Assembly (NCBI GenBank): GCA_029937975.1
Contig: JAPYOW010000018.1
Span: 1 to 34,550 of the forward strand
Reading direction: 5' to 3'
Length of the DNA: 34,550 nt
Origin: Methylococcaceae bacterium
Lineage (GTDB): Bacteria > Pseudomonadota > Gammaproteobacteria > Methylococcales > Methylomonadaceae
Shown here: positions 1 through 34,550 of the stretch, one piece after another
How positions within the stretch are numbered: position 1 is the first letter of the stretch
How the letters are laid out: each line of letters begins with the position of its first letter
Translations under genes and position numbers: made by a program
The notes under the pieces: generated by a model
Told to the model about the DNA's origin: nothing
What the model saw: the letters and a program-made list of their open reading frames with translations, nothing else
Database searches by the model: none

Positions 1-344
1 CATGCCAAAAAAATAAAGCCAATAATTATCATATGGTTATTAATTTTTCTTCATGCTACCTATGACAGGATAAACTCGGCATACATACTCCTTATGTCCT
101 CTGCATTATTTTCTTAAATGGCTTTTTTACCGCACTGACTACCGCCAATTCATCTTTCCCGATGTGTTGGATACGCCAATTGCATATTTTTGATGGCTTA
201 CGATGTGGGAAGTCAGCTCTTAGGCAAGCTGAAAGTGAAGTATTTCTACGCGTTAGTGCCAATGTTTTTTAAAATTCGAGTCTGACCCTAACACTAGCAC
301 CCCTAAAACACATCAACCAGCCAGACTCTAAAAACAGTGCTCTA
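1..344. other. Gene-poor stretch downstream of glk; possible mobile-element remnant
   Basis: No convincing gene is present. A short plus-strand frame, about 193-285, ends in codons for KIRV and a stop across the motif TTCGAGTCTGACCCT (275-289). From memory, this motif with its KIRV ending is common beside REP-associated Y1 transposases in gammaproteobacteria, so this may be a decayed remnant; that is inference. On the minus strand an ATG at 32 opens a short hydrophobic frame (MIIIGFIFLA) that runs off the left edge. It could be the start of a membrane-protein gene, but it has no clear ribosome binding site. I see no good terminator for glk here. Confidence 0.3.
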
Positions 345-1331
345 CTAAACTGTCATCCTTGTTGCATAGCCTGCAGCACCCAACAATCCAACTTCCGCAT
401 TCAAACACACTTTAATGGAGAAGCCCTGTAATAGTGATTGAAACGTCCCTTTCGCCAGATAGGCCTGCAAAAAACCGCCCTGCTGAATATGGCATAGGTT
501 TTTTGCTGCTATCCCGCCCGCTATGACTATCCCGCCTTCTGGTAAGCATTTTAATGCCAGGTTTCCTGCTTCAGCACCATATATTTCACAAAACATATCT
601 AATACTTTGACACAAAGCGGGTCATTTCCTGAATGGGCTTGCTGCGCTATCACTGCGGCAGGATCTTCGCTCTTCATGCGAGATTCAATGCGCTGATCAA
701 CAGGGGCATAGTCTATGGCTTTTAAGTACTGATAAATATTAACCAGACCTGCCCCACAAAGCACTTGTTGATAACTGACATGCTCAGGATGTAATTGCAT
801 TAAATGACGTAACAGGCCAATTTCAAGTTCGTTCCTGGGCGCAAAGTCTGTGTGTCCACCTTCCGTAGCCACCACATGATATTTATTATCACTCCATATC
901 ATTAAAGCTTCTCCAAGCCCTGTGCCCGCAGCGATAACGGCTATATTTCCCGGATTTTCTTTCGCATCCGGGTTTAACTCTACAAAGTCATCCCGAGGCA
1001 AGTCCAAAACCCCCCATGCAGTGGCTTCCAGGTCATTTAACAACACGACGACAGAAGCATTCGTTTGCGCAGCGATTTCCTTTCTTTTTAATACCCAGGG
1101 CAGGTTTGTAGTATTACAGTCGCCATCAACAACAGGCCCGGCTACCCCCAGACAGACACTATTGACTATCAAACCTGTTTCGGATGCGAGAAATCTGGCC
1201 AACAGTGTTTCAAAATGCTCAAAATCAGCACTCACAAAGACTTCTTTTTTTACACAAATTAGCTCTGCATTATGCTCATCATAGAGTGCCAGTATGGTTT
1301 TTGTCCCGCCCAAATCGCCCGCTAATATCAC
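345..1331 (-). CDS. glk: Glucokinase (Glk family)
   Basis: This enzyme phosphorylates glucose to glucose-6-phosphate with ATP in the cytoplasm. The 328-residue protein has the bacterial Glk (PF02685) layout and length. The N-terminal phosphate-binding loop is GDLGGTKT (residues 5-12). LNDLEATAWG carries the probable catalytic Asp near residue 100. GTGLGEAL is the second phosphate loop, and EGGHTDFAP is typical of Glk rather than of ROK-family kinases. The start is GTG, and GTGA overlaps the stop of the upstream DUF411 gene by 4 bases, so translation is probably coupled. It is the last gene of a minus-strand run with the DASS carrier, YjbQ and DUF411 genes. The glucokinase assignment is firm; why it sits with these neighbours is unclear. 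Confidence 0.9.
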   Translation of the reverse strand: MILAGDLGGTKTILALYDEHNAELICVKKEVFVSADFEHFETLLARFLASETGLIVNSVCLGVAGPVVDGDCNTTNLPWVLKRKEIAAQTNASVVVLLNDLEATAWGVLDLPRDDFVELNPDAKENPGNIAVIAAGTGLGEALMIWSDNKYHVVATEGGHTDFAPRNELEIGLLRHLMQLHPEHVSYQQVLCGAGLVNIYQYLKAIDYAPVDQRIESRMKSEDPAAVIAQQAHSGNDPLCVKVLDMFCEIYGAEAGNLALKCLPEGGIVIAGGIAAKNLCHIQQGGFLQAYLAKGTFQSLLQGFSIKVCLNAEVGLLGAAGYATRMTV

Positions 1332-1786
1332 TCTTGTCCCTGATAGCTACTAAAAACTTTGTAATTCTTGTCTTTATCGAAGGAAACGACGTTATAAGGG
1401 TCTTTTTTGCCGCCCATTTCCATTCCTGGCGTTCCACTTGGCATGCCAGGCACTGATATGCCTATCACTGCAGGCTTTAGTTTTAGTAATTTTCTTATAT
1501 CTACTGCCGGCACATGGCCTTCAATGACATAGCCATTAACCAATGCGGTATGACAGGAGGCCATGTTTTCTGGAACACCCACTTCATCCTTTTTTGTTTG
1601 CACATCATTGCTGACAAAGTCTTTTACTTTAAAATTATTGTCCTCCAAGTGAGCAATCCACTTGCTACAACAGCCACATTTCGGACTACGGTAGACTTCT
1701 ATTTCAATAGGTGCTTCTGTCTCAGCCACTACGGCGAAACTCAAGCTCAATAAAACAAAAATCATTATTGTTTTTACTCTTTTCAT
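1328..1786 (-). CDS. DUF411 family exported metal-binding protein
   Basis: A 152-residue protein with an N-terminal signal peptide (about residues 1-22, ending near VVAE). The DUF411 domain follows, with the cysteine cluster PKCGCCSKW and, downstream, ASCHTALVNGY and EGHVPA. DUF411 proteins are often linked to copper handling because these conserved Cys and His residues can bind metal; the function of this one is not shown by the sequence. The C-terminal part is Gly/Met-rich (PGMPSGTPGMEMGG), typical of the family and also suggestive of soft-metal binding. I chose the ATG at 1786 because GGAGAG lies just upstream. An earlier ATG at 1798 would overlap the end of yjbQ. The gene overlaps glk by 4 bases. 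Confidence 0.8.
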   Translation of the reverse strand: MKRVKTIMIFVLLSLSFAVVAETEAPIEIEVYRSPKCGCCSKWIAHLEDNNFKVKDFVSNDVQTKKDEVGVPENMASCHTALVNGYVIEGHVPAVDIRKLLKLKPAVIGISVPGMPSGTPGMEMGGKKDPYNVVSFDKDKNYKVFSSYQGQE

Positions 1787-1787
1787 A

Positions 1788-2207
1788 CTACTCTCCATTC
1801 AGGGTTGCTATTATTGTTCTAGTTCCTGCATGATTCCGATGCTCACACAAATAGATACCTTGCCAGATGCCCATCCTTAACTGCCCATCGGAAACAGGGA
1901 TCATTAATTCTCCCCCCAGAACCACAGACTTGATATGTGCTGGCATATCATCACTGCCTTCCAGTACATGCTGATAATAAGGTTCATTCTCTGGAATCGC
2001 CCGATTAAAATAGGCTTCCATATCGCTTCTGACATCCGGGTCTGCATTTTCATTTATCGCTAATGAAGCGGAGGTATGCTGTAAAAATAAGTGCAACAGC
2101 CCCACCTTAAACTGTTGTATTTCTGGAATAGCTTGCATGATTTCATGACTAACCAGATGAAACCCACGTCGCTTCGCTTGTAAGTTAACTTGTTTTTGAA
2201 TCCACAT
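1788..2207 (-). CDS. yjbQ: YjbQ/UPF0047 family protein
   Basis: A 139-residue protein matching the YjbQ (UPF0047) family in length and motifs. These include FLQHTSASL with the conserved His, NENADPDVRSD, and the family signature near the C terminus with LRMGIWQGIYLCEHR. E. coli YjbQ has weak thiamine-phosphate-synthase-like activity, but the physiological role of the family is not settled. The protein is cytoplasmic, with no signal peptide or membrane segment. It starts 11 bases after the stop of the DASS carrier gene and ends directly before the chosen DUF411 start, which indicates one transcript for these genes. Confidence 0.85.
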   Translation of the reverse strand: MWIQKQVNLQAKRRGFHLVSHEIMQAIPEIQQFKVGLLHLFLQHTSASLAINENADPDVRSDMEAYFNRAIPENEPYYQHVLEGSDDMPAHIKSVVLGGELMIPVSDGQLRMGIWQGIYLCEHRNHAGTRTIIATLNGE

Positions 2208-2218
2208 TTATAGCATGC

Positions 2219-3697
2219 CTAAAGCAGAGGAATGATAAAGAAAGTCATTACAGTAATGACTAATATTGCGACGATATTAAGTATAAACCCCGTTTTGACC
2301 ATTTCCAATACCTTAACTTTTCCACTACCAAAAACAATGGCGTTGGGCGGGGTTGCCACTGGGAACATAAAAGCACATGACGCCGAAAATACTGCCGGTA
2401 ACATAAGCCAAACAGGAGGAACTTCTATGACTTTTGCCGTTGAAATTAAAATAGGCATCAGCAGTTGAGTGGTCGCTGTATTTGAAGTTAATTCGGTTAA
2501 CAAATTCATGCCGCCAGAAACTGACAAGATAATTAGCGGCAAGGCCACTGATTTCAGACCCTGCAACTGTCCTGCCAAATACACTGACAAACCACTTTCA
2601 GAGAAGCCATAAGCTAAAGCAAATCCGCCGCCAAACAATAATACAATGGACCAGGGTAATGCGGAAAATACCTGTTGCTCCAGTATTCTGCCAGGCTTTC
2701 TTTTTAAAGGAATAAAAAACAGTAAAGTAGCCATGGTTATGGCCACACTGCCATCATCTATCATACTGCCATAAGGCAAGTAACTCGACCAGCCTTGAAC
2801 AATATATTCCCCACCGACTTTAATCCCTTTACGCGTCACCCAGAGTATGGCCGTGATTATAAAAACCAGTAATACGACTTTCTCTTCAAAACTTATCGCG
2901 CCTAAATGCTTTTTTTCCTGGGCCAGCAATTGTTTTAAATTACCGGCATTCGGTAGGTTTCTTAAATAAAACAAGCCAATAATCAGATAAGCCAGAAGCA
3001 GTAGACTCAAACCAATGGGCACAGCAACCATCATCCATTGCGCAAACCCGATAGATTCCGCACTGACCTGTTGATAAAACTCAGCGAACACTAAATTGGG
3101 AGCTGTCCCTACCAGAGTCATCATCCCTCCGATGGATGCAGAGTAAGCTATGGCCAATAACAAACCCACAGTAAACCGATGCATTTCTGTGCTGGACATG
3201 AATTGTTCACAGCGCTTGATAATCGCCAATGCAATGGGAAGCATCATTAATGTCGTTGCCGTATTGGAGATCCACATTGAAAGCCCTGCTGTTGCCAGCA
3301 TAAAGCCAATCACCAGATGTAAAGGGTGTCCGCCAAACAGGGACAGTATATTCAGTGCGATGCGCTTGTGCAGATTCCAGCGTTGCATCGCCAAAGCAAT
3401 CATGAACCCACCGATCAGTAAAAAAACCGTTGAGTTCATGTATTGTGCTGCGGTGATTTTACTGGAAGCGATGCCTGCCAAAGGAAAAAGCACCAGGGGA
3501 ATCATTGCGGTTGCCGCAAGAGGTATTGCTTCTGTCACCCAAAACACGGACATCATGACCGCAATTGCAGCCATTCGGGTTGTTTGCTGACTGCCGCCGA
3601 TCAGATTCTCTGCCGTGGAGTCATCGCCAATAGTTGTACATACTAAAATAATAATGGGAAAAGCAATGCCAATGACCAAGCCTATTCTTTTTAGCAT
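2219..3697 (-). CDS. DASS/SLC13 family sodium:anion symporter
   Basis: A 492-residue inner-membrane protein with many hydrophobic segments. It carries the two SNT motifs that define DASS carriers and form the sodium/substrate sites: SNTATT at residues 144-149 and SNTATT at 405-410. WVTEAIPL at 53-60 is the usual DASS entry motif, and ATPPNAIVFG lies near the C terminus. Family members import di- or tricarboxylates such as succinate, malate or citrate, or sulfate, with sodium. The substrate cannot be read from the sequence, although the length and twin SNT motifs fit the VcINDY/CitT-like carboxylate branch. It is the first gene of the carrier-yjbQ-DUF411-glk run, 44 bases after hemE. Confidence 0.85.
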   Translation of the reverse strand: MLKRIGLVIGIAFPIIILVCTTIGDDSTAENLIGGSQQTTRMAAIAVMMSVFWVTEAIPLAATAMIPLVLFPLAGIASSKITAAQYMNSTVFLLIGGFMIALAMQRWNLHKRIALNILSLFGGHPLHLVIGFMLATAGLSMWISNTATTLMMLPIALAIIKRCEQFMSSTEMHRFTVGLLLAIAYSASIGGMMTLVGTAPNLVFAEFYQQVSAESIGFAQWMMVAVPIGLSLLLLAYLIIGLFYLRNLPNAGNLKQLLAQEKKHLGAISFEEKVVLLVFIITAILWVTRKGIKVGGEYIVQGWSSYLPYGSMIDDGSVAITMATLLFFIPLKRKPGRILEQQVFSALPWSIVLLFGGGFALAYGFSESGLSVYLAGQLQGLKSVALPLIILSVSGGMNLLTELTSNTATTQLLMPILISTAKVIEVPPVWLMLPAVFSASCAFMFPVATPPNAIVFGSGKVKVLEMVKTGFILNIVAILVITVMTFFIIPLL

Positions 3698-3741
3698 TAC
3701 TTTTACTCATTCCCCAGGAACGGGTATAAATAAATTCGCAC

Positions 3742-4806
3742 TTAGCGATGGTATTCTGGACTGAACTCATGAACGGCATCCACCATCACTTTAACATGCT
3801 CGGGATTGACATCAGGCAATATACCATGCCCCAGATTAAACACATGACCTGAACCCTGGCCATATTTCTGCAAAATAGTTTTAACCTGCTGCCTGATTCT
3901 TTCTGGCTCGGCATAGAGTGATATAGGATCCATATTTCCCTGTAATGCTACTTTGTCACCAACCCGCGCCCGTGCATGGCCAATATCTGTCTGCCAATCC
4001 AGCCCTAAAGCACTGTACCCAGCATCCGCCATCGATTCTAACCACAAGCCACCACCTTTGGTGAAGAACACAGTCGGCACTTCCTGACCATCCACACGGG
4101 TTGTTAATAATGAACGTACCTGTCGCGCATAATGCAAGGAAAACTCAGCATAATCTTCAGTAGAAAGCAGACCGCCCCACGTGTCAAAGACCATGACAGC
4201 TTGTGCACCTGCTGCAATTTGTGCATTCAAGTATGCCGCGACTGACTGCGCAAGCTTATCGAGCATCTGATGCATAACCCGGGGGTTCTGATACATCAGC
4301 CCTTTGACTTTCTGAAAACTTTTACTGCTGCCCCCTTCAACCATATAAGTGGCCAATGTCCAGGGACTGCCAGCAAAGCCAATTAAAGGCACTCTTCCTT
4401 GCAAATTCTTTCTAATCAAACTGACTGCATCAATCACATAGCTTAACTCTGCAGTGGGATCAGGAATGGCTAATTTTTTAACATCACTTTCTGTTCTGAT
4501 CGGGTTGGCAAATTTTGGTCCTTCGCCTTCTACAAAATACAGCCCTAAGCCCATTGCATCAGGAATAGTCAGAATATCTGAAAACAAAATCGCCGCATCA
4601 AAATCAAAACGTTCCAAAGGTTGCAGCGTTACTTCACAAGCCAGTTCGGGATTGGTGCATAAATCCATAAAGCTTCCCGCCTTTGCCCGCGTTGCCTTAT
4701 ATTCTGGCAAATATCGCCCAGCCTGCCTCATCATCCATACAGGTGTTTTATCAACAGGCTGTTTCAGCAAGGATTTAATAAAAATATCATTTTTTAAAGA
4801 AGTCAT
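3742..4806 (-). CDS. hemE: Uroporphyrinogen decarboxylase
   Basis: This enzyme removes the four acetate carboxyl groups of uroporphyrinogen III to make coproporphyrinogen III in heme synthesis. The 354 residues match the usual length. Diagnostic motifs are [12 protein letters not shown] (residues 25-36), FSDIL with the catalytic Asp, [22 protein letters not shown], and [10 protein letters not shown] near the C terminus. The enzyme is cytoplasmic. The ATG lies 3 bases after the damX stop with no obvious Shine-Dalgarno sequence, so translation may depend on coupling to damX. hemE downstream of aroB and damX is a gene order seen in several gammaproteobacteria. Confidence 0.96.
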
Positions 4807-4809
4807 ACA

Positions 4810-6393
4810 CTATTGTTTATTATTTATACTTTTTTGTAATCCGCTAAAACGTCTTACCCATGATTTTCTATACTTTACAGGTAAGGATTTCATTTCTTCA
4901 GCTGCTGTTTCAAACAGCTCATATGAACCATAAACCAAAACAAACAGCCTTTTTCCGAGCCTGTTTATTTTGAAATACCTAAGTTCATCTTGCAAACTTT
5001 TATTGTGGTTAACAAAGTCGAGTACTGACTGGCGCCGGGATAAAACCATCAGCTGTATTGTATATTGTTTTTCTGCTTGCTCTAAAACCCATTCACTATC
5101 ATCCACTAAAATGGCATCCATCGGTGACTGGCTGTTAACCGTGCGGCTATGAATTGTGTTTTCATCCTTGCTGATATTCACTGCTTTTTTAACAGCGAGA
5201 ACCTCATCCGGCACTTTGCGTACTTTAAGCGAGCTTATTCCAATTGCCTGAATGCTGGCCGGGGGTTCGGTGTCTGCAGCTTTTATAACAACATTGGCTG
5301 CTTTACTAGCCTTTGTAGTGTTAATTTCACGTAAGGGCTGTTTTTTCAACCCTGGCTGATCAAGCAAAATAGCCTCTGGGGCTTGCTCTTTTTCATGGCT
5401 TGCAACGGACTCCAGTGCGCTGACAGGTATCCTGCTTAAAGCAGGGTCATTCACCTTCTGTTTTATCGCTGATACAAGCCCAAGCGCTGCTGTACTTGAT
5501 TGTAGCACGGGGGCTAAAATCTCAAGCTCGCCAGCATTAGATAAGACAAGCCCTGCATCGACTTCACCCTGCTTACTGATTTCGTCAGTATCATTCAGTC
5601 TAAAAAAAACCATCCCGACGGTGATGAGCACCGCTAAAAAAACGCCCCTACCCCATTTAAACCCATGCTCTGTCGTATTATTAGATAATGCGGCTAACTC
5701 AGTCATTAATTTTCCCGGGTTACCCTGGGTTTTTTGATACAGCCTAGCAATCATGCGCTCATTAATGGCATTGAATGCAACAATGGCTTTCGGCTGTCGC
5801 GATAACTGCTGTAAAAAAACCTCACATTGATTTTGCGTTAATGCGGGCATCTCAATAAAATGACAATCATCAATGGCTTGATCCGACTGCGTCTTTATCT
5901 GTAATTCATCATGCGTTAACGAAAACACCAGTCTGATACTCGGGCTGATACGTGCATCCTGAACCAGTGCTGAAATCAGCCCCGGGACCAGCTGACCTGC
6001 CCGCTCAACCAAAATCACCAGCTTTTGATTCTGCCGTTCCAGATCAGATAATATGGTGGAAAATGCCTGGTTTTCAGAGGTTTCAACACCTTGCCTGACA
6101 AAATATCTGATCTGACCCTGAATACTTTCAAAACTTAAGCCGGATGTCGCCTTAATCGTTAATATCAGCCAGACATCCTGTTTACGCTGTTTTAATGCTG
6201 TCAACAAGGTGGTTTTACCGATCCCCTGAGGCCCGCAGATCACTAATGACTGTCTGAGATTGGCCAGCAAATGAATTAACAAATCCAGTTTTTGAGCACG
6301 CTCCAGAGTTATCAGCGCCAGCTCTGCTGACTTTGTCGTGGCAGGGGAGTCACTATGTCTCAGCTGAAAAGAAAATGCCTCATGCTCGTCCAT
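4810..6393 (-). CDS. damX: DamX-like AAA-ATPase/SPOR cell-division protein
   Basis: A 527-residue membrane protein in the position of E. coli damX, directly after aroB. Residues about 25-235 form an ExeA-like AAA ATPase domain with Walker [10 protein letters not shown] (54-62) and a Walker B-like strand LVILVE (125-130). One transmembrane helix follows (about 248-265). A long low-complexity periplasmic linker leads to a C-terminal SPOR domain (about 443-520), starting at [17 protein letters not shown] domains bind denuded septal glycan, so a septal role is likely. E. coli DamX has no working ATPase domain, whereas this one keeps its P-loop. The start ATG lies inside the last codons of aroB (14-base overlap). 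Confidence 0.85.
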
Positions 6394-7462
6394 AGTCTTT
6401 TAAAGTCTGTTCCAAAAGCGCCAGATCGACACTGATCGGGAGTGCAGCTTTGCCTATTGCTTCTAATAGAATAACTCTTATTTGTCCATCCACATTTTTC
6501 TTGTCTACCGACATTAAATCAACAAACTGAGCTACCTGCATTTCTTTGGGAGGGCAAACAGGCAGATTGGCCTGTTTCAATAAGGCAATAATCCTGTCAA
6601 CATCCTGGGCTGAAATCCAGCCCATTCTATGGGATAAATCAGCCGCATAACACATGCCAATAGCAACGGCTTCTCCATGCAGATACACGCCATAGCCCAT
6701 CCCTGTTTCTATGGCATGACCAAAGGTATGTCCCAGGTTTAAAATGGCCCTAATACCTGACTCAAACTCATCTTCAGCCACAATCTCTGCTTTGTTAATA
6801 CATGAACGTTCTATGACATACGCGAGTGCCGACTTATCTCTGGCAAGCAATAAAGCCATATTTTGTTCCAGCCATGCAAATAATGCCGGATCACGAATCA
6901 AGCCATATTTAATAATTTCTGCAATACCGGCGACCAACTGCCTATCGTCCAGGGTATCCAGAACATCAATATCAGCGATCACACATTGTGGCTGGTAAAA
7001 CGCCCCGATCATATTCTTGCCTAAGGGATGATTAACGCCTGTTTTTCCGCCGACAGATGAATCCACTTGAGCGAGCACGGTGGTCGGTATTTGTATAAAA
7101 GGGATACCCCGTTGATAACAGGCCGCGGCAAAACCACCCATATCGCCAATCACACCACCCCCTAAAGCCAGTAAGCAGGCATTACGACTGTACTTTTTTT
7201 CCAGTAATTGATCAAAAATTTTTGTCAGATATTCCAAACTCTTATATTGCTCACCATCGGGAAGCGTTATTGTTTCAATCTGACATTCACTTAAGCTGTC
7301 TATAACCCGTTGGAGGTATAAAGGAGCAACCGTAGTATTAGTTACAATGAATACTTGTTTGGATTTAATATGCTTTTGTAATAAAGCCGGATGCCCCAAC
7401 AAATTGGAACCAATATAAATAGGATACGATTTTTCGCCTAACTCAACACGCAACTCTTTCAT
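6380..7462 (-). CDS. aroB: 3-dehydroquinate synthase
   Basis: Second step of the shikimate pathway: it converts DAHP to 3-dehydroquinate with NAD and a divalent metal. The 360 residues match the family length. Motifs include DGEQYKS, the NAD-binding [11 protein letters not shown], and [20 protein letters not shown]. The metal ligands lie in AEIIKYGLI (Glu), NLGHTFGHA (His) and [10 protein letters not shown] (His). The start ATG is preceded by AAGATAAGAA. It lies 9 bases after aroK and overlaps damX by 14 bases, so aroK-aroB-damX form one translational unit. Confidence 0.97.
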
Positions 7463-7471
7463 TTCTTATCT

Positions 7472-7990
7472 TCAAGCTGATTGATATTCATGTAAAATTT
7501 TTTGCACCACTGTTTTACTCTGCATGGCACTGGTTTCTATTTTAAAATCTGCACAGGATAAATAAAACGCCTCTCTTTCTGCCAGCAAGCTTTCCATGGT
7601 TTTTCGGGGATCATCAGTATGCAACAGAGGTCTTTGGGTATCTCTTTGGGTACGTTGCAATATCTTGTCAATAGAACATTGTAAATACACAACAAAACCA
7701 TTTTCCTTTAAAACCTGACGATTCGCTTCTTTCAGAATGACACCGCCTCCAGTGGCCAAGACAATCCCATTAATCTGCGTCAACTCCTGGACCATCTTTT
7801 GTTCACGCATTCGAAAGCCTTTTTCTCCCTCGTATTCAAAAATAGTGGGAATATCCACCCCTGTTTGCTCCTCAATTGCTTTATCACTGTCATAAAAAGG
7901 CAGTTGTAGTGCTTTAGCCAGTTGTCGTCCTATCGTGGTTTTACCCGCGCCCATCAGGCCAATTAAATAAATATTTTCTGCTGTCTTCAT
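7472..7990 (-). CDS. aroK: Shikimate kinase
   Basis: Phosphorylates shikimate at the 3-hydroxyl with ATP. The 172-residue protein has Walker A GLMGAGKT (11-18), substrate-binding DSD (34-36), Arg60 in KGFRMRE, GGG in ATGGGVIL, and the lid arginines in RTQRDTQRPLL. It matches AroK/AroL length and lacks membrane segments. The start ATG has no clear Shine-Dalgarno sequence and is directly preceded by a small inverted repeat (7992-8006). A strong terminator hairpin lies just upstream, between pilQ and aroK. Confidence 0.96.
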   Translation of the reverse strand: MKTAENIYLIGLMGAGKTTIGRQLAKALQLPFYDSDKAIEEQTGVDIPTIFEYEGEKGFRMREQKMVQELTQINGIVLATGGGVILKEANRQVLKENGFVVYLQCSIDKILQRTQRDTQRPLLHTDDPRKTMESLLAEREAFYLSCADFKIETSAMQSKTVVQKILHEYQSA

Positions 7991-7991
7991 T

Positions 7992-8006
7992 ATTTACCAA
8001 GTAAAT
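7992..8006 (-). promoter_or_regulatory. Small hairpin abutting the aroK start codon
   Basis: ATTTAC and GTAAAT form a perfect 6-bp inverted repeat with a 3-base loop, ending one base before the aroK ATG. In RNA it would cover the place where a ribosome binding site should be. Stability is low (A/U rich), so any effect on translation is inference. Confidence 0.35.
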
Positions 8007-8015
8007 TAAAAGCAA

Positions 8016-8046
8016 TAAAAAAGGGGCATATTATGCCCTTTTTTTA
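8016..8046. terminator. Bidirectional rho-independent terminator after pilQ
   Basis: A GC-rich core (GGGGCATA/TATGCCC) is flanked by A tracts on the left and T tracts on the right, so the stem is followed by a run of U in both directions. On the minus strand it closes the pilMNOPQ transcript, 17 bases past the pilQ stop, and lies only about 26 bases before the aroK start. Confidence 0.85.
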
Positions 8047-8062
8047 GTTTTTTTGTCGTTTG

Positions 8063-10267
8063 TTATCTTGTAGCCAAGGTATTTTTGACAATTTTTGGTG
8101 TGACAAATATCAATAATTCACTTTTTCTATCACTTTTAGTGTTATTTTTAAATAAAAAGCCAATCCCTGGTAAATCCCCAAAAAAAGGAATTTTAAACTC
8201 TTCCTTTGCTGAATTGTTGTCATACACTCCACCTAAAACCACGGTCTCACCATCCTTTATTCGGACAATGGTCTCAATTTCTCTTTTATCAATACCCCCC
8301 TCACCATTGCTATCATCCTTTTTAATCAACAATTCCATAATCACATCACCATCGGGGGTAATTTGTGGTCGCACATTAAGCTCTAACACAGCATCAATGA
8401 ACTCTGTCTGAGTACCATTCTGACTCACTGTGGTAAAAGGAATCTGTACACCTTGCTTAATAAAAGCCAGTTCTCTATCCGACGTCATGACCCGAGGGTT
8501 TGCTAACACCTCGCCTCTATTCTCATTTTCCAGTGCAGACAACTCCAAATTAAGCACATAATCTGCACCACGAGCCAAAGTCATTCCTAATGCACCCACT
8601 GGATGCGCCTTTATTGCACGAGCGGCCAAATCCACCAAAAATTTACTATCTGTTTTATCAGCAGGTTCTGACGGCACAAAAAACACTCCATTATTTAGAT
8701 TATTTGCCGTTACAACATTTGAAGTATCTGCCTTTACCACCCCAAACCTGGCCCCGATTTCCTGGGCAAAGCTGGTATCTGCAATCACAATTCTGGCTTC
8801 AATCATCACTTGTCTAACAGGTATATCAATAATCCGGATCATTTTCCTGACTTCTTCCAGCTGCGCAGCAGTATCTTTAACGATGATAATATTCGTCCTG
8901 GAATCTACCCTTGAACTGCCTCGTGAAGACAATAGCCCCGACATTTCCCTTTCGTCCGTCACTCTTGCTCTATTGGACAGTGAATTTACCTCGCCAAAAA
9001 TATTGGATTGCAACTCCGTCGCTGTGGCATCCTCTGCAATCACAACACCAGAACCAACCAGTAATCTTTGAATATCTTCTGCCTTGGCATAATTAACCTG
9101 AATATATTCAGTCTTTAGCGATGCGAGTTGTTCAACCACTTTATTCGCCGCCAATTCTTCTTCTTCAATATTGATGATTTCTGCGAAAGGTGCCACCATG
9201 ACCACATTGCCTGTTTGCCTTTTAGCCAGTCCTTTCGATTTAAGAATCAGGTCTAAAGCCTGATCCCAGGGCACATCATTCAGGCGCAAAGTCACTGTAC
9301 CGCCAACAGAATCGGCCGCTATGATATTTAGACCGGTAAAATCGGCAAGAATCTGAAATACTGACCGGACCTCTATATTCTGAAAGTTGAGTGATAATTT
9401 ATCCCCGCTATAAGGGAATTCTTCTTGTAAAAGCGCCTGTTTTTCTGCAGCGCTTAACGGCATAAAATCCACCGTCAACAAACCATCCGCTTGATAGGAT
9501 GAATAATCAAAATTCCCATCATTCAGCGTAATATTGATATCCACACCCGCGCCTCGGGATTTTACTTCAAGCTGCTGTACAGGCGTGGCAAAATCAGTGA
9601 CATCATAGCGTTTCGCCAGAGCATCCGGTAATTGAGTATTGAAGAAATGCAATTCCACTTTGCCCGCTCTTTCTTTGACATCAACCATGCTATTGGGTGT
9701 GGAAAGCGCAATAATCAAACGGCCCTGCCCTTTCGGTCCTCTGCGAAAATCAATATTCTTTATGCTTTGTTCGGGGAGTAAACGACTAATACTGCGATCA
9801 AGCTGCGGTGTCTGATCGACGCTTTCGGCAGAACGTCTGTCAGGCAATGGCTTTATAATGACATAAACCTTATTGCCCACCACCTTGGTTTCAAACGGCA
9901 CGGCTTCTGTCAGATTAATAACGACCCGTGTTCTTCCTGATGCCTCAATCACAAAAACTGAATTAGCCGCCCCTTGATTGACGGCGTGCATTTTTTTAGC
10001 CAGCTTACTCTTGACCCCGATAAAGTCCAGGGCAATCCTGGCCGGATTATCGGTTTGAAATACTTTCGGAGCAGCCACCGAAGTATTCATGATTAACTGG
10101 ATTTGTACTTTATCGCCTGCTAATGAAGAAAAATTCAACGCGGTTATCGCCGGCTCATTGGCCGCCACAAGCGATGTCTGTAACAGTAAGAATAAAAGTC
10201 CTATGCCCCAGCCTGCATACTCAGATAATGGTTGTAATCGCATTGTTTTATTTTTTTGCATATTCAT
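8063..10267 (-). CDS. pilQ: Type IV pilus secretin PilQ
   Basis: Outer-membrane secretin pore through which type IV pili pass. The 734-residue protein has an N-terminal signal segment (about 15-37) and two AMIN-type peptidoglycan-binding domains in the first third. A secretin/TonB short N-terminal domain begins near LSLNFQNIEVRSVFQILADF. An N1-type domain follows, then the C-terminal secretin core with VMIEARIVIADTSF, NPRVMTSDRELAFIKQG and the conserved end GDLPGIGFLFKN. I chose ATG 10267; a TTG at 10273 is also in frame and has GGAG at better spacing. The gene starts 10 bases after pilP and is the last of pilMNOPQ. Confidence 0.95.
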   Translation of the reverse strand: MNMQKNKTMRLQPLSEYAGWGIGLLFLLLQTSLVAANEPAITALNFSSLAGDKVQIQLIMNTSVAAPKVFQTDNPARIALDFIGVKSKLAKKMHAVNQGAANSVFVIEASGRTRVVINLTEAVPFETKVVGNKVYVIIKPLPDRRSAESVDQTPQLDRSISRLLPEQSIKNIDFRRGPKGQGRLIIALSTPNSMVDVKERAGKVELHFFNTQLPDALAKRYDVTDFATPVQQLEVKSRGAGVDINITLNDGNFDYSSYQADGLLTVDFMPLSAAEKQALLQEEFPYSGDKLSLNFQNIEVRSVFQILADFTGLNIIAADSVGGTVTLRLNDVPWDQALDLILKSKGLAKRQTGNVVMVAPFAEIINIEEEELAANKVVEQLASLKTEYIQVNYAKAEDIQRLLVGSGVVIAEDATATELQSNIFGEVNSLSNRARVTDEREMSGLLSSRGSSRVDSRTNIIIVKDTAAQLEEVRKMIRIIDIPVRQVMIEARIVIADTSFAQEIGARFGVVKADTSNVVTANNLNNGVFFVPSEPADKTDSKFLVDLAARAIKAHPVGALGMTLARGADYVLNLELSALENENRGEVLANPRVMTSDRELAFIKQGVQIPFTTVSQNGTQTEFIDAVLELNVRPQITPDGDVIMELLIKKDDSNGEGGIDKREIETIVRIKDGETVVLGGVYDNNSAKEEFKIPFFGDLPGIGFLFKNNTKSDRKSELLIFVTPKIVKNTLATR

Positions 10268-10276
10268 TTTCAACTT

Positions 10277-10843
10277 TTATGACTCCACCAGTGCCATTGA
10301 AGCTTGTTGTTTACGCCAAGCACCGGACTGATCAGGAACTATTTCCATTAACTCTATATTATTGTCGGTAATACGTCTGATTTCGCCATAATTATGCCCC
10401 ATATGATGGCCTTTCCGCACCCGGTGTATGACGCCATCACTGGCTTTAATTAAAGCCCAAAACACCTTATTTATGGTTAAGGTGCCCACCATTCGTAAAG
10501 TAACTAAGGAATAAGCTTCCAGCGTTTCTTTTGTTCGCGAAGTATCCGGTCGTATGCCGAAGTCTGGAGCCGCATGCTCCGGACTCACATCATCCTCAAG
10601 TTTTTCTACGGGACGAAAAGGGTCTCGTAAGCCTTCCGGGGCAAAAACAAAAGGTTCTATCGTTTTCATTTCAGGTAATGGCTTGATGGCACCTTTAGGC
10701 CTAAGCTTTACCGCACTGATATATTGAGTTAAATCGCTGACATCACTATTAACACATCCTGCTATATTGAAAGCAAGTAAGCAACAAAATAGAGGAACGA
10801 TGTTTTTTATTACCGCATAAAAATCCTTTTTAAATAAGGTCAT
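10277..10843 (-). CDS. pilP: Type IV pilus assembly lipoprotein PilP
   Basis: Inner-membrane lipoprotein that links the PilMNO platform to PilQ. The 188 residues have a lipobox NIAGC after a hydrophobic stretch. A disordered linker follows with LRDPFRP, a PilP hallmark, and then a compact beta domain with VGTL and VRKGHHMGHNYGEIRRI. The ATG at 10843 is chosen because GGGGAAATC precedes it; it overlaps the end of pilO by 14 bases. An upstream GTG at 10876 would give a less plausible charged N-terminal extension. Confidence 0.93.
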   Translation of the reverse strand: MTLFKKDFYAVIKNIVPLFCCLLAFNIAGCVNSDVSDLTQYISAVKLRPKGAIKPLPEMKTIEPFVFAPEGLRDPFRPVEKLEDDVSPEHAAPDFGIRPDTSRTKETLEAYSLVTLRMVGTLTINKVFWALIKASDGVIHRVRKGHHMGHNYGEIRRITDNNIELMEIVPDQSGAWRKQQASMALVES

Positions 10844-11444
10844 GATTTCCCCTTCGTCCTTTTTTCTTAATTTCACCTGTCTCTACATTATACGTTTTAA
10901 TGGTTGCATTCATGGTTAACAGCGGGCTGACCAAAGGAAAAATTGAGACATTATGCACGGTGACAATGCGGGGCAAGGAAGCCAGCCCACTCACAAACAA
11001 ACTCAACTCTTGATATTGGCCTACCACCTGTATACTGATAGGTAATTCCGAGTAAAATTCTTTTCTGATGGCTACTGTTGGCTTAAAAAGGTGAAACTCC
11101 AGACCACTCGCTAATCCAGTCTGGGAAATATCTATCAATAAACTTGCCACCTCGGCCTTGGTAGGCAGCTGTATAATCATCTCCCCCAGAGAGGCTTCAA
11201 TTTGCTGCAGTTGCTCTCTAAACTCAGGCAGGTTTATGGCTTTTCTTTGCTTAGCTTCAAATGCGGTCTTAAGCGCCCGTTCTTTCTGCTGCAACTGCTT
11301 TAACTCGTTAAGCTGATCCAGCGTAATATAATAAACCAATCCTGCTACCACTAAAAAGCCGGCCAAAATAATCGTGCCTATTTTAATAGGTAATGGCCAA
11401 CTACCCGCTGCATTAAAATCCCAATTGACTTCGGATAAATTCAT
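10830..11444 (-). CDS. pilO: Type IV pilus inner-membrane protein PilO
   Basis: A bitopic inner-membrane protein that pairs with PilN in the pilus alignment complex. It has 204 residues: a short cytoplasmic N terminus, one transmembrane helix (about 22-43), a coiled coil (about 45-95) and a ferredoxin-like periplasmic domain with the typical LASLPRIVTVHNVSI. The ATG has a clear AAGGAC ribosome binding site and lies 5 bases after the pilN stop. The 3' end overlaps pilP. Confidence 0.93.
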   Translation of the reverse strand: MNLSEVNWDFNAAGSWPLPIKIGTIILAGFLVVAGLVYYITLDQLNELKQLQQKERALKTAFEAKQRKAINLPEFREQLQQIEASLGEMIIQLPTKAEVASLLIDISQTGLASGLEFHLFKPTVAIRKEFYSELPISIQVVGQYQELSLFVSGLASLPRIVTVHNVSIFPLVSPLLTMNATIKTYNVETGEIKKKGRRGNHDLI

Positions 11445-11449
11445 TGTCC

Positions 11450-12016
11450 TTACCTCAGCTGATCTTTTGGCTTATTTTCTCCCTGCTTAGCCCGCATAGA
11501 AAAACCATGCAAAGATCCACCGACAGCCTTCCCTCCCCCTTTAATAAACTCTAAAACAGGAGATTCTAACCAGGCTGAGGCATCTATACTTTGCATAAAA
11601 GCCGAGATGCGTGCATTTGATTGTGCTTTACCGCTGAAGGACAATGATTTTCCCACTTGCTTAAATGCCAAAAGAAAAACGCCATCAGGCGTACTTTTCG
11701 GTAATTCATCAAATAAATGCACAATTTGGGGACGACTGTCTTGCAAGCTTTGAATCACTTCAATTTTAGTTAATAGCTCCTGTTTGTTTTCTTCTATCTT
11801 GTTAATTTCTTTAATTTTTGTATTGACCAATTGAATCTGCACATCAAGCATAGCATTGCGCCGTTCTTGATAGTTTTTCATCTCCTCAATATGCCAATAA
11901 ACCAAGCCAAACAAAATCAAGGTAACACCCACCCCGACCCCGATTGCAGCAATAAAGTCTTGCTGTTTTTGTTGTCGAAGCTCTTCCCGCCAAGGCAGTA
12001 AATTAATTTTTACCAT
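11450..12016 (-). CDS. pilN: Type IV pilus inner-membrane protein PilN
   Basis: A 188-residue partner of PilO and PilM. The N terminus MVKINLLPWRE is the conserved PilN motif that binds the groove of PilM. One transmembrane helix (about 23-44) is followed by a coiled coil and a small periplasmic domain with LPKSTPDGVFLLAFKQ. The stop codon of pilM and the start of pilN overlap as TAATG, which implies coupled translation. Confidence 0.94.
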   Translation of the reverse strand: MVKINLLPWREELRQQKQQDFIAAIGVGVGVTLILFGLVYWHIEEMKNYQERRNAMLDVQIQLVNTKIKEINKIEENKQELLTKIEVIQSLQDSRPQIVHLFDELPKSTPDGVFLLAFKQVGKSLSFSGKAQSNARISAFMQSIDASAWLESPVLEFIKGGGKAVGGSLHGFSMRAKQGENKPKDQLR

Positions 12017-13077
12017 TAATCAAAACTCCTCAACGCTAGACCACAGGCAATCATCATTGCCGGAGCAGCATGCTTTAAACTTTGTGGTTTTACTTTATTG
12101 GATATAGCCATATTAATAAACGGATTGGATACAAAAGTAGATATACCTAAATTTTGCTTCATCAACTGCTCAAGCCCTGTTATTGAAGAACACCCTCCAG
12201 CCAGCACAATGCTATCGATGCTTCTATAGGCACTTGACGACACAAAAAACTGTAAGGAACGCGCCATTTGCTGCACTAAGGCTGTTTTAAAAGGGTCCAA
12301 CACATCCGAAAAATAATTGGCCGGTAAACCGCCATGCTTTTTAGCAAAGGCGGCGTCCTCATAAGATAAACCATAACGACACTGAATTGCCTCCGTTAAT
12401 TGTTTCCCACCAAAGGCTTGTTCCCGGGTATAAACAGTACGACATTCATGAATCACATTCAGGGTTGACATTGTTGCCCCCACATCAATTATCGCAATCG
12501 TTGGCTTATCGATAGTATCGGGTAATTGATCTGCTAATAATGAAACCGCATTCTCCATCGCAAAGGCTTCAACATCAACAATTTTGACTTTCAACCCCGC
12601 TTTATCCAAAACTTCAATGCGCTCATCTACATTTTCACGCCGGGATGCGGCTAATAAAACATCCACCCTTTCTGCATTATTTTCAGAGACTTGCTGTACT
12701 TCAAAGTCAAGATTAACCTCATCCAGCGCATAAGGTATATATTCATCGGCTTCCAGCAATATCTGTTCTTCCATCTCCTCGGCAATCAAAGAACCCGGCA
12801 GGGAAAGGACTTTGCTCATCACTGCTGAACCGGCAACCGCCACACACGCTTGCCGGTTTTTAGTCCCTGACTGTTTAACGGCTAACTTAATGGCGTTAGC
12901 AATAATGTCAATATTGGCAATATGCTTATCTACCATCAAATCCTGAGGAAATGGAATCAGCGCATAACTTTCAACCCGATAACGCGCCCCAGACCAACTC
13001 AGCTCCACTAATTTAATCGCCGCTGTACCGATATCAATACCAAGAACAGCAGATTGTCTCCTGTTAAACCAGCTCAT
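12016..13077 (-). CDS. pilM: Type IV pilus assembly ATPase-fold protein PilM
   Basis: A cytoplasmic actin-like (FtsA-fold) protein that binds PilN and ties the pilus alignment complex to the motor. The 353 residues have the nucleotide-binding motifs GIDIGTAAIKLVEL at the N terminus, AIIDVGATMSTLNV in the middle and VLAGGCSSITGL near the C terminus. The ATG has GGGG about 8 bases upstream. It is the first gene of pilMNOPQ and is divergent from the PBP1A gene; this arrangement is widespread in gammaproteobacteria. Confidence 0.95.
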   Translation of the reverse strand: MSWFNRRQSAVLGIDIGTAAIKLVELSWSGARYRVESYALIPFPQDLMVDKHIANIDIIANAIKLAVKQSGTKNRQACVAVAGSAVMSKVLSLPGSLIAEEMEEQILLEADEYIPYALDEVNLDFEVQQVSENNAERVDVLLAASRRENVDERIEVLDKAGLKVKIVDVEAFAMENAVSLLADQLPDTIDKPTIAIIDVGATMSTLNVIHECRTVYTREQAFGGKQLTEAIQCRYGLSYEDAAFAKKHGGLPANYFSDVLDPFKTALVQQMARSLQFFVSSSAYRSIDSIVLAGGCSSITGLEQLMKQNLGISTFVSNPFINMAISNKVKPQSLKHAAPAMMIACGLALRSFD

Positions 13078-13732
13078 ACATGAACCCCATTAGTCCCGTA
13101 AATTCTCAATTATTTATAGCTATACGAAGCCCGATTAAAGAGACCATTCCATCAAGATATGGTTACGGCTGAAGTATAGTTGCCTTTGTCTTTTTTTATA
13201 CTAAAACCCGTGTTTTTCTGACAAAGAAATTACTCTATAAAACAAAGACTTTAAAGCAGCCTCGAAATCTTATCTTAATTACCCCCCAGACAAATCAACC
13301 CTTGCGAACATTAGCCAGCAGTTTGCAACCGCTCTGGCTCCCTCAACCGAGGACGCTTAAGTTCCGGTTTTTTCAACACCCATCCCGAACTCAATCGACA
13401 CACCACATGCCGATCCTATTTAAGTAACTCAATAATTAACAAACCAGGACAATCCATAATACGTCATATTTTCTAAGCAACTATTTTGGCTTTATTAAAA
13501 CCAGGCGATGCCATCGCATAACGCTATATTTCACTCTGAGGGCTATTTTTATTGCTTTTTTTCTGGTTTGATATTAACGTGACCAGTTGAAACTCACTCG
13601 CAAGCGCACAGCGTTTTAACGGTGAGTCTGATGCAGGGCAAGTGCCCAGGATTTCATTCTTTAAATCAAGTTAAATACCTATACTCGGAAGAGTATCTTC
13701 AGCTATCTTTATTTTTTGCTTACGGAAATTTC
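13078..13732. other. Divergent pilM / mrcA control region
   Basis: About 650 bases without a clear gene. It holds a candidate minus-strand promoter for pilM, an inverted pair CTTTGTC (13184-13190) / GACAAAG (13220-13226) around it, and the palindrome GCGATGCCATCGC-like core at 13504-13516. Nearer mrcA there is an ACTCAC/GTGAGT inverted pair (about 13591-13627). If PBP1A begins at the GTG at 13622 or ATG at 13631, the last 100 bases are coding. I see no tRNA or small-RNA signature. Confidence 0.5.
13195..13224 (-). promoter_or_regulatory. Candidate sigma-70 promoter for pilMNOPQ
   Basis: On the minus strand TTGTCA (13224-13219) and TATAAA (13200-13195) are separated by 18 bases, each matching five of six consensus positions. 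Transcription would begin near 13188, leaving a leader of about 110 bases before pilM. This is a consensus match only. Confidence 0.4.
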
Positions 13733-16114
13733 GTGCCTACAAAACACCTCTTAACATCAGTCTTAAAATGGATCTTAATCCTTTTTTCTTTTTCCACTTT
13801 CTGCTTAATAGTGTTTGCTTATTTTTTTATTACTGAGCTTAAAAGCGAACTCCCTGATATTCAACAATTACATAATGTTGAATATCAAACCCCTTTATCC
13901 ATTTATAGTCATGACAATCTTTTATTAGCGCAATTTGGCGAAAAAAAGAGAACCCCCATCCAGATTAATGAAGTCCCCCAGCAACTCATTAATGCATTTC
14001 TTGCGGCCGAAGACGATAGATTTTATTCGCACCCCGGCGTGGATTACAAAGGCCTTATTCGCGCTGCATTACAATTATTATTGACCGGCAAAAAGAAACA
14101 GGGCGGCAGTACCATTACCATGCAAGTTACCCGAAATTTTCTTCTTACCCGGGAAAAGACCTACATCCGAAAAATCAAAGAAATTATTTTATCGTTACAG
14201 ATTGAACAAGAGTATTCAAAAGCGAAAATCATGGAGCTGTATCTTAATAAAATTTATTTAGGTCATCGTTCCTATGGAATAGCGGCAGCAGCCTCCACGT
14301 ACTATGACAAATCGCTAGCGGATCTTGATCTTTCTCAACTGGCAATGATTGCCGGTTTACCGAAAGCACCGTCAGCTTACAACCCGATTAGCAACCCTGA
14401 AAGAGCCCTACAACGTAGAAATTATGTTTTACGAAGAATGCTTAAACTCAACTACATCCAACAAGCAGATTTTGACCTTGCCTTGCAGACTCCGGTTACA
14501 GCCGCAATACATTCCAATCAACTGGATGCACCCGCACCTTACCTTGCGGAAATGGTGCGAAAAGAAATAGTCACTCAATTCGGTGAAAACGCATTCACCT
14601 CAGGCCTGAAAGTCTACACTACCATTGACAGCACGCTTCAGGCTACGGCAACTCGTGCCGTCCAGTCCGCATTACACCATTATGATCGGCGACATGGTTA
14701 TCGGTCTTTACCTCATCACAATAAGACTGAAGCTGAACTTCATCCGTCCGAATTTACCACTATCGCTGACACACAATCAGCGCATATTGTAGGGATTAAT
14801 GAGGCAATAGCCATTGCCAGACTGGCAGATAACACCTTAATTGAAATCCCATTTAATCAGATAAAGTGGGCCAGAGAATTTAAATCAGCTAACACTCGCG
14901 GGCCTGCATTAAAATCAATCCATGATGTTTTAATGGTCAATGACCTCATTAGAGTCAAACAGCATGGAGACGGCAGCTGGGGCCTAACTCAGATTCCAGA
15001 TACCGAAGCGGCATTTGTCGCTTTAAATGCCAGCAATGGCGCCATTCTGGCTTTATCCGGCGGCTTTGACTTTTTCCATAACAAATATAACCGCGCCACT
15101 CAATCCAAACGCCAACCGGGCTCTGGTTTTAAACCGATTATTTATACCACAGCACTTGAACATGGTTTTACTGCAGCCAGCCTCATAAATGACGCTCCTG
15201 TTGTTGTAGATGACCCTAAACATGAAAGTGCATGGAGGCCTGAAAACTATAGTAAAAAATTCTTCGGCATGACGCCACTGAGAACCGCTTTACGGAAATC
15301 AAGAAACCTTATCTCCATCCGCTTACTCAGGGAACTGGGCATAGATAACGTCACGGATACAGCCCTGCGCTTTGGCTTCAAACAGGCACAACTACCCAAA
15401 GGACTATCTTTAGCATTAGGCAGTGGATACGCAAACCCGCTACAGATGGCGACCGTTTTTTCAGTTTTTGCTAATGGTGGCTTTCTGATTAAGCCTTATT
15501 TTATCGAACGCATTGAAGATAACAAAGGGCAGGTCTTATTTCAGGCCACCCCGAAAATAGCCTGCCCCCACTGTGATGATGCTTTAATAAATGATGGGCA
15601 ACATGCTTTAATGAATGACGAGCAACATGCTTTACGCATCATCTCCCCCGAAATCAATTTCCTGATGAATTCCTTACTAAGAGATGTTGTACAAAGAGGA
15701 ACCGCAAGAAAAGCAAGGGTATTAAACCGCAAGGATCTGGCTGGAAAAACAGGTACAACCAATGAACAACGGGATGCCTGGTTTAATGGTTTTAGCGCCG
15801 GCATTGCAGCCTCAGCATGGCTGGGCTTCGATACAGCAAAACCATTAGGTCGTTATGAAACAGGAGGGAAAGCCGCCCTTCCTATCTGGATTGATTTCAT
15901 GAAAACAGCTTTAAAGGATAAACCCGAGCAAATACTGGCAATCCCTGATGGCATCAGTAAAGCCTATATTGACCCGAAAACAGGCCAGCTCACCGAACCT
16001 GACAGTAAAGGAATATGGGAGTTTTTCAGAAATGAGAATATTCCTACTGAATATTCTCCTGTTGATCATGGCTTAGATGATTCCAAAGCCACTGAAGAAG
16101 AAAGCTTATTCTAA
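13733..16114 (+). CDS. mrcA: Penicillin-binding protein 1A (bifunctional)
   Basis: Class A PBP that polymerises and cross-links peptidoglycan from the inner membrane. An N-terminal transmembrane anchor is followed by a GT51 glycosyltransferase domain with EDDRFYSHPGVD and GGSTITMQ. A middle OB-like region comes next, then the transpeptidase domain with SGFK (SxxK), SRN (SxN) and KTGTT. The GTG at 13733 is chosen because the protein then begins like E. coli PBP1A, directly before its membrane anchor. In-frame GTG 13622 and ATG 13631 (with GGTGAG upstream) would add 34-37 residues of unknown kind. An in-frame tandem repeat lies in the transpeptidase domain (15578-15634). Confidence 0.93.
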   Translation: MPTKHLLTSVLKWILILFSFSTFCLIVFAYFFITELKSELPDIQQLHNVEYQTPLSIYSHDNLLLAQFGEKKRTPIQINEVPQQLINAFLAAEDDRFYSHPGVDYKGLIRAALQLLLTGKKKQGGSTITMQVTRNFLLTREKTYIRKIKEIILSLQIEQEYSKAKIMELYLNKIYLGHRSYGIAAAASTYYDKSLADLDLSQLAMIAGLPKAPSAYNPISNPERALQRRNYVLRRMLKLNYIQQADFDLALQTPVTAAIHSNQLDAPAPYLAEMVRKEIVTQFGENAFTSGLKVYTTIDSTLQATATRAVQSALHHYDRRHGYRSLPHHNKTEAELHPSEFTTIADTQSAHIVGINEAIAIARLADNTLIEIPFNQIKWAREFKSANTRGPALKSIHDVLMVNDLIRVKQHGDGSWGLTQIPDTEAAFVALNASNGAILALSGGFDFFHNKYNRATQSKRQPGSGFKPIIYTTALEHGFTAASLINDAPVVVDDPKHESAWRPENYSKKFFGMTPLRTALRKSRNLISIRLLRELGIDNVTDTALRFGFKQAQLPKGLSLALGSGYANPLQMATVFSVFANGGFLIKPYFIERIEDNKGQVLFQATPKIACPHCDDALINDGQHALMNDEQHALRIISPEINFLMNSLLRDVVQRGTARKARVLNRKDLAGKTGTTNEQRDAWFNGFSAGIAASAWLGFDTAKPLGRYETGGKAALPIWIDFMKTALKDKPEQILAIPDGISKAYIDPKTGQLTEPDSKGIWEFFRNENIPTEYSPVDHGLDDSKATEEESLF
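15578..15634 (+). repeat. 24-bp tandem repeat inside mrcA
   Basis: Two imperfect 24-base units (15578-15601 and 15602-15625) plus the first 9 bases of a third. They encode ALINDGQH and ALMNDEQH followed by AL. Being a multiple of three, the repeat keeps the frame. It lies after a CPHCDD segment in the loop before ISPEINFLMNSLLRDVV. Confidence 0.85.
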
Positions 16115-16340
16115 AATTAACAGCCTCTGGCGCTGAGACCCGGCCAGACTGTTAACTTATCAGGCACTGTGCAAGTAGTACAGCGCTGACAGTTCAGGCC
16201 CACTGCAAGCAGGCACTGTTGATATCCAGAACGTATGCGTCACATGCATAACCGCAGGTTTGCATGTGACACTCCCGACAACAAGACCTGCGTTATTCAG
16301 CTACGGCCAAGAAGACCTTGCCCGACTGAAAAATGTTTAG
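16115..16340. other. Hairpin-rich gap between convergent mrcA and gltA
   Basis: It contains three inverted repeats. At 16117-16155, TTAACAG-CC-TCTGG pairs with CCAGACTGTTAA (12 bp with a 2-base bulge). At 16239-16270 there is a perfect 10-bp stem whose loop extends it by AACC/GGTT. At 16305-16323, GGCCAAG pairs with CTTGCCC (one mismatch). The decamer CAGGCACTGT occurs twice (16161-16170, 16210-16219). None is followed by a good U tract, so these are not classical terminators, although the first could end either transcript. Confidence 0.6.
16239..16270. repeat. Strong inverted repeat
   Basis: GTCACATGCA and TGCATGTGAC form a perfect 10-bp stem; inside the loop AACC pairs with GGTT around GCA, giving about 14 pairs with one bulged base. 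There is no U run on either side. It could be an RNA processing, protein-binding or REP-like element. Confidence 0.6.
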
Positions 16341-17648
16341 TTATCTTTTGGTGACCGACTGATAATCTCGCACATCATAGCCCGTGTATATTTGACGGGG
16401 TCGACCTATCCGCTGACCTGGCTCAGACATCATTTCCAACCAATGAGAAACCCATCCCGCGGTGCGCGCAATCACAAACATCACGGTAAACATATCTTCT
16501 GGAATTTTGAGTGCTTTATAGATAATACCTGAGTAAAAATCGACATTAGGGTACAATTTTTTCTCAATAAAGTAGTCATCTTTCAAAGCATATTCTTCCA
16601 ATGCCAGTGCCAACTCAAACAGAGGATCGTCACTGGGAAACTTTTCCAGGACTTCATGACAGGTTTCACGGGTTATAGTGGCTCTTGGGTCAAAGTTTTT
16701 ATACACCCGGTGCCCAAACCCCATCAATCTGAATGGATCGTTTTTATCTTTCGCTTTGGCAATAAATTCCGGAATTCTATCAACAGTCCCAATTTCTGCA
16801 AGCATACTCAACACCGCTTCATTGGCGCCACCATGAGCCGGCCCCCATAAAGCAGAAATACCCGCAGCAACACATGCATAAGGATTAGCACCGGTACTGC
16901 TAGCTAATCTTACTGTGGACGTACTGGCATTCTGTTCGTGATCTGCATGCAAAATAAACAATAAGTTCAGTGCCTTGACGGCAACAGGATCGATATAGTT
17001 TTTTTCGTCAATATATTGCTGACCCGGTAATGAAAACATCATATTCATGAAATTTTCACAATAATCCAAATCCATACGGGGATAGATAAAAGGCCAGCCT
17101 ACAGAATGTCGATGACTTGCTGCGGCTATGGTGGGCACTTTAGCAACCATGCGCATGGCCGAAATGCGGCGATGCTCAGGATCATTCATATCCAGCTCAC
17201 TATGATAGAAAGCGGACAAGGAACCCATAACACCCACCATCATAGACATGGGGTGAGCATCATAATGAAAGCCATTAAAAAAGACTCTCAAGGATTCGTG
17301 GATCATGGAATGCTGTTTAATTTCGTTGGTAAACGTTAATAACTCGTGTTCCTTGGGAAGCTCTCCATTCATTAACAAATAGGCAACTTCAAGAAATGTA
17401 CTTTGCTTTGCCAATTGTTCTATCGGATAACCCCGATACAGTAAAACACCCTTTTCCCCATCAATATAGGTAATAGCGCTTTTACAACTTGCCGTGGACA
17501 TAAACCCCGGGTCAAACGTAAAGACACCCAATTCCTTGTGTAGAGAACCAATATCCAAAGCAGGAATACCGACAGTACCCCGTCGCAAAGGAAGATCAAC
17601 CTCTTTTTTTGTTGTGTTATTTCTAACTGTTACTGTATCTTTAGTCAC
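16341..17648 (-). CDS. gltA: Citrate synthase (type II)
   Basis: Condenses acetyl-CoA and oxaloacetate to citrate, the first TCA-cycle step. The 435 residues match the hexameric, NADH-regulated gammaproteobacterial type. Catalytic residues are seen in [10 protein letters not shown] (His), [14 protein letters not shown] (His) and [10 protein letters not shown] (Asp). The substrate-binding stretch [12 protein letters not shown] and the N-terminal domain with [17 protein letters not shown], which contributes to NADH control in this type, are also present. The start is GTG with AGGG upstream; no ATG start is available. It lies 52 bases downstream of rpmE on the same strand. Confidence 0.95.
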
Positions 17649-17700
17649 ATTAATGCCCTTGTCTTAGGAATATACCAACTACAGGAAATGCAAAAATAGA

Positions 17701-17901
17701 TTATTTTCCGAATCTCTTACGGAATTTATCAACGCGACCGGCAGTATCTACCACTCTTTGCTTGCCAGTATAAAAAGGATGACATGAAGAACAAACTTCC
17801 ACATGCAAGTCTTCAGTTAATACTGAACCCGTTTCAAATTTATTACCACAACCACATGTTACAGTAATTTGCTTATATTCAGGATGAATTTCTGGTTTCA
17901 T
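17701..17901 (-). CDS. rpmE: 50S ribosomal protein L31, zinc-binding type
   Basis: A 66-residue large-subunit protein. It has the four-cysteine zinc motif of the C+ type: CGCG early and CSSC in [16 protein letters not shown], followed by the typical basic tail DKFRKRFGK. The ATG at 17901 matches the family start MKPEIHPEY and has GGA upstream; an in-frame TTG 12 bases earlier is not needed. It is divergent from the exonuclease III gene and may be co-transcribed with gltA. Confidence 0.95.
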
Positions 17902-17917
17902 TTTTGATTCCAAACTG

Positions 17918-17929
17918 CCTTAATTAAGG
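17918..17929. repeat. 12-bp palindrome in the rpmE leader
   Basis: CCTTAATTAAGG is a perfect palindrome 17 bases upstream of the rpmE start codon, inside the predicted leader. It could be a protein-binding site; the sequence gives no more than that. Confidence 0.5.
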
Positions 17930-17953
17930 GAGTACATATTTTAAAGAACTGAG

Positions 17954-17977
17954 TATAATACGATTTACTCAACGATT
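17954..17977. promoter_or_regulatory. Overlapping divergent promoters for rpmE and xthA
   Basis: Plus strand: TATAAT at 17954-17959 is about 38 bases before the xthA start, with a weak -35 (AGTACA, 17931-17936). Minus strand: TATTAT (17960-17955) has TTGCAG 17 bases upstream (17983-17978), pointing at rpmE. The two -10 boxes share five bases, so the two directions may exclude each other. Consensus match only. Confidence 0.4.
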
Positions 17978-17996
17978 CTGCAACCTACAATTTAAT

Positions 17997-18785
17997 ATGC
18001 GTATTATTTCACTGAATGCAAACGGTATTCGAGCCGCCGAACGAAAAGGTTTTTTCTTATGGGTTGCAGAACAAAATGCCGATGTTATTTGCATACAGGA
18101 AACAAAAGCCCAGACCTCACAGCTATCTGCCGACGCCTTCTGGCCGAAAGATTATCATTGTTTTTATCATGATGCTGAAAAAAAGGGCTACAGCGGTGTA
18201 GCACTCTATTGCCGGCAAAAACCGGATCAGATCATTCGGGGCATGGGTAATGCCGAGTTTGACTGCGAAGGCCGCTATATTGAAGCCATTTTTGGCAACT
18301 TAAGCGTCTCGTCTTTATATCTCCCCTCAGGGTCTGCAAAAGAACAACGCCAGCAAGTCAAGTATCGCTGCATGGAGCATATGATGCACAAAATGGAAGA
18401 ATTCAAATCCAGTGGGCGAGACCATATTATTTGCGGTGACTGGAACATTGCGCATAAGAACCAAGATATCCGCAATTGGAAAGGCAACAAAAAAAACTCT
18501 GGTTTTTTACCCGAAGAACGGGCATGGCTAGACACTCTGTTTGACCAGGTTGGCTTTGTGGACGCCTTTCGCGAACTGGAACAACAAGAACACCAATACA
18601 CCTGGTGGTCTAATCGTGGCCAGGCCTGGGCTAATAATGTGGGATGGCGCATTGATTATCAAATACTGTCACCGACATTCAACAACAGCGACAAAGTCAT
18701 CTCGACAGAAATATACAAGGAACAACGTTTTTCAGACCATGCGCCATTAATCATTGATTATGACTACATAATGCCCACAACATGA
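17997..18785 (+). CDS. xthA: Exodeoxyribonuclease III (AP endonuclease, ExoIII family)
   Basis: Cleaves DNA at abasic sites and degrades from 3' ends in base-excision repair. The 262 residues match the family. Catalytic motifs are LNANGIRAA (Asn), CIQETKA (metal-binding Glu), YSGVALYCR, GDWNIAH (Asp, Asn) and the C-terminal SDHAPL (Asp-His pair). The protein is cytoplasmic. The stop overlaps the start of the AmpG-like gene as ATGA, so the two are probably co-translated. Confidence 0.95.
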   Translation: MRIISLNANGIRAAERKGFFLWVAEQNADVICIQETKAQTSQLSADAFWPKDYHCFYHDAEKKGYSGVALYCRQKPDQIIRGMGNAEFDCEGRYIEAIFGNLSVSSLYLPSGSAKEQRQQVKYRCMEHMMHKMEEFKSSGRDHIICGDWNIAHKNQDIRNWKGNKKNSGFLPEERAWLDTLFDQVGFVDAFRELEQQEHQYTWWSNRGQAWANNVGWRIDYQILSPTFNNSDKVISTEIYKEQRFSDHAPLIIDYDYIMPTT

Positions 18786-20335
18786 GCACCACAAGCCCAC
18801 CACAGAACTTGCTTAAAACACTGACAGCTTTCACCCATCCCAGAGTAGTCACTCTGTTTTTTTTAGGCATTTCGGCCGGAACACCGCTGCTACTGATTTT
18901 TTCTTCACTCAGCCTCTGGTTACGAGAAGCCGGCGTACAGCGAGAAGCTGTTACTTATTTTAGCTGGGCTGCACTGGGTTATTCCTTCAAATTCGTCTGG
19001 GCTCCTCTGGTCGATAAATTACCTTTACCGTTATTGAGCCGATACCTCGGCAGACGACGCGCATGGCTATTGACATCCCAACTCATGATCATGCTGTCCA
19101 TCACGGCAATGGCGTACATTGACCCCGCCACAGATCCTCTGACTCTAATGGCATGGGCTGCAGTATGTCTAGGCTTCTCATCAGCCACCCAAGATATCGT
19201 CATTGATGCTTATCGCATCGAATCAGCAGAAAGTCATCTTCAGGCATTAATGTCATCCAGTTATATAGCAGGCTACCGGACAGGTATGTTACTGGCCGGT
19301 GCTGGTGCATTATTTTTAGCCAGCTATTTTGGCTCAACTGCACAGAGTTATAACTACCAGGCATGGCAATGGACCTATCTGCTAATGGCCTGCACCATGC
19401 TGATCGGTGTCATCACCACTTTAAGTGTGGCAGAACCCTGCCTGCAAACCAAGCCCGATAACCTAGAACTCCAGCAGCAACAGCTCGGCTTTTTATTGCT
19501 TTTTGCCGCATCTGTTTCCGGGTTTGTGGCCTGTTTTTATTACAGCTCCGGGCTGGCTGAAACTGCCAGGTCACTCTTGAGTCCCATGCTATCCAACCAG
19601 CAACTGGCAGGACTCCTGGTGGAATGCTGTCGACTGGCGCTAGCCTTAACCCTCGCCAGCAGCATCGCCAAACTCGTCATCAGTACAGGCCTCGTCAAAC
19701 AGCAACTCATCAAACAAACCTACCTAACTCCGATACAGGATTTCTTTCAGCGATACGGCTACTCGCTGGCATGGCTGTTATTAGCATTAATCGGCTTATA
19801 CCGTATTTCAGATATCGTACTCGGCGTCATTTCCAACGTATTTTATCAAGACCTGGGATTCACCAAACTCGAAATTGCCAGCGTGGTCAAAACCTTTGGC
19901 TTAATAATGACTATTACCGGGGGATTCCTAGGGGGACTTTTAGCCGTGCGTTTTGGGGTAATGCGGATTCTTTTTCTGGGCGCGTTATTATCGGCGCTAA
20001 CCAACATCCTCTTTATCATGCTGGCTCAGGCTGGACATGACATGGTCATGTTATACATCGTAATTTCAGCCGACAACCTATCCGCCGGACTTGCTAGCGC
20101 AGCGTTTATCGCATTTTTATCGAGCTTAACCAATATTACATTCACTGCGGTGCAATATGCTATTTTCAGCTCATTAATGACCCTGCTCCCCAAAATACTC
20201 GGGGGCTACTCTGGAACACTGGTCGAAACCCTGGGTTATTCCCAATTCTTCTTAATCACGGCAATCATGGGAATTCCAGTATTACTGCTGATAGTTCTAG
20301 CAGGGAAACATTGTCAGCTTGCAGGCATACGTTAA
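18782..20335 (+). CDS. AmpG-like MFS transporter
   Basis: A 517-residue polytopic inner-membrane protein of the major facilitator superfamily. The N-terminal part matches AmpG muropeptide permeases: LGISAGTPLLLIFSSLSLWL, a KFVWAPLVDKLPLP stretch and RYLGRRRAW between helices. VIDAYRIES is also typical of the group. AmpG imports anhydro-muropeptides for peptidoglycan recycling; because related MFS proteins carry other cargo, the exact substrate is inferred. It is translationally coupled to xthA. Confidence 0.75.
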   Translation: MSTTSPPQNLLKTLTAFTHPRVVTLFFLGISAGTPLLLIFSSLSLWLREAGVQREAVTYFSWAALGYSFKFVWAPLVDKLPLPLLSRYLGRRRAWLLTSQLMIMLSITAMAYIDPATDPLTLMAWAAVCLGFSSATQDIVIDAYRIESAESHLQALMSSSYIAGYRTGMLLAGAGALFLASYFGSTAQSYNYQAWQWTYLLMACTMLIGVITTLSVAEPCLQTKPDNLELQQQQLGFLLLFAASVSGFVACFYYSSGLAETARSLLSPMLSNQQLAGLLVECCRLALALTLASSIAKLVISTGLVKQQLIKQTYLTPIQDFFQRYGYSLAWLLLALIGLYRISDIVLGVISNVFYQDLGFTKLEIASVVKTFGLIMTITGGFLGGLLAVRFGVMRILFLGALLSALTNILFIMLAQAGHDMVMLYIVISADNLSAGLASAAFIAFLSSLTNITFTAVQYAIFSSLMTLLPKILGGYSGTLVETLGYSQFFLITAIMGIPVLLLIVLAGKHCQLAGIR

Positions 20336-20369
20336 AAATCCGATTAACCGGCCAGCGACCTACTCGCAT

Positions 20370-20408
20370 AAAAAAGCACCTTCCAGGAACAAGCCTGAAA
20401 GGTGCTTC
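20370..20408 (-). terminator. Rho-independent terminator of nhaD
   Basis: AAGCACCTTCCAGG (20374-20387) pairs with CCTGAAAGGTGCTT (20394-20407), 14 positions with one mismatch and a 6-base loop. On the minus strand the stem is followed by a run of T (20374-20369), which fits termination of nhaD 43 bases past its stop. It may also slow plus-strand readthrough from the AmpG-like gene. Confidence 0.85.
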
Positions 20409-20450
20409 AAAGACAAACCTGGCTGGCCTGAAGCCTGCCCCGGTGCTCAG

Positions 20451-21869
20451 TTAGCCATTAACCAAATAATGCGTCACAATACTCGCAAAATAGCCTAAGG
20501 CAATCACTGGCGTCCATTTGACATGACTAAAGAAAGTATATCTATGATTTGATTGGCCCATTAACGCCACACCCGCAGCAGAACCGACTGATAACAATGA
20601 GCCACCAGTACCTGCAGTCAGGGTAACCAGCATCCATTGATACAAATCCATCTCAAGATTCATATTAAGCACTGCAAACATTACCGGAATATTATCCACA
20701 ACAGCCGAAATCATGCCGACCAGAATATTGGCCGTGGTAGGTCCCAGACCATCATACATGGCGCCTGAAACCAGCTCCAGATACCCGATATAACCCAAAC
20801 CACCCACAGAAAAGACCACACCAAAGAAGAAGAACAGAGTATCCCATTCCGCATCCCGTACTTTTCTGAAAATATCGAAAGATTCACCCCGATACAACTT
20901 GTTAATGCTAAAGCCGTATATCATCAATACCGATAGACCTACCATCATTCCCATGAAGGGAGGCAAGTGCAAGAACTGCTTAAAACAAACTGCGGTAACA
21001 ATCGTCAAGGCAAATAAACCACAAACCTGCATTGCTCCCGGTTTAAGGTAAATAGCTTCCTCATCCGTTGCTGTAGGCTGACCATCAGGCAAGGCCATGT
21101 ACATAAAAACCGCAGGCACTATATAGTTAACAACCGAAGGAACAAACAACACAAAAAAATCAAAAAATTCAGCATAACCTGCTTGCCAAACCATTAACGT
21201 GGTTATATCACCAAAAGGACTAAAAGCACCACCGGCATTAGCAGCTACCACCAAATTAACCAGGCCTATAGTAACAAATTTATCATTGCCTTTTCCTACG
21301 GCTAATACCACAGCACCTACCAGCAAGGCAGAGGTCAGATTATCCGCCACAGATGATAAAAAGAAAGTAATAATGCCGGTTACCCAGAATAATTGCTTAT
21401 AACTAAACTCTTTTCTTATCATCCAGGATCGCAAGACTTCAAAGACATTACGCTCTGCCATGGCATTGATATAGGTCATCGCCACCAGCAAAAACAACAT
21501 CAAAGCCGCATATTCCGTTAAATTGTACTCAAAAGCCTCATGCAGTTGTTCAACAGAAACCCCGGCTTCTGCCGCCAAAATCGCCGCATGCGCCCAAATA
21601 ATACCCGCTGCTAAAATAACCGGCTTAGACTTACGCAGCCCCGTAAATTCCTCAGCCATTACGAAGCCATAAGCGACAACAAAAATGAGAACGGTATAAA
21701 TTCCTCTTTCAGTCCCGGTAAGGCCTAAATTAGTAAAATCCTCGTCATATACTTCAGCCATTGCCAGTTGCGGCAACAACAAAAAGCCTGAAAAAATCAA
21801 AAGCAAACGTAACAAAACAACCCCCAAAAAATGAATAAACACAAGATAAAATTGTCTCAATACTATCAC
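20451..21869 (-). CDS. nhaD: Na+/H+ antiporter NhaD
   Basis: Inner-membrane antiporter that expels Na+ (or Li+) for protons. The 472 residues have about 12-13 hydrophobic segments. Family motifs include SSVADNLTSALLVG, NAGGAFSPFGDITTLMVWQ and AVVDNIPVMFAVL, with the conserved Asp residues of the ion site. The N terminus looks like a signal-type helix ending PQLAMAE. No ATG is available: the reading frame can open at GTG 21869 or at later TTG/GTG codons, so the start is uncertain. It is divergent from cysI. Confidence 0.88.
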   Translation of the reverse strand: MIVLRQFYLVFIHFLGVVLLRLLLIFSGFLLLPQLAMAEVYDEDFTNLGLTGTERGIYTVLIFVVAYGFVMAEEFTGLRKSKPVILAAGIIWAHAAILAAEAGVSVEQLHEAFEYNLTEYAALMLFLLVAMTYINAMAERNVFEVLRSWMIRKEFSYKQLFWVTGIITFFLSSVADNLTSALLVGAVVLAVGKGNDKFVTIGLVNLVVAANAGGAFSPFGDITTLMVWQAGYAEFFDFFVLFVPSVVNYIVPAVFMYMALPDGQPTATDEEAIYLKPGAMQVCGLFALTIVTAVCFKQFLHLPPFMGMMVGLSVLMIYGFSINKLYRGESFDIFRKVRDAEWDTLFFFFGVVFSVGGLGYIGYLELVSGAMYDGLGPTTANILVGMISAVVDNIPVMFAVLNMNLEMDLYQWMLVTLTAGTGGSLLSVGSAAGVALMGQSNHRYTFFSHVKWTPVIALGYFASIVTHYLVNG

Positions 21870-21879
21870 TATATGATAG
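21863..21879. promoter_or_regulatory. Inverted repeat at the nhaD start
   Basis: CTATCA and TGATAG form a perfect 6-bp inverted repeat with a 5-base centre, covering the candidate GTG start of nhaD. It could be an operator or an RNA stem over the start, or chance. Confidence 0.3.
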
Positions 21880-21960
21880 ACTTTGTCACTTAAAGCCCCC
21901 TTTTATCATAAAGTAAGCCTTGACTTTATTTGACTTACACACAGCGAAAACAACTTAAAT

Positions 21961-23604
21961 ATGTATCAGTACAACGACGCAGACCAAACTCTGGTCAATG
22001 AACGAGTCGCTCAGTTTAGAGGACAAACCGAACGCTATTTAAAAGGTGAAATTGGTGAGGATGAATTCCGCACCTTACGTTTGATGAATGGGCTTTATGT
22101 GCAGATCCATGCCCCTATGCTGCGCATTGCCATTCCCTATGGTTTACTTTCCTCTCCACAGCTTCGTATGCTGGCTCATGTTTCCAGAAAATATGATAAA
22201 AGTTATGCACATATCACTACCCGTCAAAATATCCAGCTTAACTGGCCCGAGTTAAAAAATGTGCCCGATATTCTGGCAGATTTAGCCAGTGTACAAATGC
22301 ATGCCATTCAAACCAGTGGCAATTGCTTACGAAATACCACCAGCGACCCGTTGGCAGGCGTCTGTCTGGATGAAATTGAAGATCCTCGTCCGTATTGTGA
22401 AATCATCCGCCAATGGACAACACTACATCCTGAATTTGCTTATTTACCCCGTAAATTCAAAATTGCTGTCAGTGGTTCCGAGCATGACAGAGCTGCCACG
22501 CAGCTGCATGATATTGGCCTTTATCTGGTAAAAAATGATGCCGGGGAAACAGGGTTCAGAGTACTGGTCGGTGGCGGACTTGGCCGTACGCCTATTATCG
22601 GAAAAGTCATTAAACCTTTCCTTGAGAAACAACACCTACTGTCTTACCTGGAAGCGATACTTCGCGTCTATAATCTGAAAGGACGACGTGATAATAAATA
22701 CAAAGCGCGCATAAAGATTCTGGTCAGGGAAAGCGGCATAGAACAAATGAGGAAATGGGTTGAGGCGGAATGGCAACAAACCAAAGCAGACATGCAAATC
22801 AGTGAGCAACGCTTTGCAGACATGCAGGCTCACTTTACAGCACCCCCCTATCAAGTTCTGGCCGAGCCAGATAACCAATTTATCGCTGATAAAGTACAAA
22901 ACTCAAGTTTCAATACCTGGATAAACCTGAATACTGAAGCGCATAAAATATCAGGTTACCGCATCGTTCATATCTCCTTAAAAGCACCGGACGCCCCTCC
23001 GGGCGATATCACGGATAAGCAACTGGATGCGGTCGCCGACCTGGCTGATCAATACAGCTTTGGAGAAATCAGATCAAGCCACCGACAAAACCTGGTACTG
23101 GCTGATGTCAAACAGACTGATTTATTTTCACTTTGGCAAAAATTAGTCAAGCTATCACTGGCTACCCCGAATATCGGCACAGCAACCGACATGATTTGCT
23201 GCCCGGGACTCGATTTTTGCGCACTGGCTAACGCCGGTTCCATTGGCATCGCTAAAGAAATCAACGAAGCCCTGGATGACCTCGATTATATTCACGATAT
23301 TGGTGAGTTAAAAATCAACATGTCAGGCTGCATGAATGGTTGCGCTCATCAAAGTGTGGGACATATTGGTATTTTAGGTGTCGATAAAAAAGGCGTTGAA
23401 TGGTACCAGATCACGCTGGGTGGTTCTTCAGAAAACAATGCGGCTATCGGAAAACGACTGGGACCTGCTGTTGCAAAAAACCAGATCACACAAGCCGTGT
23501 GTCAAATCCTGGATGTCTATATTAAGCAGCGGCAAGATGATGAAATATTTTTAGATACTGTTCATCGTATCGGTGTCACCCCGTTTAAAACAGCCGTTTA
23601 TTAA
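21961..23604 (+). CDS. cysI: Sulfite reductase hemoprotein (CysI, nitrite/sulfite reductase family)
   Basis: Siroheme/4Fe-4S enzyme that reduces sulfite to sulfide for cysteine synthesis. The 547 residues carry two ferredoxin-like halves. The early motif is YAHITTRQNIQLNW, and TSGNCLRNTT follows. The cluster and siroheme ligands are CCPGLDFC (C-x5-C) and SGCMNGCAH (C-x3-C). The single-chain form followed by a DUF934 gene is the arrangement of Pseudomonas cysI, so sulfite is a more likely substrate than nitrite, which uses the same fold. ATG 21961 is the natural start. Confidence 0.88.
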   Translation: MYQYNDADQTLVNERVAQFRGQTERYLKGEIGEDEFRTLRLMNGLYVQIHAPMLRIAIPYGLLSSPQLRMLAHVSRKYDKSYAHITTRQNIQLNWPELKNVPDILADLASVQMHAIQTSGNCLRNTTSDPLAGVCLDEIEDPRPYCEIIRQWTTLHPEFAYLPRKFKIAVSGSEHDRAATQLHDIGLYLVKNDAGETGFRVLVGGGLGRTPIIGKVIKPFLEKQHLLSYLEAILRVYNLKGRRDNKYKARIKILVRESGIEQMRKWVEAEWQQTKADMQISEQRFADMQAHFTAPPYQVLAEPDNQFIADKVQNSSFNTWINLNTEAHKISGYRIVHISLKAPDAPPGDITDKQLDAVADLADQYSFGEIRSSHRQNLVLADVKQTDLFSLWQKLVKLSLATPNIGTATDMICCPGLDFCALANAGSIGIAKEINEALDDLDYIHDIGELKINMSGCMNGCAHQSVGHIGILGVDKKGVEWYQITLGGSSENNAAIGKRLGPAVAKNQITQAVCQILDVYIKQRQDDEIFLDTVHRIGVTPFKTAVY

Positions 23605-23615
23605 GATCGCAAATC

Positions 23616-24068
23616 ATGAAAATCATTAAAGACAAAAAAATTGTAGACGACAACTGGTCACATCTTGCTGATGACGAGGCGATATCCCAAGGCGATATCA
23701 CCGTTTCACTCTCACGCTGGAAAGATGAAAAATCCTCATTGCGTGATCATGCCGGAAAAATAGGCATCCGACTGGCACCGGCTGATCATCTGGAAGATAT
23801 TGCCGACGACCTGGCAAACTTCCAGCTCATTGGCCTTGAATTCCCGGCATTTACCGATGGACGGTCCTTCTCTCATGCTCGCTTACTACGCAGTCGATAT
23901 CAGTATGAAGATGAAATACGCGCCATGGGCCATTATATGGCCGATCAGGTTTTTTACCTGGCCCGGGTCGGCGTCAATGCCTTTCAGCTAGAGAATACCG
24001 CCGAACTGGAGGTCGCACTCTCCACCATCAATGACTTTAGCGTCCAGTATCAGGCATCAACCAACTAA
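23616..24068 (+). CDS. DUF934 family protein, sulfite-reductase partner
   Basis: A 150-residue cytoplasmic protein of the DUF934 family. The family hallmark is the segment with FPAFTDGRSFSHARLLR and RYQYEDEIRAMGHYMADQVFYLARVG (two parts of one continuous block). DUF934 genes follow single-subunit cysI genes in many Pseudomonas-like genomes, so a role in sulfite reduction, perhaps in electron supply or maturation, is inferred from context. It starts 11 bases after cysI and ends before a hairpin terminator. Confidence 0.85.
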   Translation: MKIIKDKKIVDDNWSHLADDEAISQGDITVSLSRWKDEKSSLRDHAGKIGIRLAPADHLEDIADDLANFQLIGLEFPAFTDGRSFSHARLLRSRYQYEDEIRAMGHYMADQVFYLARVGVNAFQLENTAELEVALSTINDFSVQYQASTN

Positions 24069-24077
24069 CGATGACTG

Positions 24078-24116
24078 CCCCTGTTGCAGCAGACCTCTAC
24101 TGCAACAGGGTTTAAT
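24078..24116 (+). terminator. Terminator of cysI-DUF934
   Basis: CCCTGTTGCAG (24079-24089) and CTGCAACAGGG (24100-24110) form a perfect 11-bp stem with a 10-base loop, followed by TTTAATT. It lies 10 bases past the DUF934 stop and just before the convergent ubiX stop. Confidence 0.75.
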
Positions 24117-24691
24117 TACAAGCCGCCCCAAGGCGTAAACAAACCCTCGACATTGACCCCAAACATATCCAATACCCGGCCAACACCCTCATCGACCATG
24201 GCCATAATTGAATCTGATTTACTATAAAACGCAGGCATGGGCGGAAAGATAATCCCCCCCATCTCTGTGACACTGGCCATATTACGAATATGCGCCAAAT
24301 TCAACGGTGTTTCACGCGGCATAATCACTACTCGCCGTCGTTCTTTCAATGCCACATCCGCAGATCGGGAAATCAGGTTATCTCCATAACCATGGGCAAC
24401 CGCCGACAATGTCTTCATGGAACACGGTGCAATAATAACCCCTTCGGTTTTAAATGATCCACTGGCAATACTGGCAGCTATGTCATTAACCCCATGCACG
24501 ACATCCGCCAAGGCATATAATTCAGCCCGCTCCATCCCAATTTCATACTTTAAATTCACCAAACCGGCGGATGAAATAACTAAATGCGCTTCCCAGTCCT
24601 CCTGTTTTTGTAATATTTGCAACATTCTGACGCCATAAATAGCACCGGTTGCTCCCGTCATCGCAATAACTATTCTCTTTTTTTGGTTCAT
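24116..24691 (-). CDS. ubiX: Flavin prenyltransferase UbiX
   Basis: Makes prenylated FMN, the cofactor of the UbiD decarboxylase in ubiquinone synthesis. The 191 residues begin RIVIAMTGATGAIYG, the FMN-binding start of the family. They continue with FKTEGVIIAPCSMKTLSAVA, the phosphate-binding ERRRVVIMPRETPLN, and a C-terminal IIFPPMPAFYSKSDSI with the conserved Pro and Tyr. ATG 24691 fits the family start; an in-frame GTG at 24715 adds 8 residues. Confidence 0.94.
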   Translation of the reverse strand: MNQKKRIVIAMTGATGAIYGVRMLQILQKQEDWEAHLVISSAGLVNLKYEIGMERAELYALADVVHGVNDIAASIASGSFKTEGVIIAPCSMKTLSAVAHGYGDNLISRSADVALKERRRVVIMPRETPLNLAHIRNMASVTEMGGIIFPPMPAFYSKSDSIMAMVDEGVGRVLDMFGVNVEGLFTPWGGL

Positions 24692-24726
24692 ATCACTACA
24701 TTCATCAATAACCACTCATCTAGCCA

Positions 24727-25680
24727 TCATTGTACCAGTTCTAACATGCTATCCGCTGCATCCACCAAGGCATTGATCATCTCTTCACCACTGGCAATAT
24801 GTCCTGAACCAGCTAACACCTTAAATTCGGCATGGGGTAACTGTTCAGACAAGCTGAGTCCGGCGGCCATGGGACAGACCAAATCATGACGCCCATGCAC
24901 AATAACCGCAGGAATATCTGTTATCCCTGCACAATTTTCCAGCACGTGATTTTCCTCCATAAAATAATGGTTTTCCGCATAATGTAATTCCATTTGCACT
25001 TGTTTCAGCATTTTTTCAGACACCTGTGATACTTGATCATCCGCCTGAAAATCCCCCATCAATGCAACCTGCCCGCCCCAGTCTATCCAGGCTTTTGCCA
25101 CCCGTCTTTGCGTCAATTCATCCGCGGAAAACACAGCATCATACAATATACTGACAATATCTTTCCCCGATTGCGAAGGAACACTGCCTACCAACTGCCG
25201 CCATTTTTCCGGGTATATGCAAGCCACCCCGCCTTCTTTGACAAACCAATCCATATCTTGCTGCCGCGCCAGAAAAACACCTCGCATCACCATGCCCAGG
25301 ACTTTATCGCTATGTTGCTGAGCATATAACAACGTGAGCGTACTGCCCCAGGAGCCACCAAATACCACCCACTTTTCAATATGCAGGTGCTGTCTGATAC
25401 GTTCCATATCTTCCAGCAAATATTGCGTGGTGTTATTTTTCAACTCGCCAAAAGGCTTTGATTGTCCGCAGCCGCGCTGATCCATCAAAATAATATGATA
25501 TTTGCCGGGATTAAAAAAACAGCGATGACTGGGTTTGGTGCCTGAACAAGGCCCACCATGGAGAAAAATGACCGGAATACCCTCTGGGTTGCCGGATTGT
25601 TCCACATAAACGGAATGCGCACTCTCCGTTGGCAGATAAAAATGATGGAAGGGTTCTATGTCTGGATAGAGAGATTTCAT
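24727..25680 (-). CDS. pip: Proline iminopeptidase (alpha/beta hydrolase)
   Basis: Releases N-terminal proline from peptides. The 317 residues belong to peptidase family S33. The nucleophile elbow is GGSWGSTL, DQRGCGQS and LLEDMERIRQHL are typical of bacterial Pip, and HGRHD and GSGH carry the probable acid and His. The oxyanion motif, usually HGGPG, is HGGPC here. The ATG at 25680 is clear. The gene follows the MCE operon on the same strand, after a possible weak terminator. Confidence 0.9.
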   Translation of the reverse strand: MKSLYPDIEPFHHFYLPTESAHSVYVEQSGNPEGIPVIFLHGGPCSGTKPSHRCFFNPGKYHIILMDQRGCGQSKPFGELKNNTTQYLLEDMERIRQHLHIEKWVVFGGSWGSTLTLLYAQQHSDKVLGMVMRGVFLARQQDMDWFVKEGGVACIYPEKWRQLVGSVPSQSGKDIVSILYDAVFSADELTQRRVAKAWIDWGGQVALMGDFQADDQVSQVSEKMLKQVQMELHYAENHYFMEENHVLENCAGITDIPAVIVHGRHDLVCPMAAGLSLSEQLPHAEFKVLAGSGHIASGEEMINALVDAADSMLELVQ

Positions 25681-25704
25681 GATTTACAATTATAAAACGG
25701 TTAA

Positions 25705-25729
25705 TTAAGAAGGGGGCTCTAGCCACCCT
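25705..25729 (-). terminator. Possible weak terminator of the MCE operon
   Basis: On the minus strand GGGTGGC and GCCCCC form a short GC-rich stem around TAGA, followed by TTCTTAATT. The stem contains a bulge and the U tract is broken, so readthrough into pip is likely. Confidence 0.35.
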
Positions 25730-25745
25730 GACATCGCGCTGACAC

Positions 25746-26615
25746 TTACTGTTTTACCGGCGCCAGCAGGTCAGTCATCTGCTTGACTTTTTCATCATCC
25801 CCCAGCAAATGATAAACAGCCCTGGAACGCGTTAAATATTCTTGTGCATCCTGCCAACGCTGCGAAGCTTGATAATATTGCGCCAATTCTAGCAATGTCA
25901 CCGCAATACCCACGCGTGACAGCCCTTGCTTATACAACAACAGCGCCTGTTGCAGTTTTGACTCAGCATCTGCAGCTGCGCCCTGTTGCAACAATAAATC
26001 TGCCTGGAAACGCAGCAAACGCGCCTGCCTATCCCTATTGTTATGGGCTGTCTGCTTTAGGGCATGAGCATAGCGTTGTACCCACAAGAGCTCATCCTGC
26101 TTGCGCCAAAAAGCCAGCTTAACTTGACTGGCAATCGCCGCTATCTGGGTATTATCGGGAACAGAAACAGCCCTGACTCCCTTAAAGACAGGTAAAATTT
26201 CACGCAGCCTATGCGCAGCCTCAGCCCACTGTTTTTGCTGCAATGCCAGCCGCCCATAAAGCAGGCTGATACGCGGCTGATAGTGCTGAAAAAAATCATC
26301 TGTTGCAATCCTGCCCGCCAGGGTTAAATAGTGCTTCGCCGCTGCATCGTCATGTTGGGCTAAGGCGACTTCTGCCAGATTAATGCTGCTAAGCAAAACG
26401 CCTTCCTGATCATCTACTCCCTGATAAAGCAATAATGCTTTATTAAAAAAATGTTGCGCTGACCTCCATTCCGCATCGCCATAAGCTTGCAGCCCCGCCC
26501 TGCTGTATTCTTCCGCATCAATTAACACGGCGGGTCTACGCACGGCCTCAGCCCCACAGCCGGTGAGCAACAGGCCCATGATAAGAAAAAACACACGGCA
26601 ATAAGGCCTATTCAT
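25746..26615 (-). CDS. TPR-like lipoprotein of the MCE operon
   Basis: A 289-residue predicted lipoprotein: a signal helix is followed by the lipobox LLLTGC, with Cys20 and Gly at +2, which favours outer-membrane sorting. The rest is alpha-helical with TPR-like repeats, for example AGLQAYGDAEWRSAQHFFNKAL, GRLALQQKQWAEAAHRL and LAQYYQASQRWQDAQEYL. It overlaps the MCE gene by 8 bases and therefore belongs to that operon. Known MCE systems often include a lipoprotein (PqiC type), but this one is TPR-like and not PqiC-like by eye. A role in linking the MCE protein to the outer membrane is inference. Confidence 0.7.
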   Translation of the reverse strand: MNRPYCRVFFLIMGLLLTGCGAEAVRRPAVLIDAEEYSRAGLQAYGDAEWRSAQHFFNKALLLYQGVDDQEGVLLSSINLAEVALAQHDDAAAKHYLTLAGRIATDDFFQHYQPRISLLYGRLALQQKQWAEAAHRLREILPVFKGVRAVSVPDNTQIAAIASQVKLAFWRKQDELLWVQRYAHALKQTAHNNRDRQARLLRFQADLLLQQGAAADAESKLQQALLLYKQGLSRVGIAVTLLELAQYYQASQRWQDAQEYLTRSRAVYHLLGDDEKVKQMTDLLAPVKQ

Positions 26616-27630
26616 GATTAGAATGCGCGGGGATCAAACGCTGCTGTCTGGGGTTTTGCAGATGCTGCGATAATGGCCAGGTATTTTGCACACTGTCGAG
26701 CAAGTTATCGGTTTTGGATAATGCCCGCCTGAGCTCTATGCTGATACCGGGTAGGTCATGGAGTTCACTGTTAACCAGGGTTATCGCGGTCTTAGCCTGA
26801 GCCACGATCTCATGCAGTTCTTGCACTAACTCAGGCAGCCCCCGAGACATGCCGCGGACATCCTTTACAATAAAGCGGGTATCATGCAAAACAGGCTCTA
26901 ACTGCCGTAATCTCTGCTTGGCAAGGGTCATGATACCTTCGGCCTCAAGCAAAATTTCAGCCCCTGATTTTACCACCACCTTTAAATCCTGCTCCACCGT
27001 CTGGTCAAATACGGCAGCCCCTATGGTGCCGCTGCCGCTGGCAATTTTCTCAATGATGGCATGCACATTACCCAGCGTCTGTTCCAGTTTAGGCAAAATA
27101 GTATCCACTTTCCCTATCAGTTTTTTACTATCGGTGACCTGGATAAGATTCGCTATACTCAATAATAAATCATTCAACGATGCCGTTTCATTGACCGGTA
27201 TGATTGAGCCTGCCGGTAATATCGGCGCATCAAATGAATCAGACTTTATTTCTATCAATGCATTACCAATACTGGTCAAGCGATTAACAACAGCAACCGC
27301 TCCTTCCCTGATTAATGTTCGCCGCCCTTGATAGATCTCAAGCGCCACCCGGATTTGACCTTCCTGCGTATATCGCATATCGGACACCCTGCCAATTTCG
27401 GTGCCCAGTGCTTTCACCAGCGTTCCCTGACTGACCCCTTCGCTACTGTCGATATTCAGATAAAAAGTGACCCTTTGCTCAAACAAGTGCTGATTTTTGA
27501 CACTGATAACAATAAAGCTTAAAAACAGGATAAAACCGGTAAACACAAAAAGACCAACGAGTCGTTCCCGGTAGGTATAGACCGTTTGATGCATATACTG
27601 TCTGTTATTTTTGTCATCCTCTGTATTCAT
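26608..27630 (-). CDS. MlaD-type MCE domain protein
   Basis: Periplasmic substrate-binding part of an MCE lipid transporter, anchored in the inner membrane. The 340 residues have a short cytoplasmic tail, one transmembrane helix (about 24-44) and one MCE domain (about 48-125) with GVSQGTLVKALGTEIGRV and LTSIGNALIEI. A long helical C-terminal region (about 165-310) probably forms coiled coil or tunnel helices. Only one MCE domain is present, as in MlaD, unlike PqiB or LetB. AAGGAC precedes the ATG. It lies between the ABC-like gene and the TPR lipoprotein gene. Confidence 0.88.
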   Translation of the reverse strand: MNTEDDKNNRQYMHQTVYTYRERLVGLFVFTGFILFLSFIVISVKNQHLFEQRVTFYLNIDSSEGVSQGTLVKALGTEIGRVSDMRYTQEGQIRVALEIYQGRRTLIREGAVAVVNRLTSIGNALIEIKSDSFDAPILPAGSIIPVNETASLNDLLLSIANLIQVTDSKKLIGKVDTILPKLEQTLGNVHAIIEKIASGSGTIGAAVFDQTVEQDLKVVVKSGAEILLEAEGIMTLAKQRLRQLEPVLHDTRFIVKDVRGMSRGLPELVQELHEIVAQAKTAITLVNSELHDLPGISIELRRALSKTDNLLDSVQNTWPLSQHLQNPRQQRLIPAHSNHE

Positions 27631-27645
27631 GTCCTTATTCTCATC

Positions 27646-28374
27646 CTACAAAACACTGAGCAAGTCCTGAACATCAGGATCTTCCGTCTGGGTAAATGAT
27701 CGCCAGCCATTGAATGTGATAATTTTATGCTCTGAAATAAAAATAATCTGATCGGCATGCTGTTCTAGAAAATGAATGTACTGCAGCCCGCCAATCATAC
27801 AAACAGCACGATGCTGTGGATACTTACCCAACAATCTGCCCATTTTTTCACGTTCTTTTGCCCCCAGGTCATTAAACGGCACATCCATAATCAACAATGC
27901 AGGATCCAGAATCAAAGCACGCGCCAAAGCAAGCTGTGACTTCTGAAAGCTACTCAACTGTGCAGGAAATGCAGTAAACTCAAATTCACAGTTTAATTCG
28001 CGCAACAGTGCCTGTGCCTTATCCAGCGTTTCCTGAAACGGCCTCTTAGCATGATAAAGTGCGGGCAACATCACATTCATTAACCCATGTTGAGTCGATT
28101 GCAAGGATGCCGTTCCAGAAAGATAGCCTATCTGACTGCGTAACTTTCGCCACTGCAGTAGATTTAATGCTGAAATTGTTTGGCCCAAAACATCTACTTC
28201 ACCGGCTAGCGGTCGATAAATACCCGCCAGCATCAATAAATATGCCCTTAATTGTGCCCGATAAGGGCCGACCAGACAAGTCAGACCCACCTCCGCTATC
28301 TGACAACTCAAAGCAGGGAACAGCAGTTCACTGCCTTCGGCATAAGGTATGGCGTCATGCGCCCTGACAGTCAT
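27646..28374 (-). CDS. Degenerate ABC ATPase homologue (MlaF-like pseudo-ATPase)
   Basis: A 242-residue protein with the overall ABC nucleotide-binding domain order, placed where MlaF belongs. Its catalytic motifs are changed. Walker A is GPYRAQLR (36-43), so the Gly, Lys and Ser/Thr positions hold Arg, Gln, Leu and Arg. The Q-loop region reads IGYLSGTA. The signature is LSSFQ (139-143) in place of LSGGQ. Walker B LLIMDVPF has Val164 for the catalytic Glu, and the H-loop His position is Gly194. The frame is open and the fold-defining hydrophobic strands remain, so this is not simple decay. ATP hydrolysis is very unlikely; a structural role with the permease is inferred. ATG 28374 is used; GTG 28395, overlapping the permease stop as GTGA, is an alternative. 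Confidence 0.75.
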   Translation of the reverse strand: MTVRAHDAIPYAEGSELLFPALSCQIAEVGLTCLVGPYRAQLRAYLLMLAGIYRPLAGEVDVLGQTISALNLLQWRKLRSQIGYLSGTASLQSTQHGLMNVMLPALYHAKRPFQETLDKAQALLRELNCEFEFTAFPAQLSSFQKSQLALARALILDPALLIMDVPFNDLGAKEREKMGRLLGKYPQHRAVCMIGGLQYIHFLEQHADQIIFISEHKIITFNGWRSFTQTEDPDVQDLLSVL

Positions 28375-28391
28375 TGTATTCGCCACCGGAT

Positions 28392-29177
28392 TCACAAGGT
28401 AAAAATAATAAAATAGCCATCTGCAATAAATAAAAACACCAAACACCTGACCACCGCTTTCTGCATTTGTTCAGAAACCAGTACAGATGATTTATCAATA
28501 AGCAGTCCATGAAAGCAAGCGATGGTGCCTATGATCAAGCCAAAAAATATATTTTTGAGCATAAACCTCAAAACGCCATTGAGACTGATCATACTCAATA
28601 GCTCTGTCAATGATTTCTGCGCCGAGAAATCAAAGAAAAAGGCGCTAAAAAACACACCGCTCAAAATCATCAGCGCCGTAAAGTAATAGGCTAACGCCAC
28701 CTGACTAATGACCATACTCAATAACCGGGGAATGACAAAATAATCATTAACGTCAATGCCCATATATTCCAATGGCTCAATTTCCCCCTCCATACGGGTA
28801 TTACCCAGATCAACAACTATGGCAGAACAAGAACGCAGGACCAGAATAAAACCGGTAATCAAAGGGCCCATTTCACTTAACAACAGACGGGCAATAATTT
28901 CGATAAGATCATTATTACCCGTTAATGACTGCATAATATAAATCAACTGCGAAGTCACGCCAATGCCCATAAACAAGGCCAGCAACGATATGATCGCTAT
29001 CGCATTAATGCCGATTAAAATAAGCTGATCCAGAACAATTAAATAGACCGCCCGATTCAGCACATTGCGATGCGGCTGCCAAACCGACACGGCATGAACC
29101 AAAAAACAGACCAAGTCAATAATATAAAACACCAGGTCGATACACTGCCGGCCTAGCCAGGCAAAAAAAATGTTCAT
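28392..29177 (-). CDS. MlaE-type MCE transporter permease
   Basis: A 261-residue integral membrane protein of the MlaE family, with an amphipathic start helix (FFAWLGRQCIDLV) and about five transmembrane segments. The coupling-helix region EPLEYMGIDVNDYFVIPR, which contacts the ATPase in Mla systems, is retained, as is LLSEMGPLITGFILVLRS. ATG 29177 fits the family start. A longer frame opens at 29261, but it would run through the 18-bp palindrome and adds non-conserved residues. It is the first gene of the MCE operon. Confidence 0.85.
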   Translation of the reverse strand: MNIFFAWLGRQCIDLVFYIIDLVCFLVHAVSVWQPHRNVLNRAVYLIVLDQLILIGINAIAIISLLALFMGIGVTSQLIYIMQSLTGNNDLIEIIARLLLSEMGPLITGFILVLRSCSAIVVDLGNTRMEGEIEPLEYMGIDVNDYFVIPRLLSMVISQVALAYYFTALMILSGVFFSAFFFDFSAQKSLTELLSMISLNGVLRFMLKNIFFGLIIGTIACFHGLLIDKSSVLVSEQMQKAVVRCLVFLFIADGYFIIFTL

Positions 29178-29433
29178 GGTTTTTTCTGTTGTATATCGTT
29201 TAGTAACTCGCAATGAATATTCATTGCATAGAATGTCATTTATTTTTAGCCTGCTGCGCATGCAACAGCTGAAAATATCACGCTGCTTATCTGGCTGCTG
29301 AAACCAGACAACATAGCTCGCCGACTCTCAACACTAGCCTGTTATTTGGCTCAACAATATTTATTTTATCTTCTGCCCGCTTCAAAGAGCTGTGCGCCGG
29401 CCATAAAAGTTTAAACGGCGACTGTTTGCACCA
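29178..29433. other. Gap between the TRAP and MCE operons
   Basis: It carries the 18-bp palindrome near the MCE start. I found no convincing terminator for the TRAP operon and no strong sigma-70 promoter. Part of it (29178-29261) can be read as an N-terminal extension of the permease. Confidence 0.5.
29210..29227. promoter_or_regulatory. Perfect 18-bp palindrome, likely operator of the MCE operon
   Basis: GCAATGAATATTCATTGC is its own reverse complement and lies 33 bases upstream of the MlaE-type start codon. Size, symmetry and an AT-rich core resemble TetR/AcrR-type operators. No regulator gene is in the window. Confidence 0.55.
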
Positions 29434-31482
29434 TCAACGCCATAAGCCAATTAAAACAGGAATAACAGCCACTAACAATAAAGTTGTGGCCATTGTGGCC
29501 ATCGGCAATAATATTTTTTCATGTCGATACCAAAAATGGCCCTCCTTTAACACCGATTTTGCCACCTCTTCATGCCCCACCATTTGTCGCGTCAGCAAAT
29601 GATTAAGTGCCACAGGAGGGGTCAGATAGCCCAGTTCAAAAGCTACCAGTGCAATCATCCAGAAGTGCACCGGATCAATACCATTATTATAGGCAATCTG
29701 GGCGAGCGTCCCGGTCACTAAAACTACCGCGCCAAATGGGTCCATAATCATGCCGATAGCCACCAAAGCCAGCCCCAGAAAACTTAAGGTCAGCCAGACC
29801 GATGAGAAGCTAGTCGGGATGTCACTTAACAAACCTGCACGTTCGATCACCCCGCCCATCACAAAGGAAAGTGCCATTAGCATTAACAACGCACCGATAT
29901 GAACACTGGCCTGCGATGAGGCCATCCTGATGGAACATTCAAAGCCTGAACTTGAGTCCTGCCTTTTGCCCTGCCGCCGCCAGGGATGATTCCAGTTTTC
30001 GTAAACAATTAAGCCCAAAATAATCACAGGTAACATAATAGGGGCTGAAAATTCATCCACCCCCACATTCAGGCCGTAGCGATAGATAGCAACTATTACC
30101 ACCACCACGCCGACATAAGGTAACAACGGCAGCAAGGCCCGTGCAGAGGGTCTCAATGCTTCATGCACCGGTGCTATATGTAACTTTTCACGTTTGCTCA
30201 GCCATACAAAAACAAAAAAAACAACGACTGTGGTCATAAAGGTTTTCAAGCCCCAGTTAAACAGCTGGTCGGTGACCACTTCTTTATTCAGGGCGGCGAT
30301 CAGCACCACGAGTAGGCATGGACGTAATACCACGCCGGCACTGCCCGTCATTGCCGTGGTTGCCAATGCCATTTGCCGGCGGGCACCGGCCTGCATCAAT
30401 TGCTCGTAAACAATGGCGCCCATGGCAATAATAATAATGCCTGAAGCACCAGTATAGGCGGTAGGCAAAGCCATGACCAGAATAGCCACAACGGCTAATA
30501 ATTCAGCGGATAGTCGCCAGGGGGTAAAAACCTTAAAGATCAATGTCCCTAATTGCGTGGTTTTTAACAACATTCCCACCCAGATATACAGACCGATATT
30601 AAGAAACAAGCCGGCCTGATCGATTAATAAACTAAAAAATATCGCTAAACCAGCCCAATGCCCCTCTATCAGAAAAAAATAATTGGCGGCAAAGCCGGCC
30701 ATAAAAACATAGAGAGGAACAGCCAACAAGGCATGAAACCAACGCCCGCCCGCTTTAAATGGCTGTTTTGGCCGCAATAACTGATATAAATTGATAGCTA
30801 TCAGCGCAGCAAAGCCGAGTATTAATAGCCAATAGACCCCCGGGTGCTCAACCGTGCTTGCCGATTGATACATACTTTTTCTATAATCCCAGGCCGATAC
30901 CAGTAATAAACCATTGGCCAGAGCTTGCGCCATCGTGGAAACAACATGATCATGGCGGGTGATAATGGGCTTAAAAGCAATATGTTGCTGCTTTAAGGTG
31001 CAGGTCATGGCACAAATAAAAAGCATTAACAATAAAATCAAACGCTGCATTTCAAAGGCGTACAGACTGAAAAAAGCAATGCCGGTTTCCAGAGTACGGA
31101 AAACCACCACCGCCGAGGTGATTCTTAGCTGATTTTGTTGCGCCAGTTGATGCTTATCACTGCAAAGCTGGCGATTGCTTTGCAATGATTCTCGGGCTGC
31201 CTGTGGATTAAAAGGTTCACTTTCAAACAAGGCATCCAATTCATCCAGCTGTTCAGCTTCGGCGGCAAGCCTGACTAATTCACGGGCAATATCCGGATTG
31301 GGATTACAGCCAGGGGTCGGCATATCCGCTCTTAGCATAAAGTAATCCTGCCAGAAATATTCGCCCACATGCAGTAGCCGGCTATGGATTTGTTCCGCAT
31401 TGCCAGCCAGCACCACGGTCAATAACAGGATAAAAACCGGTAATGAACACATCCATTCCTGCAGGCTGCGCAACCTCAGCAT
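29434..31482 (-). CDS. Fused TRAP transporter permease (DctQ-DctM, TatQM-like)
   Basis: A 682-residue inner-membrane permease that moves solutes from a periplasmic binding protein using an ion gradient. The first ~200 residues hold a hydrophobic helix and a periplasmic stretch with ADMPTPGCNPNPDI, followed by more helices, probably the small (Q) subunit part. The rest is a DctM-like large subunit with TGASGIIIIAMGAIVYE, TGSAGVVLRPCLLVVLI and, near the end, LTPPVALNHLLTRQM. Fusion of Q and M matches Treponema TatQM. ATG 31482 is used; in-frame TTG 31569 gives 711 residues with a Gly/Cys-rich extension. Confidence 0.82.
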   Translation of the reverse strand: MLRLRSLQEWMCSLPVFILLLTVVLAGNAEQIHSRLLHVGEYFWQDYFMLRADMPTPGCNPNPDIARELVRLAAEAEQLDELDALFESEPFNPQAARESLQSNRQLCSDKHQLAQQNQLRITSAVVVFRTLETGIAFFSLYAFEMQRLILLLMLFICAMTCTLKQQHIAFKPIITRHDHVVSTMAQALANGLLLVSAWDYRKSMYQSASTVEHPGVYWLLILGFAALIAINLYQLLRPKQPFKAGGRWFHALLAVPLYVFMAGFAANYFFLIEGHWAGLAIFFSLLIDQAGLFLNIGLYIWVGMLLKTTQLGTLIFKVFTPWRLSAELLAVVAILVMALPTAYTGASGIIIIAMGAIVYEQLMQAGARRQMALATTAMTGSAGVVLRPCLLVVLIAALNKEVVTDQLFNWGLKTFMTTVVVFFVFVWLSKREKLHIAPVHEALRPSARALLPLLPYVGVVVVIVAIYRYGLNVGVDEFSAPIMLPVIILGLIVYENWNHPWRRQGKRQDSSSGFECSIRMASSQASVHIGALLMLMALSFVMGGVIERAGLLSDIPTSFSSVWLTLSFLGLALVAIGMIMDPFGAVVLVTGTLAQIAYNNGIDPVHFWMIALVAFELGYLTPPVALNHLLTRQMVGHEEVAKSVLKEGHFWYRHEKILLPMATMATTLLLVAVIPVLIGLWR

Positions 31483-31597
31483 GTGCTTACCCAGGCTGCA
31501 GCAACCGCCATGGCCGCCATCCAGCGACCGCCAAAATGCCCCAAGACGATGAGACTCAAACACTGACAAATGCCGTTTCGGGTGTTATTCATGCCGC

Positions 31598-32611
31598 TTA
31601 TTCTTTATCTGCCGCCGTACATTCAGACTGCTCGGGGGCTTTCTTGCATCGCAGCATTCGCATCAGTTTCAACATTTTGCCGTGATAAATACCTTTATCT
31701 CTTAATCTGATTCTCGATTGCCTAAAAACCTCACGATATTCTGGTTTATCCGCTTCCGGAATGGCCACCCATAATTTGGCCGGGATTCTGCTTTCATATT
31801 TTTTGACTGATTCCATCCCCGCATCAAACCTCCCTAAAACATAGTCTCTCGACTTTTGCCCATAACCTTCAGGGAATTGATCTTTGCGAATCAGCATTTG
31901 CATGGTCAACTGCGCCAGAGAAAAATCAATCACCCCGCCATTAGGCTGCAGTCCTTTATATAACTCCATGGCTTCATACACAATGGCCGGACCGAAAGCG
32001 ATATCAACAGAGCCATTATTAAACTTGCTGTACATAGTGGCAATGGAACTGCCTACTGCAGAGCCACCAATGAAAGCCACCATTTCCTGTTGTGCCTGAT
32101 CCGAATCTAAAATAGCAATGCGTTTACCGGCTAATTCACCCACGGTATCAATCGTACGGTCATTAACAAACATATAGGCTGTACCCGCCGGGGAAATACC
32201 CACGACCTCATACATCTCACTCAGCATCAGTTTTGCCGCTTTTTTTGAACTCAGTGTGGTGATCACCGATTTTAAATGCTGATACGATGGCACAGCACCT
32301 ATTGCATCCAGACTGCCGGTAAAGGCATTAAACTGCCGGGCTCTAATGCCGGTAAAAATCACCGCATCACAAAGTCCGGCTTTAAAATCTTCAGCCGCTA
32401 CGCGTTCATTGGTATAGGGCTTAAGATCCAGCGCCACACCCCAGTTTAATGCCGCTATTTTATAATCTTTCATATAAGAAAAAACCGGGCCGTTGGCGCC
32501 CAGCAAGTCAAACACGCACATCTTTTTATGCATGGCTAACACCGTATTACTGCTGAATAATAACACCAACAGCAATACCCCTGAAGTGGATAAACCCTTG
32601 CCGCTCATCAT
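31598..32611 (-). CDS. Periplasmic solute-binding protein of AdeT/TatP type
   Basis: A 337-residue exported protein: the signal peptide ends at VLA (residue 26). The mature part has a TRAP-receptor-like layout with KMCVFDLLGANGPV, YTNERVAAEDFKAGLCDA and GIRARQFNAFTGSLDAIGA. These resemble the putative solute-binding AdeT1/AdeT2 proteins of Acinetobacter as I remember them. It lies directly upstream of the TRAP permease, which fits a P-component. The ligand is unknown. AdeT names in databases suggest drug efflux, but nothing here supports that. Tandem ATG codons at 32611 follow GACGG. Confidence 0.8.
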   Translation of the reverse strand: MMSGKGLSTSGVLLLVLLFSSNTVLAMHKKMCVFDLLGANGPVFSYMKDYKIAALNWGVALDLKPYTNERVAAEDFKAGLCDAVIFTGIRARQFNAFTGSLDAIGAVPSYQHLKSVITTLSSKKAAKLMLSEMYEVVGISPAGTAYMFVNDRTIDTVGELAGKRIAILDSDQAQQEMVAFIGGSAVGSSIATMYSKFNNGSVDIAFGPAIVYEAMELYKGLQPNGGVIDFSLAQLTMQMLIRKDQFPEGYGQKSRDYVLGRFDAGMESVKKYESRIPAKLWVAIPEADKPEYREVFRQSRIRLRDKGIYHGKMLKLMRMLRCKKAPEQSECTAADKE

Positions 32612-32687
32612 CCGTCACTACCTTGCTCAATTGATAAAAATATCCCGGTCATTGCATCGGTTTAAATTAACTATTTAAAAACACTGC

Positions 32688-33707
32688 TCAAAGAATATCA
32701 TCAATCTCGATAATATCAATATGTTCTACCGGGTCATCCCAAAAAGAGCCCATTTCACCTATGGGGGTACGACTGCCTGTGGCTGCCGTCCACAAGCGGT
32801 CAGAAAATTGTTGCATTTGTAAATAGGCCATCTGATTGAGTAATTGATAGCCTGGATGCTCCGTGCGGCTGATCTTCGCCTGACTCTGCTGACGAATGAT
32901 TTGTTTTACTTTTTCGGTATGGCCCAGCCCTGAATGTACTTGCACCGCCAACACATGACTGATGGTTATGCCTTGTTGGCTACCGGTTTGCAAGGCCTGA
33001 TGCAGTATCTGCATCGGCTGTTTATCTGCCGGTTGATGCCCCGGAATGCTTAACCACAGTGATGCCTGAATTGCCTCGGGGACGCCCCACCATTTATCAT
33101 TGTTTAAACACCTGACCGCCCGGCCAATTTTTGCGCCGATATCCAAAGGGACATGCGCATCTCCGGCAGAAGCAATATCATTCAATAATGCCTGTAAGCC
33201 ACTGATCAGTCCCATTAACCAGTAAAACTCTGCATTATCGTTAGTTAACAAAGGACACTCACCGCCGGGTTCAGCATACCTTAAAGCTAAAGCCTTATAG
33301 CCCTGCCATTGTGTGTGTGCGACCTGACTGAGATAACGTTGCTGGGCAATCCGTGCATCGCGCGCGGCTACAGGATTACCGGCATACACAGCCCGTAGAT
33401 AGCGCAGTTCCTCTTCCCATGCCTTAAATTCAGTACAGCTGCCGGCCATTAAATAAAACAGAATAGCCAGCTGATCGGGTGAGTGGCTGACGCGGGAAAA
33501 ACTGAACAGAAAGGGGGCAAACGATTCCACCATGGCACAACTAAAGTTTATATCCCCAGTGGCCAGGATATAAGGCACCGCTTCATCTTCCGCATAGGCA
33601 ATCAAGGTATTCCCCGTGCCTTTATACAGCAGGCTACAGCCGCTTAACAGCACAGCCCACAGCCCTAAAAAAATCAGTGCAACATACGCTCTTGGTTTCT
33701 TCAACAT
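32688..33707 (-). CDS. TRAP T-component-like lipoprotein (TatT-like)
   Basis: A 339-residue predicted lipoprotein with lipobox LLSGC (Cys24, Ser at +2). The remainder is all-helical with segments such as FLFSFSRVSHSPDQLAILFY, FYWLMGLISGLQALLNDIA and IHLGLGH-like VHSGLGHTEKVKQII. In Treponema, TatT is a TPR-like helical lipoprotein that partners TatP and is thought to bind hydrophobic ligand. Position upstream of the binding protein and the fused permease supports the same role here. AGGGGTGAT precedes the ATG. Assignment rests on context and general shape. Confidence 0.65.
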   Translation of the reverse strand: MLKKPRAYVALIFLGLWAVLLSGCSLLYKGTGNTLIAYAEDEAVPYILATGDINFSCAMVESFAPFLFSFSRVSHSPDQLAILFYLMAGSCTEFKAWEEELRYLRAVYAGNPVAARDARIAQQRYLSQVAHTQWQGYKALALRYAEPGGECPLLTNDNAEFYWLMGLISGLQALLNDIASAGDAHVPLDIGAKIGRAVRCLNNDKWWGVPEAIQASLWLSIPGHQPADKQPMQILHQALQTGSQQGITISHVLAVQVHSGLGHTEKVKQIIRQQSQAKISRTEHPGYQLLNQMAYLQMQQFSDRLWTAATGSRTPIGEMGSFWDDPVEHIDIIEIDDIL

Positions 33708-33934
33708 ATCACCCCTAGGGTTGGCTGGATCAGCAGCCCCGCTTCAATGCAATCAAGCGGCCATTCAACCCAGATAACAGCTGCAAGATGCTGATCCTGT
33801 GAGCTAAACTTTTAGCTTGAGGTTTTTCCTGATCTAAACAGCGGCTCTGGCCCGGCCGTATTTTACTACGGGCATAAAAAAAGGGAAGGCTTTAACACCT
33901 CCCCTTTTTGGGCTACATCTAAGTTTAAAGCAAC
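33708..33934. other. Gap between the beta-barrel gene and the TRAP operon
   Basis: It holds the beta-barrel gene's terminator (33875-33910), a CCGTA/TACGG hairpin (33856-33871), and the inverted repeat AGCTAAA-CT-TTTAGCT (33802-33817). The last lies about 95 bases before the TatT-like start and could be an operator. No clear sigma-70 promoter was found. Confidence 0.5.
33875..33912 (-). terminator. Terminator of the outer-membrane beta-barrel gene
   Basis: On the minus strand AAAAAGGGGAGG pairs with CCTTCCCTTTTT (one mismatch) across an 8-base loop and is followed by seven T. It lies about 22 bases after the stop of the beta-barrel gene. Confidence 0.85.
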
Positions 33935-34550
33935 TTAGAATGCAAAACCTACCGATCCACCTAAAGTAAAACCGTCGGTATCAACGCCATCGATATCATC
34001 TGGAGTCCAGTGATAACGACCGTCAAGACCCACAGAAATACCCGCTAACAAATCATAATTAACACCGGCACCAAACTGCATGCCCGTGTTTAACACGGTT
34101 ACCGCATCCGATGGCGGGCTGATGATGTTGATATCTAGACCTAAAGGAATAATCCAAGGTCTTAATTTACTACCGTGCATGAAAGTAATTTTAGGCGCAG
34201 CACTTACTCTTAGCATATTAACTGTTACATCTTCTTGGATGTTCACTGGAGCTCCAAGAACAGCAGTAGTAATTACATTATCAAGACCACTGTCTGCTCT
34301 ATCACCTAATTCAGAATACTCAATCCCTAATTCAATGCCGAAAGACACGCCATCCATCAAGCCGAACAGGTCATTATTGATATTGAAATCAATTCCGCCA
34401 CCATAATAGAAAGCATCTTGATCCATCTCACTGGTCAAAACATCAGTTCCTAAACCAGAAACATCAGCTAAACCTAGGCCAGCAAGCGCAGACGTAGTTG
34501 AACCACGGTTATTATCCATATGCATCCAACCACCACGCACAGAGAACTTA
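33935..34550 (-). CDS. Outer-membrane beta-barrel protein, 3' part
   Basis: The reading frame runs off the right edge, so the true start and signal peptide are outside the window. The visible ~204 residues alternate polar and hydrophobic residues as beta strands do, for example SVRGGWMHMDNN, FYYGGGIDFNINN, VSFGIELGIEYSE and FGAGVNYDLLAGISVGLDGRYHW. The chain ends in Phe (VGFAF), the usual outer-membrane barrel signal. Acidic loops (PDDIDGVDTDG) are present. Its role is unknown. It has its own terminator and is probably transcribed apart from the TRAP operon. Confidence 0.7.
   Translation of the reverse strand, partial: KFSVRGGWMHMDNNRGSTTSALAGLGLADVSGLGTDVLTSEMDQDAFYYGGGIDFNINNDLFGLMDGVSFGIELGIEYSELGDRADSGLDNVITTAVLGAPVNIQEDVTVNMLRVSAAPKITFMHGSKLRPWIIPLGLDINIISPPSDAVTVLNTGMQFGAGVNYDLLAGISVGLDGRYHWTPDDIDGVDTDGFTLGGSVGFAF

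Follow-up and report, generated by a model that had tools for sequence, protein, structure and literature searches.

A seven-gene locus in the Methylococcales joins a TPAT-type TRAP transporter to an MCE block whose MlaF-like nucleotide-binding domain (NBD) protein lacks every catalytic motif, while its reading frame is intact and under strong purifying selection. The placement of a TPAT beside an MCE machine with a motif-less but intact NBD suggests that both work on one job. It may be, and this is the reading preferred here with some reserve, that two systems, TPAT uptake and MCE lipid transfer, serve one hydrophobic-ligand envelope pathway in a marine Methylococcales lineage, with the MCE NBD acting as structure or placeholder.

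The locus lies in the window, that is, the whole stretch of 34,550 nucleotides that was analysed; this stretch corresponds to contig C133 in a draft genome of 2.2 Mb. The first-pass annotation had described seven consecutive minus-strand genes, and ORF and family searches confirmed all seven. The TPAT-type TRAP genes (T-component lipoprotein, binding protein and fused permease) are followed by the MCE block (MlaE, MlaF-like NBD, MCE protein and TPR lipoprotein). The recurrent neighbours of the block are a beta-barrel protein upstream (33935-34540 in the window) and prolyl iminopeptidase and UbiX downstream (24116-25680).

We infer the ligand, the direction of transport, the sharing of a pathway and the role of the inert NBD as follows. 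The T-component lipoprotein would hand a putative hydrophobic ligand on to the binding protein that lacks the Arg, and this protein would feed the fused TRAP permease, with putative import driven by an ion gradient. The complex of MlaE, MCE protein and TPR lipoprotein would move a putative related lipid between membranes, and the MlaF-like subunit, itself inert, would either brace MlaE as a clamp or hold the place of an ATPase that acts in trans.

The TPAT-type half

The T-component (32688..33707, minus strand) is an all-helical lipoprotein of 339 aa by predicted fold. The sequence matched no Pfam family, the TatT family was matched in none of 19 homologues, and the profile of their alignment found no PDB sequence at E up to 1. 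The AF2 model (pLDDT 85.6) is nonetheless predicted to fold like TatT. VIA-align superposes it on TatT (4di3) with Z 19.4 and rmsd 3.5 over 246 residues, followed by Z 19.1 to the TPAT structure 8g52, 19.1 to 3u64 and 14.8 to the sterol-binding BstC (7t1s), the best unrelated chain after these reaching Z 11.9. The Foldseek match to 3u64 is weak (rank 33, TM 0.44 by target, E 0.79), and the fold assignment rests on VIA-align. The earlier label of this gene as TatT-like thus agrees with the fold, with the sequence families silent.

The binding protein (31598..32611, minus strand) belongs to the AdeT1_2 family (PF19582, E 6.5e-90), with a weak DctP match. At the position equivalent to Arg147, the carboxylate-binding arginine of TRAP proteins, it carries Ala166, invariant in 17 of 17 sequences; this placement comes from an alignment to 4p1e, a weak match (E 0.01) whose register is moderately certain. 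According to the available text of PMC4646407, Tp0957, the TatP(T) of Treponema, likewise has an alanine there together with a hydrophobic pocket, and in the available part of PMC5812351 TPATs are presented as probable transporters of hydrophobic molecules.

The fused TRAP permease (29434..31482, minus strand; ORF to 31569) most likely starts at ATG 31482, as judged from homology and a codon check. Its DctM half is recognised (PF06808, E 2e-15, residues 322-702). No family was matched by the N-terminal half, where the alignment of 19 sequences shows a membrane segment with a periplasmic insert, presumably the DctQ half. The genome also encodes two further, ordinary DctM permeases. In several genomes, a tandem duplication of T-component and binding protein (T2-P2) precedes the TRAP permease (L037 11449-14855, L117, L119, L120 and L122).

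The TatT fold, the Arg-less AdeT1_2 binding protein and the TPAT literature together make the TPAT reading of these three genes well supported, and C4-dicarboxylate uptake by this TRAP copy unlikely. The suggestion that both halves suit hydrophobic ligands is supported.

Linkage of the two blocks

The gene-neighbourhood survey that the first-pass annotation had proposed was run on 237 genomes of the family of the window, which were searched for the TRAP permease and for the a-type NBD (MCE-a), the type found in the window. The TRAP permease was found in 19 genomes, the a-type NBD in 16 and both in 14; a TRAP match in G201 (74 bits) and a partial NBD match in G196:C162 (88 bits, 96 aa) were left out of the counts. 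The association is strong by Fisher tests that ignore phylogeny (p ~1e-16 by genome; p 0.003 by genus, with 29 genera). Both blocks lie on one contig in 11 of the 14 genomes, namely all eight carriers of the genus of the window and all three of genus g6, and linkage in that many genomes indicates an arrangement beyond chance. Co-occurrence is therefore not rare within the family.

The association also has its exceptions. A ninth genome of the genus of the window (G006) has neither block, and the blocks are unlinked in G184 (a six-contig genome), G185 and G256. TRAP occurs without MCE-a in G069, G115, G186, G187 and G198; the reverse holds for G144 and G196, two incomplete genomes. A search with the NBD among named genomes returned 14 records from Methylococcales, including symbionts from Iophon and Hymedesmia sponges, the methanotrophic symbiont of Bathymodiolus platifrons and related MAGs, one MAG among the 14 being labelled just Gammaproteobacteria bacterium.

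Several genomes have one block alone or both unlinked, which favours a possible but doubtful alternative: two transporters that work independently and are neighbours through common descent, both perhaps responding to envelope or lipid conditions with different ligands. The gene trees point the same way, as g20 groups with part of g1 in the TRAP tree (support 96) and with g6 in the conflicting MCE tree (support 100). So does a comparison of G001 with G002, where identity is 97% for the binding protein, 95% for TRAP and 82-92% for flanking genes, against 78% for MlaE and 63% for the NBD; at the synonymous level the two differ by 0.16 in TRAP versus 0.68-0.71 in MlaE and NBD. The MCE half was probably exchanged in one of these two genomes, in a recombination-like manner, with the break near the TRAP/MlaE junction (L035, L033).

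Linkage is likewise absent outside the family. TRAP and MCE co-occurred in none of 368 other sampled gammaproteobacterial genomes. TRAP/AdeT1_2 was found in five of the 368, with 16 AdeT1_2 places, and no MlaE or MCE was detected around those 16 places or the five TRAP genes, in a scan in which four control loci were positive and some stretches end at contig ends.

Against independence stands the persistence of proximity through three gene orders (T-P-QM-MCE in g1; T-MCE-P-QM in G013 and G070; two divergent blocks in G071) and through a relocation. In G001, six genes from binding protein to TPR lipoprotein (SBP-TRAP-MlaE-NBD-MCE-TPR) lie together at a new site between unrelated genes on contig C55, the T-component remaining on contig C16 beside its usual neighbour, the beta-barrel gene. 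In G013, moreover, T-component and MlaE are directly adjacent, the MlaE start abutting the stop codon of the T-component. Short gaps between TRAP and MlaE, of 10 nt in G008, 40 in G002, 50 in G001 and 71 in G007, speak for the preferred reading, and the long ones in G004 (752 nt) and G003 (1189 nt) speak against it. So does that of the window, with 256 nt from the TRAP stop to the MlaE start, in which a simple scan, as weak evidence, found no promoter-like or minus-strand terminator-like site.

The MCE block and its inert NBD

The MlaE-family permease (28392..29177, minus strand; ORF to 29261; PF02405, E 6e-43) starts at ATG 29177 by homology and codon check and is 78-81% identical to its three closest relatives. 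The NBD gene (27646..28395, minus strand; ORF to 28446; ABC_tran PF00005, E 5e-10) starts, by the same checks, at GTG 28395 and not at 28446. The MCE protein (26608..27630, minus strand) carries an MlaD domain (PF02470, E 4e-10), which was found in 25 of 25 homologues, and probably a long helical C-terminal tail. The TPR lipoprotein (25746..26615, minus strand; TPR_12, E 1e-11) has a cysteine at residue 20 that is invariant in 22 of 22 sequences. The block is tightly packed, with overlaps of 4 nt between the NBD start and the MlaE stop and of 8 nt between the TPR lipoprotein and MCE genes; from these overlaps and the protein families, MlaE permease and MCE-domain protein share one operon.

The NBD model (pLDDT 87.9) has MlaF structures as its best Foldseek matches (6xgy, E 6.9e-17; 6xbd, TM 0.87). 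Of the motifs that define a working ABC ATPase, the NBD of the window has kept neither Walker A nor the LSGGQ signature, and the H-loop and the catalytic Glu that should follow the Walker B Asp are gone as well. None of the 16 a-type orthologues has a Walker A. A canonical MlaF on contig C95 of the same genome, which served as positive control, has its motifs intact and belongs to a canonical MlaF/MlaE/MCE set. The gene had been called a pseudo-ATPase, and this was right. Its frame is intact and under strong purifying selection, dN/dS being 0.06-0.15 in seven pairs, ratios that are rough since most of these pairs are close to saturated at synonymous sites; the TRAP gene, for comparison, has 0.08-0.14 in five unsaturated pairs.

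The canonical set in the same genome lends something to an unlikely variant, in which the MCE complex is driven by ATP in trans, through the MlaF of contig C95 or another NBD, with the pseudo-NBD as placeholder or regulator. A precedent for a shared ATPase with a permease-binding competitor exists: in the available text of PMC10517005, the Mce systems of mycobacteria all share a single MceG, which is displaced by Mce1N, a protein that binds the permease. Against this variant stand the 4-nt overlap of the pseudo-NBD gene with MlaE and the conservation of the two together.

MCE operons with inert NBDs extend beyond those with a TRAP neighbour. A second clade of MlaE/NBD/MCE/TPR loci, unlinked to TRAP and with equally degenerate NBDs (L041-L043, L107-L113), was observed in the family. 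More distant relatives of the operon (L145-L150) lose the NBD motifs by degrees, from a Walker A still in place together with DE down to no motif. The second clade, or b-type set, occurs in 10 of the 237 genomes and lacks Walker A in all 10, its NBDs being 28-33% identical to that of the window in the three compared directly. All four genes were seen in five of the 10 loci (G033, G005, G006, G256 and G190); three are cut by contig ends (G062, G198 and G194), G061 shows no MCE or TPR match and G200 no MlaE match. In seven of the 10 genomes, the TRAP permease of the window finds no counterpart at E 1e-20.

In an even sample of 369 genomes of the class, six others carry MlaE-NBD-MCE-TPR operons with no TRAP within the stretch examined. 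Two of these (G300 and G343) retain Walker A, which is changed or missing in the rest, the N-terminal half being uncertain in G594, and LSGGQ was found in none of the six. From this graded motif state in operons without TRAP, NBD degeneration looks gradual or repeated and independent of TRAP.

These operons bear on what could pay for lipid transfer. It is very improbable that TPAT and MCE physically cooperate in a composite trans-envelope lipid machine, with the NBD as a non-hydrolysing clamp and the ion gradient, through TRAP, paying instead of ATP. The model of the first-pass annotation, in which the MCE complex is driven by the TRAP ion gradient or uses it in place of ATP, the two forming one combined machine, is likewise very improbable. 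The inert NBD and the linkage in 11 of 14 genomes speak for it, but related inert-NBD operons in TRAP-less genomes (seven of the 10 b-type) show that TRAP is not a general power source, the a-type blocks are unlinked in three genomes and no co-occurrence was seen in the 368 genomes outside the family. TRAP permeases are not known to couple mechanically to MlaE. What stands of the combined pathway is that, in this lineage, its two halves are found in the same genomes and have remained linked; a TRAP permease driving the MCE part is not supported.

Decay of the MCE half, to which the loss of every catalytic motif of the NBD might point, is scarcely credible and was rejected as an explanation of the inert NBD, given open frames, dN/dS values that resemble those of the TRAP gene and the retention of the remaining genes of the block.

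The locus bears on the open question of lipid traffic between membranes, in which an ATPase is assumed to power MCE systems of the MlaE type. The inert MlaF-fold clade raises the question of what powers MCE lipid transfer. A whole clade that keeps an inert MlaF-fold subunit, together with relatives with an intact Walker A, forms a natural series on NBD roles besides hydrolysis and on alternative power sources for lipid transfer, and the linkage to TPAT in marine methanotrophs offers a concrete candidate partner for the MCE complex.

Comparison with known systems

The locus resembles the TPAT of Treponema pallidum (TatT/TatP(T)/TatQM) in the fold of its T-component (Z 19.4, at ~8% identity to TatT), in the alanine that replaces the carboxylate-binding arginine and in the T-P-QM gene set with a fused permease, the DctQ half of which is presumed. 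It differs in having an MCE block, none being described with TPAT in the available text of PMC5812351. A TPAT-like cluster is reported in the methanotroph Methylocaldum in the accessible part of PMC11931723, and TPAT alone is therefore not new. For TPAT combined with MCE, no report was found among the open-access papers listed, an absence that carries little weight.

BstABC, the lipid (sterol) transport system of Methylococcus (PMC10942540, available text), is similar in that a protein of the T-component fold occurs in a methanotroph (7t1s, Z 14.8). The systems differ in their partners, BstB being PhnD-like and BstA an RND protein in that text, whereas the locus has TRAP and MCE. A scan of the window proteins recognised no sterol synthesis gene. 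A squalene-hopene-cyclase-family match occurs in 19 of 19 genomes tested (e.g. G000:C16:5361-6323), some with a second weaker cyclase, which could only conjecturally be called an oxidosqualene cyclase; in the genome of the window the one strong match has no weaker companion. Sterol as the sole ligand was put aside, since in G000-G005, G007 and G256 one strong cyclase match stands without a weaker second.

With MlaFEDB, the locus shares an MlaE permease, an MlaF-fold NBD and an MlaD/MCE domain. Unlike MlaFEDB, its NBD has no catalytic motifs, its operon ends with a TPR lipoprotein and its MCE protein (340 aa) has a longer tail. Among the matches listed in the open-access literature no report of an inert MlaF clade was found, which is likewise weak as an absence. 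Finally, the mycobacterial Mce systems with their shared MceG provide the case, in the available text of PMC10517005, of permease/MCE operons whose ATPase can come from another locus; in contrast to them, the operon described here encodes its own inert NBD.

Follow-up and report, generated by a model that had tools for sequence, protein, structure and literature searches.

An MlaE-MCE operon of Methylococcales encodes a conserved ABC protein without working catalytic motifs, a putative structural pseudo-ATPase

The analysed window, a stretch of 34,550 nucleotides of a Methylococcaceae bacterium, contains four genes arranged head to tail in a tight operon, encoding successively an MlaE-family permease, an ABC protein, an MCE protein and a TPR lipoprotein (Table 1). 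The three domain assignments to ABC_tran, MlaE PF02405 and MlaD PF02470 exceed the respective Pfam cut-offs (25, 22.5 and 25.1 bits). No Pfam family besides MlaE PF02405 was found in the window's membrane subunit, which is not of the LetA/PqiA type, and no second NBD gene occurs in the operon. The likely start of the ABC gene is a GTG at position 28395, which overlaps the stop of the permease gene as GTGA and has an equivalent in most orthologues; the alternative ATG at 28374 is less likely. From either start (249 or 242 aa), the full-length open frame proposed in the initial annotation of this DNA was recovered, and the domain scores and the lipobox agree with its view that the neighbouring genes are intact. 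In the MCE protein, a single MCE domain precedes a long, mainly helical region, and a WPLS at the C-terminus is conserved. The start of the TPR lipoprotein gene overlaps the stop of the MCE gene, and the gene is found at the same place in orthologous operons. The coupling region of the permease had been considered as retained: the cytoplasmic segment GEIEPLEYMGID, the putative coupling region, is indeed kept, and residues E132, L136 and G140 are near-invariant in the alignment of the permease family.

Table 1. Genes of the operon in the window, in order of transcription
Product	Position	Strand	Features
MlaE-family permease, 261 aa	28392..29177	-	First operon gene; Pfam MlaE PF02405 147.8 bits
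Pseudo-ATPase, full-length ABC NBD	27646..28395	-	Pfam ABC_tran 40.8 bits
Long MCE (MlaD-domain) protein, 340 aa	26608..27630	-	Pfam MlaD PF02470 40.2 bits
TPR lipoprotein	25746..26615	-	Pfam TPR_12 45.0 bits; lipobox LTGC

Upstream of the operon, on the minus strand (29434-33707), are the genes of a large TRAP-type permease (DctM), whose N-terminal part is long, and of an AdeT1/2-type solute-binding protein (PF19582, 302 bits). They are accompanied by a gene for a lipoprotein-like protein that has no NCBIfam match and whose homologue L037:7559-8566 has no Pfam match. This gene set adjoins the operon, in variable order, in only about 11 of the 15 genomes of the close clade defined below and is absent beside the others, so that the TRAP genes were dropped as a possible energy source of the operon. 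Downstream (24116-25680, minus strand) lie genes for a UbiX-like flavoprotein (Pfam Flavoprotein) and an alpha/beta hydrolase, a pair recurring near the operon in several relatives.

The ABC protein was compared by alignment with the intact MlaF encoded in the same genome, whose motifs read GPSGTGKTT, FQSG, LSGGM, YDEP and SHD; the corresponding positions are occupied by GPYRAQLRA, YLSGTAS, LSSFQ, MDVP and MIGGLQY, respectively. All five working-motif tests (Walker A GxxxxGK[ST], Asp-Glu, LSGGQ, Q-loop Gln and switch His) revealed an alteration, with loss of the Lys and Thr of Walker A, the Gln of the Q-loop, two glycines of the signature, the catalytic Glu and the switch His. The translation thus confirms what had been read from this DNA, namely a Walker A reduced to GPYRAQLR, a Val (codon GTG) instead of the Walker B Glu (LLIMDVPF), LSSFQ as signature, a Gly at the H-loop His position (CMIGGLQY, without any His in the switch region) and an altered Q-loop. 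The statement that every catalytic motif is lost is nevertheless slightly too strong, since this copy retains the Asp of Walker B and three residues of LSGGQ (L, S and Q). “ATP-binding protein” is a wrong annotation for such genes, which calls for caution among genome annotators.

Despite these changes, the NBD fold is retained in the predicted structure: AlphaFold2, with 15 sequences, modelled a full NBD (pLDDT 86.9, pTM 0.85), the best Foldseek match of which was the MceG chain of Mce1 (8fed, TM 0.88), followed closely by MlaF (6xgy, 6xbd). The TM values to MceG and MlaF are 0.84-0.89, and a second structure aligner gave Z values of 24-28 to many solved NBDs, MlaF included, with the caveat that a common fold is no proof of function. 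The prediction for the MCE protein (pLDDT 37) was too poor for use. The second mlaF that the initial annotation proposed to search for exists elsewhere in the genome, within an intact mlaFEDB displaying all motifs. The window ABC protein has no counterpart of the C-terminal handshake extension of MlaF, its end lying at the point where that extension would start, and reaches 38.7 bits with the MlaF model (NF008809 / PRK11831), below its cut-off of 441; LolD scores higher (62.6), also far below its own cut-off. In a tree of 21 representatives of the operon ABC proteins together with MlaF and other ABC proteins, the former constitute a clade (support 100/99) separate from the MlaF clade (100/99) and also from the remaining ABC proteins encoded in the window's genome. 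The tree and the NCBIfam scores rule out a decayed MlaF orthologue. The window protein is a member of a distinct ABC clade tied to this operon, described here for the first time with 47 sampled members. The literature searched, limited to open-licence papers, contained no description of an MlaF-type ABC protein devoid of the motifs.

Using the permease as a query, the family was found in 24 of 300 Methylococcales genomes besides that of the window, most of the genomes compared being metagenome assemblies. Among the named relatives are Methyloprofundus, the gill symbiont of Bathymodiolus platifrons, and metagenome-assembled methanotrophs from the deep sea or living as sponge symbionts. A close form of the protein, sharing 50-70% identity and the same operon, is present in seven of the eight other genomes of the window's genus and in several other genera, and a diverged form (about 30% identity) is encoded in a similar operon in further Methylococcales genomes. 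Both forms are devoid of the motifs in all cases, the close one with the consensus CLVGPHRxQLR, LNSFQR, LDVPFNDLGA and CMIGGLQYPRF. Recurrence of the same loss in more than 20 independent assemblies rules out a sequencing error. Two genomes harbor both pseudo-ABC operon subfamilies, G005 (L033, L042) and G251 (L094, L099). In a more distant Methylococcales (G095, L090:3827-4528, minus strand), the ABC protein represents an intermediate state, with Walker A (GPNSSGKS) and Walker B (VDEP) intact but signature and switch His missing; this short contig showed no MCE gene beside it.

Pairwise NG86 estimates of dN/dS between close-form copies of the ABC gene range from 0.06 to 0.18, about the same as those of the MCE gene (0.07-0.22), the permease giving 0.03-0.09. 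Many dS values are above 1, near saturation, and YN00 often failed, so that these ratios are rough; they are yet far from neutral. A scan of the close clade with windows of 9 residues (mean conservation 0.71) located the rebuilt catalytic loops among the most conserved parts of the protein (VCMIGGLQY 0.96, LTCLVGPYR 0.93 and DVPFNDLGA 0.92), together with the helix following the signature (LARALILDP 0.96) and the segment that docks on the permease (NVMLPALYH 0.95), the N-terminus being the least conserved. Such a pattern does not fit with decay, because a decaying NBD would not rebuild its loops and then fix them. The possibility that the gene is a decaying pseudogene finds some support in copies broken in certain lineages (G171, G156 and G634), but in the clade of the window the selection data contradict it, as do the appearance of new invariant residues and the about 24 Methylococcales copies that are open, full-length and conserved, and we regard it as scarcely tenable. 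Recent decay is ruled out by the low dN/dS and the conserved loss in more than 20 assemblies; the outcome that would have refuted the initial annotation, orthologues with normal motifs and relaxed selection in this genome, was not met, and the conservation of the motif loss among orthologues and the purifying selection that it had suggested verifying were both found.

Concerning the broken copies, the ABC frame is interrupted on a Bathymodiolus symbiont contig (G171, L056/L100), G156 (L154) has a truncated permease with no ABC gene found, and the ABC gene is spread over two frames in G634 (L142); these cases may be decay or assembly errors.

The conservation of the rebuilt loops could alternatively reflect a regulatory role, the remodelled P-loop with its invariant Arg39 and Arg43 binding a different small molecule, or a lipid head group, to gate the permease. 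In close orthologues, R39, L42, R43 and the run CMIGGLQ show little or no variation, and the possibility that these loops bind another ligand counts against a purely structural role. These residues are, however, not shared by the diverged Methylococcales subfamily or by the other lineages, and such ligand sensing, which could fit the close clade only, appears improbable to us.

Searches with the permease across the class, the phylum and several orders showed that the same operon is scattered among gammaproteobacterial lineages of several orders; one genome, G666, comes from the phylum draw and its class is not established. Among the 47 clade members sampled, LSGGQ is absent from every one covering this region, as is the Gln of the Q-loop. 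Eight members have an intact Walker A (G095, G340, G383, G666, G901, G906, G909 and G910), and seven of these also have the Asp-Glu and the switch His. Two others, G517 and G930, keep the Gly-Lys of Walker A and not the Thr/Ser, and their congener G931 has lost the lysine too. The docking segment N-x3-P-x2-YH, shared by MlaF, has its Asn and His invariant in 47/47 members. The simplest history is a loss of the signature and the Q-loop first, in the common ancestor, then later losses of Walker A, the catalytic Glu and the His. Walker A is claimed here to have been lost at least twice: its changes amount to two on the ABC tree and to at least four, through well-supported branches, on the permease tree, a count dependent on the tree; degenerate sequences may attract each other in the former. 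The MCE partners have N-terminal HYIHR-type and C-terminal WPLS-type motifs common to intact and degenerate lineages, indicating that the operon travels as a unit.

Four other genomes (G740, G330, G474 and G580) encode ordinary MlaF-type proteins, and no ABC match was seen beside the G586 permease. G509 and G231 (L149:4179-6746, plus strand; L155:5041-6377, minus strand), detected by the permease search, were excluded since they fall outside the ABC clade, the MCE protein of G509 also lacking the C-terminal motif of the clade. They carry another MlaE-ABC-MCE operon, whose ABC protein has neither signature nor switch His and, given its separate branch in the tree, possibly results from an independent loss in another MCE family.

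The seven members combining Walker A, Asp-Glu and switch His suggest that ATP still matters in their lineages, which weighs against a scaffold function. They also leave some room for a non-canonical ATPase, in which ATP use would persist via unusual residues in the absence of the signature. The window copy keeps the Walker B Asp, but neither the Lys nor the Thr is left in its Walker A, and the catalytic Glu, Q-loop Gln and switch His are missing as well; this explanation is therefore considered very improbable.

Several known systems share parts of this organization. MlaFEDB of E. coli and A. baumannii associates an MlaE-type permease, an ABC protein of the same fold and an MCE protein; however, MlaF needs Walker A and B, both lost in the window ABC protein, which belongs to a separate clade without the MlaF C-terminal extension, and the window operon has a long MCE protein instead of the short MlaD and neither MlaB nor MlaC. 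One of the two sites of heterodimeric ABC exporters stays consensus, whereas both sites of a pseudo-NBD homodimer would be dead. These exporters likewise retain ABC domains with altered catalytic motifs at degenerate nucleotide-binding sites (PMC7756269). In the Brucella Mpc system (MpcEFDA), the permease, ABC protein, long MCE needle and lipoprotein are similarly encoded together with the lipoprotein gene last, but MpcF is described as an MlaF homologue that is well conserved, a STAS domain is present in MpcE, and MpcA is PqiC-like, not a TPR protein (PMC12436622). In Veillonella, MlaEFD likewise combines MlaE, an ABC protein and a long MCE protein in a minimal trans-envelope system; it differs by an mlaF close to that of model diderms, a beta-barrel at the MlaD end and its description as a three-gene system without the OM lipoprotein MlaA (PMC10665443). 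The long MCE protein and the lipoprotein of the window resemble such trans-envelope systems (PMC12436622, PMC10665443). LetAB and PqiABC work as MCE bridges without ATPase subunit, but LetA and PqiA are not MlaE permeases and these systems have no ABC protein at all. Mycobacterial Mce1/Mce4, with MceG as one ATPase for several MCE permeases, are related by the structural match reported above, but MceG is an active and required ATPase whereas the window operon itself encodes an inactive one.

The premise that Mla transporters need the ATPase activity of MlaF is supported by the failure of E. coli MlaF Walker A or B mutants to complement (PMC7367683), and the window system consequently cannot work as Mla does. 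The three options initially put forward, a borrowed ATPase, passive functioning or a scaffold, all still stand, and the evidence favours a scaffold with ATP-independent transport. We consider it reasonably probable that the gene encodes a conserved structural pseudo-ATPase, acting in an ATP-independent model with the MlaE permease and the long MCE bridge. In this model, ABC-type ATP binding and hydrolysis would be gone, with the NBD fold and the segment docking on the MlaE coupling helix kept. From the conservation of this segment and of the loops that would face the other NBD, a constitutive nucleotide-free pseudo-NBD dimer is inferred, probably forming the base beneath the MlaE dimer; with the signature lost in all covering members, neither composite ATP site of the dimer would be canonical. 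The MlaE dimer would carry a hexamer of the long MCE protein spanning the periplasm toward the TPR lipoprotein, whose outer-membrane location is inferred, as are the architecture and stoichiometry of the complex. The substrate, presumed to be lipid, might flow down its own gradient or be moved by a driver elsewhere in the envelope, as in the ATPase-less MCE bridges Let and Pqi (PMC12436622).

The main alternative to this structural role is that the cell's intact MlaF pairs with the pseudo-NBD or replaces it on the permease, in the same way that one ATPase is shared among several Mce permeases in mycobacteria (PMC9947336). Besides the intact mlaFEDB of the window's genome, an MlaF orthologue (E below 1e-70) was detected in 38 of the 43 operon-bearing genomes, and four of the remaining five are less than 85% complete; this co-occurrence is nevertheless expected regardless, most of these bacteria having Mla. 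In a heterodimer of MlaF and pseudo-NBD, one site would be without the signature and the other without Walker A, neither being canonical, and the absence of the handshake extension from the window ABC protein further disfavours such pairing. An MlaF homodimer would leave the pseudo-NBD useless, yet the latter is under purifying selection. A borrowed MlaF thus remains less likely and not excluded, and we retain it as an unlikely but serious possibility. The structural pseudo-ATPase, on its side, has no direct precedent among MCE systems for an NBD as pure scaffold, since MceG Walker B variants of M. tuberculosis failed to stabilise Mce1 and Mce4 (PMC9947336); that no complex was predicted and nothing measured also counts against it.

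At the scale of the family, we lean, with little more than even confidence, toward a gammaproteobacterial MCE family in which an ABC motor became, by steps and on more than one occasion, a structural subunit free of nucleotide, the MlaE-type permease becoming an ATP-independent lipid conduit. The need for ATP and the direction of MCE lipid flow represent a long-running question. With permease, bridge and NBD docking segment kept and catalysis removed in graded steps, this family constitutes a natural experiment, from lineages keeping Walker A/B and the His (G340, G383 and G666) to those keeping part of them (G095 and G517) and none (the window). It makes testable whether an MlaE-type permease works without hydrolysis and which roles NBDs have besides ATP hydrolysis. 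The maintenance of a dead motor under strong selection in dozens of relatives implies that the machine either runs without a motor of its own or uses this motor structurally.
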